A DNA stretch of 63,658 bases from positions 1 through 63,658 of the forward strand of contig JAFLVA010000006.1 in NCBI GenBank assembly GCA_022508525.1. The letters are read 5' to 3'. This document shows, piece by piece, positions 1 through 63,658 of the stretch (its first letter is position 1; every line of letters starts with the position of its first letter). The stretch comes from Erysipelotrichales bacterium (GTDB lineage: Bacteria > Bacillota_I > Bacilli_A > RFN20 > CAG-826). The notes beneath the pieces are model-generated. The model did no database searches. It was not told where the DNA came from and saw nothing but the letters and a program-made list of their open reading frames with translations. A program made the position numbers and the translations under genes.

Positions 1-127
1 CCGATGTTGCAATTGCACTAGGACCATCTGTGTATCCATTTACAAATACAACACCAAAGTTAATTAATAGGGCAACATAGGCCCAAGGATGTTTGTTACA
101 CAATCCAAAAAACTCATTAATTGTCAT
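1..127 (-). CDS. PiT-family inorganic phosphate transporter, N-terminal fragment
   Basis: Partial gene that runs off the left edge; only the first 42 codons are present. The reading from the ATG at 127 gives an N-terminal helix followed by VNGYTDGPSAIATS, which matches the first conserved signature of PiT sodium- or proton-coupled phosphate permeases (NG-x-D-x-x-N/S-A-I-A-T). The protein would be an inner-membrane transporter. No clear ribosome binding site is visible before the ATG. The call rests on one motif, so the substrate is inferred from the family. Confidence 0.6.
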   Translation of the reverse strand, partial: MTINEFFGLCNKHPWAYVALLINFGVVFVNGYTDGPSAIATS

Positions 128-237
128 AAAAATATTATAACATAATTGTTATATTAGAAAATAAATATACTGATATCTACTATAGAAAACGTTTTCATAG
201 TTTTCAATTTGTCCTAAAATTAGAATATAATCAAAAT

Positions 238-276
238 AAAAATACCGCACATTGTTTTAATTTATGCAGTATTTTT
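238..276 (-). terminator. Intrinsic terminator after the 288-704 gene
   Basis: On the minus strand the arms AAAATACTGCA and TGCGGTATTTT pair around an A/T loop and are followed by a T tract. It sits directly after the stop of the small gene at 288-704. Confidence 0.6.
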
Positions 277-287
277 ATATTAATTTA

Positions 288-704
288 TTAATTGTATGTT
301 GGTATATGACCTGTTGTATTACGAATATAATCTAGAACTTGTTGTTTTAATTGATTTTGAGAATATATTCCATATGTTGCAGTAATCGCTAATGGCCAGA
401 AAACAAGATAGGCAAGAACATATCCTGCTGCCTTATCTCCCCATTCGGTATTGCCAATTTGAACAGCGAGTCTTAAATTATTTAAATCCAATGCTACTGT
501 TAATGCTTTAGCATTACCCGTCAATTTTCTCCACCAACCATCATTTGAAGTGTTTCTACATTGCACAACATATGAAGTGTCAGAAAGTGTAATAATTTGT
601 GTTTCACATTGTGCTTGTTCCATAATGTGTTTTATGCCATTAGCAAGTTCATAAACTGAGAAATTTTCACATACGTTATAATATAGTACTTCTTGATTTG
701 CCAT
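288..704 (-). CDS. Hypothetical protein with one membrane segment
   Basis: A 138-residue protein that I do not recognise. Residues 1-85 look like a small alpha/beta domain (two Cys, a GWWRKLTG segment, alternating hydrophobic strands). A single hydrophobic helix lies near residues 92-112 (GYVLAYLVFWPLAITATYGI), followed by a short polar tail. A possible GGGAGAAGT ribosome binding site lies before the ATG. It is a single-gene unit with its own terminator. It is not obviously linked to the McrBC genes upstream on the same strand. No function is proposed. Confidence 0.6.
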   Translation of the reverse strand: MANQEVLYYNVCENFSVYELANGIKHIMEQAQCETQIITLSDTSYVVQCRNTSNDGWWRKLTGNAKALTVALDLNNLRLAVQIGNTEWGDKAAGYVLAYLVFWPLAITATYGIYSQNQLKQQVLDYIRNTTGHIPTYN

Positions 705-865
705 AAATACTTCTCCCTATTGATTCATTTTAAAGCTACAGTTTGTTAGAATAAACAATAAGTTTTCTTTAAAATTTAATTTATCATAGATTACAAATTT
801 TTAGAAGATATTTAAAGCATTTTCAAGCATTAATTAGTATCAAAAGCATATTTCTTGTATTAAAT

Positions 866-2140
866 TCATAAAAATTCTTTTAATTCATTAATACTACTTT
901 CGACATTAGAAATATCAACGAAAAAGAGATTTACAATTGCTTCTTTATTTCCTTCGTCATCTCTACTTTCAAACGATATTCTAATATGATTATTCACTTC
1001 ACCATTCATTGGATAAAGAAGCCATATATTAGGTGTTTTATATTTTTTTGCATATGCGTACATTTGATACATGTCAGCTTGAGATATTCCGTAATTTTCT
1101 TTTGAAATATCTAATATTTTCCACTTTGTGTCCATTATAATTTTGGTGAAATCATTACGTGATATTACTATGTCTGGTTTCAATTTAAATTTTCTAGGTT
1201 CATCAAATAGAAAATAACCATTATCTTGAGTTGTAACATTCCACTCATCTCCAAAATTTCTTTTTATAATCTTTGCAACGTAACTCTCAAATATTTTTTC
1301 CATTGGAAATAATAATGCTCTAGATATTGAGTTTCCAGAAAAAGTAGTAAATGATTTGTTTTTTAGAAAAACTTTAGACCACTTCATTAGAGTATCATAA
1401 TCTCTATTATTTCTATTACTAACAACTTTAGAAAAATCATCATCATAATTTAGTGATTCATTTACTAATTCAAAATGAGATAGTAACTGTCTACAAAGTT
1501 TTTTGTTATTAGAATTTTCAGACAAGTTATGCAGTCTTAGGAGAGTAGACTTTATAAGTTTGTTCTCAGATGTGTTTAAACTATATTCATCATATGAGAC
1601 ATAAAATTTTTCTTTGTGCACTAAATTTTGTTTTAATTGCTGTTTTACTATTAATTTTCCCTTAAAAAAATTCAAATTATCTTCTTCTGACACATAAGAT
1701 GATTTCAATCCGTATTTAATCAGTTTAGATGTTTCTTGCAAGTACAAATTAATAAAAACTTCGTATAAATTCATATGATCTACATTTAAATTCGACATAT
1801 TAAAAGGCATTCCCTCAAATTCTTTCATAGATCTAAGCATTTTTAAAAACACTTCTTTTGTTTTATTATCATCTAAAAGATTTATTTTAGGTAGAATCTC
1901 AATCTGCAATCCAGATTTAAGTTGAACAAGCCCAACATAATTTTTAAAAGAAACATAACGGCCATGTTCTCTGTTTTTTCCAACAGTCATGAATCTATAA
2001 GCGTCTTCTATTTCGTCAGTTGATACAGTTTCTTCAATAAACTGCACTAACTGCTCAAATTCACCATTATAATTGGGAATGACTTCTTTAAGTTTATCTT
2101 CATTGATTTTTTCATATTCATGAACAATAATACTATTCAT
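866..2140 (-). CDS. mcrC: McrC-like nuclease subunit of a type IV restriction system
   Basis: This 424-residue protein matches McrC. The N-terminal half has the family segment VGLVQLKSGLQIEILPKI. The C-terminal half carries a PD-(D/E)xK nuclease core: P322-D323 in the KPDIVI strand and D337-x-K339 in IIMDTKWK. McrC is the endonuclease partner of the McrB motor and cuts DNA carrying modified bases. The gene starts 19 bp after the mcrB stop, so the two are co-transcribed with mcrB first, the usual order. The catalytic residues are intact, so the subunit looks functional. The exact modified base recognised cannot be read from McrC. Confidence 0.9.
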   Translation of the reverse strand: MNSIIVHEYEKINEDKLKEVIPNYNGEFEQLVQFIEETVSTDEIEDAYRFMTVGKNREHGRYVSFKNYVGLVQLKSGLQIEILPKINLLDDNKTKEVFLKMLRSMKEFEGMPFNMSNLNVDHMNLYEVFINLYLQETSKLIKYGLKSSYVSEEDNLNFFKGKLIVKQQLKQNLVHKEKFYVSYDEYSLNTSENKLIKSTLLRLHNLSENSNNKKLCRQLLSHFELVNESLNYDDDFSKVVSNRNNRDYDTLMKWSKVFLKNKSFTTFSGNSISRALLFPMEKIFESYVAKIIKRNFGDEWNVTTQDNGYFLFDEPRKFKLKPDIVISRNDFTKIIMDTKWKILDISKENYGISQADMYQMYAYAKKYKTPNIWLLYPMNGEVNNHIRISFESRDDEGNKEAIVNLFFVDISNVESSINELKEFL

Positions 2141-2159
2141 AATTACTGCCCACTTTCTA

Positions 2160-3902
2160 CTAAAGTATTTGTTTATAACTTTCTATTTCACTAAATGCTT
2201 TTTCTTGAATTTCATATTTGTATTCTTCAATGGCATCTGCATCATATTTTCCTTTAAATATTGCACTAGCTTCATTTTTTATTTCTCTCACAAATTGAAA
2301 TTTTTCTTCCTTGCCTGTATCTCCTAACACTAATCGAATCTTACTATAGTCGTCATAGAAATATTCTTGAAGCAAAGGAATTATTTTATTTTTAAATATT
2401 GCTGCCAAATCGTCAATAGTTGAATATGAATTTAGTTTTGTGAAAAAAGAATGTCCAATTGTATGTTCTCTATCATAAAGAACAGCAATTCTTTCATTTA
2501 TCTTTTCTAACATTTTTTCTATATTGATACCTTCAACTATAATGCCTTCAAGCACTTTTATATTAGGCATCAATTCGATAAAATCAAACCTTCTTCTTAA
2601 AGCAGTGTCCATCAAACTAATGGATCTGTCTGCAGTGTTCATAGTACCTAAAATATAAACGTTATTAGGAACCAAAAAAAGTTTTTTAGAATACGGAAGA
2701 ACACATGACATTTCCTCGCTATTGCTTTTACGTTTTGATGGCTCAATTAACGTTATTAATTCACCAAATATTTTTGAAATATTACCACGATTTATTTCAT
2801 CAATAATGAACACACGTGGCCTATTATCATCATTTTCGCAAAACTCTTTAAAGATTCCAGGAATTGTATCATAATACAAATCTGAGTTAGCATTTAATAA
2901 TGGCTTGATTCCTTCAATGAATTCTTCATATCCATATGATTGATGGAAAGTAGTGAAAGCAATTCTATGTTCATCAGCAAGTTCTTTATATCTTAAAGAA
3001 ATTTTATCATAGCTAGGATACTTTTTTATAGTTTCTTTTATATTTCCATCATAGTCACAAATTGCCACGGCATAATATTTTGTACTATATGTTTTTCCTG
3101 TACCTGGTGGGCCATATAAAATAGTATTCAAACTAAGTTTTATATCTTCTTTTATCATTATTTTCTCCTCTTCCGCATTGAAATTAATAATTTTCTCTTC
3201 GAGAAATGAAAAATCCATACTAGGATTATACTCCTTGGATTTCGAAATAAAAAAATCTTTCAAACTTTCATTTGCATAGAACAAATATCCTTGATTACCA
3301 CCGCCATATTTATTGAAAGGAGCATTTTGTACTCCAGTACATAATTCGACCAACTTATCCTTCAAAGGCTTTAAATTGATCGCATTAGGCAAAAAATGAT
3401 ATTCAATATCAGCATATTGATAATCGCCATCAACATAACCATCGGATTTTGCTATATTTATAGATTTTAAATGTTGCTTTGAAATACTAAATATAACATC
3501 ACCTTTTTTTATTTCTTTTATTCTTTCCCAATGAGTTTGTGTCCTACCTTTATTCATTAATGGTGCCTTAATTTGCTTTCGTGTCAAATCTGCATCAATT
3601 ATTTTTTGCATCACAACAAAATACTTTTTTTCTAAAATATTTTGTTCAGAGTTAATTTCTCCATTTACAACTTTATCATGGACATATTTAATGTATCCAT
3701 GAGTATTTTTTAATTCGGCATCTATGCGATCTTGTTTAGTTACTCCTGAAGCACACAAAAATTTTTTAAGCAGTTTTTGTTCTTTGTTTTTTTCGCTTAA
3801 ATCCTCTCCGGTTTCAAGATTAATAACTTTCGGCCATTTATTTCCTTCTTCGTTTTTAAGAAGCAACTTATACCTAACTCCATTAAATTTAATTTCTATC
3901 AA
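2160..3902 (-). CDS. mcrB: McrB-like AAA+ GTPase with EVE-like N-terminal domain
   Basis: This 580-residue motor subunit of a modification-dependent restriction system has Walker A GPPGTGKT at 264-271, Walker B VFIIDE at 364-369 and the McrB hallmark MNTADRS at 421-427, followed by an arginine-rich ALRRRF segment. Residues ~93-215 (FVVMQK ... GDVIFSISKQHLKSI ... GYLFYANE) resemble an EVE/PUA-like reader domain, which would recognise a modified base. Residues 1-90 are unassigned. The start is a TTG at 3902, preceded by GGGGGAG; the ATG five bases upstream is out of frame and stops at once. The pair forms a complete, intact McrBC system. Confidence 0.88.
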   Translation of the reverse strand: MIEIKFNGVRYKLLLKNEEGNKWPKVINLETGEDLSEKNKEQKLLKKFLCASGVTKQDRIDAELKNTHGYIKYVHDKVVNGEINSEQNILEKKYFVVMQKIIDADLTRKQIKAPLMNKGRTQTHWERIKEIKKGDVIFSISKQHLKSINIAKSDGYVDGDYQYADIEYHFLPNAINLKPLKDKLVELCTGVQNAPFNKYGGGNQGYLFYANESLKDFFISKSKEYNPSMDFSFLEEKIINFNAEEEKIMIKEDIKLSLNTILYGPPGTGKTYSTKYYAVAICDYDGNIKETIKKYPSYDKISLRYKELADEHRIAFTTFHQSYGYEEFIEGIKPLLNANSDLYYDTIPGIFKEFCENDDNRPRVFIIDEINRGNISKIFGELITLIEPSKRKSNSEEMSCVLPYSKKLFLVPNNVYILGTMNTADRSISLMDTALRRRFDFIELMPNIKVLEGIIVEGINIEKMLEKINERIAVLYDREHTIGHSFFTKLNSYSTIDDLAAIFKNKIIPLLQEYFYDDYSKIRLVLGDTGKEEKFQFVREIKNEASAIFKGKYDADAIEEYKYEIQEKAFSEIESYKQIL

Positions 3903-4068
3903 ACCATTCTCCCCCTTTTAAAAAATTATTATTTAAATATCAAATTCACTTTATATAAGTATAGCATATTTTATCGCATTTTAACATTAAGTAATGTTCG
4001 GTTAGCGCAATATTAAACTATAGTTTAACACTAAAAACATCAAAATATTATTACAATCAATTCATGAA

Positions 4069-4100
4069 TAAAAAGCCCCATAACTAAAATTAAGGGGCTA
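4069..4100 (-). terminator. Terminator after tRNA-Gly
   Basis: On the minus strand AGCCCC pairs with GGGGCT around an A/T-rich loop and is followed by TTTTTA. It lies just 3' of the tRNA gene. Confidence 0.75.
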
Positions 4101-4111
4101 TTTAATAAATA

Positions 4112-4185
4112 TGGAGCAGGTAGCGAGAATCGAACTCGTATTATTAGCTTGGGAAGCTAAAGTTCTACCATTAAACTATACCTGC
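4112..4185 (-). tRNA. tRNA-Gly (anticodon CCC)
   Basis: On the minus strand the acceptor arms GCAGGTA and TACCTGC pair and the CCA is encoded. The anticodon stem TTAGC/GCTAA encloses the loop TTCCCAA, giving anticodon CCC. The D arm and a T arm with loop TTCGATT are present. One A-C mismatch closes the T stem. Confidence 0.93.
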
Positions 4186-4205
4186 GATAGTATATAACAC
4201 TAACA

Positions 4206-5189
4206 TTATATACTAAATTTTTTATTTGGAAATACATTTAAAATTGCTAGACCAAGTATCATACTAATTACTGCTTGCAAAATATTTGGTACAAGTGATA
4301 CAAGTGCTTTTTCCATTGTTCCATAAAAGAATGCTTTCGCAATGAAATATCCACCAACCATAATTACTGATCCTACAAACATTTCAAGTAGCCATAAAGC
4401 ATTACTAACAAGTAATGTTTTCTTAACTTTTCTAAATCGCCAAGCGATTAAACCTACTACAAAACCTTCAATACCTTTAATAATTAAGGTATAAAACATT
4501 GTAGAAGGATAGGCAATCATATCGCCAAAGAAGGATCCAAATCCACCAGAAATAAATCCTACAGTCGGTCCAAAAATAATAGAAATTACAAAAATTAATA
4601 CATCACCTAAACAAACAAATGAAACACCTAAGTTCAATTGTAAAAATGCTGTAGAAATTGTAACTAGAGCAACGCCTATTGAACTGAATGCCATTTTTCG
4701 TGTAATTTGTCTTGCTTCTTTTTTTTCTTTTAGTTTTTTTCTACTTGCAATGAAAGATAATACCAATGAAACAAAAGAAGATAAAACATAAATTACTAAA
4801 GACGCTAAGGTTATTATAACTAATACTTTTTCATGTCTGCTCCAGATACCAAGTGTATTTGCTCTAATAGCGGCCAATATCATAAAAGGCATCATAATAG
4901 TTGTAAATGGTGCAATTAATTCATGTAGCTGAGTACTTTCTCCTTTAAAAGCAATATTTATCCAATACATAAAAACAATTAGTGAAAGAGATGCAACTCC
5001 AATGACAATCCAAGTTTTGTAGTCATATGGACGATTTACTAAAAAGTAATAGGTATAATGTAGAGTTTTTCCAACCCAAGTAAAAAATTCTCCACCAAGC
5101 ATCATCAAACTGCTTACAAATAAAAGTGCTAAAGACAATAGTGAAATTAAAACACAAATAGCATTTTTCGATTTTATATTAATTTGCAT
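4206..5189 (-). CDS. ECF transporter S component-like membrane protein with N-terminal extension
   Basis: A 327-residue membrane protein. The C-terminal ~170 residues look like an ECF-transporter substrate-binding (S) component: six hydrophobic segments with the conserved GDVLIFVISIIFGPTVGF and GGFGSFFGDM stretches. These are the vitamin-binding subunits that borrow a shared energising module. The first ~150 residues add about four further membrane segments and a basic linker (SRKKLKEKKEARQITRK), longer than a standard S component of about 180-200 residues. No ECF ATPase or T component lies nearby, so it would rely on a module elsewhere. The substrate cannot be told from the sequence. Confidence 0.7.
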   Translation of the reverse strand: MQINIKSKNAICVLISLLSLALLFVSSLMMLGGEFFTWVGKTLHYTYYFLVNRPYDYKTWIVIGVASLSLIVFMYWINIAFKGESTQLHELIAPFTTIMMPFMILAAIRANTLGIWSRHEKVLVIITLASLVIYVLSSFVSLVLSFIASRKKLKEKKEARQITRKMAFSSIGVALVTISTAFLQLNLGVSFVCLGDVLIFVISIIFGPTVGFISGGFGSFFGDMIAYPSTMFYTLIIKGIEGFVVGLIAWRFRKVKKTLLVSNALWLLEMFVGSVIMVGGYFIAKAFFYGTMEKALVSLVPNILQAVISMILGLAILNVFPNKKFSI

Positions 5190-5237
5190 TATAATATTCT
5201 CCTTTCTATTTATATTTTAATTTTGTGCAGTTTATAA

Positions 5238-6260
5238 TCATTTATTCACAAAAACTATTGCTGCTGTAATAACATATGCAATATAAATTACTAGCATTAA
5301 TATACCTTGAATTTTGTTAAATTTTTTGGTTATTAATGTTGGCACAACTGCGATTAATGAAAGCACCAACAAAACCGGAATATCAAGCATATAAGCTTGT
5401 CTAGATACTTCTAAATTACCATTAGCTATGAAAGAACAAACTGGTAAAATCAATACTAAATCGATGATATTTGCACCGATAACATTACCAACACCCAGCT
5501 CGCCTTGTTTCTTGACAATAGAAGTAATTGTGGTTACAAGTTCAGGAAGGCTTGTTCCTATTGCCACAATCGTAATACCAATAATACCTTCAGGGATATG
5601 TAAATCAGTTGCTACTCTAATTGCATTATCTGAAAGCAATTTTGCACCAACAGCGATACCGATCGCACCAAATATAAATTTTAAAATATTAACTATTTTT
5701 TCTTTTCTTGTTGATTTTTTTGTTTCTGTTACTTCTTCTGCTATTTCAATAACTTTTGATACATTACTATCATTCTTTTTAGCTGATATAATGGTAAAAG
5801 TCATATGTACTATAAATAAAATAATAAGTAAAACTGATGGTAAAATACCAAATTTTCCTGTCAAACAGAATGCTAAAAGAATAATATTAGTCAAAATTAT
5901 AATAATACCCTTAATTCCAAAATCCTTGCGGTTAATTGTACTTCCAACAAATATAGCGGATATTGCAAGTATTAATCCGGTATTCGCTGTAACACTTCCT
6001 ACAGCGTTGGCAATACCAATGTCATACGATCCTTCAATTACTGCAAATATGGACACTAGTAACTCAGGAAGAGTTGTTGCAAAACTAACAATTGTAACAC
6101 CAATTAAAAATTTCGGAATGTGCAATTCATCTGCAGTCCAAGCAGAGGCATCAACAAATATGTCGCCACTTTTAATAATTAAAGCAAGACCAACAATAAG
6201 CAATATTGCTGCCACAATGGTCGATCCAAATGTCCAATTACCTAATCCTTCTAAAAACAT
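5238..6260 (-). CDS. Cation/Ca2+ exchanger (CaCA family, YrbG-like)
   Basis: A 340-residue integral membrane antiporter with the two inverted alpha-repeats typical of the Na+/Ca2+ exchanger superfamily: FATTLPELLVSIFAV in the first half and GTSLPELVTTITSI plus GNVIGANIIDLVLILP in the second. A charged cytoplasmic linker (~residues 170-185) joins the halves. The ATG at 6260 has a strong AGGAGG site. The leader contains a candidate yybP-ykoY riboswitch and terminator, which suggests that Mn2+ (or another divalent ion) controls expression. The transported ion is therefore uncertain: Ca2+ by family, possibly Mn2+ by its control. Confidence 0.85.
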   Translation of the reverse strand: MFLEGLGNWTFGSTIVAAILLIVGLALIIKSGDIFVDASAWTADELHIPKFLIGVTIVSFATTLPELLVSIFAVIEGSYDIGIANAVGSVTANTGLILAISAIFVGSTINRKDFGIKGIIIILTNIILLAFCLTGKFGILPSVLLIILFIVHMTFTIISAKKNDSNVSKVIEIAEEVTETKKSTRKEKIVNILKFIFGAIGIAVGAKLLSDNAIRVATDLHIPEGIIGITIVAIGTSLPELVTTITSIVKKQGELGVGNVIGANIIDLVLILPVCSFIANGNLEVSRQAYMLDIPVLLVLSLIAVVPTLITKKFNKIQGILMLVIYIAYVITAAIVFVNK

Positions 6261-6271
6261 AAGTTCCTCCT

Positions 6272-6310
6272 ATAAAAATAAACCCAGCATAGATAATCAT
6301 CTACGCTGAG
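6272..6310 (-). terminator. Riboswitch-linked terminator before the exchanger gene
   Basis: On the minus strand CAGCGTAGAT and ATCTATGCTG pair around GATT and are followed by a T-rich run, just upstream of the AGGAGG of the exchanger gene. The 5' arm follows directly after the conserved ACGAGACT element of the aptamer, so folding of one could exclude the other. Confidence 0.75.
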
Positions 6311-6412
6311 TCTCGTTAATTAAGATAAACCAGATTTAATATTAAATCATGATGTTGATTTATCGCCTAATAGGCTAACTACTCCCTCAAGAGTTTTACG
6401 TGTGTAAGTATA
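6309..6412 (-). promoter_or_regulatory. Candidate yybP-ykoY (Mn2+) riboswitch aptamer
   Basis: The minus-strand leader contains TTGAGGGAGTAGTTAGCC early and AACGAGACTCAGCG late. These resemble the two conserved loops of the yybP-ykoY aptamer (GGGGAGUA and ACGAGACU as I remember the consensus). A short GCC/GGC helix and an internal A/T-rich arm lie between. An intrinsic terminator follows, as expected for transcriptional control. The downstream gene is a divalent-cation exchanger, which fits. No covariance search was possible. Confidence 0.6.
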
Positions 6413-6431
6413 ACAAATCAAATTATCTATT

Positions 6432-7325
6432 TCAACTTGATATTTTTTTGAGCTTAGCTAGAAAAAAACCTTCAAAATATTCATTTGGCATAACTGTAAT
6501 TGTTCCATCCATTGATGGAAGAAATTCTAGGTTTGCAATACCAGGTAATTCAATTGGAACCAATACAACATTTTTATTTAGCACCTTTTTAATTACCTCT
6601 TCATTTTCATCTTTAAATATTGAACATGTTGAATACACTAATTCGCCGTTTTTAGGAAGTAACGTTAATCCTTTTTTTAATAATGCAATTTGTCTACTTT
6701 GACATTTTTTGATGACATCTATATTTATTTTTTGCTTAGTTTCTTCATTTAGATTGATCGTACCAGAACCACTACAAGGTGCATCTAATAATATTTTATC
6801 AAATCGATAAAAATCATCTAAAAGTCGCGCATCTTTTACTAAAACAGTTGTGCGTGTAACACCTAGTTTATTTAAATTGTATTTAAGCCTTTCAGCACGC
6901 AAAGGATTCATTTCTACAGCAGTTATACAAGCTTTGTTATTAGTTAATGCTGCAATTTGGCTTGTTTTACTACCAGGCGCTGCAGCCATATCTAAAATAT
7001 GGTCTCTTTCCAAAGGATTCAAAACTATTGGTGGTAACATTGAAGATAAGCTTTGAATATAAATTTCACCGTCTTGATATAAATCAATATCTTTGATACT
7101 ACCTTCATTAACAATATAAGCATTTAAAATATTATTAACATTTGTGTAACTAATTTTAGATGAACTTAGAGAGCTTTCAACTTCTTCTTTATTACTTTTT
7201 AAAACATTAACACGAAAAGTAGTTACTCTTGCTTTATTTAATCCTGCAATTATTTTATCTAGATATTCATCACCATATGTTTTTGATAAATGTTGAAATA
7301 AAAATTCTTTATCAATCTTATCCAT
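6432..7325 (-). CDS. rRNA (cytosine-C5)-methyltransferase, NOL1/NOP2/sun (RsmB/RsmF-like)
   Basis: A 297-residue S-adenosylmethionine-dependent RNA methyltransferase. Motif I is DMAAAPGSKTSQIAAL, motif IV is LLDAPCSGSG with the PC cysteine, and motif VI is VYSTCSI with the second catalytic cysteine of the m5C family. The protein lacks the C-terminal RNA-binding extension of full RsmF (about 450-480 residues), so it is a short form. It starts 6 bp after the TetR regulator stop, which implies co-transcription. The modified base position is not predictable from here. Confidence 0.88.
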   Translation of the reverse strand: MDKIDKEFLFQHLSKTYGDEYLDKIIAGLNKARVTTFRVNVLKSNKEEVESSLSSSKISYTNVNNILNAYIVNEGSIKDIDLYQDGEIYIQSLSSMLPPIVLNPLERDHILDMAAAPGSKTSQIAALTNNKACITAVEMNPLRAERLKYNLNKLGVTRTTVLVKDARLLDDFYRFDKILLDAPCSGSGTINLNEETKQKINIDVIKKCQSRQIALLKKGLTLLPKNGELVYSTCSIFKDENEEVIKKVLNKNVVLVPIELPGIANLEFLPSMDGTITVMPNEYFEGFFLAKLKKISS

Positions 7326-7330
7326 AATTC

Positions 7331-7924
7331 TTATCCAATATGTTTTATAGAAAATCCATTTATTCCATCAAAAATTAAAGTACCCAAATCTTTACATACA
7401 TCTTCAATTGGCTCTGTTTTACCGTTTATATACCAATCTTTGTAAATGTAGAAAATGCCTGTAATTGTATACTTAATAATCATATTTAATTTTCTTTCCT
7501 CAATATTTAATTCTTTTGCCTTAGCATTTATAGTATTTTGAAATCTTTCATCAATAATATTTGCCATACCTCTTATTAAATGCATGTTGCTAGAATTAGC
7601 AATAACCGCATCAAAGAAATCCGAGTATCCACCAAATATAGAATTCAATCTCACAAAAAGCAACTGAGGATTATTGCAAACATTACTAACATCAACACTT
7701 TTTAAATCTTTATCTAATAAATCTATTATTTCTTCTTCTATTTCACTTTTAATTGCCCAAACACCTTGATAATAAGTATAAAAAGTTTTACGGCTAATAT
7801 CCGCTGCATCAGCGATATCTTTGACTGTGATACAGTCAAATTCTTTTACTCTTAGCATATCTGCAAATGCTCTACGAATAGTTTTTTTCGTTTTAATAAT
7901 TCTACGATCGACTTTTTTATCCAT
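7331..7924 (-). CDS. TetR/AcrR-family transcriptional regulator
   Basis: The N-terminal helix-turn-helix is clear: TKKTIRRAFADML ... ITVKDIADAADISRKTFYTYYQ. The C-terminal ligand-binding half is all-helical and shows no catalytic motif. I chose the ATG at 7924 because AAAGG lies upstream and the helix-turn-helix begins at once; the upstream in-frame extension reads as hydrophobic filler. The gene precedes and nearly abuts the methyltransferase. Its target cannot be told from sequence alone; autoregulation is the common pattern. Confidence 0.85.
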   Translation of the reverse strand: MDKKVDRRIIKTKKTIRRAFADMLRVKEFDCITVKDIADAADISRKTFYTYYQGVWAIKSEIEEEIIDLLDKDLKSVDVSNVCNNPQLLFVRLNSIFGGYSDFFDAVIANSSNMHLIRGMANIIDERFQNTINAKAKELNIEERKLNMIIKYTITGIFYIYKDWYINGKTEPIEDVCKDLGTLIFDGINGFSIKHIG

Positions 7925-8173
7925 AAAATTCACAACCTTTATAAATATATTTATAAGCATAATTTTATACACATGTGTTACAAAAGTCAAATATGTTAAC
8001 AAATATGTGAATTATATATCATTTGTTTTCAGTTTGCTTTCTTATATCTTGAAGAATTTTATACCAATATGATGCATTTAAAAACAATGTTTTTAATTAA
8101 GTTTGTAATTAAAAATCAGTAAAATATTGCTATTTTCATTATAAGCAAAATAGTAATATTCATGTAAAGTATG

Positions 8174-8962
8174 CTAGTTATAAAAATTATTAAAACCAGA
8201 ACAATCAACATCATAGAAGAGAAAATAATTATAATCACTCGTCAATGAAGTATAAAAAACTGGAATGACATTCGTAGGAATAAAACTTTGATTTGTTTGC
8301 CATTGACTATTTGAATGTATTAGAGCAATTATTTCATCTTTGTTTTCAAATTTCACCATTGAAAATAATTCTTCATTATCGTTAGAACGAGAAATATACC
8401 CTGTTTTTGGAAAATTCATTTTTGTTATTTCTGCGACTTCTACAACACAAGAAAAATCATGATTTGTTTTAAATTCTTCAATCGTGGAAAATGATCAAAA
8501 AATGGAAAGTAAAAAAATCATAATAATTCCAGCAATAATGTTCTTTTTACAATGATATTTTCTTCTTAAAAATATGAAGCCTAAAATTAGTGATGTAATA
8601 GGAATTGGAATAAATACGAAAAACACCCACATATATTCTCCCATAAAAAAGTAAATTCAGGAATTAGAGAAGTTTCTACTAAAATAGATATTAGGATAAG
8701 CGCAAAGAAAATTGAGGCAATACTCAATACAAAAAACGCTATTAAGATAATATCAATACTTTTTCTATGCTTTGTAGAATTAGGTGAATTTGTATCATTT
8801 TACCTAATAATTTATCATATTCATCATTATTAAAAGATGATTTATCTATAACCGCAATAATACCATCAAGTGTAACTTGTGCTTAATATTTAAACTATTA
8901 TTATTTAATAAATGCACACTAATGTCATTTATTAATTTTAAAAACAAACTAGTTACTTTGAT
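8174..8962 (-). pseudogene. Decayed membrane-protein gene (several frameshifts and one stop)
   Basis: Minus-strand reading gives successive coherent pieces in different frames: LKLINDISVHLLNNNSLNI, then AQVTLDGIIAVIDKSSF, then KSIDIILIAFFVLSIASIFF, then VFFVFIPIPITSLILGFIF up to LLSIF followed by TGA, then SFSTIEEFKTNHDFSCVVEV and an 81-residue tail. The joins need at least three frameshifts and one TGA. The ancestral protein had an N-terminal cytosolic part, two or three membrane helices and an extracellular C-terminal domain. I do not recognise the family. The 81-residue piece at 8174-8419 alone is open, but is not likely to be a real gene. Confidence 0.75.
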
Positions 8963-8964
8963 AG

Positions 8965-10074
8965 TCATCTACATCTAATACAAACAGCATGATTATTATT
9001 TTCGACATTTTCAATCTCAAATTCAGTCCAATTCGGAAGGTTTTTTATTCCTTTAATGTGTTTATCCAAATTCTCCTTCATTTCATCGCTTTTTCTAGTT
9101 TTAGTTATATATTCATACAATCTAGAGTAATCCAATTTTATCACGTTGTTTTCAATAAAAATATCTACGTATTTTAAAGTTGTTGTTTGAATCAGATAAT
9201 TTTTTGGATCTTTTTTTGCAGAAAATCTCTTTGTACATTCAATTGTATCCACTAACGAAAGTATAAGCAAAAGTTTATTGCTTCTAGTAATTTTGATTTC
9301 CGATGTAGATAATATGTCACATAATTTATTTTCTATATATATTTCGTCTTGACTTTTATCCGCTGATTTATAAATATTATGCGATGCAGCAACAATGCAA
9401 GCCATTTTTTGAATTTTAGTAATTACATCACTCGGTTCAATACCTGCATTTTTTGCTTTTTTAATATTTTCACAATAGCGTTTAAAAGCTAAGCACCCTC
9501 CTACAATGCCGTGATCACAAGTTTCATTATAATCATCTTTATGATACTCTTTGCTATATTCAAAATAATTTCTAATCAAATCATATTTATAAGTTAAACA
9601 ATTTTTCATTTCTTCGGAATCGGAAAAATTATTCAAGCACTTTAGAAAATCAACATCATAGTAGTCTATAAGCAAATCGTATTTATCAGTAATTTTTTTA
9701 AGCAAAACATTTTTTTCTCGTATTTCTTTGCAAAAATAACCGTAATCATGAATAATTGAAGTCTGAAGCCACAATTGACTAAAAAACAACGACTGCAATC
9801 CTGAATGATTTGGTAACTTTAGCACTCTGTCCAATCCAATCCCCATTAACCAATTAACAATTATATGACTCGCTCTATGCTTATTTAACTGCGATTTAGT
9901 GTCTGAAAATTCATAAATTTTGTAGACAAAATCCAAACATAAGTTCTCATCTTTTATTAATTCGCTAAAAGATTTAGTTTCAGCTTCGTCTTTTATTTCT
10001 AATGGGATTCCATGTTTGAGTAAGTTTGAATATTCATTATTTAAAAAATCAAGCAAGCTATTATTATCCCCCAC
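8965..10074 (-). CDS. HD-domain-like protein, function unknown
   Basis: A 369-residue, mostly helical soluble protein. The pattern KHRASHIIVNWLMG, then SIIHDYGYF, then CDHGIVGG, then ACIVAASHN and SLVDTIECTKRF matches the spaced H...HD...H...H...D metal ligands of HD-superfamily phosphohydrolases. Many such proteins hydrolyse nucleotides or cyclic nucleotides. The C-terminus ends with an unusual CIRC motif. It is a single-gene unit in a region with a decayed neighbour. Metal binding is inferred from residue spacing; the substrate is unknown. Confidence 0.6.
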   Translation of the reverse strand: MGDNNSLLDFLNNEYSNLLKHGIPLEIKDEAETKSFSELIKDENLCLDFVYKIYEFSDTKSQLNKHRASHIIVNWLMGIGLDRVLKLPNHSGLQSLFFSQLWLQTSIIHDYGYFCKEIREKNVLLKKITDKYDLLIDYYDVDFLKCLNNFSDSEEMKNCLTYKYDLIRNYFEYSKEYHKDDYNETCDHGIVGGCLAFKRYCENIKKAKNAGIEPSDVITKIQKMACIVAASHNIYKSADKSQDEIYIENKLCDILSTSEIKITRSNKLLLILSLVDTIECTKRFSAKKDPKNYLIQTTTLKYVDIFIENNVIKLDYSRLYEYITKTRKSDEMKENLDKHIKGIKNLPNWTEFEIENVENNNHAVCIRCR

Positions 10075-10247
10075 AAAAACACCCTCTTTTTTTAGATTAT
10101 ATCAATTATATCACAAAAATTGTAGAAGCTCTTTCATTAATGAAAGCACATTAAAAAATTAAAGCAATTCTTATATATTTAAGCCACAAATAGGTTGTTA
10201 AACAAGATAAAAAGCAAACACCTTCTATTAAAATATATTATCAGTTC

Positions 10248-11633
10248 TTATCCTAGCATTTTGCTCAAAAAATCGCCGAAAGCAATGCGCCAATAGTTTT
10301 CACTATGTGTACCATTGTTTACATAGTTTTCAATAATACTATCTGCACTAAAGCCATATGATCTTAAATTGGTGATTTGCTTTGTAGCAGGAAGTAACAT
10401 ATTTTCTAAACTATCACCTTTACCACAGTAAACATAGATTTTTGGACGTCCTAGACTGAAGTCTTTACTTTGATAGAAACGTGTCCATGCGCTCGTTTCA
10501 AATAAACCATTAGCTGGGGAGAATGCTCCAATGTAGCCGTATAAATCATTATCACGTAAACCAAGATAATAAGCAGCTAGTCCACCTGAAGATGAACCTG
10601 CTATTCCTGTGTTTTTTCTACTTGTATTCACTGAATACTTACTTTGAATAAATGGCATAAGAGTTTCTCTCATAAAATTACCTAGTTCATCTAATTTACC
10701 ATTATAAAAGCTGCTATTATCTGCAAGACTTGTTAATTTACCGAAAGATTGACTCATAGTGAGTTCGGAATCACGATGTCCATCAGTGTTATCTATAGCA
10801 ACAATAATAATGCCATCTCCACCTCTTTGAACAAGATTATTTACTGATACATCAACCGCCCATGAGCCATAACTATCAGATGATTTTTGTGCTCCGCTTG
10901 CAGCGGCGTATAAGTTTTGACTATCAAACATATACAATACACCATATTTTTTGCTAGTCGTATAACCATTTGGTGTATATACTGAGATTTTTTTTCTATT
11001 ACTTGATATATATTGTAAATTTTTTTTATCTTCAAGAGTAAAATACTCAACTTTTCCATAATCTGTATCATTAGCATTCATCGTAAAAATCCCATCCTCT
11101 CCGTAATATCCACTTGTGGCACTTCCAACAACTAAGTCTTTGGTTTGATTACCTCTACCATCATTAAAAATGATTCTGTCATACTGAGCGTAGTCGACTT
11201 CAACTGAATACTGTTGTTCACCATATCCTGACATACCAATAGATGAAAGTTTTGTACCTGGCCAACCTACTTTTGGTGTATCTGTTTTATAATTCCATAC
11301 ATAAGCATATACGTTGCTCCAACGCTTGCTATTGGTATAATACACCATCACTTTTGTATCTTTAGGAACCGGAGTTGGTTCAATAGATGTAGATTCTTTT
11401 GATGAGCCATTGGAAGAATCTTGTATAGATGGAACATTGGTAGAATTTTGTGAAGATGAAACACTAGTTGAATCTTGTGTGGACGCAACATTTGATGGCT
11501 CTTGTGTACTAACACTTTGTTCTACGCTATCACTAATTGATGAACTTGAAATAATATTTGAGCTACATGCACAAGTCACTATAGACAAAAACGCCATAAC
11601 TCCTATCGTAAATAATTTATTGTGCTTTTTCAT
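10248..11633 (-). CDS. CBM26-containing lipoprotein esterase (CE1/esterase D-like)
   Basis: A 461-residue cell-surface protein. Residues 1-23 form a lipoprotein-type signal (VTCAC; Cys21 or Cys23 acylated). A Ser/Thr/Gln-rich linker runs to ~90. Residues ~92-190 match a CBM26 starch-binding module (YAYVWNYKTDTPKVGWPG). Residues ~195-461 form an alpha/beta-hydrolase of the esterase D/CE1 type, with nucleophile Ser348 in GSSSGG, likely Asp407 in GKGDSLE and His443 in NGTHSEN. It probably removes acyl groups from starch-associated or other polysaccharides at the cell surface. The same CBM26 signature recurs in the gene at the right edge of the window. Confidence 0.82.
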   Translation of the reverse strand: MKKHNKLFTIGVMAFLSIVTCACSSNIISSSSISDSVEQSVSTQEPSNVASTQDSTSVSSSQNSTNVPSIQDSSNGSSKESTSIEPTPVPKDTKVMVYYTNSKRWSNVYAYVWNYKTDTPKVGWPGTKLSSIGMSGYGEQQYSVEVDYAQYDRIIFNDGRGNQTKDLVVGSATSGYYGEDGIFTMNANDTDYGKVEYFTLEDKKNLQYISSNRKKISVYTPNGYTTSKKYGVLYMFDSQNLYAAASGAQKSSDSYGSWAVDVSVNNLVQRGGDGIIIVAIDNTDGHRDSELTMSQSFGKLTSLADNSSFYNGKLDELGNFMRETLMPFIQSKYSVNTSRKNTGIAGSSSGGLAAYYLGLRDNDLYGYIGAFSPANGLFETSAWTRFYQSKDFSLGRPKIYVYCGKGDSLENMLLPATKQITNLRSYGFSADSIIENYVNNGTHSENYWRIAFGDFLSKMLG

Positions 11634-11730
11634 AAAAAAACCTCTTAATAAATAATATATTTATTATAACATAACAAATGGTGATGTAAAGTTCGCCCAA
11701 AAAACCAAATTTATATTAAAATCTAAGCAT

Positions 11731-11762
11731 GAAAAAATAGCTGTTATTTGATAAAACAGCAA
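11731..11762 (-). terminator. Probable terminator after the DegV gene
   Basis: On the minus strand GCTGTT and AACAGC pair around an A/T loop and are followed by TATTTTTTC. It lies about 100 bp after the DegV stop. Confidence 0.5.
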
Positions 11763-11866
11763 ATAATAATTTATAACATATAAAAATTGATAATTAGAAA
11801 CTATAAATCAAAAAATAAGTAGTACAATTGCTACTCTTTATAGCTGTCTTCACAATTAAGAATTAA

Positions 11867-12700
11867 TTAATCAGCATTATCTTTTTTTACAAAGATAAAA
11901 CCAAAAGCATTGGGTCCCCAATGGCAGGCAAGCACAGGATCTAGATTATCAAAATCACACATTGATTTTTGATAACTGCTATCTACCATATTAATCAAAT
12001 TACGGAGATTTTTATCATTGTATGTATAAGATGGTACAATCGTATAATTAGTGTCTACCAATCTAGTCATTTCAGTAGCAATATATTTCATAGCGGTTTT
12101 CAAACCAATCTTTTTAGCATCTGTTTTGACATAACCATCCTTAAAAGTAATAATAGGTTTAATATGAAGACTACTACCTATCAACCATTCTTTTTTTGAT
12201 AATCTTCCACCCTTTGCCAAGTAATTCAACGTTTCAGGAATAGCAAGAATTTTAACTCTTGGAATAAGATCTTCTACATGTTTTATTATTTCATCAACTG
12301 GTCTATCACGATATTTGTTAATCTCTTCAACAAGAATTCGCATTCCACCAACTGCTAACAATGAATCAACCACATGAACTTTTTTATTATCTTCAAAAAG
12401 CATTTTAATTGAGTTATATGTTCCAGATAATTTTGAAGATAATACTAATATAATAACATCATCACCATTTGCAGTAGCGGCATTTATTCTTTCCTCAAGT
12501 TTACCTAAATTAGGTAATGAAGTCTTAGGAAAATATTTCTTCTCAATAAGAAGTTTATAAAACTCATCAATTGTAAGATCAATGCCATCTTCATATTCTT
12601 TTTCGCCCATTGTATAACGCAAAGGAATAAGTTCAATGTCATATTTTTTTGCTTCGTCATATTTAATACTACTTGCAGTATCTACAAAAACTTTAATCAC
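11867..12700 (-). CDS. DegV-family fatty-acid-binding protein
   Basis: A two-domain DegV protein. It starts with VFVDTASSIKYDEAKKYDIELIPL, has the conserved FPKTSLPNLG loop, LVLSSKLSGTYNS, and the lid segment NYLAKGGRLSK. Members of this family bind acyl chains and in Gram-positive bacteria (FakB) present them to the FakA kinase. No fakA is nearby. I prefer the GTG at 12700 to the TTG at 12703 because the AAAGGAG site is then spaced by 7 bases. Length is normal for the family. Confidence 0.88.
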   Translation of the reverse strand: MIKVFVDTASSIKYDEAKKYDIELIPLRYTMGEKEYEDGIDLTIDEFYKLLIEKKYFPKTSLPNLGKLEERINAATANGDDVIILVLSSKLSGTYNSIKMLFEDNKKVHVVDSLLAVGGMRILVEEINKYRDRPVDEIIKHVEDLIPRVKILAIPETLNYLAKGGRLSKKEWLIGSSLHIKPIITFKDGYVKTDAKKIGLKTAMKYIATEMTRLVDTNYTIVPSYTYNDKNLRNLINMVDSSYQKSMCDFDNLDPVLACHWGPNAFGFIFVKKDNAD

Positions 12701-12900
12701 CAATGTTCTCCTTTCAAATTCTATTCAATATATTTTCATTCAAATTATGTGCTAATTTAAAATTCTTCTAAGTAATGTAATACTCAGCATAACAAATATA
12801 TCATAACAACGTGATAAAAACAATTTAAGGAAATACAAAAACTAAATAAGTACTTTTATCTTTATGCTTTTAGAAAAATTATATTGTGTATTGAATCAAA

Positions 12901-12930
12901 TATATTGCTAGTGCTAAGATAGTAAAAAGA
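12901..12930 (+). promoter_or_regulatory. Possible promoter for the 12936 gene
   Basis: TTGAAT and TAAGAT are separated by 18 bp just upstream of the membrane-protein start. Only a weak match, so confidence is low. Confidence 0.3.
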
Positions 12931-12935
12931 AAGAA

Positions 12936-13439
12936 ATGGTGAAATATATGATTTTTTTAAGTCAAAAAGAGAAGAGATTTGCATTGATTATTGCATTTGT
13001 CATTTGTATTGTATCTACTATTATATCTTTAATTTCGGGTATAATTTCTGCTGCTCAAGTACTAATTGATTTCCCTATAATTATGGCGAACGGTGTTGGT
13101 CACGTATATGATAAATCGTCATTTTTAACATGTTCAAAAATATTTTTATTGCTTTCAATATTATTCAGTGTCTTTACATTCTTATCAATGTTTATATTCA
13201 AAAAGCACAAATTACTAACTACTATTCTATCAATAGTTAATATTGGTATAATGATTATCTTTTCAATTGTTTTAAGAGCAATAATACCTCAATATGGTGG
13301 ATATGAAAATTCCATTCATATTTATGATTATGATTTATTTTCGACTTATATTTCAGTTGTATTATCAATAGCAATACCTCTACTTATTGCATCATTAATC
13401 AAATTAAAATTAGAAAAGCAACAAATTATAAACGAATAA
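12936..13439 (+). CDS. Hypothetical four-helix membrane protein
   Basis: A 167-residue protein with four clear membrane helices (near residues 14-37, 66-88, 95-115 and 133-156). A predicted extracellular loop between the first two holds GVGHVYDKS. Two starts are possible: ATG at 12936 after AAAGAAAG, or ATG at 12948 with GGTG before it. It is followed by the PH-domain gene on the same strand, with a strong hairpin between them, so the two are probably not fully co-expressed. I do not recognise the family. Confidence 0.65.
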   Translation: MVKYMIFLSQKEKRFALIIAFVICIVSTIISLISGIISAAQVLIDFPIIMANGVGHVYDKSSFLTCSKIFLLLSILFSVFTFLSMFIFKKHKLLTTILSIVNIGIMIIFSIVLRAIIPQYGGYENSIHIYDYDLFSTYISVVLSIAIPLLIASLIKLKLEKQQIINE

Positions 13440-13466
13440 TTTTAAATTTAAAATCATGTAATTCAA

Positions 13467-13492
13467 AACCGCACTATTATTAAGTGCGGTTA
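13467..13492. terminator. Hairpin between two membrane-protein genes
   Basis: AACCGCACT and AGTGCGGTT form a perfect 9-bp stem. The T tract is on the minus-strand reading (GGTTTTG) and weak on the plus strand, so termination of the upstream plus gene may be partial. Confidence 0.45.
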
Positions 13493-13521
13493 CGATAAAT
13501 AGATATTTATAGGAGAAAAAT

Positions 13522-14178
13522 ATGCAAATTGACGAACGATATTTTATGGATAATTCAATGCAAAAGAATAGTATTGATGATGTAATCTGCCAAGATGAGA
13601 AAGTATTGTGGAGAGACAAACCTAACGCAACTTCATATGTACTAGCAAATATGTTCAAAATGTTGCCAATAGCATTAATTTGGTTGATTTTCGACGGCAC
13701 CTTTATTTTCTTTATTGCTAATGGCATGATCAGTGGAGGTATTCCTACAAATATTTTGTGGTTCATAATTCCATTTTTCCTGTTGCATTTAATGCCTGTG
13801 TGGATGTGGATTGGCAAGACGATCAAAGCAGTACGCGAAGTAAGAAATATAGAATACGCTATAACTGACAAGAGAATTATTATTCGCTCTGGCGTGATTG
13901 GTGTCGATTTCAAATTTATTAATTACACAGAGATTGACTCTGTGAACATAAAGGTTGGACTTATTGATAGAATATTCCATGTTGGCGATATCTACATCAA
14001 TTCATTAATTAACGCGGGTGTGCTATGGGATATTAAAACTCCATACAAACTAGGCAACTATCTACAAAGAGTTACGCTAGATATCAAGAGTGACATTCAT
14101 TATCCAAATGCTGTACGTCCCGATTCTAATCCTGGATATCAAACTAACTACTCTAAAAATCCTTTTGATGATAAATAA
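13522..14178 (+). CDS. Membrane protein with bacterial PH (bPH2) domain
   Basis: A 218-residue protein. The N-terminal ~45 residues are cytosolic (ICQDEKVLWRDKPNAT), two membrane helices span ~47-72 and ~79-100, and a bPH2 domain covers ~105-190 with the family core VRNIEYAITDKRIIIRSGVI and the later segment ISVGDIYINS-like. YdbS/YdbT-type proteins have this form; their role is poorly known, with links to envelope stress. An AGGAG site precedes the ATG. No partner gene is adjacent. Confidence 0.75.
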   Translation: MQIDERYFMDNSMQKNSIDDVICQDEKVLWRDKPNATSYVLANMFKMLPIALIWLIFDGTFIFFIANGMISGGIPTNILWFIIPFFLLHLMPVWMWIGKTIKAVREVRNIEYAITDKRIIIRSGVIGVDFKFINYTEIDSVNIKVGLIDRIFHVGDIYINSLINAGVLWDIKTPYKLGNYLQRVTLDIKSDIHYPNAVRPDSNPGYQTNYSKNPFDDK

Positions 14179-14265
14179 AGTGTGCGAATAAATCACAGTC
14201 AAATTAAACGATGGCTAAAAATAACACTAAATGGTCCAATCGAGTATAAGCCACGAGCGACAATC

Positions 14266-14468
14266 TTTGCATAGGTTCATAGAGTTAAACAACTACCACG
14301 AAACACTACTTAAAGTATAAAAAAGCAAACTATAGCATTGTATAGTTTGCTGATTTCTTAAATGTCTCATTAGCACGCGGATAATACAATTTTTTGAAAA
14401 ATCGGACGCGAATAATACAAAATTTTTGGCACAAATAATACAATTTGACTAACCAACAATTTACAAAT
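14266..14468. repeat. Dispersed repeat, copy A (left part missing)
   Basis: Matches the other copies from TTTGCATAGGTTCATAGAGT through the hairpin AGCAAACTATA/TATAGTTTGCT to three spaced ATAATACA motifs (two are CGGACGCG-type; the third is degenerate). It ends in the shared TTTACAAAT, which overlaps the stop of the gene at 14461. The left ~150 bp of the family is absent. Confidence 0.8.
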
Positions 14469-15140
14469 TTTCAAATCTATTAAAATTTAGTGTTTCTAGC
14501 TCTTCATCAAGTTTATCGATTGTTTCAACTTTCTTTTTTTTACGTGAATGCGGTATCACTTTATTCATTGTATCATCTATTTTTTCTAACTTACTTTCAT
14601 AAATATTTAAATATTTCTTTTTATAAGTAATTAGCAATGATGTTTTTGGGTACTTTTTATATAAAATAAAACCACTATATCTTGTCCAAGGTATAATTAT
14701 GTCATCAACTAAATCATGTTTATTAAAAACATCAAATACATTTTTATAATTATTATATTTCATTTTTTCTGTATTTAAAAAATCTTTTTGAACAATAATC
14801 ATTAAAACAGCATAATGATAGTTTATTTCATAATATCCAAAAGATATGTAATAATTCTCTGCCCTCCACACAAATCCACGATCTGCAGCATAGTATAGAG
14901 GTTCTCCATATTTATTAGTTAAAAGTTTTTTAATTTCTACTTTTTTTCTTTGTTCAAATCGTCGCTAAATCTAATTTGAGCTCCATCCTTCTTCTTGAAC
15001 AATCCGTATTTATTAAAAACAACAACGCAAGCCAAATCATCATTAAAAGCAGCATTATATTCCTTGTTATTGAAAAGATGAATATCAAATATAGAATCGA
15101 TAATAAAATTCTTATTTTCAATTTTAATATTCATTTTCAT
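14461..15140 (-). pseudogene. Unknown gene split by a frameshift in an A7 run
   Basis: Two open pieces lie in adjacent frames: 15140-14937 (67 residues, ending NKEKK-stop) and 14871-14461 (136 residues, beginning at GTG). The second frame is open back to the A7 run at 14941-14947, so one base change there joins them into a single ~226-residue protein reading EKKVEIKKLLTNKYGEPLYY across the join. It is soluble and rich in Lys, Asn and Tyr, with a C-terminal basic tail (SRKKKKVE). I do not recognise it. It could be a true frameshift, a phase-variable homopolymer or a sequencing error. It follows the membrane-protein gene at 15187-16140 closely and may share its operon. Confidence 0.65.
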
Positions 15141-15186
15141 TCTCCTAATTACTAATATAGCGCACTATTATAAATAGGATAAATAA

Positions 15187-16140
15187 TCATTTGGATTCGA
15201 AGCAATATACTTTTCCTATATGCATTTTTTTTATGTTAAATGTACATTTTTCTGGTCTACCCATATATATAACTGTCGCTGAACCTAATAAAGTTTTAAT
15301 TATTAACAGATTTCCTTTTTCACCAACTTTACAAACATCATCATATATTTCATGAGGTTCAGGATGCCAATGGGTTATTTCTAATTGCAATTTGTTATTT
15401 TTGAATACACCAAAATATCCATCAACTTTATCAATTGAAATTTGATATGTAACTCTTTCAAAAGTCCAAACAATGAGATCATTATTTTTTAGTTCGAATT
15501 TTCCTCCAAGTTTTTCATTTTTAAGCATCATTTCGTATAATGTTTTTGTATTATATGGAACCAATGATAATAATTCTTTGTCTTCTTCTTTAAATGCACC
15601 ATTATAATTTCTTACTACATAAATTGATTTTGGTAAATTATCTATATCAATATATTCTTTATCAAAATAATTTCTTGATATTAAAATTTTTATAGGAAGT
15701 TCTGTGTTTTGTTCAAATAATATTATTTGCTTATCAAGATATTCATTTAAAGTACATCTACATGACTCTTTATTGTTTTTTCTGTAAATAACTTCGTAAT
15801 CTTGCTTATCGTTATTAAAAACAATTTCACTAAAATTTGGAAAAATGAATATTTGATTCTCAAAAATAAAGTATTCAAATGAATTTGACTCTTGTCTTAT
15901 ATATTTAATAGGCAATTTTTCACTAGTCGCATAATTATAAAATATATAATTATTACTGCCAAAAATATTTTTATTAAAAGGAATTCTATAATCTTTAAAG
16001 TACGCTGATTTTTTATAAGCCTTGCGATTAGAAATCGCTATAAATGGCATTGAAATTCCCCAACAAATCAATATAAATAAAATTAAAGGAGATATTAAAA
16101 TAGCAAAAAAAATCAAAAATATTTTTTCATACCATTTCAT
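15187..16140 (-). CDS. Hypothetical membrane-anchored protein
   Basis: About 317 residues starting at the ATG at 16140 (AGGTG site; the upstream in-frame ATG lacks one). One strong N-terminal membrane segment (residues ~7-32: IFLIFFAILISPLILFILIC) is followed by a long soluble domain rich in aromatic and acidic residues with many beta strands. The protein contains ITHWHPEPHEIYDD and ends in FESK. No catalytic motif is evident. Together with the frameshifted gene downstream it might form a two-gene unit of unknown role. It lies between two repeat copies, in an accessory region. Confidence 0.6.
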   Translation of the reverse strand: MKWYEKIFLIFFAILISPLILFILICWGISMPFIAISNRKAYKKSAYFKDYRIPFNKNIFGSNNYIFYNYATSEKLPIKYIRQESNSFEYFIFENQIFIFPNFSEIVFNNDKQDYEVIYRKNNKESCRCTLNEYLDKQIILFEQNTELPIKILISRNYFDKEYIDIDNLPKSIYVVRNYNGAFKEEDKELLSLVPYNTKTLYEMMLKNEKLGGKFELKNNDLIVWTFERVTYQISIDKVDGYFGVFKNNKLQLEITHWHPEPHEIYDDVCKVGEKGNLLIIKTLLGSATVIYMGRPEKCTFNIKKMHIGKVYCFESK

Positions 16141-16221
16141 CTTTAGCACCTCCCAAAAAAACAATCTAAAATAGCTTTTTTAAAATTTTATCATATAGTT
16201 GTACTTTTTAAAATGCAATTA

Positions 16222-16480
16222 TTTAGTCTAATGTGTCCAAATCTTGAAAGGTCAGTTAGTCGACCCACCACCACGAATCAGATGTTGAATTTTTTCTAAA
16301 AATACGATAAAAATTATTTATCTTGAAAAAACATACTTTTTTTATAAATTCGTGGTTTCTGCATAGGTTCATAGAATTAAACAACAATCACAAAAATCAT
16401 TAAAGTATAAAAAAGCAAACTATACGCATTGTATGGTTTGCAAAATTCTTAAATGGGGGCAATAAACAAACAATTTTTGC
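16222..16480. repeat. Dispersed repeat, copy B (diverged)
   Basis: Starts with TTTAGTCTAATG, keeps CCACCACCACGAA, the CATACTTTTT tract, GCATAGGTTCATAGA and the hairpin AGCAAACTATAC/GTATGGTTTGC. The right-end ATAATACA motifs are not recognisable. It is the most diverged copy. Confidence 0.65.
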
Positions 16481-16554
16481 ACCAAAATCGTAAAAATATT
16501 TAGTAATACTTGATGAATTACTTGTATACTAATTATTCATTAAAATCAATTACA

Positions 16555-18123
16555 TTATTTAGATTCGTATTTATTTATATGAATAATTGGTTCTTTTCCC
16601 ATTGATTTAATTTGTTTAGACCAAATACTAAGTTTGCTAATTAACATAATTGAATTTAATTTCAACAGATCAATGGGCAAATTGTTAAAAATCATTTTCT
16701 TTTCCAAATAAAACCATAATCCAAATTTAGAAATATTATCATTATCTATTTGTGGAAGGTTTACAATTTTAGCATTAATTAAGTTTGCCGATAATAAAGA
16801 CTGATCCACACAATATGATAAGGATTGTGCATCACCAATTTTTAAAGAAAAATAGGTATTATCAGCAACAAAATCAGCAATTTCAACTTTATAATCATTA
16901 TGATTAAATTCATTATCATATTTTAGCAATAAACAATCTCTATCTAATAATATACCAGAATATTTATCAGATAATATTTTATTGACTTTTGCCTCTCTGT
17001 ATAATCCTTCTTTACCATCTAAATCAGATTTATTTATATTATCTTTTTCTTCATAAATAACTTTAATTGTTTTAACTTCATCTTGGATTAGTTTAATATA
17101 GTCATTATTGTACTCATACCATCTACCATCATAAAAACATATATTTTTATCAGGAAGCTCATAATTTATATGGTTTTTAAAATACTCACTATAAATAGTT
17201 GCGTTAGACTCGTCTTTATATACTATTTTGGCACTTTCTACTAACTGTTGAATATCTAAATTTTTCTCAATGCTAAATTTAAATAGATCTTCCATTGTTA
17301 AAGTTTCTAATAAGTATTCAGTTCTACCAATTTTTAATAATCTGCTTTCTTCATTTTCAAAATAAAAATTACATCCTACTATAGTAAATTCATTTAAATC
17401 AACTGAATTATAGTTTTGTAAATTACCACTCTTAAACTTTTCTAATTCCTTTCTAAATTCTTGATACATGATTTCATAATATTCAGCTATTTCTTCTTCA
17501 TTTTTCACTTCTACAAGAAGAGGTATTTTATTTATAGGCTCCGTTTGTAAATCATTTTTTATTACATCTAATAGTTCATGAATCCTATCAAATGGAATAT
17601 CAATATTGAACTTAATAGATTTTCCAATATCAATTCGTTTTCCATAAAATTCATTTAAAGGAGTAAATGATAAACTTGTTATATTCTCGCCTGTGTCATA
17701 TAAAATTGTCTTTGTATTTTTATATGAAGTGATAGATGAATTTTTATTTGAAGAAGCAGTTATAGAGCTTTTTCTTTTAATTTCATCTAACTCAATTCTT
17801 TTAGCAAAATCAAATCCAAATTCTCTATCACAATATTTTTGAGCAAGGAAACTGCTTGGACCATAAGTTATTACAAATGTATCGTCATCGTTCTTACTGC
17901 ACAGAACGATGCTAGATACACCAGACTTATTAGGAATATTACTCTCTCCAAATGCATCAAATACTGATTTCCAACTTATCTTTTGATTTTCTTCATATTT
18001 ACAATATAGATTCAACTTATAATCCCCACTAGTAATTTCATTACCACACCTTTTATAATCTTTTTCCTCCATACTTTCTAAAAGATTTCTTTTGTCTTTT
18101 ATTTTAAAAATATTATACTGCAT
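16555..18123 (-). CDS. DUF6119 / TIGR04141-like protein, putative defence factor
   Basis: A 522-residue soluble protein. It begins MQYNIFKIKDK and continues with WKSVFDAFG, FVITYGPSSFLAQ, and DREFGFDFAKRI, which match my memory of the sporadically distributed TIGR04141 (DUF6119) family. The central part includes TPLNEFYGKRIDIGKSIKFN, and the C-terminal half has YDGRWYEYNNDY and LYREAKVNKILSDK, then LDRDCLLLK. The family has no established biochemical role, but occurs patchily beside mobile and defence genes. Here it lies 0.9 kb from the DarTG-like pair and near McrBC. A good GTGAGGTG site precedes the ATG. It has no obvious nuclease or transmembrane motif. Confidence 0.65.
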   Translation of the reverse strand: MQYNIFKIKDKRNLLESMEEKDYKRCGNEITSGDYKLNLYCKYEENQKISWKSVFDAFGESNIPNKSGVSSIVLCSKNDDDTFVITYGPSSFLAQKYCDREFGFDFAKRIELDEIKRKSSITASSNKNSSITSYKNTKTILYDTGENITSLSFTPLNEFYGKRIDIGKSIKFNIDIPFDRIHELLDVIKNDLQTEPINKIPLLVEVKNEEEIAEYYEIMYQEFRKELEKFKSGNLQNYNSVDLNEFTIVGCNFYFENEESRLLKIGRTEYLLETLTMEDLFKFSIEKNLDIQQLVESAKIVYKDESNATIYSEYFKNHINYELPDKNICFYDGRWYEYNNDYIKLIQDEVKTIKVIYEEKDNINKSDLDGKEGLYREAKVNKILSDKYSGILLDRDCLLLKYDNEFNHNDYKVEIADFVADNTYFSLKIGDAQSLSYCVDQSLLSANLINAKIVNLPQIDNDNISKFGLWFYLEKKMIFNNLPIDLLKLNSIMLISKLSIWSKQIKSMGKEPIIHINKYESK

Positions 18124-18215
18124 TTAAACACCTCACTTCTAAAAAAAGGGTAATACAAAACTTGTTCAAAGTCTATACTAGCCCTTTAAATCTAAATTAA
18201 TTATATCAAATAATT

Positions 18216-18730
18216 CTACAAAATACTACTTATCTCGCAAATTTTCAAATATAGGAACATTATCTGTATAACTTTTGGAGATATTTGACTTGGATGATAT
18301 ATAGGCAGAATTTTATATCCATTAACCTCATATATATTACCAACTACATCTGCAAACTTATTAAATTTAAAATTAAGTAAATTTATAGTTGGAAATTCTC
18401 CTGAAGCAATAATTAATTTAGGATTTAATGTTCTTAATTGTTCTAACATTATATTCTTACAATTATTATAGTAAGTTTTTAAATTCTTTCTTTTCAAGCG
18501 GATAGCACTTAACTGATTCTAAAAAATTAGTTTCAAAATATCTCTATCAAATTTATCTATACAATTACTAATAATAATTTTATGTGGTTCTTTTAATCAA
18601 TAATTAGAGTTATAAAGATAATATTCTTTCCTGAAATATATTCTATGTTTAATTTAGTTATATCTTTAATTCTTAATATCTTTTTTTACGAGCAAAGAAA
18701 ATTCTAAAATTTCTATGGACACATTCATTT
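18216..18730 (-). pseudogene. Uracil-DNA glycosylase-like gene remnant
   Basis: The open piece at 18497-18216 holds LNPKLIIASGEFPTINLLNF and ILPIYHPSQ, the latter resembling the C-terminal HPS motif of family 4/5 uracil-DNA glycosylases. Upstream on the minus strand are coherent pieces in other frames (FRKEYYLYNSNY-stop-LKEPHK, then IISNCIDKFDRDI, then FLESVKCYPLEKK) with frameshifts and a TGA in between. The ancestral enzyme would remove uracil from DNA. The 5' part fades before the repeat copy C. Confidence 0.6.
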
Positions 18731-18821
18731 TATAAACTCACCACTTTTGCTAAAGAAAAAAATTCATAATACCAAGTATTACGAACTTTTACCTTTAAAC
18801 ACACAAAGGCGTACGTAAAAT

Positions 18822-18963
18822 TCAATATGTCTCGTCAGTACGCAAATAATACATTTTTTTTGAGAAAACGAACGCTAATAATACAAAATTTCGGACGCTA
18901 ATAATACAATTTTGCTGACTCATAGTTTACAAATTGATATTTTTGAGTTTAATGAGTTCAAAA
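18822..18963. repeat. Dispersed repeat, copy C (right part only)
   Basis: Begins at ATGTCTCGTCAGTACGC and has three ATAATACA motifs spaced by about 27 and 21 bp, then TTTACAAAT and a terminal GAGTTTAATGAGTTCAAA. That last tract is the direct-repeat end also seen in copy D. The hairpin and left half are missing. Confidence 0.7.
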
Positions 18964-19008
18964 TAAATTTACACTAAAATATTCCAAATAATATATAAAT
19001 ACTTTTAA

Positions 19009-19701
19009 TTAGAACAAACTTATTTGATCTGATTCTTTTTTTATTGGCTTTCCTCCATTGTAAAAATAATCAAATAATTTTTTATATGTAACTGCACCAA
19101 CATCATTTATAGTTCTAATCATATAAAAACGAGTAATATTATTACAGTTCATTAATCCAGCACATGCTTTCGAATTGATACGAAGTTTATTACAAAGCAT
19201 TTCGCAGTCAGAAAGTTTAAATGCATCAAGCATTTCTTTTTCTTTTCCTTCAGCATAGCCAGGATCAATACAAACAAATATATCGATATCCAAATCATTT
19301 AGCTTTGATTCAATTAAAGGCTTTATCTGCTTTTCAAAATCTAATCCACCATTACTACAACCAAGTGGAGGTATAGCAATAGATTTTACATTCCATTCTT
19401 TATAATGATTTCTCATATAATCAAGTCCATCAGCAATCCATTTCAATTGCGATGGATATTTCCAATGAAATTTTGTTGGAAAATTAATTATTAGTACATC
19501 CTCAGTTTTATATGTTAGTATCTCTCCTGTTTTAACTTTTTTTGCAAAGCAATCAGCTTTATATTGTTCTTCCATTTCTGGATAACGCAATGCAAATTCA
19601 AGTGCAAGACCATTTCCCATCGAACCGACGCAGTTAATTGTATTAACGATTCCTTCACACCCAGAATTAAAAACAGTTTTATTTAAAAAAGTAACCATCA
19701 T
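19009..19701 (-). CDS. darG: DarG-like macrodomain antitoxin (ADP-ribosylglycohydrolase)
   Basis: A 230-residue protein. Residues 1-150 form a macrodomain of the DarG/TARG1 type: GIVNTINCVGSMGNGLALEF, NFPTKFHWKYPS (the lysine matching the catalytic Lys of the family) and IPPLGCSNGGLDF. DarG removes ADP-ribose from thymidine in DNA and so reverses DarT. The C-terminal ~75 residues are short; standard DarG proteins are near 350 residues and have a second domain that binds DarT directly, so this one seems truncated or a compact form. The start overlaps the DarT stop by 4 bp (ATGA), so synthesis is coupled, with the toxin gene first. Confidence 0.8.
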   Translation of the reverse strand: MMVTFLNKTVFNSGCEGIVNTINCVGSMGNGLALEFALRYPEMEEQYKADCFAKKVKTGEILTYKTEDVLIINFPTKFHWKYPSQLKWIADGLDYMRNHYKEWNVKSIAIPPLGCSNGGLDFEKQIKPLIESKLNDLDIDIFVCIDPGYAEGKEKEMLDAFKLSDCEMLCNKLRINSKACAGLMNCNNITRFYMIRTINDVGAVTYKKLFDYFYNGGKPIKKESDQISLF

Positions 19702-21707
19702 GAATCCCTCCCTGTATAAAAATAATCTCTATCAATAATTATTTTGTTCTTAAATTCTAACAATATTTTGTCGTCATTTAATTTGGTGACAAAAATTTTA
19801 CGGGCTTCTCCACTTTTAAATATAATCTTATTTAAAAATTTTGTTGAAACAAAATTTGGAACTAACAATTCAGCATTACGCTTTCTAATAATTTCTTGTT
19901 TTTGTTCATTTTCATCAGATATAGGAGTTCTATTAAAAATAATATCCCAATCCATAAAATCATCAGGATTTTTTAAAAAATCAGCCACTCTTTTTGTACG
20001 CGTATAATCAGATCCAGCATTGCCATTTGCAATTAATGCATCCTTTTCAAACATTAAATTCCAATCAAATTCCAAATAAACCATAGAATTTGGATTATCA
20101 TTATCAAAATGATAATTTGTAGGAGTTTTTCTATAAAAATAAAATCTCGCATATTCAAAATATTTATTATTTGTGTGTTTTAAAACTTCATCATTTGCAG
20201 AATCGTCAAAATCAGTAGTAAATTTTCTTGCACCAAGTTTGCCACTTTTTAATATTTTACACAAATTGCCAATTGTTGTTTCATGCATGAAACCTGTAAA
20301 ATTATATTTTGTTACCAATTTAGAATGAATATAATCCGCATTGTTTGGTATTAATGCTTCATTGTTTACATTCTTATCAAAGTAGTTCGAAATATCTATA
20401 GTATGAACATCATTGTAATTTCTTGTGGCATATGAAGATATTAGAGAGGCGTATTTCGATTCTTGATAATAATCAAATTGAATATTATTTTTTCTAGCAT
20501 CTTTTAATAGCAATTTTAAATCAGCATAATTATTCTTGCTATAGTAATAATTATAGATAAAGTCAAAAGAAGTCTTTAAATGATGCTCTTTATATAGTTC
20601 TTGATGAATAATTAGCGCCCTGCCAAAATCTCTTGTCGTTCCTAACCCATCTTCGTATAGTTTCGCTAATTTAAGTTTGGCTTCAATATCTCCAGTCATT
20701 GCCTCGGCACTTATATGCTTAAAGTTTTCCTGTTTATCAAACTCATCGATTTCGTTTTTAATTCTATATTGGTCACTTAATGATTTAATATGAAAAACAT
20801 ACTTTTTAGCTGTTTCATAGTCATCTTTTTTAATTAGTTCATCGCAATATGAAGCAACCATTTTTTCTAATTCAAAATTTGCAACAGCGGTTTTAACCTT
20901 TTGGTAATAACTTATTGCAATATCTATATTCTTTCTTGCATTATGATTACCATCACGATATGAACGAGCCAACCACAGATAAATGATACCTTTCGTCTGA
21001 ATATCATAATTAAATTCTTTATCCTCTAATGAATGCAAAAATTTTTCTACATCTGAAACACTATCAGCACATTCTATGTAAAGATTCACTTCTTTTGTGC
21101 CACATAAATTGAGTATTCTAGAAAAGAATTCTTTATCAAAATATCTTTGAAAATATATAAAGGCAGTTTCTAATTCTTTAAGTGTGTTTGAATTATTGAT
21201 AATCTTTTTTGCGTAGTTAGTTATTAATTCATTTCTATACCCATATACAGGCGTTAATATTTTACTATTTCTAGTTAATTTAATAATTTCATTGAACCAT
21301 TTAATAGCCAATTTAACATCTTTTTCCAATTGATGATTCGTATTTTCATATAGGATATCAATAGCATTTTTGATTTGTTTAAATTCATACTGTTCTGACA
21401 ATAAAAGCCATTTAACACCCTCAAAAACATCATATTTATCTTCGCTGTCAATCAACAATGAGCCGAGTTCTTTTCGGCAATTTCTATCACCATTATTTGC
21501 TCCTATTAGAAAATATTTTATAGCACTTTGATAATCAGGCTCATCCAATTCTAAATCTTCGTAGCAATCAAGATATATTGTTCCTAATCTATATGCACTG
21601 TCATAATTACTATTATATTCTAAAGACAACTTAAAATATTCGATGGCATTTTCAAGATCATCGTCATTTATATATTTCTCTGCTTTTTCATAATACTTGT
21701 CTGCCAT
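19698..21707 (-). CDS. darT: DarT-like DNA ADP-ribosyltransferase fused to N-terminal Sel1/TPR repeats
   Basis: A 669-residue fusion. Residues ~1-430 are helical repeats of the TPR/Sel1 type (AIEYFKLSLEYNSNYDSAYR; AKLKLAKLYEDGLGTTRDF). Residues ~460-669 match DarT (DUF4433): GFMHETTIGNLCKILKSGKL, the FYFYRKTPTNYH segment, MVYLEFDWNLMF, NGNAGSDYTR and RNAELLVP, where the Glu is the likely catalytic residue. Typical DarT is about 210-230 residues, so the repeat half is an addition; it might sense a phage or host partner. DarT ADP-ribosylates thymidine in DNA. The neighbouring DarG-like gene is coupled by a 4-bp overlap. The ATG follows TTTAGGGAG. Confidence 0.82.
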   Translation of the reverse strand: MADKYYEKAEKYINDDDLENAIEYFKLSLEYNSNYDSAYRLGTIYLDCYEDLELDEPDYQSAIKYFLIGANNGDRNCRKELGSLLIDSEDKYDVFEGVKWLLLSEQYEFKQIKNAIDILYENTNHQLEKDVKLAIKWFNEIIKLTRNSKILTPVYGYRNELITNYAKKIINNSNTLKELETAFIYFQRYFDKEFFSRILNLCGTKEVNLYIECADSVSDVEKFLHSLEDKEFNYDIQTKGIIYLWLARSYRDGNHNARKNIDIAISYYQKVKTAVANFELEKMVASYCDELIKKDDYETAKKYVFHIKSLSDQYRIKNEIDEFDKQENFKHISAEAMTGDIEAKLKLAKLYEDGLGTTRDFGRALIIHQELYKEHHLKTSFDFIYNYYYSKNNYADLKLLLKDARKNNIQFDYYQESKYASLISSYATRNYNDVHTIDISNYFDKNVNNEALIPNNADYIHSKLVTKYNFTGFMHETTIGNLCKILKSGKLGARKFTTDFDDSANDEVLKHTNNKYFEYARFYFYRKTPTNYHFDNDNPNSMVYLEFDWNLMFEKDALIANGNAGSDYTRTKRVADFLKNPDDFMDWDIIFNRTPISDENEQKQEIIRKRNAELLVPNFVSTKFLNKIIFKSGEARKIFVTKLNDDKILLEFKNKIIIDRDYFYTGRDS

Positions 21708-21849
21708 ACTACTACTCCCTAAATTATATAATTACCAAGCTCGAGATTCGTTAAAAACCAATATATATAATTTTAGCACATTTTTGTAAGAAAAACGAGA
21801 TAAGCATAGCAGAAAGATGATTAAATATTAATTCGAATAAAGACAAACA

Positions 21850-21885
21850 AAAAATCCCCCACTCCAGAAAGGAATGATGGATTTG
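21850..21885 (-). terminator. Terminator after the decayed fragment
   Basis: On the minus strand AAATCC..CATTCC pairs with GGAGTG..GGATTT and is followed by TTTTTTG. Confidence 0.6.
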
Positions 21886-21887
21886 TT

Positions 21888-22106
21888 TTAACTGTTTTTT
21901 AAATGATTAATTGTCGCTTCAATTTGGTTGTTCGGCCATGCATTTAAATCACCATAATGCGTGATGATAGAGTTTTTTACTTCTTTGCTCATCTGACTTA
22001 ATGCGATTTGTTTTGCATTCGTAAGGGCGATACTTTAGCTCTGTGCATCAAACTTTCTATACCATGTTCTTCATTTCTCATTAAAATTTTATTCGTTCCA
22101 TTATTT
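21888..22106 (-). pseudogene. Truncated, frameshifted fragment next to repeat D
   Basis: The minus strand reads NKILMRNEEHGIESLMHRA, then after a frameshift ALTNAKQIALSQMSKEVKNS and ITHYGDLNAWPNNQIEATI to a stop at 21888. The pieces are coherent and helical, so it was part of a real protein. The 5' side stops where repeat D begins. It resembles the tail of a small phage-type protein, but I cannot name it. Confidence 0.5.
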
Positions 22107-22474
22107 AAGTCTAGTGAGTTCAAACTTGGATAGGCTAGTGGGAGTCGACTCCCACCACCAACATACCCTTGAATTTTTTTCTTGAAAATTATAAAAATTT
22201 TATTTCTTATTAAAAAACATACTTTTTATATAAATTCATGGTTTTGCATAGGTTCACAGAGTTAAACAACTACCACGAAACGCCACTCAAAGTATAAAAA
22301 AGCAAGCCATACGCATTGTATAGTTTGCTGATTTCTTAAATGTCTTGTTAGTACGCGAATAATACATTTTTTTTAGAAAACGAACGCGTATAATACAAAT
22401 TTCGGACGCGAATAATACAATTTTGCTAACTAGTAATTTACAAATAGAATTATAGAGTTTGATGAGTTCAAATT
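22107..22474. repeat. Dispersed repeat, copy D (most complete)
   Basis: About 368 bp. The left end is GTCTAGTGAGTTCAAACT (22109) and the right end GTTTGATGAGTTCAAATT (22457), a directly repeated 18-mer. Inside are the palindrome TGGGAGTCGACTCCCA, the CATACTTTTT tract, GCATAGGTTC, a hairpin at ~22300-22330, and three ATAATACA motifs. The strongest definition of the element comes from this copy. Confidence 0.8.
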
Positions 22475-22558
22475 ATTTTTTGTTTTAAAAGCAACTCTAT
22501 TAACAAATGATTAATACTACAAATAGCAAAAATAGCATCCTTAAGTCAATACGCCTTA

Positions 22559-22975
22559 TTATTTTAACTTATCGTACTGTGCATCGTCTACCGGCTCGCA
22601 CCATTCGTTTACAATGTCTTCACCAGGAACTTCGATAGCAAGATGCTGAAACCATGAGTCTCTAGCAGCACCATGCCAATGTTTCACACCCTCAGGAATA
22701 TTTACCACATCACCAGGTAACATTTCAATTGGTTCCTTACCCCACTCTTGATACCAGCCTCGTCCTGCAACACATACGAGTATTTGTCCGCCACCACTTT
22801 TCGCATGATGAATGTGCCAATTATTTCTGCATTTCGGTTCAAATGTGACATTGAATATGGTTACTTGTTCAGTGGATAAGTATTTAAGATAACTCTTTCC
22901 ACTAAAATACTGTGCGTAAGCATCGTTTGGAGCACCTATTGGAAATACTGATAAGTTTTTATTTGTATTTAGCAT
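22559..22975 (-). CDS. Cupin-domain protein
   Basis: A 138-residue single-domain cupin. The metal-binding motif is present: NNWHIHHAKSGGGQILVCVAG, then GDVVNIPEGVKHWHG. The His residues at HIHH and KHWH would bind a metal. It resembles small cupins linked to carboxymuconolactone decarboxylase-type proteins. It is the last gene of a MerR-hydrolase-cupin operon (start 48 bp after the hydrolase stop) with an AGGAG site. The substrate is unknown; the context suggests a small-molecule detoxification or degradation unit. Confidence 0.8.
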   Translation of the reverse strand: MLNTNKNLSVFPIGAPNDAYAQYFSGKSYLKYLSTEQVTIFNVTFEPKCRNNWHIHHAKSGGGQILVCVAGRGWYQEWGKEPIEMLPGDVVNIPEGVKHWHGAARDSWFQHLAIEVPGEDIVNEWCEPVDDAQYDKLK

Positions 22976-23022
22976 GATTATCTCCTTTCATACATTTAAT
23001 TTCTAAAAAGTATCCGGTTAAT

Positions 23023-24012
23023 TTATTTTAAATTGTTTTTAAAGAATTCTTCCATCTTATCAAATGGTATTACATTCATATTATCATATAGATCAGTATG
23101 AACAGCACCTGGGATTATCATTAATTCTTTATTTTCTGTATATTTATTTCCCTTAATCATGTTTGCATAAGCATCTTTACTGAAATAGCAAGAATGGGCT
23201 TTTTCTCCATGGATAATTAATACTGCCGAACGAATTTCGTTGCTATATCTTAATATCGGCTGATTGATAAACGACATACATCCGATTTTATTCCATCCAC
23301 CATTTGAATTTAAACTTCTAGAATGGTATGCTCTATCCTTATAATATTCACTGTAATCTTTGACATAGAATGGTGCATCTTCTGGCACTGGAAGTTCTAA
23401 ACATCCACCGCCTAACTCATAATTTCCATTTTTATAATCTACTAATCTTTGTGCATTCAAAGCAACTTTATTATTGAATCTTGCTTCTTCACTATCACTT
23501 TCATCAAAATATCCATTTGCGTTTACTCTAGTCATGTCATACATTGTAGAAGCAACTGTTGCTTTTATTCTTGTATCAAGAGAGGCAACATTTAATGCCA
23601 TTCCTCCCCATCCACAAATACCTATAATTCCAATTCGTTCAGAATCAACATTTTCTTGAATTGATAAAAAATCTATCGCTGCTTGATAATCTTCTGTATT
23701 GATATCTGGTGAAGCCATATATCTTGGTGTACCTAATGATTCTCCTGTATATGATGGATCAAATGCTATTGTTAAGAATCCTCTTTCCGCCATTTCTTGA
23801 GCATATAATCCACTTGCTTGTTCTTTTACTGCTCCAAATGGTCCACATACTGCTATGGCGGATAATTTACCTTTATAATTTTTTGGTTCATAAAGATCAG
23901 CAACAAGTGTTATTCCATATCTATTATGGAATGTTACCTTTCTATGATTTACCTTTTCACTTTTAGGGAATGTTTTATCCCATTCTTGTACTAATTTTAA
24001 TTTTTCATCCAT
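23023..24012 (-). CDS. Alpha/beta-hydrolase (dienelactone hydrolase/YcjY-like)
   Basis: A 329-residue alpha/beta-hydrolase. The core strand LSAIAVCGPFGAVKEQAS is followed by FLTIAFDPSYTGES and the nucleophile elbow IGIIGICGWGGMAL. That elbow has Cys in the nucleophile position, as in dienelactone hydrolases. A likely catalytic His is in PGAVHTDLYD near the C-terminus. It lies between a MerR regulator and a cupin with the same orientation and short gaps. The substrate is not known from sequence, but a coupled hydrolase/cupin under MerR suggests an inducible response to a small molecule. Confidence 0.8.
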   Translation of the reverse strand: MDEKLKLVQEWDKTFPKSEKVNHRKVTFHNRYGITLVADLYEPKNYKGKLSAIAVCGPFGAVKEQASGLYAQEMAERGFLTIAFDPSYTGESLGTPRYMASPDINTEDYQAAIDFLSIQENVDSERIGIIGICGWGGMALNVASLDTRIKATVASTMYDMTRVNANGYFDESDSEEARFNNKVALNAQRLVDYKNGNYELGGGCLELPVPEDAPFYVKDYSEYYKDRAYHSRSLNSNGGWNKIGCMSFINQPILRYSNEIRSAVLIIHGEKAHSCYFSKDAYANMIKGNKYTENKELMIIPGAVHTDLYDNMNVIPFDKMEEFFKNNLK

Positions 24013-24013
24013 A

Positions 24014-24463
24014 CTAATTTACCCCTTTCCTATAATTATCTGGTATTACATCAATTTCTAAAGTAGGAGCAATAGATGTAATATTCTCTACCACCTTTTC
24101 AGTTCCTGCTTCAATAGCAGTTTTATAATACCATTCTTTGTATTCGAATTCTTTTAAACAATTATTCAAGTCATTTATTTGTTTTTCTATTATATGTTTT
24201 TGTTCTAAAATCATTTCATATCTTTCTTGCAAAGTTGAATCACCTTTTTTAGCTAAATCAAGATAATCTTTAATTTTTTTAATTGGCATATTAATATTTT
24301 TCATACAATTTAATACTCTAAGCCATTTAAAGTCTTCATCTTCAAATACTCTTATACCATTCACTCTTTTTATATTTGGAAGTAACCCCTCACTATCCCA
24401 ATATCTTACCGTAGATGTTGTTACATTCATAATATTTGCAATTTCTTTAATAGAATACGACAT
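24014..24463 (-). CDS. MerR-family transcriptional regulator
   Basis: A 149-residue MerR protein: the N-terminal winged helix SIKEIANIMNVTTSTVRYWD is followed by the typical KDYLDL and a coiled-coil dimerisation helix (residues ~80-115). The C-terminal effector part is short and has no clear metal-binding cysteine cluster, so it probably senses an organic molecule. It is the first gene of the operon and its own promoter has the classic over-long MerR spacer (see 24487-24517), so it likely activates itself and the hydrolase and cupin genes. Confidence 0.9.
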   Translation of the reverse strand: MSYSIKEIANIMNVTTSTVRYWDSEGLLPNIKRVNGIRVFEDEDFKWLRVLNCMKNINMPIKKIKDYLDLAKKGDSTLQERYEMILEQKHIIEKQINDLNNCLKEFEYKEWYYKTAIEAGTEKVVENITSIAPTLEIDVIPDNYRKGVN

Positions 24464-24486
24464 ACGATTTTCTCCTTTCGTTTAAC

Positions 24487-24517
24487 ATTATACAAGTTAA
24501 AGTGAACTTTAAGTCAA
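24487..24517 (-). promoter_or_regulatory. MerR-type promoter with 19-bp spacer and operator
   Basis: Read on the minus strand, TTGACT and TATAAT are separated by 19 bp. The spacer holds the inverted repeat TTAAAG-TTCA-CTTTAA. A 19-bp spacer with a central dyad is the mark of promoters activated by MerR proteins through DNA untwisting. The transcript would begin ~15 bp before the merR ATG. Confidence 0.8.
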
Positions 24518-24696
24518 TACTTAACTTATGATTTTTAAATTGTATCATTTAAGTTCTTCTGATACACATCAAAAAAGATAAAAATATATACGCCCTAAAA
24601 TATGCATATTGTATGCAATATTCTAACTATCGCTATGTTGATTTGACTTTTAATTAGTAAATGGTAATTATACATAAAATTTTGATGATCTTTTTT

Positions 24697-24989
24697 TAAG
24701 TCTAGTGAGTTCAAACTTGGATAGGCTAGTGGGAGTCGACTACCACCACCAACATACCCTTGAATTTTTTTCTTGAAAATTATAAAAATTTTATTTTTTA
24801 TTAAAAAACATACTTTTTCTGTAAATTCATGATTTTTGCATGGGTTCATAGAGTTAAACAACTACCACGAAACACCACTTAAAGTATAAAAAAAGCAACC
24901 ATACGCATTGTATAGTTTGCTGATTTCTTAAATGTCTCGTTAGAACGCGAATAATACAATTTTTAAAAAAATCGGACGCGAATAATACA
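24697..24989. repeat. Dispersed repeat, copy E
   Basis: Nearly identical to copy D over ~290 bp: left end TAAGTCTAGTGAGTTCAAAC, the palindrome with one change (GTCGACTACC), hairpin and two CGCGAATAATACA motifs. It stops sharply at CGAATAATACA, where metK sequence begins. The third motif and right direct repeat are missing. Confidence 0.8.
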
Positions 24990-25279
24990 AGGAATAGGCA
25001 TAAAGTTTGAATTATTATCTTCAGCATAGCCGAACATCATTCCTTGATCTCCTGCTCTCTCTTTATCAACACCTAAAGCATGTCACTCGATTGTTTTGAA
25101 ATCTTTTCTAGAATATGGAACTTTTCTTCGTACCCAACATCATGAAGTACCCTTTTAGCAATTCTTGTGTAGTCAACATTTGCCTTTGTTGAAATCTCAC
25201 CAAAAAGCCAAACCATATCATCTTTGATACTCTTATCGGATATAAAAATATGTTTAAGATGTTTATTAAATCTCCACAA
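24987..25279 (-). pseudogene. metK (S-adenosylmethionine synthetase) fragment
   Basis: On the minus strand the first piece reads KDDMVWLFGEISTKANVDYT and VLHDVGYEEKF, matching the N-terminal domain of MetK. After a one-base frameshift at ~25079 it continues ALGVDKERAGDQGMMFGYA, the hallmark GAGDQGxMFGY of MetK. It then ends at MPIP where repeat E starts. The true N-terminus (the HPDK region) is missing. So this fragment is both frameshifted and truncated at each end. A functional metK must lie elsewhere. Confidence 0.85.
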
Positions 25280-25324
25280 ATGTCTGTTTCTAATAATTAT
25301 TTATCGTCACAAAAATACAATTGT

Positions 25325-25358
25325 TGAATTAAAAGCGGTTTATGATATAATTATATTG
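25325..25358 (+). promoter_or_regulatory. Promoter for the TetR/membrane-protein pair
   Basis: TTGAAT and TATAAT are spaced by 16 bp, ~25 bp before the AGAGGA site of the gene at 25381. Confidence 0.55.
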
Positions 25359-25380
25359 AAATTTAAAGAGGATAATAACA

Positions 25381-25974
25381 ATGAATAAATCAGAAGCTAA
25401 ATTTTTTAATACTTCCAATAAAATGAATAAAGCATTTTTAAAGTTGCTTGAAAAAAAAGAATTTAAAGATATCTCAATTATAGAAATTTGTAATGAAGCT
25501 GGTGTTAATCGCTCTACTTTTTACGCTCATTACGATAATACCTATGATCTTTTACAAGAAACACATAGTAATCTCATTAAAAAGTTCTTTGATGACATAA
25601 ATCAAACAATAGATGTAATTGATATTCAAAAAGCTAGTGCGGATGAATTAATTTTCATTACCCCACAATACTTGATTCCCTATTTGCGATTTGTAAAAAA
25701 TAATAAATTTATCTATAAGGTTTACAATAATTCTAATGCCTTTGCAACTAATGAGACGGATAAATTATTAATTGAAAACATTTTCATGCCAATATATGAA
25801 AAAAACGGAGTTAAAGATAAAACAATTGTTAATTATATGTCAAAATATTTCCTAAGTGGTATAAATGCAATAACAATGGAATGGGTACAAAGAGACTGTG
25901 TTGATGATATTTTACTTATTTGCGAAATAATTTCTATTTGCGTTAGACCAGCAATGAAATTTACTAAGGATTAG
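25381..25974 (+). CDS. TetR/AcrR-family transcriptional regulator
   Basis: A 197-residue TetR protein: helix-turn-helix FLKLLEKKEFKDISIIEICN followed by AGVNRSTFYAHYDNTYDLLQ. The rest is a helical ligand-binding domain. It is translated from the first ATG, after AGAGGATAATAACA. The next gene starts 4 bases after its stop, so the two form a regulator-membrane-protein operon, a common arrangement where the regulator controls the transporter-like partner. The effector is unknown. Confidence 0.88.
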   Translation: MNKSEAKFFNTSNKMNKAFLKLLEKKEFKDISIIEICNEAGVNRSTFYAHYDNTYDLLQETHSNLIKKFFDDINQTIDVIDIQKASADELIFITPQYLIPYLRFVKNNKFIYKVYNNSNAFATNETDKLLIENIFMPIYEKNGVKDKTIVNYMSKYFLSGINAITMEWVQRDCVDDILLICEIISICVRPAMKFTKD

Positions 25975-25977
25975 CTA

Positions 25978-26919
25978 ATGAAGAATAAAAATAAGTTACT
26001 GGATTTCTTTTTAAATCCCCAAATATGGTTTTTACTTATAACTATAGTTATAGCTATTATTTCAACGATCTTTTCTACTTTAATTTTGACACAAGAAAGT
26101 TTTATTGATTACATTATTTTAGGATATATTTTCCTTGGGATAATGATAATTACAATCGGTTATTCAATTTATGGAATCATTAAGATTGCACCTGCAGTTC
26201 AAGAAAGATCATTGATGTGGTCAGAAAATCATCCTTTTTGGAATAAATTATTTACTCAGTATGGATTTCGTACTATCTTCTTATCCATTGGATCATTTTT
26301 GATTAATATTGCTTTTGCTATTTACAATGGTGCAATCGCTATAGTTGCTGGCTCTATATGGTTTGGTTCTTTATCAGCTTATTATATACTTCTTATTTTC
26401 TTACGAGGAGGGATTTTACTCTATCACTCACGTCGCAGAAAAGCCATTAAAAATGGTCAGACAACAATCGATACTTTCAAAAAAGACACAAAAATTTATG
26501 GGCGATGTGGAATCGTATTTATTCTTCTACCACTTGCTTTATCATTTGCAATTTTACAAATGGTTCGTGCTGATGATTCCTTTGTTCATGCAGGTGTAAC
26601 AATTTATATTTATGCTATATATGCCTTTTATAAAATTAGTATAGCAATATTTAACTTTATAAAAACTAGAACGACTAACGAAATGACTGTACGTGCTTCA
26701 AAGAACATCAATCTAGCGGATGCTATGGTTTCCATTCTAGCTTTACAAACTGCAATGTTTCATGAATTTGATACAGGCGATAGTGTTAATGTCGCAACAA
26801 TGAATGCCATAACAGGTGCTGTTGTATGTGCACTAACAGCGTTTATAGGAATATTTATGATAATATATTCCAATCAAATCATAAATAAATACAAAGAAAA
26901 AAACGATCTTTCAAATTAA
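25978..26919 (+). CDS. Hypothetical multi-span membrane protein (TetR-linked)
   Basis: A 313-residue protein with about eight membrane helices, in pairs (near 15-37, 45-67, 96-120, 128-146, 176-193, 203-224, 243-256, 272-296). A basic loop HSRRRKAIKNGQ precedes the fifth. The WSENHPFWNKLF segment may lie in a loop. It has no transporter motif I recognise. Its coupling to a TetR regulator suggests inducible membrane function, such as efflux or stress, but that is only inference. A terminator follows directly. Confidence 0.65.
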   Translation: MKNKNKLLDFFLNPQIWFLLITIVIAIISTIFSTLILTQESFIDYIILGYIFLGIMIITIGYSIYGIIKIAPAVQERSLMWSENHPFWNKLFTQYGFRTIFLSIGSFLINIAFAIYNGAIAIVAGSIWFGSLSAYYILLIFLRGGILLYHSRRRKAIKNGQTTIDTFKKDTKIYGRCGIVFILLPLALSFAILQMVRADDSFVHAGVTIYIYAIYAFYKISIAIFNFIKTRTTNEMTVRASKNINLADAMVSILALQTAMFHEFDTGDSVNVATMNAITGAVVCALTAFIGIFMIIYSNQIINKYKEKNDLSN

Positions 26920-26939
26920 TGAGAGGTCGTTTTCTTTTA
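26901..26939 (+). terminator. Terminator after the membrane-protein gene
   Basis: AAAACGATCT pairs with AGGTCGTTTT (one mismatch) and is followed by CTTTT. It overlaps the end of the coding region. Confidence 0.6.
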
Positions 26940-26944
26940 TATAA

Positions 26945-27517
26945 TCATTCTTCAGTTATAACTACAATATACTTTTCATCAAGTCCTTTTGCTTTTAAAA
27001 AAGCATTGAATTCTTTTTCTAAATCACTTGAAGTTTGTATTATTTCTTTATGTACATCATGCTTTGAAGCATCAATTTGCTTTTTTGTTTTTTCTCTACT
27101 TTCACGTGCACCTTTTTTTATATTTTCAATGACTAGATGAAACTTTGCTTTGATTCCTTTCGTATGTATAAACTCAACAAAATCTTTATTTTCTTCTATT
27201 GATTTTGTCTTTCTTTCTTCAAATTCATTTTTGTCTTTTAAATGCTGTTGATAAGCTGATTCTTTCATATTTGCAAACGCTAATCTAAATTTTGCTTTTA
27301 TACCTTTGGTTCGTAAAAACTCTGTGAATTGTTCACTTATATCTTTCTTTTCTAATTCAAATTCATCGTTATTATCCATTTGTTTTTTCCTCCTAATTTC
27401 AATAATTTTTCTATTCTTTTCTGAATGAATTAATAATATTTTTAATTGATCTTCATAACTATGTGCATCAAGAAATTCTTGAAGATCATTCATAGTTAAT
27501 TCTTGCGTTTTGGTCAT
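26945..27517 (-). CDS. Repeat-containing soluble protein at end of the ABC exporter operon
   Basis: A ~190-residue charged, helical protein with no membrane segment. It contains three imperfect copies of a short unit: FLRTKGIKAKFRLAFANMK, FIHTKGIKAKFHLVIENIKK and FLKAKGLDEKYIVVITEE, joined by Lys/Glu-rich linkers. I chose the ATG at 27517 (GAGG spaced by 9 bases) over the upstream TTG. It is the last gene of the operon, 23 bp after the permease stop. The repeats suggest either a small immunity- or chaperone-like protein, or a protein that binds the transporter. I do not recognise the family. Confidence 0.6.
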   Translation of the reverse strand: MTKTQELTMNDLQEFLDAHSYEDQLKILLIHSEKNRKIIEIRRKKQMDNNDEFELEKKDISEQFTEFLRTKGIKAKFRLAFANMKESAYQQHLKDKNEFEERKTKSIEENKDFVEFIHTKGIKAKFHLVIENIKKGARESREKTKKQIDASKHDVHKEIIQTSSDLEKEFNAFLKAKGLDEKYIVVITEE

Positions 27518-27539
27518 TTTGTAATTCCTCAATTTTCCT

Positions 27540-28337
27540 CTAAATTAAACTTGTCTTTTTAAGTATTAGATTGCTGACTACGCCTAATCCAAAACTAAAT
27601 AACACTCCGCCTGCTAAACACATAATTACATGCATAATTGTTGCATCTAATGGAGTCATCATTGGAATCATCATAAACATTAACATGCCAACACCAAATG
27701 AACCTAATATGGAAAGCCATACTTTATGCTTACCAACAACACTTAATACCAAGTAGATGGAAATAAATACTGCAACTATAAATGCTTTGGATAATAAACA
27801 CATAATAATATTGCTTATATTAAATCCTACCATTTCAAAAGATAATCCTGCTATCTTTCCTCCTAACATTGCTCCTACAAAATATACAAGAAGCATACCT
27901 ATTCCACCCACAATACCAACGATGGATTTAGATATAACATAATCTCTTTTATCTGAGCGGACAGTAAATAAATTTTTGACATAACCACTTCTAAAATCTT
28001 CTGAGACAAACAAGCAAATAAATATTGCAATTATGAAATATATCAAGTTGATATTACACATTGAAGTTATATCCATAGACATTCCAGCGTTGCTTGTCGA
28101 TCCTATCGCTTGCCACGCATTTGTAAATCCCTCCATTGTGGTTTCAACACCTGTTGTTGGATCTGCAGTTGTCATTCCTGAAAACATCGAAGTCATTACT
28201 ATGGTAAGAATAGGAATAACAAGACAAACACCAAGCATGATATATACTAATGGCATTGTGAACATTCTTTTTAAATCCACTTTTATCATGCTTTTTAATC
28301 TTTTACTAAAACTTTGCTTTTCAAATGTTAGTTCCAT
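27540..28337 (-). CDS. ABC transporter permease, BcrB-like (second set)
   Basis: A 265-residue integral membrane protein with six helices (near 29-50, 98-120, 138-160, 176-198, 206-225 and 240-258) in the ABC-2 family arrangement of BcrB/lantibiotic-exporter permeases. N-terminal cytosolic segment includes SKRLKSMIKVDLKRMFTMPL. It starts 1 bp after the ATPase stop (28339), so is translationally coupled. Pairs with the ATPase at 28339. Confidence 0.82.
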   Translation of the reverse strand: MELTFEKQSFSKRLKSMIKVDLKRMFTMPLVYIMLGVCLVIPILTIVMTSMFSGMTTADPTTGVETTMEGFTNAWQAIGSTSNAGMSMDITSMCNINLIYFIIAIFICLFVSEDFRSGYVKNLFTVRSDKRDYVISKSIVGIVGGIGMLLVYFVGAMLGGKIAGLSFEMVGFNISNIIMCLLSKAFIVAVFISIYLVLSVVGKHKVWLSILGSFGVGMLMFMMIPMMTPLDATIMHVIMCLAGGVLFSFGLGVVSNLILKKTSLI

Positions 28338-28338
28338 A

Positions 28339-29232
28339 TTATCTTGCCTCCATTAAATTAATATAGTATTCTTCTAAACCGATTTTTTCTGTTTTTATTT
28401 CCGTTACTATAATTTTATTTTCGTAAAGATAAGTAACTATCTCTTCAGGTGTTTTAGCATCATAAACACGAATATAATCGTTCACTTCTTTAACTTTAGA
28501 ATACTTATCAATTAGCAACTCTTTAGTTTTATGCATATCCTTTGCCTGTACTGCAACAAATGTAGGACATTCTTTCTCTAGTTCTTCTGCAGTCATTTCC
28601 TTAATCATTTTCCCACCACGAACGATTCCATAATGAGTCGCTATTTTTTCTAATTCTCCTAAAACATGTGATGAAATAACTACTGTACATTGATAATTTT
28701 TAGTAATATCTACAAGTACTTCACGCATAATTCTCATACCATCAACATCTAAGCCATTGATTGGTTCATCTAAAACTAGTAGCGTTGGATTTCCAAGTAA
28801 TGCCATAGCGATACCTATCCTTTGCTTCATTCCTAGCGAACAATTTTTGAATTTATTAGATGCAGAACCTTCCATTCTCACAACTTTTAAGACTTTTCTT
28901 ACTTCTTCTTCAGCATTAGGAATGCTCAAATTTGTAGCTTGTAACATTAAATTATTCCACACACTATAATTTGGAAAACAACCAGGTTGTTCGATTAATA
29001 CACCTATTTTTGCTCTTACATCAATATCTTTATAATCTCTTCCAAATAGCTTTATTTCTCCACCATTAGGAATAATAAGACCGCATATAAGTTTTTCAGT
29101 TGTTGATTTACCTGAGCCGTTCTCCCCAATAAATCCATAAATTGATCCAACAGGAACTGTCATATTTAAGCCACTTAATGCTTGTTTTTGTCCGAAATTC
29201 TTTGTTAAATTTCTAATTTCAATAGCGTTCAT
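28339..29232 (-). CDS. ABC transporter ATPase, BcrA-like (second set)
   Basis: A 297-residue ATP-binding protein: Walker A GENGSGKST, signature CSLGMKQR in place of LSGGQ, and Walker B LLVLDEPINGLD, then the H-loop SSHVL. The CSxGMKQR signature is typical of BcrA-type bacitracin/lantibiotic exporters. The C-terminal ~80 residues form the regulatory extension. The fifteen-base gap to the preceding permease stop implies operon expression. Compare its near-twin at 30062. Confidence 0.9.
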   Translation of the reverse strand: MNAIEIRNLTKNFGQKQALSGLNMTVPVGSIYGFIGENGSGKSTTEKLICGLIIPNGGEIKLFGRDYKDIDVRAKIGVLIEQPGCFPNYSVWNNLMLQATNLSIPNAEEEVRKVLKVVRMEGSASNKFKNCSLGMKQRIGIAMALLGNPTLLVLDEPINGLDVDGMRIMREVLVDITKNYQCTVVISSHVLGELEKIATHYGIVRGGKMIKEMTAEELEKECPTFVAVQAKDMHKTKELLIDKYSKVKEVNDYIRVYDAKTPEEIVTYLYENKIIVTEIKTEKIGLEEYYINLMEAR

Positions 29233-29247
29233 TTTAGTTCCTCCTTT

Positions 29248-30060
29248 TTAATAAACATCTCTTTTTGAAAGAAGCAATGTTCCAAGTAAGTTATAAATCG
29301 TTGCCCATCCAACTGAAACCAATAAACATACAAGTAAAGTGACTATATTACTAGATAAACAGGCATAAACAGATGATCCATATAAGAAGAGGTTAAGTAT
29401 TGACGAATTTCCAACAATAGATGCCACGCCAATAATTAGAATTCCTGTTCCTAAAAAGAATGATAATGCAATAGAAATTCCAAATTTTCTTCTAAAGATG
29501 GCATTTAAGAATGTATATAAACTTGCCCAACCTAAGCTCATAATCATTTTTCCTAAAATAGCTATTAACAAAGAACCAAAATTAACTTCAAATGATAATC
29601 CACTAAAGATTCCAGAAGCAATACCTCCGATTAAATATGTAATACACATACATGCCATTGAGAAGGCACATACTAAAGACTTCGACATCATATAATCTTG
29701 TTTTTTGGCGTGAGTTGTAAATAATTGTTTTACATAACCACTTTTATAATCATGCCCAATAAATATGGACACCATAATTCCACCAAAGATGAAAACCATG
29801 TTCATATTCGCATATTGTCCAATATCACTTACAACATAAAGAGGTGAATCTGAAGCAATAATCTGCCATGCGTTTGTAAACATCGATGCAGTCGTATCAC
29901 TATTACCCATAGATACGAGTGCTGGAATAATCGCTGCAATCGCAAGAAAAATATAGAATAAAGGAGTATGGAACAATCGGTAGAAATCAACACCTAACAT
30001 TCCTTTTAATCTTTGAATAAAACTAGGTGATTCAAATTTTAATTCTTTTGTTTTTTCCAT
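29248..30060 (-). CDS. ABC transporter permease, BcrB-like (first set)
   Basis: About 270 residues with six membrane helices. I place the start at the ATG at 30060 (AAAAGGAGG spaced by 8) rather than the longer N-terminal extension, which would overlap the previous gene. It shares with the second permease a basic N-terminal segment (SFIQRLKGMLGVDFYRLFHT) and the SGYVKQLFTTHAKKQDYMMS loop, but is otherwise diverged. Forms an exporter with the ATPase at 30062. Confidence 0.82.
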   Translation of the reverse strand: MEKTKELKFESPSFIQRLKGMLGVDFYRLFHTPLFYIFLAIAAIIPALVSMGNSDTTASMFTNAWQIIASDSPLYVVSDIGQYANMNMVFIFGGIMVSIFIGHDYKSGYVKQLFTTHAKKQDYMMSKSLVCAFSMACMCITYLIGGIASGIFSGLSFEVNFGSLLIAILGKMIMSLGWASLYTFLNAIFRRKFGISIALSFFLGTGILIIGVASIVGNSSILNLFLYGSSVYACLSSNIVTLLVCLLVSVGWATIYNLLGTLLLSKRDVY

Positions 30061-30061
30061 T

Positions 30062-30964
30062 TTACTTAGCCTCCTTTTCCGACATAATTTCAAGATAATA
30101 TTCTTCTAAACCAATTTTGTTTTTCTTTACCTCATTTACGACAAGTCCATTTTGTAATAGATATTCAACGATCAATTCAGCATTATCGACATCGTAAACT
30201 CTTATACATTCATTTTCTTGCTTTACATTATTAAATTTTCTATTTAATAAATTCAAAGCACTATTTATATCTTTGGTTTTCAAAGAAACAAACACTCGTG
30301 CTCTTGCTTCCATTTCTTGAGCTGTAATTTCTTTTATCATTTTTCCCTGACGTATAATACCATAGTGTGTTGCAATCTTTTCTAACTCTCCAAGAAGATG
30401 TGAAGAGATAAGTACTGTACAATTGTAGTTCTTTGTTATATCTACAAGTATTTCTCTCATGATTTTCATTCCATCAGTATCTAATCCATTGATAGGCTCA
30501 TCTAAAATTAATAAGGCTGGATTTCCCAAAAGTGCCATCGCAATTCCAATTCTTTGCTTCATTCCTAATGAGCAACTTTTAAACTTAATTTTTGCTGAAT
30601 CTTCCATTCTTACTATCTTAAGTACCCTACTTATTTCTTCTTCTCTATTTTGAATACCGAGATTGATTGCTTGCATCATTAGATTGTTCCATACGCTGGA
30701 GTTTGGAAAGCAACCAGCATTTTCGATTAACGCTCCTACTCTCACTCTTACTCCAGCATCTTTATAACTTTTTCCAAATAGTTTTATTTCTCCTTCATCT
30801 GGGACAAGATGTCCGCAAATAAGTTTTTCAGTTGTCGACTTACCACTTCCATTTTCACCAATGAAACCATATATTGATCCTACAGGTACAGTCATATGAA
30901 AATGATCCAATGCGTGCATACCACGAAAACTTTTTGTTAAATTCTTAATTTCAATAGCATTCAT
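30062..30964 (-). CDS. ABC transporter ATPase, BcrA-like (first set)
   Basis: A 300-residue ATP-binding protein, the first gene of the exporter operon. Walker A GENGSGKST, signature CSLGMKQR, Walker B LLILDEPINGLD, H-loop SSHLL. It is a clear paralogue of the ATPase at 28339, so the operon holds two complete ATPase-permease pairs (order A1-B1-A2-B2). The pairs may form one heteromeric exporter or two with related substrates. An AGGAGG precedes the ATG. Confidence 0.9.
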   Translation of the reverse strand: MNAIEIKNLTKSFRGMHALDHFHMTVPVGSIYGFIGENGSGKSTTEKLICGHLVPDEGEIKLFGKSYKDAGVRVRVGALIENAGCFPNSSVWNNLMMQAINLGIQNREEEISRVLKIVRMEDSAKIKFKSCSLGMKQRIGIAMALLGNPALLILDEPINGLDTDGMKIMREILVDITKNYNCTVLISSHLLGELEKIATHYGIIRQGKMIKEITAQEMEARARVFVSLKTKDINSALNLLNRKFNNVKQENECIRVYDVDNAELIVEYLLQNGLVVNEVKKNKIGLEEYYLEIMSEKEAK

Positions 30965-31097
30965 AATTTTCCTCCTTAATTAAACATTTGTTGGTTTACA
31001 ATTATATTTTAGGAAGAAATTACAAATAACTACACTACAAAAAAACCGATAAATGTTGGTTTCTAAAAAGAAAATTAATTTTGCTTATTATTACACT

Positions 31098-31131
31098 AAA
31101 AAACCATACTTCGTTTACCAAAAGTATGGTT
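31098..31131 (-). terminator. Intrinsic terminator, minus strand
   Basis: AACCATACTT and AAGTATGGTT pair and TTTTTT follows on the minus strand. It lies between repeat F/tRNA-Arg and the exporter operon promoter and would insulate that operon. Confidence 0.75.
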
Positions 31132-31273
31132 AAGAGTATGGCTAGATAACCGATAACGAGTATTATCAGAATTATAATTATTTATTTGAATTTACTAATT
31201 AGTCATCAAAAAAATTTTCTGTACTTGGATAGATATTGTCAATTTATTCCTTTTTATTAAAGTTATATAACAT

Positions 31274-31508
31274 TTAAGTCTAATGAGTTCGACTCTGGAA
31301 AGGCTAGTGGGAGTCGACTCCCACCACCAGCATACCCTTGATTTTTTTCTCTAAAATTACAAAAATTTTATTTCTGCTTAAAAACATGTTTTTCTAATAA
31401 ATTCTAGATTTTTACATAGGTTCATAGAGTTAAACAACTACCACGAAACGCCACTTAAAGTATAAAAAAAGCAAGCTATACGCATTGTATAGTTTGCTGT
31501 CTTTTAAA
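31274..31508. repeat. Dispersed repeat, copy F
   Basis: Begins TTAAGTCTAATGAGTTCGAC and keeps the perfect palindrome TGGGAGTCGACTCCCA, GGTTCATAGAGTTAAACAAC and the hairpin AGCAAGCTATAC/GTATAGTTTGCT. It ends ~3 bp from the 3' end of tRNA-Arg, without any ATAATACA motif. Confidence 0.75.
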
Positions 31509-31510
31509 AA

Positions 31511-31587
31511 TGGCGCGCCCAGTAAGATTCGAACTCACGACACTCAGATTCGAAGTCTGATACTCTATCCAGCTGAGCTATGGGCGC
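31511..31587 (-). tRNA. tRNA-Arg (anticodon TCG)
   Basis: On the minus strand GCGCCCA pairs with TGGGCGC and CCA is encoded. Anticodon stem TCAGA/TCTGA encloses CTTCGAA, so the anticodon is TCG. T loop TTCGAAT is present. The repeat F lies directly at the 3' side. Confidence 0.94.
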
Positions 31588-31662
31588 ATAATTTGTATAA
31601 TAGTGAAGTTCTCACTATTTCCACACCATTTTATCATATTCAGCATTTTTTTCTATACAGAA

Positions 31663-32955
31663 CTAATTATTTAGTTCTGCTTTCCTAAAAAATAGTTTTT
31701 CTTCTACCAATGATACTACCAAATGCACGACCATCCCAAAACCAAACATTAATATTATTACGTCCATTGTAAAAGAAATTATGTTCGTCACATACAAAAT
31801 ATAGAAAATCCCATAATACACTAAATTGATAATTAAAGAATTTATTACGTTATATATTGTTTTGCCCAATCCAATAAATATATTATCAATAATAGCACAT
31901 CCTATATATGCGATATAAAAAGGCACCAATTTAATAGTAATTAAAAATATTTCGTGTGCGTTATCGAGATGTTCAACATATTGATAAAATGGTGTCCAAA
32001 TCGGAATTGTTAGTGACCAAATAAGCACAACAATTAAAGCAATAAAATAATAATTGAATTGATTTAATTTTTTATATCCATCTTTACAATCATGTCTTAT
32101 AACTTCGGATAATGCAGAAATTGGAATAAGCAACCATCCCCAAATAAAATTATTAGCAATCCAATAATTTCCTTGCTCTGCAACCATGTTAACCATTTTA
32201 CAAATCATAATTGCATATATAAAATTATCAATAAATTGCTGGACACCAGAAAAAGCACCGACTCTCGCCCAATTTTTAAACGTTATTAAATCACTTTTTT
32301 GATACCAACATGGTTTAATTAGTTTCTGCACATAAAGAATAACAAAACTTACTATTGCAAGTATTAAATTAACTAATATATTTGAAATAGCTATACCATA
32401 AACACCAAAGTTTGGAATTAACAACAAATCAGCTATTAAAGAAAGAATTACATTTGCAATTATAAATATATAAACATTTTTATCTTTACCAATAACTACA
32501 AAAACAACATTGACAAAGCTGACAATTATTCCAAGCATAAATGCCACAGTTTCAAGTTGAAGATAATGATTCACAATTTCTAAATCAATTTCATCAGGAT
32601 TCATCGCCTTTATAAGTACAAGCCCATAAATTAAAACGCCTATTGAGAATAGTGTGTATACTACAAAAGTTATAAGCCCCGTTCTAAAAGTATGTTTTGC
32701 AAAATTTTCCTTATCATTCTTAAATAATTTATTAAGAATAGAATATAGTGGAACAATTAAAAATGCTTGTAACGTCTCGTTAATTAAATCAAACCATTCC
32801 ATTTGACCTATAATATCGAATACATCACTTTGACTATTTATTGAAATAATAAAAGTTTTTATAGTTTGATATATTGCAGGTACAAGCGCTAGAGCACATA
32901 ACGCAATAAAAAGTTTCCAATTGAAATCTTTGAGTTTTTTTAATCTTTGTTTCAT
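31663..32955 (-). CDS. MATE-family efflux transporter
   Basis: About 430 residues with twelve membrane helices in two halves, typical for MATE (NorM/DinF) transporters. The central LIPNFGVYGIAISNILVN and the paired helices at its ends fit the family. I chose the ATG at 32955 because GGAGG lies 7-8 bp upstream. It is a single-gene unit. These proteins export cationic drugs or lipids, using Na+ or H+; the substrate here is unknown. Confidence 0.78.
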   Translation of the reverse strand: MKQRLKKLKDFNWKLFIALCALALVPAIYQTIKTFIISINSQSDVFDIIGQMEWFDLINETLQAFLIVPLYSILNKLFKNDKENFAKHTFRTGLITFVVYTLFSIGVLIYGLVLIKAMNPDEIDLEIVNHYLQLETVAFMLGIIVSFVNVVFVVIGKDKNVYIFIIANVILSLIADLLLIPNFGVYGIAISNILVNLILAIVSFVILYVQKLIKPCWYQKSDLITFKNWARVGAFSGVQQFIDNFIYAIMICKMVNMVAEQGNYWIANNFIWGWLLIPISALSEVIRHDCKDGYKKLNQFNYYFIALIVVLIWSLTIPIWTPFYQYVEHLDNAHEIFLITIKLVPFYIAYIGCAIIDNIFIGLGKTIYNVINSLIINLVYYGIFYILYVTNIISFTMDVIILMFGFGMVVHLVVSLVEEKLFFRKAELNN

Positions 32956-33049
32956 ATATTCCCTCCTCATTACCCAATTTTCACAAACAAATTATATCAA
33001 AAATACGCGCAATTAAAAATATGCTCACTACTAAAAAATCAAAACACAT

Positions 33050-33084
33050 ATAAAAAACTTCAATACAAAATGTATCGAAGTTCT
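33050..33084 (-). terminator. Terminator after the XRE gene
   Basis: On the minus strand AACTTCGATACA and TGTATTGAAGTT pair (one G-T) around TTT and a T run follows. Confidence 0.75.
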
Positions 33085-33111
33085 ACTTTTCTCATTTGGA
33101 ATCAAAAATAT

Positions 33112-33735
33112 TTAGTCACGTTTTTCATCTTTGGACAAAACTTTTTTATTCCAGGATTTTTTTCCACATTTAGGACATTTCATATATCTAGTTCTATTAA
33201 TATGCATTGCAAAAAATACACTAGTGTATGTTGGCACATATTTGTGGTGACATTTTTCACATTCATAATATCCTGCGGTCTGTTCTATTCTTAATCCAAA
33301 AAGCATTCCTACTAAAAACACAATAGTACCTGATACAATAATTAAAACTCTTGGCAAGTTTTCCATATCTACAAAGGACGCAACTAGTATACAAGCCAAA
33401 AGTATTATAGTAACTAATGTGCCAATAAAGATTTCTAAACTTAATAATTGCTTATCCTTTTGTTCTTTCAACTTTACCATTTCTAATAAATTCTTTTCTA
33501 GTCTTTTTTCATTGTCATTCATATCTACAATTTCACCACTAAATAGATCGTTAATAGTAATATCTAATATTTTACATAATTCAGGAATTGTTCCAGAGTC
33601 TGGCATGCAATTGCCATTTTCCCATTTTGAAATTGCTCTATCTGAAATATTTAGTTTTTCAGCCAATTCGCTTTGAGTTATTTTCTTCTCTTTTCTTCTT
33701 TCCTTAATAAAATTTCCTATCTTAATTTGATCCAT
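33112..33735 (-). CDS. XRE-family regulator with membrane helices and zinc-ribbon tail
   Basis: About 207 residues from the ATG at 33735 (AAAGGAG site). Residues 1-65 form the XRE helix-turn-helix (IKERRKEKKITQSELAEKLN, ISKWENGNCMP). A coiled stretch leads to two membrane helices (~100-123 and ~130-150). The C-terminal part is a zinc ribbon with CEKCHHKY and CPKCGKK. So it is a membrane-bound transcription factor, probably responding to an envelope signal. It lies upstream of the MATE gene, but with a terminator between them. Confidence 0.82.
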   Translation of the reverse strand: MDQIKIGNFIKERRKEKKITQSELAEKLNISDRAISKWENGNCMPDSGTIPELCKILDITINDLFSGEIVDMNDNEKRLEKNLLEMVKLKEQKDKQLLSLEIFIGTLVTIILLACILVASFVDMENLPRVLIIVSGTIVFLVGMLFGLRIEQTAGYYECEKCHHKYVPTYTSVFFAMHINRTRYMKCPKCGKKSWNKKVLSKDEKRD

Positions 33736-33984
33736 ATAGTTTTCTCCTTTCATGCCATAAGTATAAGTTGAATTTTAAAAAAACAACACGAACCAGAAGT
33801 TGAGTTTTATAAATTAATGATTATTATTTTTAATAATACTATGTTTTACCAATTTTTTGCATATATTTAAAATCTGGTTAAATGATTTACTAAATGCATT
33901 CTTAAATTTCTATTAAAAGTAAGATTATATTATAATTGTTAAGACTATCTTTAAATAAAACTGTTTAACTCATAATTTAGCAAT

Positions 33985-34027
33985 AATAAAAAGGGGATGA
34001 AATACGAATATTTCAAGCCCCATTTTT
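33985..34027 (-). terminator. Strong terminator with UUCG loop
   Basis: On the minus strand GGGGCTTGAAATA and TATTTCATCCCC pair around TTCG, followed by TTTTTA. It ends the four-gene envelope operon. Confidence 0.85.
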
Positions 34028-34049
34028 GCTTAATTTTTGTTATTCAAGT

Positions 34050-36704
34050 TTATCTAAGACAACCAGATTTTTTATTTTTGGAATTAGAATCAACAACTAC
34101 ATTACGATTATTAGCCTGTGCATCTTTAATTTGTTCACTATTTACTTGTCCAATTGCAGTTTTGCCTTCACGAGTAAATTTGGTTTCGACAGGTAATAAT
34201 TCAATAATAATGTCTTTCTTAACTTTTTTCTTAAAGCAGCCACTATTGAATTCAACACTTTCTTGATGTGGAAGTCCTTCAGATAATATTGTTTCCATTC
34301 TGTTAGTTTCAATATTATAAACAAATGTACGTTTAACATTGAAATTCTTAACTTCGACTTTATTTTCTTTCTTAGAAATTGGAGTAGTAATCTTAAATGA
34401 TAATTTTTCATTTCTTGATAAATAGATTGTCTTATCATCGTATTGTTTCATTGCATCAACATTGTAAGCAATCTTTTTAACATTATGACCATCTAAATCC
34501 ATTCTATAGAATGAACTGCATAAGACATCTTTTTCTGTTTCTTTAACAGTAACTTGGTCTGTCTTTGCATTATTTACAGAAGGAACTTGTCTCTTTTCAA
34601 AATATGCCACTCTTTCGTTGCGACGTAAGTAATAGATTGCTTCATTATTAACAATAATATCTCTTTCTTTAATATTGGAAGCAATAATCTTATTTTCTTT
34701 ACCATCGCTTCTCACACTATGTAGTCTATTATAGCTATCTAAATAATAAACATAGCTATGATCCATCTTAACAATAGTGCCAAAATCATCGGCTAAAAGC
34801 ACTCTCTTCTTACCATCTGCAGATAATTTCATTAAGATTTCATTTCTTGTATTTGTTGATTTTCTAAGAATATATAGCCAATCGTTTGTGCTATAAACAA
34901 TTCTTTCAACATTTGATAAAATTTCTGTTCTATTGCTGCCATCTAAATCAATACAGAACATTGGACGATAATCAAAGTTTCCGATTGTATAATAAATTTT
35001 ATTATTAATCGTATCAAAATAATCATAGATATTATCTTCTAATAGAATATCTTCTTTAGTCACGAGATCTAAGACATGCAAATCTAAGTTGTATGAACAT
35101 GGACTCCAAACAGAATATACAACTTTATTATTTACTACATCATGTAAAATGCATGATGAATCAAGTACCTTTTCAGTCTTTTCATTTTTAATGTTATATA
35201 CTAAGAAAGTTGTTTTTGCATTTTCTTCACCTTCAATAGCTTCAGCATAAGTATAGAAAATATTATCATCTATAACATCCATAATATCGACAACTTCTGG
35301 GATAATAACTTTATATGTAGCATTAACCATATCTACATAACCAATTTCATAGTTGTTGAAATTACGTTTTGCATGTAAAATTTTCTTACCAAATAATGAA
35401 CATCCTTTTTTCTGTTCATCTATTTTTACTTCTAATTTCTTTTTAAAGAAGAAACCTTTTCCATCTTTAGTGAAATACAAAGAATCTTCTTCATCAAATA
35501 AATAGTCACCGAGCTTCTTTGTACTATCTATAACAGTAATAGTTTCTGTTAAAACATTGTAAGCACAAACACTTTTATTGTTCTTTAAATAAAATAATTT
35601 GGAACCATAACATGTAAATAATTCAGTAATACCTTTTACAACTGGATCTTTTTCTTCTACGATGCCATCTACAACTTTATATAAAGCATATCTTTCACCA
35701 AGGAATTCATCATCTTCTTTTGCAGGTTCATTCTTTTTATTATCTTTAACTGGAGCTGCATTTACTTCAAACTTTTTCTCTTCTTTACGTAGAACAAATC
35801 TTTGTCCACCTATAACAAATAAATATTTGTTAAAAATAAATGACTTGTTTATTTCGTTAATATGCTTAATTGAATCTTTGTATTTTCTAATTTTTTCAAA
35901 CAAAGATAAGCAATAATCAATTCTATCTGGATTACCAAGGCAAGAAATAGCTTCATTATAAGTAGATTCAGCATCAATTCCTTGTTCAAGAAGTTGGCGT
36001 GCAACTTCTGCTTGATTCTTTTCAATAGCGACTTTAATTGCAGGAATATCCTCTAATTCCTTTACTTTCTTAACTGTGCCAATCTTTTTGGTGAAGTCAT
36101 CTAACTCTGCTTTCATTTGTTTAAGCATCGAAGATTCTGCCTTATATTTGTCTGCAAAATTAATATCAGTTTTTAAAACTTTAAGAATATGTTCTTTGCA
36201 TGCCAAGATTTTATTGCTAATTTCTTTATACAAATCAAATTCATTAAAAAGTTTAGCATTATCTTCGCTATTATATTTGTCAATTAAACTCTTTTCAAGT
36301 TTCTTTAAACCTTGAATCTTGTTTAAAACTGGAATTGATTTTCCTTTAAATTCGAGATACCAAGTTTTTGGTGAAGATGCTTTAGACAATTTGATTTTGT
36401 CTATAAGTCTTTCAACCATAGGAATATTTAGGTCTGTCGTAGTATTGAATTCATCCCACTCATAAGTTTCAAATAAGTTATCAATATACGCCAAAGCGTC
36501 ATCAGAATCATTTACATTTGTCATTGCTGATTGAATTAATTCTGAAAACTTTTCTTCTGGACTTGCTCCTCCTTTTCTATCAAGAAGTTCTGCTACTTGT
36601 GTTGTTACATCACAAAAAGCACATGTAACAACGTCAGCATTCTCGGAAAAAGATAGTAGTGCGCCACAATTTGGACATTTACGAGTTATTTGTTTTTCTT
36701 CCAT
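34050..36704 (-). CDS. Zinc-ribbon protein with helical and DUF5050-like beta-propeller domains
   Basis: An 884-residue protein. Residues 10-33 form an N-terminal zinc ribbon (CPNCGALLSF ... CAFC). Residues ~50-330 are helical. Residues ~330-800 form repeated beta strands of the DUF5050-type propeller (SLYFTKDGKG, FCIDLDGSNR, YRMDLDGHNVKKI, with repeated -YYL/YYTI- strands). The end is a charged tail (SKNKKSGCLR). It is the last gene of the SPFH operon, 104 bp after yidD. No signal peptide, so cytosolic, perhaps at the membrane through its partners. Function unknown. Confidence 0.7.
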   Translation of the reverse strand: MEEKQITRKCPNCGALLSFSENADVVTCAFCDVTTQVAELLDRKGGASPEEKFSELIQSAMTNVNDSDDALAYIDNLFETYEWDEFNTTTDLNIPMVERLIDKIKLSKASSPKTWYLEFKGKSIPVLNKIQGLKKLEKSLIDKYNSEDNAKLFNEFDLYKEISNKILACKEHILKVLKTDINFADKYKAESSMLKQMKAELDDFTKKIGTVKKVKELEDIPAIKVAIEKNQAEVARQLLEQGIDAESTYNEAISCLGNPDRIDYCLSLFEKIRKYKDSIKHINEINKSFIFNKYLFVIGGQRFVLRKEEKKFEVNAAPVKDNKKNEPAKEDDEFLGERYALYKVVDGIVEEKDPVVKGITELFTCYGSKLFYLKNNKSVCAYNVLTETITVIDSTKKLGDYLFDEEDSLYFTKDGKGFFFKKKLEVKIDEQKKGCSLFGKKILHAKRNFNNYEIGYVDMVNATYKVIIPEVVDIMDVIDDNIFYTYAEAIEGEENAKTTFLVYNIKNEKTEKVLDSSCILHDVVNNKVVYSVWSPCSYNLDLHVLDLVTKEDILLEDNIYDYFDTINNKIYYTIGNFDYRPMFCIDLDGSNRTEILSNVERIVYSTNDWLYILRKSTNTRNEILMKLSADGKKRVLLADDFGTIVKMDHSYVYYLDSYNRLHSVRSDGKENKIIASNIKERDIIVNNEAIYYLRRNERVAYFEKRQVPSVNNAKTDQVTVKETEKDVLCSSFYRMDLDGHNVKKIAYNVDAMKQYDDKTIYLSRNEKLSFKITTPISKKENKVEVKNFNVKRTFVYNIETNRMETILSEGLPHQESVEFNSGCFKKKVKKDIIIELLPVETKFTREGKTAIGQVNSEQIKDAQANNRNVVVDSNSKNKKSGCLR

Positions 36705-36808
36705 ATATCATTCCTCCTAACAAATTTTGTATATCTCGCATTGTTAATAAATAAATTATAAACTACAAAGTGTTAAAAAAGCGTTAATGCTTTTATATTG
36801 GTTAAAAA

Positions 36809-37201
36809 TTATGGTAAGTCAATTCCACCATTAGGTGGTTTGCACCTACATATACGCCTTATGCCTTTTATTATTCCAATAATAAGGCCATATTTTTGTA
36901 TTGATCTAAGCATATAAGTTGAGCAAGAAGGTGTAAATCTGCATTTATCTCTAACAGACATTGGTGCATAAGCCTTATAAAGTAATATTGACCCAATCGC
37001 TAATCTTCTTAAAAATATATAAGTTACAATAGCTACTAGGATAGTTACGATAATCCAAATTGTTCTATCAAGTAAATTCAAACATGTAATCGGAATATAG
37101 ACAGAGTGAATTATAATTATCGCTATAAGAGATACAACAAAGTAATTTGTAATATCTTTTTTTCTAACCTCGCGTATATAATTTATCTCAGAATCTTGCA
37201 T
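36809..37201 (-). CDS. yidD: YidD-like membrane protein insertion factor with N-terminal membrane extension
   Basis: The C-terminal ~70 residues match YidD: CRFTPSCSTYMLRSIQKYG followed by GIIKGIRRICRCKP. Standard YidD is 70-85 residues; here the N-terminal ~60 residues add two membrane helices. YidD aids the YidC insertase. The C-terminal ending NGGIDLP replaces the usual GGYDPVP. Its start overlaps the preceding gene by 19 bp, which suggests coupled translation and a role linked to its neighbours rather than the usual rpmH-rnpA-yidC cluster. Confidence 0.8.
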   Translation of the reverse strand: MQDSEINYIREVRKKDITNYFVVSLIAIIIIHSVYIPITCLNLLDRTIWIIVTILVAIVTYIFLRRLAIGSILLYKAYAPMSVRDKCRFTPSCSTYMLRSIQKYGLIIGIIKGIRRICRCKPPNGGIDLP

Positions 37202-37884
37202 TTGGCATTCCTAAATTTTAATTGCTTTTCAGCTTTTTCAATTAATTCATCTAATTTTTCAAAATCATTATTATCGACACATGCTACAATTTCATCTACA
37301 GTTAATTTAAGATTTGTTTCACAATCTAATAAAGACTCATCTGACATTGGATCTGAGAAACGGATATCATCTGCTAACTTTGTCATCTTTGTTTTAAGAT
37401 CTTTATCATTTATGAAAGGAATAAGTACTTCCACACTTGATCTTAAATCTTCAATATAAAATACTTTTTTTCTTGTATGTTGTTTGTTTTGACGAATATA
37501 GCCGACACTCCATGTCATATAAGCTACAACTATCAAATAGATAACACTAAGAGCAACATAAACAGCCCATGCTACTTTAACTGTAGCTAAACTAGTATGT
37601 TTAAATCCCATAAAGTAAGTGCCTAAACCAGCATATAAAGCATTTGCACTATAGAAAACATATAACAAGCCCGGTATAGTCACAATATCATTTCGATCGC
37701 TTTTTTTCGTAAAGAAATAAATAAAAGCTAAAACACAAAGATTTACTCCAAATGTGAATGCCCATGCAATCCAGAATACAGTTGTTCTATATTCCGCACT
37801 TGTAAACAAGAAAATAAACAAATTAGCTACTAAATAAATAGCCAAAATAGAAATTAAAGAAATGTTACGAAATTTAGTTTTCAT
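37183..37884 (-). CDS. Hypothetical four-helix membrane protein with cytosolic tail
   Basis: A 233-residue protein. Four membrane helices occur near 10-30, 36-60, 68-90 and 101-124. The C-terminal ~95 residues are acidic and helical (EDLRSSVEVLIPFINDKDLK; NNDFEKLDELIEKAEKQLKF). It lies between the SPFH gene and yidD; stop and start overlap by 19 bp. The order suggests a membrane partner of the SPFH protein, as in Bacillus ydj-type operons. The family is not named here. Confidence 0.7.
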   Translation of the reverse strand: MKTKFRNISLISILAIYLVANLFIFLFTSAEYRTTVFWIAWAFTFGVNLCVLAFIYFFTKKSDRNDIVTIPGLLYVFYSANALYAGLGTYFMGFKHTSLATVKVAWAVYVALSVIYLIVVAYMTWSVGYIRQNKQHTRKKVFYIEDLRSSVEVLIPFINDKDLKTKMTKLADDIRFSDPMSDESLLDCETNLKLTVDEIVACVDNNDFEKLDELIEKAEKQLKFRNAKCKILR

Positions 37885-37895
37885 ATTGATCTCCT

Positions 37896-39092
37896 TTATA
37901 ATTTAAATCCGCATTTCGAGCAGAATTTTGAGCCAGTTTCAACTTCTTCATTACAATTTGGACAAACCGCCTTAGCTGGCTCTAATTTATTGCCACATTC
38001 TAAACAGAATTTAGCGTTAGCATCAACCTGGACACCACAATGAGGACATGTTATTTTGTCACTAAACATCTTATAGCCACATTCAGGACAGAACTTTGCA
38101 CCATTTTTTACCATTGCGTGACATTGTGGACAAACCTTATCAGCATTTTGTGCATTCAAAGATGTCGACATTTGAGAAACACTATCTTGCATTCCTTTGC
38201 CAATTCCTAGTCCCATTCCAAGTCCCATCATTGGATTCATAGTAGAACCTGCCGACTCGTTTTTAGCAGCGTTCTCTAAAACATCAAACTTTCTTTCATC
38301 TTGATAAGTGTATCCTTGCACTGCTCTTGCTTGAGCCATAGCTTCACCCATTTTGATGGTTTTTAAACGTTCGATTTCTATATCATTCATTGCAGTGAGG
38401 AATTTTTCTTTTGCCTCTTTTAATTTTGCAAGATCATCTTCTCCACAACTAACAGAATTCAAATAGAAATGAGATACCTTTAGGCCTAAGTCTTCCAATT
38501 CAGCATTAAGTCTTTCTTCAATCACACGAGACATTTCAGTAATTCGTGTATTGATTTCCAAAATACTAACTTGCATATTTACAATAGCTTTGTGAATTTC
38601 TTCTCTAACATAAGTTATTATCAAGCCCTTGATTGTCTTTTTTACGGAATCGACATCAAAACTAGGCAATTGTCCCACAACTCTAACAACAAATCTACGC
38701 GAGTCTGCAACAGAAATACCCATTTGACCATAACTACGAACATTGACAATTAAATGATATTTAGGATCTTCAACAGGTAATGGTGTATCTGTTCCCCATA
38801 AAATATCTAAGACACTGACTTTGTTTACAAAGACAACATCGCAAGTAAATGGTGTTTTATCTCCGAATATTTTTCCAAACACTCTCTTTAAAAATGGTAA
38901 ATTTTCTGTTTTTAAAGAGTGGATACCTTTGCCAAACAAATCTAATGCTTGACCATCTTTATAAAAAATTGCTTCTTGTGATTCATTTACTATTAACTGA
39001 GAATTACTATTAAAATTTTCTATATGATGTTTCCAAACAAGTGTTCTATTGTCTCCTACGTATTTTATAATATCCAAATTATTTTCACCCAT
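37896..39092 (-). CDS. SPFH-domain protein with three C-terminal zinc ribbons (YdjI-like)
   Basis: A 398-residue protein. Residues ~25-260 form an SPFH (band 7) domain with AIFYKDGQALDLFGKGIHSL and the coiled segment around residues 195-255. A Met/Gly-rich linker (MMGLGMGLGIGKGM) follows. Three zinc ribbons close the protein: CPQC...CPEC, CPHC...CLEC and CPNC...CSKC. It resembles B. subtilis YdjI, which with neighbours scaffolds membrane stress proteins. It is the first gene of the operon (SPFH, 4-TM, yidD, propeller) with a ~110-nt leader from the promoter at 39205-39233. Confidence 0.82.
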   Translation of the reverse strand: MGENNLDIIKYVGDNRTLVWKHHIENFNSNSQLIVNESQEAIFYKDGQALDLFGKGIHSLKTENLPFLKRVFGKIFGDKTPFTCDVVFVNKVSVLDILWGTDTPLPVEDPKYHLIVNVRSYGQMGISVADSRRFVVRVVGQLPSFDVDSVKKTIKGLIITYVREEIHKAIVNMQVSILEINTRITEMSRVIEERLNAELEDLGLKVSHFYLNSVSCGEDDLAKLKEAKEKFLTAMNDIEIERLKTIKMGEAMAQARAVQGYTYQDERKFDVLENAAKNESAGSTMNPMMGLGMGLGIGKGMQDSVSQMSTSLNAQNADKVCPQCHAMVKNGAKFCPECGYKMFSDKITCPHCGVQVDANAKFCLECGNKLEPAKAVCPNCNEEVETGSKFCSKCGFKL

Positions 39093-39204
39093 CTATTATT
39101 CCTCCAAACAACAGAAAAAAAGTTTACGTGCATTTACATTTGCATGCTGAGATATTTTTGGCATCGTATCAATACTTTTTTTCATATTCAATTCCTTTAC
39201 CAAA

Positions 39205-39233
39205 AGAATACCTTATGTAAGGTATATTGTCAA
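39205..39233 (-). promoter_or_regulatory. Promoter with inverted repeat in the spacer (SPFH operon)
   Basis: On the minus strand TTGACA and TATTCT are spaced by 17 bp. The inverted repeat ATACCTTA-CA-TAAGGTAT covers most of the spacer and part of the -10. It looks like the binding site of a dimeric regulator acting at the promoter. Confidence 0.75.
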
Positions 39234-39382
39234 TATTTCTAGTTTGATTGCAAAATTTAAAAAGCAGTAAATTTCATTTCACTAAAAACTTATGCATATA
39301 GTATTCACCAACTATACCAGTTCGAAATTGAACAACTCTCTTATTTTCATATGCACATTTACATATATTTTACATGCAAAAA

Positions 39383-39412
39383 TAAAAAAGCCCGAATTAA
39401 TCAGACTTTTTA
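39383..39412 (-). terminator. Terminator after tRNA-Gln
   Basis: Minus strand AGTCTGA/TTCGGGCT stem (G-T pairs), followed by TTTTTTA, 7 bp 3' of the tRNA. Confidence 0.7.
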
Positions 39413-39418
39413 TTAAAA

Positions 39419-39493
39419 TGGCTGGGAAAGCAGGATTCGAACCTGCGATTGCCTGGTTCAGAGCCAGGTGACTTACCGCTTGTCCATTTCCCA
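39419..39493 (-). tRNA. tRNA-Gln (anticodon CTG)
   Basis: On the minus strand TGGGAAA pairs with TTTCCCA; anticodon stem CCTGG/CCAGG encloses CTCTGAA, so anticodon CTG. T loop TTCGAAT and an encoded CCA are present. Confidence 0.94.
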
Positions 39494-39495
39494 AT

Positions 39496-39519
39496 AAGTT
39501 GTTAAATAAATTAACAACT
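39496..39519 (-). terminator. Hairpin after ktrA
   Basis: GTTGTTAA and TTAACAAC form an 8-bp stem right after the ktrA stop. There is no long T run, so this may end or only slow transcription before the tRNA. Confidence 0.4.
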
Positions 39520-40171
39520 ATATTCTAGATTTTTTATAAATTTTTGCAACAATTTTACTAGTTCCAATTATAAAAACATTGTCATCTTTTTTAAATGAAT
39601 AATTAGGACCAGGAATCTCAACTTTTTCGCCGTTTTTTACAGCAATAACATTGATGTTAAACTTACCTCTTAAGTTCAATTCTGAAAGTGCTCTACCAAC
39701 CCAATCCTTTGGAACATGAATTTCTGATATTTCATATTCGTCATTTATTTTTACAAAATCTATAAGGTTAGATGCATCGCATTTTACTGCCATTTTTTCT
39801 GCAATATCTTTTTCTGGATATACAACTTCAGAAGCACCCGCCATTCGTAAAAATTTACTTTGCGTGTCGCTTGATGCTTTAGAAATAATATATTTTGCCC
39901 CTAATTCTTTTAATAATGAAGTTATTTCTAAACTGGCTTGGAAATTGTCAGAAATCGCAACAATACATATATCAAAATTTTTGACACCAAGATCTAGCAG
40001 CGTTTGTTCTTGCATACAGTTTCCAATATATGCATTTTCATATGTATTTGATAATGCGTTAATAACATCTTTTTTTATATCGACAATACAAATATCATTA
40101 TTAAGTTCTTTTAACTTCTTCGCAACATGCTTTCCAAATTCGCCCATTCCAATAATTAAAATAGTTTTCAT
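39518..40171 (-). CDS. ktrA: K+ uptake regulatory subunit KtrA/TrkA
   Basis: A 217-residue protein: Rossmann RCK_N fold with GMGEFGKHVAKKL and VDIKKD, then an RCK_C (TrkA-C) domain near 140-217 (VGRALSELNLRGKFNINVIA). It gates the KtrB channel in response to ATP/ADP or c-di-AMP. It starts one base after the ktrB stop, so both are co-expressed, at the end of the mscS-orf-ktrB-ktrA operon. Length is normal. Confidence 0.9.
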   Translation of the reverse strand: MKTILIIGMGEFGKHVAKKLKELNNDICIVDIKKDVINALSNTYENAYIGNCMQEQTLLDLGVKNFDICIVAISDNFQASLEITSLLKELGAKYIISKASSDTQSKFLRMAGASEVVYPEKDIAEKMAVKCDASNLIDFVKINDEYEISEIHVPKDWVGRALSELNLRGKFNINVIAVKNGEKVEIPGPNYSFKKDDNVFIIGTSKIVAKIYKKSRI

Positions 40172-40172
40172 A

Positions 40173-41528
40173 TTATCCCACCAATACCTTTCCTTCTGGT
40201 TTTCTTAACATTTCACTTGTTTTATCTTTAAATAATAAGTCAAATAATGTAAAGGCACCTAAACGTCCAAAATACATTAATACAATCAAAATAATTTTTG
40301 TCAATGGTACTGCCTTAGCAGTTGCACCTAATGTCAAACCTACTGTACCAATCGCAGATATAACTTCAAACAAAGTTTCTTCTAAAGTTAATTCTTGTGT
40401 TGCACTTATAATGATAGTCGCTAATAATGCAATTGATAAATACGATAATAGCAACGCACTCGATTGTTTAACAATTTTATTAGGGATAGTTTGTTTCATG
40501 ACAGTAGCATCTTCTTTACCTTTAGCCATGGCTATGACATTTGCAAAAACAATAACAGCGGTTGTAACTTTAATTCCTCCGGCAGTCGATCCAGAATTTC
40601 CTCCAATAAACATTAATAATATGGTTAATAATATACCAGAATCAGTCAACTTATCTAAGTCAAGAGCGTTAAATCCTGCAGTTCTTGGACTAATCGCTAA
40701 AAATAGAGAGTTCAATATTTTTTGAGGAACACTAAATTCATAAAATGTACCACTTCTTCCGATATTTGTAAATTCAAATACAAAGAAAAATATTGTCGGA
40801 ACAAGAATTAGAATCCCATTCCACACTAATACAATTTTTGTGTGAAGATTATACTTTTTAAAATTAAATTTCTTATCCCATATATCACTCCATACAATAA
40901 AGCCTAATCCACCAATTATAATTAATCCAGATATAGTAAGTAATACACCAAAATTATTATAATATGGTGTAAGTGATCCTGTTTCTGATCCTATAATATC
41001 AAATCCAGCATTACAAAATGCTGAAACAGAATGGAAAACACCCATATAAATAGCCCTACTTCCATAATCAGGATAAAAGAATATCGTGAGCAATACTGCT
41101 CCTATTCCCTCAAATGCAAGAGTGCCAATAATTATTTTTTTCATTAATGGAATTACTTCAGAAATTGTAATTGTACCCGCTGATTGCATCAAAATTGTTT
41201 GATTGTATAATCTAATATTTCTTTTAAAAGCCATGAAAATTAACGTAATAATTGTCATGAACCCTAGACCGCCAATTTGAATCAAAATAAGGATGACAAC
41301 TTGGCCGAAAGTCGACCAATCATTTGCGGTATCTATTGTCACAAGACCCGTAACACATGTTGCACTTGTTGCCGTAAATAATGCATCTAAAAACTTAATT
41401 GATGTTCCGGTTTTTGATGAAAAAGGTAACAATAAAAGAATAGTTCCTAATATTATTGCAATTAAGTAGCCAAGTGATAGGAGATGTACTGCTGACATTT
41501 TTCTTCTTTTTTTCATAATACTAAACAC
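40173..41528 (-). CDS. ktrB: K+ transporter subunit KtrB/TrkH
   Basis: A 451-residue integral membrane protein with the four M1-P-M2 repeats of the KtrB/TrkH family; the first selectivity loop reads TATSATCVTGLV, the third SPRTAGFNALD, and GGNSGSTAGGIKVTT follows. It takes up K+ with KtrA as regulator. The start could be GTG at 41528 or ATG at 41516 (MKKRRKMSAVHLL); there is no strong site to decide. It lies 6 bp after the preceding gene stop. Confidence 0.9.
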   Translation of the reverse strand: MFSIMKKRRKMSAVHLLSLGYLIAIILGTILLLLPFSSKTGTSIKFLDALFTATSATCVTGLVTIDTANDWSTFGQVVILILIQIGGLGFMTIITLIFMAFKRNIRLYNQTILMQSAGTITISEVIPLMKKIIIGTLAFEGIGAVLLTIFFYPDYGSRAIYMGVFHSVSAFCNAGFDIIGSETGSLTPYYNNFGVLLTISGLIIIGGLGFIVWSDIWDKKFNFKKYNLHTKIVLVWNGILILVPTIFFFVFEFTNIGRSGTFYEFSVPQKILNSLFLAISPRTAGFNALDLDKLTDSGILLTILLMFIGGNSGSTAGGIKVTTAVIVFANVIAMAKGKEDATVMKQTIPNKIVKQSSALLLSYLSIALLATIIISATQELTLEETLFEVISAIGTVGLTLGATAKAVPLTKIILIVLMYFGRLGAFTLFDLLFKDKTSEMLRKPEGKVLVG

Positions 41529-41534
41529 TAAATT

Positions 41535-42479
41535 CTATTTCTTACCATATGTAGATTCTACGTATTTCTTTTGCATATTAAGCATTCTTTTGCTTATACT
41601 TGCAAGATGTGCCAAATCACGTTCAAAAATAATTGTTATGCGCTTTTCTGCTTCATCTAAATTGACTTTTTTCATATCAATAGCGTTGATGCTATTTATT
41701 ACTTCATTACATTCATCAAGAAGTTCGGCATTATCAATGTTATCATCAATTGACATATTTTCAATTATGTAGCGTATCGAATATAAATGGCCTCTCATAC
41801 TAAATAATAATTTAGCAATTTGTTTCTTCTTTTTAGTTTCTTTTGTTTTTTGATTTTTAATTATCTTATCAAATTTTCTTTTATAAGAAAGTAGTACTGT
41901 CAATTTTTCCTCTGTTGATTCTAGGCTACCAGTTAATTTATTAGTTTTAAAACTTATTAAATAAATTATGCCTAAAACAGCAGCAATAATAGGAATATAC
42001 CAATATGGCAATGAAAACGATTCTTCAGGATTTTCTTCATTGCCGTGTGAATATACAAATATTTCTTCACCATTTTGCAAGTATTTTGTGAATTTTATAG
42101 AATTTGTTCCATCAATTTTCCCATCTTCTTCACTCACTGATACATTAACACTTATAGTATATACGTAATCACTTTCCATACTATCGTCAAAAGTAAATGT
42201 ATTATCATCACTTTTTTGTTCGGCAATAGAAAGCACATTCCAATCATAAATCAAACTATACTCTTCATAACGTTCTTGAGCATCGTCAGATACAAAATCA
42301 AGACTCAATGTATATTCTTTACTATATGTTCCTTTGTGTTCAAAATTAAAAACAAAATCTTCTTTTTTTAGTATAGATTGTTCATCAGCTGAAGTTACTT
42401 TAACCTCGTTATTTATCAATAAACTAGAACAAAAAAGTGCACCGGTGACTACAAACAATTTAAGAATTGGTCTCATCAT
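41535..42479 (-). CDS. Hypothetical secreted/membrane-anchored protein in the turgor operon
   Basis: A 314-residue protein. It has an N-terminal signal sequence (~residues 1-32, ending near VTSADE), an extracytoplasmic domain of ~130 residues with beta strands, a membrane helix at ~160-178 (YWYIPIIAAVLGIIYLISF), and a cytosolic helical domain of ~135 residues (KLTVLLSYKRKFDKIIKNQK ... ERDLAHLASISKRML). It overlaps mscS by 4 bp (ATGA) and precedes ktrB. It might sense envelope tension and signal to one of its operon partners; that is inference. Confidence 0.65.
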   Translation of the reverse strand: MMRPILKLFVVTGALFCSSLLINNEVKVTSADEQSILKKEDFVFNFEHKGTYSKEYTLSLDFVSDDAQERYEEYSLIYDWNVLSIAEQKSDDNTFTFDDSMESDYVYTISVNVSVSEEDGKIDGTNSIKFTKYLQNGEEIFVYSHGNEENPEESFSLPYWYIPIIAAVLGIIYLISFKTNKLTGSLESTEEKLTVLLSYKRKFDKIIKNQKTKETKKKKQIAKLLFSMRGHLYSIRYIIENMSIDDNIDNAELLDECNEVINSINAIDMKKVNLDEAEKRITIIFERDLAHLASISKRMLNMQKKYVESTYGKK

Positions 42480-43306
42480 TTATCACCATCCTTATCATCG
42501 CATATATGAACATCGAGTTGATTAAATGGAATTGATATATTGTTTTCTTTAAAAGCATCAAATACTTTTCTAGGCATATCGTAATAAACATCCCAATAAT
42601 CTCCAGTATTTACCCATAGACGAACTGAGTATTCTAAACTAGATTCCCCATGATTTGCTAAAAAAATCTTTGGTTTTGGTTTTGATAAAACTCTTTTATC
42701 ATTTTTAGCTACTTCGTTGAGAATATACTCTACTTTGTCAAGATCAGATTCATAGGAAACTGTAAATGATAAAGTAACTCTTCTTGTTGGCAAAGATGTA
42801 AAATTTGTAATTGTGCAGTTTACCATCTTTGAATTTGGCACGATGATACGTTTATTATCAGCAGAAATAATCTCACTAGTTAGAAGTTTAATATTAATGA
42901 TCTTTCCTTCTGCTCCATCAACTTCAATATGGTCTCCTCTTCTAAAAGGTTTGTTAAAAATTATTATTATTCCATTAGCTAAGTTAGCCAATGAATCTTT
43001 TAAAGCTAGAGCAACTGCTAAAGCAATAGATGAAAATCCAACTAATAACGAAGAGGTAGAAATCGATAAAATGCTTGCAACAATAAATATTGTTACAACC
43101 CATAAAATGAGTTTTGTTACAGCTAAATAAAATGATATAGCTGTACCATCAACTCCGCCTTTTGTTAAAAGCTTGTTCATAATTGTGCAAATAAGTTTTA
43201 TTAATACTAAAGCGATTATAATAACGCTTATCGATAATACAAGCGGCCATAAATTTTTCTCAAAAAATTTATAAAAAGTATCCCAAATAGTTGCAAAACT
43301 TACCAT
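42476..43306 (-). CDS. mscS: MscS-family mechanosensitive channel
   Basis: A 276-residue small-conductance channel. Three N-terminal membrane helices (TM3 with FSSIALAVALALKDSLANLANG), then the beta domain (FRRGDHIEVDGAEGKI) and the alpha/beta C-terminal vestibule. Channel opening releases osmolytes on hypo-osmotic shock. It is the first gene of an operon with ktrB and ktrA, joining osmolyte release and K+ uptake. The AAGGAGG site precedes ATG. Confidence 0.9.
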   Translation of the reverse strand: MVSFATIWDTFYKFFEKNLWPLVLSISVIIIALVLIKLICTIMNKLLTKGGVDGTAISFYLAVTKLILWVVTIFIVASILSISTSSLLVGFSSIALAVALALKDSLANLANGIIIIFNKPFRRGDHIEVDGAEGKIINIKLLTSEIISADNKRIIVPNSKMVNCTITNFTSLPTRRVTLSFTVSYESDLDKVEYILNEVAKNDKRVLSKPKPKIFLANHGESSLEYSVRLWVNTGDYWDVYYDMPRKVFDAFKENNISIPFNQLDVHICDDKDGDK

Positions 43307-43320
43307 TAGTTTTCCTCCTT

Positions 43321-43452
43321 TTAAATTACATTTATAGTAATGGTTTTACCACTTAACTCTTCAGTTTCAGAAATGATAGTAAATATCCCTTTAAATCCAT
43401 AACGTAAATACAGTGCGAATCCTTCTAAGCTTCCTTCGTTTATTATAGTTAA
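43321..43452 (-). pseudogene. Short coding fragment upstream of mscS
   Basis: On the minus strand an open stretch without a start codon reads NEGSLEGFALYLRYGFKGI, then FTIISETEELSGKTITINVI and a stop, just before the mscS ribosome site. It looks protein-like but has no start and is preceded by TAG within the palindrome at 43441-43460. It is probably the end of a lost gene. Confidence 0.35.
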
Positions 43453-43460
43453 CTATAATA
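43441..43460. promoter_or_regulatory. 20-bp perfect palindrome
   Basis: TATTATAGTTAACTATAATA is a perfect inverted repeat, between the divergent mscS operon and tdk. It may be an operator, or a leftover of a lost gene's end. Confidence 0.35.
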
Positions 43461-43640
43461 TATCATTAATATTTTATCATTCCAAAAATTATTATCAATG
43501 AAAATTATTTTTATGGATAATTTATGATAACATCGACCAATTTTAATGTTTCGTTAGACAATGTCCATATTTAGTAGAAAATTAGTATACAAATTATATT
43601 GACTATTAGATAAAATATTTAAAAAGAAGGTTGAGTAATT

Positions 43641-44219
43641 ATGGAACAAATATCAAGAACTGGTTGGATTGAAATAATTTGTGGTCCAATGTTTGCAGGC
43701 AAATCAGAAGAATTAATTAGAAGAGTAAAAAGACTAGAATACGCAAGAAAGAATACACTAGTATTCAAGCCAAAAATGGATAATCGCTATTCCGAAGACG
43801 AGATAGTTTCGCACTCTAAACTACATACAAAATCTATCAACATTGAAAAAGCACGCGATATTTATAAACATATCAAAAAAGATAGTAAAATCGATGCAAT
43901 TGTCATTGATGAGGTACAATTCTTAGATAGTGAAATTGTTCAAGTTTGTAGTGAATTAGCAAATCTTGGAATTCGTGTTATTGCCGCAGGATTAGATATG
44001 GATTTTCGAGGAGAGCCATTCAAAAATGTGCCGGAATTAATGGCAAAAGCCGAATATATTACCAAATTAACTGCAATATGTGTAAAATGTGGAGCACCAG
44101 CAACAATGACACAAAGAATTGTTAACGGAAAGCCTGCCAAAAAAGACGATCCAATAGTAATCGTTGGAGCAAGCGAATGCTACGAACCACGTTGTCGCCA
44201 TTGTCATGAAATTAAATAA
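43641..44219 (+). CDS. tdk: Thymidine kinase
   Basis: A 192-residue type II thymidine kinase. P-loop GPMFAGKSEELIRR at 14-27, DEVQFLD Walker B-like, and the four zinc cysteines (CVKCGAP and CYEPRCRHC). It salvages thymidine into dTMP using ATP. The ATG follows AAGAAGGTTGAG. Length is normal. Its 3' end shares a bidirectional terminator with the convergent gene. Confidence 0.93.
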   Translation: MEQISRTGWIEIICGPMFAGKSEELIRRVKRLEYARKNTLVFKPKMDNRYSEDEIVSHSKLHTKSINIEKARDIYKHIKKDSKIDAIVIDEVQFLDSEIVQVCSELANLGIRVIAAGLDMDFRGEPFKNVPELMAKAEYITKLTAICVKCGAPATMTQRIVNGKPAKKDDPIVIVGASECYEPRCRHCHEIK

Positions 44220-44250
44220 AGCAGATGATTTTAGTCATCTGCTATTTTAT
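44220..44250. terminator. Bidirectional terminator (tdk / glycosidase)
   Basis: AGCAGATGA and TCATCTGCT pair; T-rich runs lie on both sides. The hairpin overlaps the last codons of the glycosidase gene (stop at 44231). Confidence 0.8.
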
Positions 44251-45523
44251 TTATTATGTAAAGTGATGTTACGATTTCAAATATTGGAGCATAATACTTA
44301 TTTAAAGTCCAAATACTTATTCCCGCTAAATCGTATTCTTGAATTAATAGCGACTTAGCATATATACTTCTTGCATCTGAGAAGTATACAATATGTTCAA
44401 CACCATTTTCTTTATATTTAAAATATGGACTTTGTTGATATTCATCATACTGAATCACAGCATGTTTTTTCTTTGCAAAACCAGGCATATCACGATTTGT
44501 AATTGATTTTGCCTTTGATTTACCTTTGATATACGGGAGTGTGAAATCATAGCCATAATTTGGATACCCGAGCATAATTTTGTTTTTTGGAATCATTGTT
44601 ATTGCATATTCAACGACTCTTCTGACTTCTCTTATCGGGGAAACAGCCATTGGTGGTCCATATGTATACCCCCATTCATAGGTCATAAGTATTACATAAT
44701 CGGCAATCTCGCCAATTCTTCGATAGTCATGTGCTTCATATAACAATCCTTTTTGATTTGATGAATATTTTGGTGCGAGTGCCACGAATAATAGAAAATT
44801 GCCTGCATTTTTCATTGCTTTTTTAAGTTTTTCTAAAAAACTAACATACAAGTCAACATCAATTGGTAAAATATATTCAAAGTCAACTACTATGCCTGTA
44901 TATGGCTCCTTTTTTAATTTTTCAATAATGTCTTGAAAAAGTTTTTCTTGTTTCTCATTACTTTTTAGAAGCATATCTGCATATTCAGATGAAAAAGATC
45001 CCTTTTCATTTTGATTTGTTATGACCATTAATGGACTTGACTCGTAATTTTCTGTTAAACGAATTAAACGATTATCAGGTATATCAATTAAGTTTCCGTT
45101 TTGGTCGTATCGATAAGAAAATATCGACAAAAATGATAAGTCCGCCAAAGCATTCGCGACTTCATCTGAACTACTTGTATAATAAGCAAAACCATTTAAT
45201 AATATATTTTTACGATTCTCTTCATTTGGTTCGACAGTAATTTTTTGGCCAACTACTAAATGATACGGAGGAGTTAGAGATGGGTTTACGTCCAACAATT
45301 CCTGCAAAGGTATGTTATATTTACGCGCAATCGAAGATAACGTATCACCTTTTTGCACAATATAAGTTGTATTTAGATTTTGTAAGATTATTAAAGCTTC
45401 ACCAACTACTAGGGTATTAGGGTCGGCAATATCATTTATTTCCACAAGAGTACTAACATCCATACCAAATCTTTTGGCAATTGAACTTAAAGTATCACCG
45501 GGTTTAACCACATAAATAAACAT
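44231..45523 (-). CDS. LysM/GH18 peptidoglycan glycosidase (SleL/YaaH-like)
   Basis: About 430 residues. Two N-terminal LysM domains: VVKPGDTLSSIAKRFGM and YIVQKGDTLSSIARKYN. A GH18 TIM barrel follows with the catalytic motif GIVVDFEYI (DxxDxE form reduced to VDFE), EWGYTYGPP, and GISIWTLNKYY. Such proteins cleave cell-wall or spore cortex glycan. I chose the ATG at 45523 (AGGTG spaced by 6) over the GTG 9 bases upstream. No signal peptide is visible, as in spore cortex SleL; the protein may be a cytosolic or spore-associated enzyme. No spore genes are nearby. Confidence 0.85.
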   Translation of the reverse strand: MFIYVVKPGDTLSSIAKRFGMDVSTLVEINDIADPNTLVVGEALIILQNLNTTYIVQKGDTLSSIARKYNIPLQELLDVNPSLTPPYHLVVGQKITVEPNEENRKNILLNGFAYYTSSSDEVANALADLSFLSIFSYRYDQNGNLIDIPDNRLIRLTENYESSPLMVITNQNEKGSFSSEYADMLLKSNEKQEKLFQDIIEKLKKEPYTGIVVDFEYILPIDVDLYVSFLEKLKKAMKNAGNFLLFVALAPKYSSNQKGLLYEAHDYRRIGEIADYVILMTYEWGYTYGPPMAVSPIREVRRVVEYAITMIPKNKIMLGYPNYGYDFTLPYIKGKSKAKSITNRDMPGFAKKKHAVIQYDEYQQSPYFKYKENGVEHIVYFSDARSIYAKSLLIQEYDLAGISIWTLNKYYAPIFEIVTSLYIINKIADD

Positions 45524-45644
45524 TTGTATCACCTATTTATTTTTATGCCATTGCCCAAAAAATGTGCAATTAAAGTTAATAGGTCCGATTGCAATTTCTC
45601 TATTTTTTTGTATACTATTACTATATTAAATGCTTAGATTGTGA

Positions 45645-46868
45645 GTGATTCTCTTGAATACAAAAAAGAATGATGAAAATATATCTAGTCAGGGATCTCC
45701 TTTAGAGGGAAAAATAGGATTATTTATTGATGACTATTTTCCCATCGTTGATGGAGTAGTAAGAGTTGTCGATAATTACGCATCTCAATTTGCTGAAAGA
45801 AATATTCCAGCTACAGTTTTTTGTCCTCGTTGTAAATCCTACGATGATAGCAAATTATGTTATCCAGTTCAAAGAGTAGCATCTCTTAGATTTTTAGGAT
45901 TTGAATATCCTGTTCCTACTCCAAAATTAACTAGGGGACTTAAAAGAAAATTATTAGAAGAAAATTATAGTCTATTCCACATACACTCTCCATTTTTTAT
46001 GGGAAGATATGCTTTAAAAATTGCTCGCAAGAAAAAAATTCCAGTCATAGCCACTTTTCATTCCAAGTTTTATGATGATTTTTTACAAATTACAAAATCT
46101 AAAACTTTAGCAAAATGGCTCACTAGATATGTTGTTAAAACTTTTGAAAAATGTGATGAAGTATGGGCCGTTAACGAAAGTTCAAAAAACACCTTGTTGC
46201 AATATGGCTACAAAGGTAATGTTTCTACGATGGAAAATGGCACACATTTTGATTATCCAACTGGTGGCGAAAATTATCGTAAAGACACTAGAAACAAATT
46301 AAATCTAGGTGATGATGAACTTGTGCTATTATTTGTCGGTCATCTAATTTGGCAAAAAAACATCCACCTTATTTTAGATTCTTTGAAAATTCTTAAAAAT
46401 GAAGGATTCAAATTTAAGATGATTTTTGTCGGTGAAGGTGGAAACGAAAAACAAGTACATAAATTATGCGAAAAATTAGAATTAAATGATCAAGTAACTT
46501 TTTTAGGTGCAATTAAAGATAAAGAGGAATTACAAAAAATATATGCTTGTGCCGATTTATTTTACTTTCCTTCGTTATACGATACTTTTTCTTTAGTATT
46601 AAGAGAAGCATCAGTAATGAAGATTCCATCACTTTTAGCAAAAGATTCAAATTGTTCAGAAAAAGTTATCGATAATTACAATGGATATATTGAAGAACCA
46701 ACTGCAGAATGCATGGCAAAACGAATAAAAGAAATTTGTTTAAATAAAGAACAATTGCGTCAAGTAGGTGAGAACGCAAGTAAAACCATACCTGTACCTT
46801 GGAATAAGGTTATTGATCAAGTTGTAATTGAGTATAATAAAACTATTAAAAATTATTATAGTAAATAA
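45645..46868 (+). CDS. GT4-family glycosyltransferase (diacylglycerol glucosyltransferase-like)
   Basis: A 407-residue GT-B enzyme. The N-terminal part has IGLFIDDYFPIVDGVVRVVD and HIHSPFFMGRYALKIA; the C-terminal half has FVGHLIWQKNIHLIL and the ex7e-like YDTFSLVLREASVMK. It resembles glucosyltransferases making glycolipid anchors. Start is uncertain: GTG at 45645 or TTG at 45654; both lack a strong site. It probably transfers a sugar from a nucleotide donor to a lipid at the membrane. Confidence 0.82.
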   Translation: MILLNTKKNDENISSQGSPLEGKIGLFIDDYFPIVDGVVRVVDNYASQFAERNIPATVFCPRCKSYDDSKLCYPVQRVASLRFLGFEYPVPTPKLTRGLKRKLLEENYSLFHIHSPFFMGRYALKIARKKKIPVIATFHSKFYDDFLQITKSKTLAKWLTRYVVKTFEKCDEVWAVNESSKNTLLQYGYKGNVSTMENGTHFDYPTGGENYRKDTRNKLNLGDDELVLLFVGHLIWQKNIHLILDSLKILKNEGFKFKMIFVGEGGNEKQVHKLCEKLELNDQVTFLGAIKDKEELQKIYACADLFYFPSLYDTFSLVLREASVMKIPSLLAKDSNCSEKVIDNYNGYIEEPTAECMAKRIKEICLNKEQLRQVGENASKTIPVPWNKVIDQVVIEYNKTIKNYYSK

Positions 46869-46943
46869 TAGATATTTATCGAACATTGAAAACTACTTTA
46901 TTTTATGATAAAGTAGTAAAAGCATTATTAGGAGTTGATTGTA

Positions 46944-47969
46944 ATGGCTGACGGGCCTTGGCCGTATATTATTATTGTTTTATTATTAATATTTGGAAGT
47001 TACTTTGCTGCAAGCGAAACTGCCTTTAGTTCATGTAATCGTGTTAAATTACGTGTTTTAGCAGATGATGGAAATAAAGCGGCAAAAACCGCAGAAAAAA
47101 TTGCAGAAAAGTTCGATAAATATTTAGTTGCAATCCTAATAGGCACAAATATTGTTAGCGTTTTAACATCAATGATCGCTACCAATCTCTTTATAAATAA
47201 AATAATCACAAGTAGCGAAAATACCGCTTCTATTGTCGCTACTATTGTTACTACAGTTGTTGTATATATCTTTGTAGAATCAGTACCAAAGTGTATTGCT
47301 AGAGCAAACGCAAATAAATTTGCGCTATTTTCTGCACGAATTTTACGTGTTTTTTATATCATTACCTATCCAATCGGCTTGATATTCGTCGGTCTAAACA
47401 AATTATTTGAAATAATTTTTAGAGTAAAAAGTACACCAGAAATAACTGAAGATGATTTCACTAATGTTATTGAAGATATTGAAGATAAAGGTATTATTGA
47501 AGAGGAAGAATCCGAGATAATTCAATCTGCTTTTGATTTTGGCGAAACAAAGGTTCGTGAAGTTTTAACACCACTTGAAAAAATGTTTGCTATAGATATC
47601 AATAAAATTGATCATGAATCACTTAATGAAATAATTATTAATACTACATATACTCGTATTCCTGTTTATAGCAAAAATATCAATAATATTATTGGCATTT
47701 TGCATGTAAAAAAATATCTTTCTTTATATTTAAACAACAAAAAAACATCTATTCGTGGAACACTTTCTAAACCATATATCGTAACTGGTCAAATTACAAT
47801 GGATCGTTTATTTGAAGGATTTAAAAAGCATAAAACGCATATTGCAATTGTACGTAACAAAAACCATGAAACAATCGGCATGGTAACGATGGAAGATTTA
47901 CTTGAAGAACTTGTCGGTGATGTCTCTGAAGCACATAATGAGAATCTAAAAAAAGGAGGCAATAAATAA
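46944..47969 (+). CDS. CNNM/HlyC-CorC-family membrane protein, short form
   Basis: About 341 residues. Start at ATG 46944 with TTAGGAG spaced by 9 (the TTG 9 bases upstream is less likely). The N-terminal DUF21/CNNM domain has four membrane helices with GSYFAASETAFSSCNRVKL. A linker leads to a tandem CBS pair (VREVLTPLEKMFAIDI, GMVTMEDLLEELVGDVSE). The C-terminal CorC_HlyC domain found in its downstream neighbour is missing. Such proteins take part in Mg2+ or Na+ handling. The 3' end overlaps the next start by one base. Confidence 0.85.
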   Translation: MADGPWPYIIIVLLLIFGSYFAASETAFSSCNRVKLRVLADDGNKAAKTAEKIAEKFDKYLVAILIGTNIVSVLTSMIATNLFINKIITSSENTASIVATIVTTVVVYIFVESVPKCIARANANKFALFSARILRVFYIITYPIGLIFVGLNKLFEIIFRVKSTPEITEDDFTNVIEDIEDKGIIEEEESEIIQSAFDFGETKVREVLTPLEKMFAIDINKIDHESLNEIIINTTYTRIPVYSKNINNIIGILHVKKYLSLYLNNKKTSIRGTLSKPYIVTGQITMDRLFEGFKKHKTHIAIVRNKNHETIGMVTMEDLLEELVGDVSEAHNENLKKGGNK

Positions 47970-49243
47970 TGATTTTTTACTATATTGCACTTCCTATTTT
48001 AATATTGTTATCCGGCTTTTTCTCAATGAGTGAGATAGCTCTTAATTCTGCGAATGTTTTGAAACTCAAGAAAGCTAGTGAAAATGGCGATAAGATGGCT
48101 AAGCGTGCTCTAAATATTATTGAAAGCATTAACGAATCAGTTTACTCAATACTATTTGGTAATGATTTTGTAAACATTTTTTCTACTTCTATTGCAACAA
48201 TTGTTGGTAATAAATTGTTTGAGAATTTGCAAAACAATTCTTATTCCAACTTACTTGTTTCTGCCATCATGTTTATGATAATTTTGACATTTGGTGAAGT
48301 ATTACCAAAAACAATTGGATTAAAATTTAATTACCAAATTTCTAGACTAGTATCTCTTCCGCTTAAAATCTTAATTATTATATTAAAACCAATAATTTTT
48401 GTTATAAATAAGATTGTTAATCTTATTGCTAAACCATTCATTAAGAAAAATAAGGAAGAAGAAATAATTACAGATGATGAATTAATTGAAATGGTAGAGA
48501 CCATTGAAGAAGAGGGTGTCATTAACGAAAAACAAGGTGATTTGTTAAAGTCTGCAATTGAATTTACTGATACAACTGTTTATGAAATTATGACCCCACG
48601 TGTTAATATTTTTGCTTTAGATATTAATGAAGATAATGATAAAGTTTATAAAACCCCTAAATTTGCCACATATTCTCGAGTTCCAATTTATGAAGATACT
48701 ATTGATAACATTATTGGTGTAATAACTGTTAAACAAGTTTTAAAGTTGTGCCTCAAAGGTGAAAAAATTGATTTAAAATCAATAATGCGTGAACCAATAT
48801 ATGTCCATAAGTCCAAACAGATTTCTTCAATGCTTAAAGATTTTAAAGATACAAAGAATCATATTGCCGTAATCATTGACGAATTTGGTGGAACAGAAGG
48901 TATTGTTACAATGGAGGACATTGTAGAAGAATTGGTTGGAGAAATTTGGGATGAAACAGATGAAATCGAAGAGGATTATCAACAAAAAGGTGAAAACACT
49001 TATATTGTAGATGGTTCAATGAATATTGATGACTTTTTCAATCTTGTTGATATTGACGAAGAAATTGAATCTGATTATACAACCATTGGCGGATTCTGTA
49101 TTGAACAATTAGAGCGATTTGCACAAGTTGGAGATACATTCGATTTTAAAAATCTAATAATTGAAATTCTTGAGGTCGATGAATTTACCGTAGAAAAAGT
49201 CAAAGTAGTCGTAAATAAAGATGAAGAGGAGAATGATAATTAA
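47969..49243 (+). CDS. HlyC/CorC-family transporter with CBS and CorC_HlyC domains
   Basis: A 424-residue paralogue of the upstream gene. DUF21 domain (SGFFSMSEIALNSANVLKLK), tandem CBS domains (DTTVYEIMTPRVNIFALDI; GGTEGIVTMEDIVEELVGEIWDE), and a C-terminal CorC_HlyC transporter-associated domain (TYIVDGSMNIDDF). The first codon overlaps the previous stop, so they are co-translated. Two CorC-type genes in tandem hint at a heteromeric complex. Confidence 0.88.
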   Translation: MIFYYIALPILILLSGFFSMSEIALNSANVLKLKKASENGDKMAKRALNIIESINESVYSILFGNDFVNIFSTSIATIVGNKLFENLQNNSYSNLLVSAIMFMIILTFGEVLPKTIGLKFNYQISRLVSLPLKILIIILKPIIFVINKIVNLIAKPFIKKNKEEEIITDDELIEMVETIEEEGVINEKQGDLLKSAIEFTDTTVYEIMTPRVNIFALDINEDNDKVYKTPKFATYSRVPIYEDTIDNIIGVITVKQVLKLCLKGEKIDLKSIMREPIYVHKSKQISSMLKDFKDTKNHIAVIIDEFGGTEGIVTMEDIVEELVGEIWDETDEIEEDYQQKGENTYIVDGSMNIDDFFNLVDIDEEIESDYTTIGGFCIEQLERFAQVGDTFDFKNLIIEILEVDEFTVEKVKVVVNKDEEENDN

Positions 49244-49333
49244 TCATTCTCTTTTTTTATAAAATTACTTTCTTTTTCTTATTTTTATTAAAAAAGGCAC
49301 TAAAAATTGATACAATAAATAAAGGTGATAAAA

Positions 49334-49501
49334 ATGCTACCACTAAAAGAAAATAAGAAACTAGTAGAAAGACCAGAAAATGAGCCCAAAATTAATTTGA
49401 ACAACTCCATTGATCGTAAGATTATTCTTACACTTGCAGGTACTGCAGCTGTGGTTTTAGTTCTTATTGTCGTGGCAATAATTTTATTCTTTAATTTGTA
49501 A
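49334..49501 (+). CDS. Small single-helix membrane protein (55 residues)
   Basis: A short open frame with ATG at 49334 preceded by AAAGGTGATAAAA. The N-terminal ~30 residues are charged (KENKKLVERPENEPKINLNN); a strong membrane helix follows (LTLAGTAAVVLVLIVVAIIL). It stops one base before the SDR start. Its spacing and site support a real gene. Function unknown. Confidence 0.65.
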   Translation: MLPLKENKKLVERPENEPKINLNNSIDRKIILTLAGTAAVVLVLIVVAIILFFNL

Positions 49502-49502
49502 T

Positions 49503-50420
49503 ATGAAAAAGATAGATAAATACATTCAAGAAAAAATCAAAGATTGCGATAATAAGGTAATCGTTATTACTGGTGCTAATTCAGGACTAGGATTTGAATC
49601 TATGAAAGTTTTAGCATCGAAAAATGCGCACATTATTATGGCGTGTCGTAGCTTTGAAAGGGCTAATAAAGCTAGAGAAAAAGTCATAGAGGAGTATCCA
49701 AAAAGTAAAATTGACATTTTAGAATATGATCAATCATCTTTTGCATCTATTGACAATTTTATTGTTAAATTAAAAGATACATATCCTCATATCGACGCTT
49801 TAATTTGCAATGCCGGTATTTTTCATCCTGAAATCGGAAGAACTACTAAAGATAATTTTCCATTAACAATTGGAACAAATTACTTAGGATTATTTTATTT
49901 AGTCGAAAAACTAAGAGATGACTATCTAAAAGATTCAAAGTTGATTCTTGTGTCTTCAATAGTCTATAAATACGTAAAAATAAGCAATTATGATTTTTTG
50001 ACAAAAGAAAACTATAAAGCATTTAAGCAATACTCTTTATCAAAACTATGCATTGCTAGATACTATGAATATCTAAAAAACAACACTAATTTGGATGTGT
50101 ATTTAATGCATCCTGGTGTATCTGGTACGAATATTTTTACATCACCTACTTCATCTTACAAAAGATGGTTTAAAAATTTGGCAAACAAGTTATTACCATT
50201 AGTGGTACACTCGCCAAAAAAAGCTGCACTAGGCATATCTCTTTTAAGTGCAAACGATTATGCCAATCATACATTTCTTGGTCCACGTGGACCATTTGAG
50301 ATATCCGGTTATCCAAGAATAATCAATTTAAGAAAAAATGGTAGATTGGATTCGGAAATTTTATATCAAGAAACTAAAAAAGCTATAAAGGATGGTGCTA
50401 ATTATGTTGAGTGTAAATAA
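49503..50420 (+). CDS. Short-chain dehydrogenase/reductase (retinol dehydrogenase-like)
   Basis: A 305-residue SDR. Cofactor motif TGANSGLG at 23-30, NAG at 103-105, a Ser at 151-152 and catalytic Tyr177-x3-Lys181 in QYSLSKL. CRSFERANKA hints at NADP preference. It resembles the retinol dehydrogenase/WWOX-type SDRs. The stop overlaps the ABC-F start. The substrate is not known. Confidence 0.82.
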   Translation: MKKIDKYIQEKIKDCDNKVIVITGANSGLGFESMKVLASKNAHIIMACRSFERANKAREKVIEEYPKSKIDILEYDQSSFASIDNFIVKLKDTYPHIDALICNAGIFHPEIGRTTKDNFPLTIGTNYLGLFYLVEKLRDDYLKDSKLILVSSIVYKYVKISNYDFLTKENYKAFKQYSLSKLCIARYYEYLKNNTNLDVYLMHPGVSGTNIFTSPTSSYKRWFKNLANKLLPLVVHSPKKAALGISLLSANDYANHTFLGPRGPFEISGYPRIINLRKNGRLDSEILYQETKKAIKDGANYVECK

Positions 50421-51981
50421 TGTATCGTTACAATATGGCGGAAGAGTTTTATTTAAAGATGTTAATTTAACTTTTCAACCGCAAAATTGCTATGGAATAA
50501 TTGGGGCAAATGGTGCTGGTAAATCAACTTTTTTAAAAATACTCTCTGGTGAAATAGAGCCTAATACTGGCGACGTTACTATATCCGACAAAGAAAGAAT
50601 GTCTGTTCTAAAACAAAATCAAAATGCTTACGATAATGAATTAGTCGTAGATACTGTTTTGCTTGGTCACCCAAGGCTTGTTGAAGTGCAAAGACAGAAA
50701 GATGCTTTATACGCTAAGCCAGATTTTACTGAAGAAGACGGAATATTGGCTGGCGAACTAGAAATGGAATATGCCGAATTAGATGGTTATGAAGCCGATG
50801 CAAACGCAAGACAATTATTAAATTCGCTTGGAATTAGCAAAGAATTTCAAGATAAATATATGCATGAGTTAGATTCTAAGCAAAAGGTGAAAGTATTACT
50901 TGCTCAAGCATTATTTGGAAATCCCGACATATTGATTTTAGATGAACCAACTAACAACTTAGACGCTATTGCGACAAGATGGTTAGAAAACTTTTTATAT
51001 AATTTTGAAAATACAGTAATCATTGTTTCTCACGATCGTCACTTTCTAAACAAAGTTTGCACAAGAATTTTAGATGTCGATTACGGAAAAATCCAAGTAT
51101 ACGTTGGTAACTATGATTTTTGGTATGAATCTTCACAATTAATATTAAAGCAACAAAAGGATCAAAATCAAAAAGCGGAAGCTCGTAAAAAAGAACTAGA
51201 GGAATTTATTGCGCGCTTTGCTGCAAATGCTTCTAAGTCAAAACAAGCCACATCGCGTAAAAAAGAATTAGAAAAAATTACTATTGAAGATTTAAAACCT
51301 TCTTCACGTCGCTATCCATTTATAGATTTCAAATTTGAAAAAGATTTGGGACAAGATATTTTATTTGTGGAACATCTTGGCAAAAAGGGTTTATTTACTG
51401 ATTTATCTTTCACGTTAAAAAGAGGAGATAAAGTGGCTTTTTTATCCCCAAATAGCAATATTTTAAATGCTTTGTTTGAAATTTTAGCTGGTGAAGATAA
51501 TGAATATGATGGAAGTTACAAATATGGTATAACTGTGATTCCAACATACTTACCAACAGAAAATTCAAAATTTTTCGACAATCATCAAGAATCTTTAGTT
51601 GATTGGCTACGTCCATACTCAAGTGACCAACACGAAAGTTATTTGCGTGGTTGGTTGGGTAGAATGCTTTTTTCTGGAGAAGAAGCACTTAAGCCAGTTT
51701 CAGTTTTATCTGGTGGCGAAAAAGTACGTTGCATGATGGCTAAAACTATGCTTACAGCCGGAAATCTTCTTATACTGAACGAACCTACCAATCATCTTGA
51801 TCTAGAAGCAATCACCGCCTTAAATAAAGGCATGATAAATTATAAGGGCGTCTTACTTTTTACAACTCATGACCACGAGTTGATGCAGACAGTTGCAAAT
51901 AGAATAATATATATTGATGAAAATGGTTTTTTAGATAAAGAACTAACATACGATGAATATCTTGATTTAATGGAAAAATAA
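50404..51981 (+). CDS. ABC-F ribosome-associated ATPase (YkpA/YbiT-like)
   Basis: 525 residues from the ATG at 50404. Two nucleotide-binding domains joined by the ABC-F linker (RFAANASKSKQATSRKKEL). The first has Walker A GANGAGKST (34-42), signature replaced by LDSKQ (156-160), and Walker B ILILDE. The second has a degenerate Walker A (SPNSNILNALFEIL near 348), intact LSGGE (435-439), and Walker B LLILNE, where Asp has become Asn. ABC-F proteins bind the ribosome and act in translation or antibiotic resistance. The YbiT/YkpA type has degenerate motifs too, as I recall. Confidence 0.88.
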   Translation: MLSVNNVSLQYGGRVLFKDVNLTFQPQNCYGIIGANGAGKSTFLKILSGEIEPNTGDVTISDKERMSVLKQNQNAYDNELVVDTVLLGHPRLVEVQRQKDALYAKPDFTEEDGILAGELEMEYAELDGYEADANARQLLNSLGISKEFQDKYMHELDSKQKVKVLLAQALFGNPDILILDEPTNNLDAIATRWLENFLYNFENTVIIVSHDRHFLNKVCTRILDVDYGKIQVYVGNYDFWYESSQLILKQQKDQNQKAEARKKELEEFIARFAANASKSKQATSRKKELEKITIEDLKPSSRRYPFIDFKFEKDLGQDILFVEHLGKKGLFTDLSFTLKRGDKVAFLSPNSNILNALFEILAGEDNEYDGSYKYGITVIPTYLPTENSKFFDNHQESLVDWLRPYSSDQHESYLRGWLGRMLFSGEEALKPVSVLSGGEKVRCMMAKTMLTAGNLLILNEPTNHLDLEAITALNKGMINYKGVLLFTTHDHELMQTVANRIIYIDENGFLDKELTYDEYLDLMEK

Positions 51982-51983
51982 CT

Positions 51984-53219
51984 ATGGCAAACGTACTATT
52001 AATTGAAAGTATTATTAGCAAAGAGGATATTACATATAAGCATCTTGAAATGCTTGATCTTTTAAAAACGCTTGAAATAAGTCCAACTCATTTTGTAAAA
52101 CAAGAATTAATAGAGCCATATACTAAAACTTATTTGGGCTCAGGAAAAGTTCACGAAATACACGAATTAATAATTGAACAAAACATTGATTTAGTAGTAT
52201 GTAACTTTGATTTATCTCCAGTACAATATATGACTTTAAAAGATGCATTTGACATTGAAATTCTTGATAGAACAGGTGTAATTTTGCAAATTTTCTCAAG
52301 AAAAGCTAGAAGTAAAGAGGCTAGATTACAAGCGGAAATTGCTAATCTAAAATATTTAAAATCTCGACTTGTTGATAAAGAAGCAAACTATTCTCAAGTT
52401 ACAAGCGGTGGTGGATATCGCAATAAAGGTTCCGGAGAAAAACAAATAGATTTAGATCGTAGTAAATATAAAGTCCTTCTTAAAAGAAAAGAACTTGAAT
52501 TAGAAAAACTTGTCACTCAAAGAAAAAATAACCGCAATAATCGATCAAATTTGCCAATCATGGCAATTGTGGGATACACAAATGCTGGAAAATCCACCTT
52601 GTTAAACCAACTGCTCAAAAAATCAAATACTAAGGAAAGTAAAAATGTTATTCAAGAAGATAAACTATTTGCAACTCTTGAAACTTCCACACGTCTTATT
52701 GATATCTATGAATACCCATATTTTCTATTAACAGATACAGTTGGTTTTATATCCAATTTACCTACTATGCTTGTTGAAGCATTTAAATCTACTTTAGAAG
52801 AAATATCTGATGCCGATTTATTAATACATGTAGTTGATGTATCTAATCCTAATTTTATCGAACAAATAAAAGTTACAAATTCAATATTAAAAGAGTTAAA
52901 TTGTGAAAACATTCCTACTATTTATTTATATAACAAGCTCGACAAATGCAAATCTATTCCATTTATTCCTAAAAGAAATGAATTGTTAGTTTCCATGAAT
53001 GATTCGGATGATTTAAAACAAATATTAGATCTTATTTTTAACGAAATAAAAGAAAAATGGGATTACATAGAATTAATGGTCCCATTTAGCAAAAATGTAT
53101 ATATGATAAAAAAATACGGATTTGTTGAAAATTTAGAAATGATAGAAGACAAATTTATTGTTAAGGGCTATTTCCCAACTTATCATATGAAATACATTAA
53201 ATCACTTTTAGATGATTAG
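51984..53219 (+). CDS. hflX: Ribosome-associated GTPase HflX
   Basis: A 411-residue GTPase. The N-terminal HflX domain (THFVKQELIEPYTKTYLGSG; FDLSPVQ) and linker with RSKEARLQAEIANLKYLKSR lead to the G domain: G1 GYTNAGKST, G3 DTVGF and G4 NKLD. HflX splits stalled ribosomes. It starts 2 bp after the ABC-F stop, so two ribosome factors share an operon. The last 23 bp overlap the convergent kinase gene. Confidence 0.92.
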   Translation: MANVLLIESIISKEDITYKHLEMLDLLKTLEISPTHFVKQELIEPYTKTYLGSGKVHEIHELIIEQNIDLVVCNFDLSPVQYMTLKDAFDIEILDRTGVILQIFSRKARSKEARLQAEIANLKYLKSRLVDKEANYSQVTSGGGYRNKGSGEKQIDLDRSKYKVLLKRKELELEKLVTQRKNNRNNRSNLPIMAIVGYTNAGKSTLLNQLLKKSNTKESKNVIQEDKLFATLETSTRLIDIYEYPYFLLTDTVGFISNLPTMLVEAFKSTLEEISDADLLIHVVDVSNPNFIEQIKVTNSILKELNCENIPTIYLYNKLDKCKSIPFIPKRNELLVSMNDSDDLKQILDLIFNEIKEKWDYIELMVPFSKNVYMIKKYGFVENLEMIEDKFIVKGYFPTYHMKYIKSLLDD

Positions 53220-53736
53220 TGTATAATTCATAAACTTTTTGTGCCATATCTAGCAAAGTTAAATGTTCACTATCGATGACATAATTAACTTTGCTTTTTA
53301 TTTCTTGAGAAAATTTTATGCTATCGTTAGCGATTCGTGACTTTGCGTTTTCAATTGAATCTCCACGGAGGAGCATTCTTTCAAAACGTGTTTTTTCATC
53401 TGCCTCAAGAAAGAAAGTTACGATATGCGAATTATTTAATGCAAGGAAAGAATCTAATCCAGCTGGATCGACAATTAATGCCTTATTATCTCCAATTTCT
53501 TTTTTTGATGATCCATAGTAATTTCCGTTGTAAAATGTTGTTTCCACAAAAGAATCATCGGCTTTCAATTTTAAAAAATCTTCTTCGGAAACAAAATGAT
53601 AATCAACATCCATTACCTCAGATTTTCTTATTGGTCTTGTCGTATGAGTAACAACTTTTTTTATGCTATATAAAACATTCAAAAGTTTAGCCACTTCCGT
53701 TTTTCCACTTGCAGAAGCCCCTACTAAAATAATCAT
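53197..53736 (-). CDS. Guanylate kinase-like protein
   Basis: A 179-residue P-loop kinase: GASASGKTEV at the start, THTTRPIRKSEVMDVDYHF like the GMP-binding TTRxxR of guanylate kinase, and a lid-like RFERMLLRGD. It is shorter than typical Gmk (~205) and has S instead of the second glycine at GASASGKT, so GMP specificity is likely but not sure. The gene is convergent with hflX and overlaps it by 23 bp. Another gmk may exist elsewhere. Confidence 0.75.
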   Translation of the reverse strand: MIILVGASASGKTEVAKLLNVLYSIKKVVTHTTRPIRKSEVMDVDYHFVSEEDFLKLKADDSFVETTFYNGNYYGSSKKEIGDNKALIVDPAGLDSFLALNNSHIVTFFLEADEKTRFERMLLRGDSIENAKSRIANDSIKFSQEIKSKVNYVIDSEHLTLLDMAQKVYELYTNHLKVI

Positions 53737-53867
53737 AAGTCAACCTTCTTTCCATGCTCTGGCTTTAGTATAACAATTATTTAAAAAAATAAAAATATTT
53801 ATAATCTTTTATTTTTTGTACGCTTTTTTCTTTTTCGTTGACTATAAGTAATAATGGAGGGATTTAA

Positions 53868-54236
53868 ATGGAAACATCAAATATGGATTGTATCCCATTC
53901 AGTGAATTATATCGTGGGGTAAAAGAAATTTTTGTTCAAATAAAAGGTATGAGAATAAAACATTATCAAAATCCAGAAGAAATAAATATTGTCTTTAAGG
54001 AAGGTGAGGAAAGTTATAATTATTTAAAAGAACACTCAACAGAACAAAATAAAATACTTTTTAATGTCCATCAGGCATTATTTTCATTAGAAGAGGAAGA
54101 ACGCAAATTAATAATCGGTGAGTTTTATAACACTAGACCATTATGGTGGATGGAATACTATTCACGGAGCACTTATTATCGTAAACAAAGAAATGCCATG
54201 AAATTGTTTCTTTATTTTTATAGGTGTGCATTATGA
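53868..54236 (+). CDS. Small regulator-like protein heading the Tad-like operon
   Basis: A 122-residue soluble protein. The C-terminal part (GEFYNTRPLWWMEYYSRSTY then YRKQRNAMKLFLYFYR) looks like a sigma-region-4/ArpU-type helix-turn-helix. The first ~75 residues are helical (acidic, with EEINIVFKEGEESYNYL). Starts from ATG after GGAGGGATTTAA. The stop overlaps the next start (ATGA), so it belongs to the operon of secretion genes. A transcriptional role is only suggested. Confidence 0.6.
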   Translation: METSNMDCIPFSELYRGVKEIFVQIKGMRIKHYQNPEEINIVFKEGEESYNYLKEHSTEQNKILFNVHQALFSLEEEERKLIIGEFYNTRPLWWMEYYSRSTYYRKQRNAMKLFLYFYRCAL

Positions 54237-55195
54237 TAAAAAAATTAGTTCTTGTTTTTACTATACTTCCTTATGCAATACCGACAGTCAAAGCAAATAG
54301 ATTTAAGGACATTTATATTACACCAATCTCAGATAACACTATAATCAGTTTTTCATATGTGGTTGGTCTTACAAGCGAGGTAAACTTTTCCATTTATATT
54401 GAATATCAAAATGAACCACGCAATTATTTATATAGCAATAAAGTTAATATTACTTTTAACTTTTCAGACGAATTTTTACTTTTTAAAGAACACGTAAAAG
54501 AAAATTCATATTTGGTTTTCGAAGCCAAAAGTAGCAATAGCTCATCTTATATAAAATTTGACTTAAAAACGCAAAATAACAATCACAATTTATTGGAGCA
54601 AAGCACCTTCTATTTAGAAGATGCTATACAATATATTGATGATCGAGAAACAATTCATTATGCAAATGAAACAATTGAATTTAACGACTTAAGTGGCGAA
54701 TTAGACTTAACGCTTCCATATTTGTTCTATGATCATATTTGCTTTACTAAAAGCTCTTATTTTTTTCAAGAGGAATTGCCAATCGAAAAAATTGTTATGA
54801 AAATTTCAGACAAAAACAATATTTTCCCTCTTTTAAATCATGAAGGAGACTATGCGATTGTTAATTTTGAATTAACTAATAAAAATGATAGATATTTTTT
54901 ATCTTTGTTAGATAAAATCTATGTCTATAACGATTCTTTAATTTTATCAAGTAGTCCAAAAGAAGGCTTTGTTCGAACGAGTTATTTATATATACCAAAA
55001 AATTGCTCAGAAACTGAATTTGAAATAACATTTTGTTTCAAAAATTTAGGTATACAAAAACTAAATTGCTATTATCGCTATATCTTACATAGAAAAAAAA
55101 GATATGTAGGCGGTTGCTCTACTTCACTTAACTGCGTAAAAATTGATGAAAGTAATAATTATTTTGACACAAATGAAACGGAGGTATTAGTGTGA
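54233..55195 (+). CDS. Secreted protein of the Tad-like operon
   Basis: About 320 residues from the ATG at 54233 (AGGTG site). N-terminal signal peptide (MIKKLVLVFTILPYAIPTVKA). The rest is beta-rich, with a basic RYILHRKKRYVGGCS tract before the end. No membrane anchor other than the signal is visible, so it may be exported or held by the pilus machinery. It overlaps both neighbours (ATGA upstream, GTGA downstream). I do not recognise the family. Its position suggests a surface or assembly component. Confidence 0.6.
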   Translation: MIKKLVLVFTILPYAIPTVKANRFKDIYITPISDNTIISFSYVVGLTSEVNFSIYIEYQNEPRNYLYSNKVNITFNFSDEFLLFKEHVKENSYLVFEAKSSNSSSYIKFDLKTQNNNHNLLEQSTFYLEDAIQYIDDRETIHYANETIEFNDLSGELDLTLPYLFYDHICFTKSSYFFQEELPIEKIVMKISDKNNIFPLLNHEGDYAIVNFELTNKNDRYFLSLLDKIYVYNDSLILSSSPKEGFVRTSYLYIPKNCSETEFEITFCFKNLGIQKLNCYYRYILHRKKRYVGGCSTSLNCVKIDESNNYFDTNETEVLV

Positions 55196-55557
55196 TAATA
55201 TTTTTAACCGTAATATGTTTGTTTTCTTTTTCACTGATAAATTTCACAAACACAATAACTTATCATTCGATTGATCAAAGATTTTATTCAGCTTTAAAAA
55301 GTTCAGCAGAAAACTCCATTGTCTACTCTGGAGATGTAATCTATTTTGATAAATATAATTTAAATCAAAAATTGAACGAGCTATTAAAGCGCGAATTGAA
55401 AGACATTGTTAGTGAAAAATACTATGTCTACATTAACTATAACTATAGTGATGGAACAGCATGTAGCTATAGATGCAAAAATGTTAATATACGCCTAAAA
55501 GTATATATTTCTACAACCGCAACATATGACAAAGCGTATGAACTTATGATAGGGTGA
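55192..55557 (+). CDS. TadE-like minor pilin/pseudopilin
   Basis: A 121-residue protein from a GTG start with GGAGG upstream. One N-terminal hydrophobic helix (~1-22, IIFLTVICLFSFSLINF) followed by a soluble extracellular domain with two cysteines (TACSYRCKN) that could bridge. This matches TadE-like minor pilins that prime assembly, but there is no clear processing site. It is followed by the ATPase gene 4 bp later. Confidence 0.55.
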   Translation: MIIFLTVICLFSFSLINFTNTITYHSIDQRFYSALKSSAENSIVYSGDVIYFDKYNLNQKLNELLKRELKDIVSEKYYVYINYNYSDGTACSYRCKNVNIRLKVYISTTATYDKAYELMIG

Positions 55558-55561
55558 TAAT

Positions 55562-56533
55562 ATGAACGATAAATTATATGACTTCTTTTTTAATTCATTT
55601 TTAAATCCATTATTAAGTGATAACGACATCACAGATATTTATTACAATGGCAAAGATTTTTTTTATTTATCAAATAACAAGGGCAGACAAAAAGCGAATA
55701 TATCTGCAAACCAAGAATATATTTATAACTTTATTCGTCAAATTGCCAATATGTCCGAAAAATTATTTTCAATTTCAAATCCGATACTAGACGTATCAAT
55801 TCAAAACTTTAGAATCAATGCAGTGCACAGTTCCATTTCAAGAAAAAAACATGAAAAAGTCATTACTTTTGCCATTCGAAAAGCAAATAACACTTATAAT
55901 GTAACGTCAATTTTGAAAAGATTACCCAAAAAAATACTTAGATATTTTAAAAAGGCACTTTCTGAAAAACAATCCATTATAATATGCGGCAATACCGGTA
56001 GTGGAAAAACCGAATGGCAAAAATATCTTATATCATTAATAGAAAAAAATTCACGATTAATTGTCATCGATAATATTGAAGAATTATCAATTATGAATAA
56101 CGATCAATTGGACATAACATTTTGGCAAGTTGATGAAAATAGTAATCATATTGATTTAAATGGTCTAATATCCAATTCACTTCGCTTCAATCCAGATTGG
56201 ACTATAATTGCAGAATCACGAGGAAAAGAAATGAACGCAATTTTGACATCTGTCTTAACAGGTCATCCTATTATTTTAACAATGCATGCAAAAAATTTAG
56301 ATCTTTTACCTGCTAGAATTATGCAAATGATTTTGCAAGATGAATCAGCAATTCGTAATACTGAAATACTCGAACGAGATATATATTCCGCTTTCAATAT
56401 TGGTGTACATCTCAAAGTAGAAAAAAGCAGAGGAAAAATTATTCGTTATATTGATGAAATAAAAGAATTTTATCCTGACCAAACAACAAAAATCATTTAT
56501 AAATATGAAAGGAAATACAAGAAATTAAAATGA
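55562..56533 (+). CDS. CpaF/TadA-like secretion ATPase
   Basis: A 323-residue VirB11/GspE-type ATPase. Walker A GNTGSGKT at 143-150, Walker B LIVIDNIEE, then FNPDWTIIAESRGKEMNAIL, where the family has DxxxxGExRG, and the His box ILTMHA. It lacks the usual N-terminal extension (typical CpaF is 400-500 residues), so it is a short form. It would power assembly or secretion with the two TadB/C-type proteins that follow. Overlaps the next gene by 4 bp. Confidence 0.82.
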   Translation: MNDKLYDFFFNSFLNPLLSDNDITDIYYNGKDFFYLSNNKGRQKANISANQEYIYNFIRQIANMSEKLFSISNPILDVSIQNFRINAVHSSISRKKHEKVITFAIRKANNTYNVTSILKRLPKKILRYFKKALSEKQSIIICGNTGSGKTEWQKYLISLIEKNSRLIVIDNIEELSIMNNDQLDITFWQVDENSNHIDLNGLISNSLRFNPDWTIIAESRGKEMNAILTSVLTGHPIILTMHAKNLDLLPARIMQMILQDESAIRNTEILERDIYSAFNIGVHLKVEKSRGKIIRYIDEIKEFYPDQTTKIIYKYERKYKKLK

Positions 56534-57216
56534 TATTTTCAATATGTTGCAGTATTTTAATTTTCGTTTTGCTTTATTTAACGACTGGCCTTTTTAATTA
56601 TAGCATTATAGGTGGAATATTAATGCTTCTATATGGATCTTTATATGCGAATAAAGTAATAAAAAAATATATTGATTCTCAAAGATTAGTTACAGAATGT
56701 GCAAATTTTATAAACACCTTTATTATCTCTTTAAGCATATCTAATTCTTTAGAAATGAGTTACAAAGATGCCACAACAAAGATTTCCAAACAAATGGAAA
56801 AAGCGATTAAGCAAAAATGTAAATCTCTTGATGTATTAGATAATCTAGAAATGTTACAAGAATATTTTAAATCAACTAATTATGCCGTTTTTTTGAACAT
56901 TTTAAAAATGCATATAAATAACGGAGGTAATATCTTGGAAATGTCTGTAAATTTGCAATTAGAATTACGTAGAAAAGAGGAAATTGTTAATTCTATAAAA
57001 CAAATTAACAATCGAAAAATCTATGAATTTTTTACACTGTGGGCTTTTTGCTTAGCAATAATATTATTTTGCAGATTAGGTTTAAACAATATTTATGCAA
57101 TGATGCAATCATATTTTTTGTTCAATTACGAAATTATATTCTTTTTTGCCTTTATGGTCTTTTCATTCCATTTGTTTATTTCTAGTATTACAAATTCAAT
57201 TAAGAAGGTGATATAA
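56530..57216 (+). CDS. TadB-like inner-membrane platform protein
   Basis: A 228-residue membrane protein of the T2SF type: two N-terminal helices, a cytosolic four-helix region (CANFINTFIISLSISNSLEM ... GNILEMSVNLQLELRRKEE), then two C-terminal helices. In Tad systems TadB and TadC form the inner-membrane base that works with CpaF. It starts inside the ATPase gene end and the next gene starts on the base after its stop. Confidence 0.72.
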   Translation: MIFSICCSILIFVLLYLTTGLFNYSIIGGILMLLYGSLYANKVIKKYIDSQRLVTECANFINTFIISLSISNSLEMSYKDATTKISKQMEKAIKQKCKSLDVLDNLEMLQEYFKSTNYAVFLNILKMHINNGGNILEMSVNLQLELRRKEEIVNSIKQINNRKIYEFFTLWAFCLAIILFCRLGLNNIYAMMQSYFLFNYEIIFFFAFMVFSFHLFISSITNSIKKVI

Positions 57217-57885
57217 ATGCCAAAATTAAAAAATAAAATACTTGCGTTAGAACTAAATTATAAAAAAGAATCAACAAAAATCATCGCAGTAAGTATATTT
57301 GTTTTTTTGATATCAGTTTTCCTGTCTTACTATTTAAAAATGTATTATTTATCTCTTATCGGTTTAGCAGCAATTTTTATAGTAATAGAAATATTTAGCT
57401 TATACTATGACAAAAAATTAAACCAATTAATGCGTCAAAACGAGACTGAATTCGTTGTAATTCTAAACTATATTCAAACTTACTTACATAATGGTTTTAA
57501 TGTCTACAAATCAATTGAAGCAACTATCCAATATGCCTCTCCGTGGATGCAAAACAAATTAGGAATTCTTATTACTGAAATTGACAGCGATAAAACTATT
57601 GCACCATTTATTAATTTTTCACATTCTTTTAACTCGCCAATAATTGAGCAAGTAATGATTTCATTATTTCTTATGATTGAAAACGGAACAAGCGACGAAT
57701 TTATTCTTCGTTTTGCACCAGTGTTCAATCAATTAGAAAAGGATAGTAAACATAAATTAGTAAAGCAAATAGAAAGTAAATTTGACACCTTAAATCTATT
57801 ACCTGTAGTAGGCTCGGCTTTAATCACATTACTAATTATTACCGGTGTAGTTGGATTAATAGGAGGTGCACTAAATGGCATCTAA
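57217..57885 (+). CDS. TadC-like inner-membrane platform protein
   Basis: A 222-residue T2SF-type protein: two helices near 20-60, the cytosolic segment VVILNYIQTYLHNGFNVYKS, and a final helix pair near 195-222 (VVGSALITLLIITGVVGLIG). The short TadB/TadC pair mirrors two-gene platforms of Tad pili. It overlaps the following gene by 11 bp. Confidence 0.72.
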   Translation: MPKLKNKILALELNYKKESTKIIAVSIFVFLISVFLSYYLKMYYLSLIGLAAIFIVIEIFSLYYDKKLNQLMRQNETEFVVILNYIQTYLHNGFNVYKSIEATIQYASPWMQNKLGILITEIDSDKTIAPFINFSHSFNSPIIEQVMISLFLMIENGTSDEFILRFAPVFNQLEKDSKHKLVKQIESKFDTLNLLPVVGSALITLLIITGVVGLIGGALNGI

Positions 57886-58216
57886 TCTAAGTCATATTTT
57901 GGCTTTATTTTTAGTTATACCTTTTATCCTTTTTTCAACTGATTTGATTGGTATTCAGGAAACTTACACAGAATTAGAAAACATAGCAACGCAAGTATCA
58001 TTTAAAATACAAAAGGCCGGATGTATAAGTGATGAATTAATTAATGAAACTTATCTAACATTTAATGCGTATCTAGAGAGTGATACAAATTCAAAACAGA
58101 ATTTTGGAGATTTAGTGGAGTTCTATATATATAAGTATTATGTAGGCAATTTTATCAATGGTGGAGAAACGCTTGTGCGAATTAAACGCACGGTGATGAT
58201 CGGATACATTGATTAG
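57875..58216 (+). CDS. TadE-like pseudopilin (second)
   Basis: A 113-residue protein: one N-terminal membrane helix (~8-25, ILALFLVIPFILFSTDLI) and a helical/extracellular part with ELENIATQVSFKIQKAGCIS, typical of TadE-like pseudopilins in Gram-positive bacteria. It lies between the platform genes and the small pilin, 12 bp before the latter. Confidence 0.55.
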   Translation: MASNLSHILALFLVIPFILFSTDLIGIQETYTELENIATQVSFKIQKAGCISDELINETYLTFNAYLESDTNSKQNFGDLVEFYIYKYYVGNFINGGETLVRIKRTVMIGYID

Positions 58217-58228
58217 AAAGGAGAAAAA

Positions 58229-58387
58229 ATGGGAGAACTTAAAGGACAAATTTTAGGCATCTTATTAGTGTTAATGGTTTTTGGCGGACTTATTACTGCT
58301 TATACAGCAGTATTTAACAATGCACAAACAACTATTACTACGCGTGCTAACAATTACATTAATTCTGAAACAATGCCAAATAGTTAA
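58229..58387 (+). CDS. Small Flp-type pilin-like protein (52 residues)
   Basis: A short open frame from ATG 58229 with GAAAGGAG 6 bases upstream. It reads MGELKGQILGILLVLMVFGG: a five-residue charged leader with KGQ, a possible prepilin cleavage site, and a long hydrophobic helix, then a short polar tail ending ETMPNS. This fits the size and form of Flp/class III pilins. It is the last gene before a strong terminator, where a highly expressed pilin could sit. Confidence 0.6.
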   Translation: MGELKGQILGILLVLMVFGGLITAYTAVFNNAQTTITTRANNYINSETMPNS

Positions 58388-58410
58388 AAAGGGGAAATTC
58401 CCCTTTTTAT
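58386..58410 (+). terminator. Terminator of the Tad-like operon
   Basis: AAAAAGGGGAA and TTCCCCTTTTT pair and a T tract follows, starting at the pilin stop. Confidence 0.85.
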
Positions 58411-58416
58411 TTGTTG

Positions 58417-58444
58417 TTTACATAAATGGCTTTTATGATATAAT
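58417..58444 (+). promoter_or_regulatory. Promoter of acpP
   Basis: TTTACA and TATAAT spaced by 16 bp, ~29 bp before the acyl carrier protein start. Confidence 0.65.
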
Positions 58445-58472
58445 TATGAAGAAGAAAAAGAGGTATAACAGA

Positions 58473-58694
58473 ATGAATAAATTAGAAGAAATAAAAGTAA
58501 TGTTTGCTAAAAAAGTTAAAGTAGATGAATTAGATCCAAATGCCGAATTAAAATCACTTGGATTAGACTCATTAGATTTAGTTGAATTAATCATGGATAT
58601 TGAAGAACAATATGGTATAGAATTTGACAATGAAGAGCTTGTAGAATTCAAAACTGTTGGTGATGTTTTATCCGCAATTGAGAAAAAACTTTAA
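58473..58694 (+). CDS. acpP: Acyl carrier protein
   Basis: A 73-residue ACP. Ser33 in GLDSLDLVEL is the phosphopantetheine site; helix II then EQYGIEFDNEEL. I chose the ATG at 58473 (AGAGGT site); the longer upstream frame has no ACP content and crosses the operon terminator. It carries acyl chains in lipid synthesis. The gene is separate from the Tad-like operon, with its own promoter. Confidence 0.92.
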   Translation: MNKLEEIKVMFAKKVKVDELDPNAELKSLGLDSLDLVELIMDIEEQYGIEFDNEELVEFKTVGDVLSAIEKKL

Positions 58695-58741
58695 TTAATT
58701 ATATATTTTTGTTGAAATTTGTTTTTTTCTATGATATTATT

Positions 58742-58771
58742 CTTTTTGCCTGATAATATCGGGCAAAAAGA
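58742..58771. terminator. Hairpin downstream of acpP
   Basis: CTTTTTGCC and GGCAAAAAG form a 9-bp stem. There is no T tract after it, so it may be a weak terminator or an RNA processing site before tRNA-Asn. Confidence 0.4.
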
Positions 58772-58780
58772 TTATGGTAT

Positions 58781-58856
58781 GCTTACTTAGCTCAGTCGGT
58801 AGAGCTATCGGCTGTTAACCGATCGGTCGTAGGTTCGAGTCCTACAGTAAGCGCCA
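58781..58856 (+). tRNA. tRNA-Asn (anticodon GTT)
   Basis: GCTTACT pairs with AGTAAGC; the anticodon stem ATCGG/CCGAT encloses CTGTTAA, giving GTT. T loop TTCGAGT and encoded CCA are present. Confidence 0.95.
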
Positions 58857-58864
58857 TTTTTATT

Positions 58865-58941
58865 GGCCTATTGGAGAAGCGGCTTAACTCACATGCCTTT
58901 CACGCATGCATTCATGGGTTCGAATCCCGTATAGGTCACCA
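58865..58941 (+). tRNA. tRNA-Glu (anticodon TTC)
   Basis: GGCCTAT pairs with ATAGGTC; anticodon loop CTTTCAC between CATGC and GCATG gives TTC. T loop TTCGAAT and encoded CCA are present. Eight bp after tRNA-Asn, so the two are co-transcribed. Confidence 0.94.
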
Positions 58942-58950
58942 TTTAAAAAT

Positions 58951-58984
58951 AAAACATAATGACATTGTCCATTATGTTTTTTTT
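58951..58984 (+). terminator. Terminator after tRNA pair
   Basis: ACATAATG and CATTATGT pair around ACATTGTC, then a run of T. Confidence 0.85.
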
Positions 58985-59182
58985 GCGTTTCACTGTCTTT
59001 AAAAGTTTATAAATCCTACTTTTAAGCGAGTTTAGCACTTCACATTGTTTGTAACAGTTATTAAATGGATTTTATACATATGATATTTATTGTCTATTTT
59101 TTATGTTGTTACTCGTATTTTTTTTTGATAAACTTAAATAATAATGATGATAATTTTTTCACACATGAAAGGAGCGATTTTC

Positions 59183-59707
59183 ATGAAAAAAACAGCTAAG
59201 ATTATGATATCATTAATTGCTTTAATAGGATTATCTTCTTGCGATATGTTTGCTTATTATTTACCAAAACCAAAAGATACTAATCTTGAATTATGGATTA
59301 CCGAAAAAGTATCATCGGATAAATTAGAAACTTTGACATTAATGCCAAAAATACATGGTGAAAATATTTATCTTGGTAGCTCATACTCTCCAAATGAAGA
59401 TGGAATGTTAAATTCTATGCCTAGCATCTATGTTGCCTATCGCATAACAAACTATCCAAATACAAGCAGTGATAATATATCAGTTACTTATATTGAGATT
59501 ACTGACCCAGAAATAACATTTTACGGCATTACTTTAGGATCGACATTTGAAGAAATTGAAAATTCTATGAAAAAAGAAAAATTTAAGATTGAATACACTG
59601 ATCAAGGATATTTAAATGCAAGCAAAAAAAATATTGAATTTTCTTTTTATGGAACATCTATAAGGATTACAGCTTTTGTAAACAATGATCAAGTAGTTGA
59701 GGAATAA
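59183..59707 (+). CDS. Hypothetical lipoprotein
   Basis: About 174 residues from ATG 59183 (AAAGGAG site; the longer upstream frame has none). Lipoprotein signal with lipobox LSSC at ~residues 17-20. The mature part has WITEKVSSDKLETLTLMPKI and FYGITLGSTFEEIENSMKKE, the second similar in style to small repeated surface domains. A short gap (26 bp) to the Nudix gene suggests shared transcription. Function unknown. Confidence 0.72.
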   Translation: MKKTAKIMISLIALIGLSSCDMFAYYLPKPKDTNLELWITEKVSSDKLETLTLMPKIHGENIYLGSSYSPNEDGMLNSMPSIYVAYRITNYPNTSSDNISVTYIEITDPEITFYGITLGSTFEEIENSMKKEKFKIEYTDQGYLNASKKNIEFSFYGTSIRITAFVNNDQVVEE

Positions 59708-59732
59708 ATAAAAACTATTTATAGGAGATTTT

Positions 59733-60251
59733 ATGCTAGAATTGCATTTTACTGATGATCAATATCCTTACTCAAATATTACGCACATAAGAAGAATTGC
59801 ACGTGCAATTGTTTTAGATGAGAACAATAATGTGTTGATTCTCAAAATCAAGCGAAACGACATGTTTGGAAATTATAGTTATCTTGAGACTCCTGGTGGA
59901 GGAGTGGACGAAAATGAAACGATAGAATGTGCTTTAAAAAGAGAATTGGAAGAAGAACTTGGTGTAACAGTAACAATTCTAAAAAAATTAGGTATCGTAA
60001 CAGATTTTTACAATCTATTGAACAGAAAAAACGAGAATCATTATTTTTTAGTAAAAACTATTGGAAGAACACAAATTCATCACGAATCATTTGGTGACAC
60101 ATTTATATCAAAAATTCTTTCTATGTCACTTGATGATGTCATCGTAACTTATCAAACAGAAAAAGATATAGATATTATTAAATTAGTTAAACAACGTGAA
60201 CTGCCAATGTTACTTGAAGCTCAAAAAATAATATCAAATATCAAACAATAA
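59733..60251 (+). CDS. Nudix hydrolase
   Basis: A 172-residue Nudix protein. The Nudix box GGGVDENETIECALKRELEE extends to ELGV and keeps the Gx5Ex7REUXEExGU pattern. It hydrolyses nucleoside diphosphate-linked compounds with a divalent metal. The start ATG follows ATAGGAG. Convergent with enolase; a bidirectional terminator separates them. Substrate unknown. Confidence 0.9.
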   Translation: MLELHFTDDQYPYSNITHIRRIARAIVLDENNNVLILKIKRNDMFGNYSYLETPGGGVDENETIECALKRELEEELGVTVTILKKLGIVTDFYNLLNRKNENHYFLVKTIGRTQIHHESFGDTFISKILSMSLDDVIVTYQTEKDIDIIKLVKQRELPMLLEAQKIISNIKQ

Positions 60252-60286
60252 AAAACTCACTTCAAACTAGAAGTGAGTTTTTGTTT
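60250..60286. terminator. Bidirectional terminator (Nudix / eno)
   Basis: AAACTCACTTC and GAAGTGAGTTT pair, with T runs on both strands. Confidence 0.85.
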
Positions 60287-60300
60287 TACATTCAAATCAA

Positions 60301-61614
<1,314 letters not shown>

Positions 61615-61629
61615 TTAATAACCTTTTTA

Positions 61630-61658
61630 ATTATATATTAATTAAAAGTGATTGTTAA
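61630..61658 (-). promoter_or_regulatory. Promoter of eno
   Basis: On the minus strand TTAACA and TATAAT are spaced by 17 bp, ~30 bp before the enolase start. Confidence 0.7.
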
Positions 61659-61704
61659 GAAAAAATATAACTAAAGACATTTTTAATTTTTAGTTATAGC
61701 AATT

Positions 61705-61740
61705 AAAGATAAAAGGAGTGATCCTTAACTCACTCCTTAA
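61705..61740 (-). terminator. Terminator after the 61761 lipoprotein gene
   Basis: On the minus strand AAGGAGTGA pairs with TCACTCCTT and TTTATCTTT follows. Confidence 0.7.
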
Positions 61741-61760
61741 ATACGCATAATCAAAATCAA

Positions 61761-62489
61761 TTAGAAATTTGGACTAACGTAGATTTGTAACCAACCACCA
61801 TTATCGTATAAACGAATATAAAGTGTGTAGTTACCAGATTCTTTGAATCTAAGACTTGGTGCATCTGCGCTAATGTATTTAATCCAATCTTCATCAAATT
61901 CGTTAATACCAGATTCATCAGGCTCTGCTGTTACTTCAAGATAATCATGAGCATAAAGTCCTGCAGCTACATCTGCACAGAATGTAAATCCATTATCACC
62001 TTTACCTGATAATAATGTTGGATAATAAGCAGATTCATATCCTGTAAATAGTTCAACAGTTGAATAGAATTTAAATTCATAACCAGCTTCAAAGTTAGCA
62101 GTAACACTGTATTCTTCTACCTTGAACATATCAGAATATTGAGCATTTAAGACATAACCTTTTGTGCTATCTGCGCTACTAGCAAGATATTGATAGTCTC
62201 CGCTAGTTGGTAAATCAGGTATTACATCACCTGGTGTTACACTTGGATCTGGTGTCACACTTGGATCTGGTGCCACGCTTGGATCTGGTGCCACGCTTGG
62301 ATCTGGTGCTACGCTTGGTTCAGTTGATGCACTTGGCTCTGGTGTTGTGCTTGATTCACTCAATGAAACACTTGGTTCTTTATCAACTGATGGTTCTTTT
62401 TCTGATTCGCCTGTTGAATTGTTTTTTCCACCACAAGCTACTAATAAGCCAGCTAATGCGATGGCAAATAAAGGCATTACTTTTTTCAT
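61761..62489 (-). CDS. Secreted lipoprotein with Pro-Ser-Asp repeats
   Basis: A 242-residue protein. Lipoprotein signal MKKVMPLFAIALAGLLVACG. Residues ~25-85 hold a Ser/Pro/Glu linker with at least five units of PSVAPDP or PSVTPDP; the DNA there has the same repeated 18-bp tracts (62220-62330). The C-terminal domain (~95-242) is beta-rich (GNYTLYIRLYDNGGWLQIYV) and likely an extracellular binding domain. The repeat number may vary between strains. Neighbouring starch-binding proteins suggest a surface role. Confidence 0.75.
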   Translation of the reverse strand: MKKVMPLFAIALAGLLVACGGKNNSTGESEKEPSVDKEPSVSLSESSTTPEPSASTEPSVAPDPSVAPDPSVAPDPSVTPDPSVTPGDVIPDLPTSGDYQYLASSADSTKGYVLNAQYSDMFKVEEYSVTANFEAGYEFKFYSTVELFTGYESAYYPTLLSGKGDNGFTFCADVAAGLYAHDYLEVTAEPDESGINEFDEDWIKYISADAPSLRFKESGNYTLYIRLYDNGGWLQIYVSPNF

Positions 62490-62651
62490 ATTTTCCTCCC
62501 ACTGAAGACATTAATAATTCTTCATATTAATAATATAATTACATTTATCTAAATAATCAACAAATTTTTGAAAACCCTTTCAATTTACATTATATTAAAT
62601 TTATTAATAAACCTATCCGTTACTTATCTATTACCTATTATTTTAAATAAT

Positions 62652-62689
62652 AAAAAACCGCCGAGCCATATGACTTATGCGGTTTTTAA
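62652..62689 (-). terminator. Terminator after the CBM26 gene
   Basis: On the minus strand AAAACCGC and GCGGTTTT pair and a T run follows, 14 bp after the stop. Confidence 0.8.
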
Positions 62690-62702
62690 TGTTAATTAAT
62701 TA

Positions 62703-63658
62703 CTATGCAACAGTAATACTGATTGTATTAGAACTTGCATTCCAAGTAATTGTATATGTTCCAGCAGTATTAAATTTCATATTGTTATTATCGCTTGCAT
62801 CAATAGTAACATATGCTTTACTTGCTGAATCTAATTTTTCTCCACCATACCAAACATTGTTGTCTGAAACAATCTTGAAAGGTACGCCTGCACTGAATGA
62901 ACCAGTATAAGCAAATATGTTATTTCCTTTACTGCTCATTCCATAACTATCGTTAACACCCCAACCAGTCATTTCTCCAATTACATACCATTGGAAAATT
63001 TCTGATGGATCGTGATTTTCACCTAAATCTCCCCATAGGCCACCACCATTAACAGATGTTAAGAAGAACACTGGATGTTCATAGTCGAAGTCTAAATCTT
63101 TAGTTTGATGTGCGCCTGCATCGGTGCTATTCATACCATTGCTGAAAATTACTTTATTATAAACACCATTTTCTATTTCGTATTTATAACATCCGTTTTC
63201 CATATCATATTCCATCGTTTCACCTGGCCAAGCAACTTTTGGTGTATCAGTTTCTGAATTCCATGTGTAAACATAATATTGAGTCCAAGAAACTCCACTT
63301 ACTGGTGAAAGATAGAATGTAAATGTTTCTCCATCTGGAATTGGATCTACTACTGGATCAAAATGATCTCCTATATTTCCCCATTGTCCACCTGTTAAAG
63401 ATGTCAAGAAGAAGACAGGGTGATCATAATCAAAGTCTAAATCTTTAGTTTGATGTGCTCCTTCTACTGTGCTATCTAAGCCATTGCTGAAAATAACTTT
63501 GTTGTATGCATCTTTAACAATTTCATATTTATAGTATCCATTTTCCATATCATATTCCATTGTCTCACCTGGCCAAGCAACTTTTGGTGTATCAGTTTCT
63601 GAGTTCCATGTATAAACAAAGTAACTATCCCATGAAATGCCTTCTACTGGTGAAAGAT
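62703..63658 (-). CDS. Secreted multi-CBM26 starch-binding protein, 5' end beyond the window
   Basis: Partial; the frame stays open to the right edge, so the start is outside. About 318 residues are visible. Two near-identical modules with period 115 residues (345 bp) hold WNSETDTPKVAWPGETMEYD, the CBM26 starch-binding signature, and the shared HQTKDLDFDY. A final ~90-residue domain (WYVIGEMTGWGVNDSYGM ... ISITVA) resembles the SusE/F-type binding domain. It likely attaches to starch at the cell surface and may have a catalytic domain upstream. Compare the esterase at 10248, which holds one such module. Confidence 0.85.
   Translation of the reverse strand, partial: LSPVEGISWDSYFVYTWNSETDTPKVAWPGETMEYDMENGYYKYEIVKDAYNKVIFSNGLDSTVEGAHQTKDLDFDYDHPVFFLTSLTGGQWGNIGDHFDPVVDPIPDGETFTFYLSPVSGVSWTQYYVYTWNSETDTPKVAWPGETMEYDMENGCYKYEIENGVYNKVIFSNGMNSTDAGAHQTKDLDFDYEHPVFFLTSVNGGGLWGDLGENHDPSEIFQWYVIGEMTGWGVNDSYGMSSKGNNIFAYTGSFSAGVPFKIVSDNNVWYGGEKLDSASKAYVTIDASDNNNMKFNTAGTYTITWNASSNTISITVA

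Follow-up and report, generated by a model that had tools for sequence, protein, structure and literature searches.

A Tad-derived operon of Bacilli that probably encodes a type IV filament machine with an uncleaved pilin

The eight-gene operon at positions 53868–58387 of the window, the 63,658-nucleotide stretch of DNA analyzed here, is on balance best read as a Tad-derived type IV filament machine that works with an uncleaved pilin and displays a secreted protein. Both the function and the non-cleavage are read from the genes alone. In reviews, prepilin peptidase counts as a constant component of type IV filament machineries, Nanoarchaeota being the one stated exception among the phyla in which prepilins are found (PMC4471445), and prepilins are taken to be processed before they are assembled (PMC10191384). 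The absence of the peptidase is a true anomaly of the operon and holds across the order of Bacilli that carries it. Tentatively, we propose for the whole order a type IV filament machine run without prepilin peptidase, in which the pilin would lose at most Met1, Glu5 would have been lost in step, and the main task would be to present the secreted protein, not to build a long pilus. The fibre may thus be built in a previously undescribed way, and we found no account of this locus in the literature. A conserved intact machine, an order without the enzyme and matching changes in the pilin make the roles of leader cleavage and Glu5 directly testable, and uncultured gut Bacilli would gain candidates for both a surface organelle and an adhesin.

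All eight genes lie on the forward strand and overlap or nearly abut, as the earlier note described. The first, reg (53868–54236), encodes a 122-residue regulator-like protein with a C-terminal domain of the MPN403/MG284 family; it matches NF045770 with an E-value of 4.5e-16 and 58.6 bits, over the curated cut-off of 37.3, and is conserved as gene 1 of the operon. It overlaps sec (54233–55195) in an ATGA, so the start of sec is most likely the ATG at 54233, giving a product of 320 residues. A GTGA overlap joins sec to the gene for TadE1 (55192–55557), a 121-residue pseudopilin-like protein with a single transmembrane segment. After a gap of 4 nt follows the gene for the 323-residue TadA/CpaF-type secretion ATPase (55562–56533), which shares an ATGA with that for the TadB-like platform protein (56530–57216, 228 residues). 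The TadB frame abuts that of the TadC-like platform protein (57217–57885, 222 residues), and the latter overlaps by 11 bp the gene for a 113-residue TadF-like pseudopilin (57875–58216). A spacing of 12 bp separates this from the last gene (58229–58387), which encodes a 52-residue pilin-like protein beginning MGELKGQILGILLVLMVFGG... and is conserved in all loci that reach its position. An intrinsic terminator-like hairpin, recognized in the forward-strand sequence at 58385–58409, ends the operon. A guanylate-kinase-like gene on the reverse strand (53197–53736; PF00625, 1.1e-18) and the acyl carrier protein gene acpP on the forward strand (58473–58694) flank it. These two form the usual frame of the locus; the former is in the same place in most loci, and an acpP-like gene is next downstream in 18.

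More than 30 other genomes, spread over several families of one Bacilli order, have these genes in the same succession, as the earlier note had required of its proposal. No extra conserved gene stands inside the locus among the loci compared. Between the genome of the window (G000) and a member of the same genus (G001), dN is 0.05–0.42 and dS, mostly near saturation, 0.9–2.1 across all eight genes. The kept order and a dN far below dS argue that the operon is not a chance arrangement. The pilin is 92% identical between the two genomes, with a dN of 0.05. sec evolves fastest, with 51% identity against 71–92% for the other operon genes, as expected of an exposed protein.

The ATPase matches PF00437 at 1.3e-18 and, in the PDB, CpaF at 1.9e-30 along with further relatives. 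Its best model alignments are to VirB11 and TadA, including TIGR03819 TadA at 4.8e-31, and lie under the curated cut-offs of those models. The Gly and Lys of Walker A, Glu218 and His242 are invariant in 33 relatives. The earlier note had remarked on the short ATPase and on a GExRG motif that reads AESRG, and had called both odd. Both observations are correct and neither is odd: 323 residues is typical of the clade, and relatives read GEARG, AEARG, AETRG, SEVRG and so on, with positions 1 and 3 varying around the invariant Glu218. In a tree the ATPases of the order form one clade against those of related Bacilli, with support of 99/96. This TadA is the sole secretion ATPase found in the G000 assembly (1.47 Mb in 52 contigs, 92% complete). 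The expected T2SF homology of the platform genes is borne out as well. TadC relatives match PF00482 (T2SSF) in 8 of 30 cases, at best with 2.3e-5. The TadB family gives a single weak match to T2SSF and is homologous to the TadC family in a profile–profile comparison (hhalign, E 1.4e-10); AlphaFold2 predicts TadB to be all-helical (pLDDT 93). A PDB fold search with TadB returned nothing significant, only a weak match to the cytoplasmic domain of OutF. The operon thus has, as a Tad pilus does, a TadA/CpaF-type ATPase and two single-domain T2SF platform proteins, of which TadB taken alone has the weaker evidence. With platform homology and kept order established, the minimal monoderm Tad-like system proposed earlier stands.

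The product of sec has an N-terminal signal peptide (by eye) and, in most members of the family, a C-terminal CxxSxxC motif. AlphaFold2 predicts an all-beta, beta-sandwich protein (pLDDT 88), for which a fold search returned only generic Ig-like and transglutaminase beta domains with low TM-scores. Homologues occupy the same slot of related operons; in a few loci the slot holds a similar-sized protein beyond the reach of the sec profile. This anatomy supports, at the level of sequence, a putative ATP-driven assembly machine ending in an exposed, fast-evolving secreted protein; its product may be a visible pilus, a short pseudopilus or a display platform. The TadE1 family is present in 36 of the 36 loci compared. 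Profile searches for TadE, which had been suggested earlier, gave a divided answer: TadE1 has no Pfam match, so that its name rests on position and layout, and the TadF-like protein matches PF16964 (TadF) in 5 of 30 relatives, at best with 2.5e-4. Such Pfam matches as appear for TadE1, the pilin and reg are at chance level. Residue 2 of the TadF-like protein is Ser, Gly or Ala in 32 of 32 sequences.

The earlier note saw no prepilin peptidase in the locus, and this extends to the whole G000 assembly, where neither PF01478 nor a clade-specific profile (A6), made for the most part from peptidases of the order itself, detects one. Among 155 genomes of the order that are at least 90% complete, A6 finds the peptidase in 6, with E-values below 1e-87 and then nothing credible, and PF01478 in the same genomes and one more, 7 in all; this extra hit, a sub-threshold 94-residue frame in G114, was not confirmed by A6. 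About 118 of the 155 genomes hold a TadA of the operon clade, counting strong matches only (127 minus 9 weak or PilB-type), and just three of these (G081, G082 and G121) also hold a peptidase. The peptidase genes of the order are part of an ordinary type IV pilus distinct from the Tad machine: on all six contigs a PilB-type ATPase lies close by and the Tad operon elsewhere, and in the five loci that were read (L068, L069, L071, L072 and L073) the neighbors are PilC-type or class-I prepilin genes. In Bacilli beyond the order, a related TadA is accompanied by a peptidase in 65 of 69 genomes. In some of these, which have another, longer TadA as well, the enzyme does not have to act for the related TadA system, and the peptidases of the relatives may be kept for other pili.

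The pilin differs at its N-terminus. All 32 pilins of the order start M/V-[SG]-E-[ILF]-[KN]-[GA]-[QTS], and none has an acidic residue at positions 6–24. They do not show the class III leader with Glu5(-Tyr6) of a Flp pilin, and no member of the family matches Pfam Flp; the 52-residue protein accordingly takes its name from layout and position. For comparison, 16 pilin-like proteins were picked by eye from loci with a peptidase in genomes outside the order; they start MK....E, with K2 and E7 in 16 of 16. The two sets align with an hhalign probability of 17% (E 0.0014) outside the N-terminus, and with homology this weak the pairing of E7 with Q7 rests on position. Type IV pilin Glu5 mutants are processed and do not form homopolymers (PMC4471445), which makes a pilin free of Glu in an order free of peptidase a coherent change.

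In the uncleaved-pilin reading, the pilin and the TadF-like subunit would insert into the membrane through their N-terminal helix and be used with no leader cleavage. Methionine aminopeptidase accepts small second residues; it would take off Met1 only, which is invariably followed by Ser, Gly or Ala. The usual Glu5 would be replaced by Gln, we propose, because there is no processed N-terminus for it to pair with. ATP-driven TadA would act on TadB and TadC and stack the pilin into a short filament, which would carry or extrude the secreted protein, the latter serving as an adhesin at the tip or on the surface.

It is somewhat unlikely that an unrecognized peptidase elsewhere in the genome, non-homologous or extremely divergent, cuts the pilin after Gly6 and that the system is otherwise an ordinary Tad pilus. 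The class III signal is a leader of 6–26 residues ending in Gly, with Glu5 often absent in archaea (PMC4471445). The K5-G6-Q7 of the pilin resembles it, and MSEIKG|Q can be read as a six-residue leader of this kind, which such an enzyme could cleave. Against this, both profile searches confine A24 peptidases to genomes that carry a type IV pilus apart from the Tad operon, the locus has no further conserved gene to supply the enzyme, and 5 of the 32 pilins have Ala as residue 6, although Gly-1 is reported to be critical (PMC4471445).

Two sister families in the order, f3 and f4, hold a reduced form of the locus. By hhalign it keeps reg, sec (E 9e-13), TadE1 (2e-9), one platform protein (about 1.5e-5) and the TadF-like protein (1e-10), and neither ATPase nor pilin was found in it. 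This motorless form is seen in L107 (G035), L127 (G047), L111 (G061), L128 (G052) and L108 (G036). Loss of motor and pilin in these families would make presentation of the secreted protein, and not a long pilus, the basic task of the locus. The same loci suit a reading with no filament at all, in which TadE1, the TadF-like protein and the platform would tether or present the secreted protein at the membrane, with ATPase and pilin as an add-on for regulation or release. It is also in keeping with such a reading that 13 of 14 f3/f4 genomes have no T2SSE match over cut-off, the fourteenth having a fragment of 70 positions. We regard it as unlikely: where ATPase and pilin occur, their conservation is strong, and the f3/f4 form may be degenerate.

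The filament machine proposed here is closest to the Tad/Flp pilus (T4cP; TadA-TadB-TadC-TadE-TadF-Flp1-TadV). They have in common the TadA-type ATPase, the split TadB/TadC platform, a small one-helix pilin, candidate TadF- and TadE-like pseudopilins and a single operon. Unlike the Tad/Flp pilus, the genome has no TadV or any other A24 peptidase, the pilin has no Glu5 and no Pfam Flp match, and the operon adds reg and the secreted beta protein. The operon also has no CpaB, and no TadZ (by the ORF list and a profile search) or secretin (by eye) turned up in the locus. To our knowledge the secretin RcpA belongs to diderm Tad systems only, and it is not expected in a monoderm. Lacking both the peptidase and a Glu5 pilin, the system is a variant and not a standard Tad member. 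The Tad-like loci of f17, f20, f25, f9 and f13 share a related short TadA (E 1e-51 to 1e-87) and TadC, several with a TadF-like protein; they differ in coming from the families with a peptidase in 65 of 69 genomes, in a SAF/CpaB-like gene added in several (by eye) and, in f17, f20 and f25, in pilins that start MK....E. In f9 the gene that follows TadC encodes a 122-residue A24 peptidase (L147:3603–3971), and this locus is a peptidase-bearing cousin of the operon. In f13 (L148) the TadE/TadA/TadB/TadC-like genes adjoin what seems to be a conjugative element, with a gene for a PrgI-like protein (by eye). Archaella and archaeal type IV systems are likened to the operon by FlaI, a matched relative of its ATPase, and by pilins often without Glu5 (PMC4471445); they differ in other gene content. 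Archaeal systems have a prepilin peptidase.

Of the functions first suggested, surface attachment and export of the 320-residue protein are both candidates. Competence was the third, and Flp-type pili are described as replacing ComG in Micrococcus luteus (PMC4322843). A DNA-uptake pilus in place of ComG is improbable here. ComEC is detectable in 105 of the 155 order genomes, but not in G000 or two other scanned members of the genus, and several genomes, such as G030, G010, G103 and G164, have ComEC and no operon ATPase, so that ComEC and operon show no clear pairing. A ComG pilus proper does not fit G000 either, where the single T2SSE ATPase is TadA-type and ComEC has no match. That the operon is a decaying, non-functional remnant is very improbable, for despite its patchy presence in the genus (no ATPase was found in G002 and G003) all eight frames are intact and under purifying selection, the catalytic residues are invariant and the whole operon is kept across the order. 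In an attempted empty-site comparison, the neighboring GTPase gene was not found in G002 or G003 either.

The frame of reg and acpP recurs in code-4 Mollicutes (L120–L122, L125, L126, L133, L136, L137 and L139–L145), in what we take to be the MG284 region. There reg is followed by genes for proteins of about 375 and about 140 residues, the latter with one transmembrane segment, and then by acpP; unlike the operon, the two genes between include no ATPase, platform or pilin. No link was found between the 375-residue protein and sec or TadE1. The 140-residue protein resembles TadE1 weakly (E 0.0009–0.004, with a reversed control at 0.097), and we claim no homology. In other families of Bacilli reg stands outside any Tad locus (L112, L113, L114, L117 and L118) and so is not Tad-specific; in L113 and L114 it lies directly before a ptsI-like gene.
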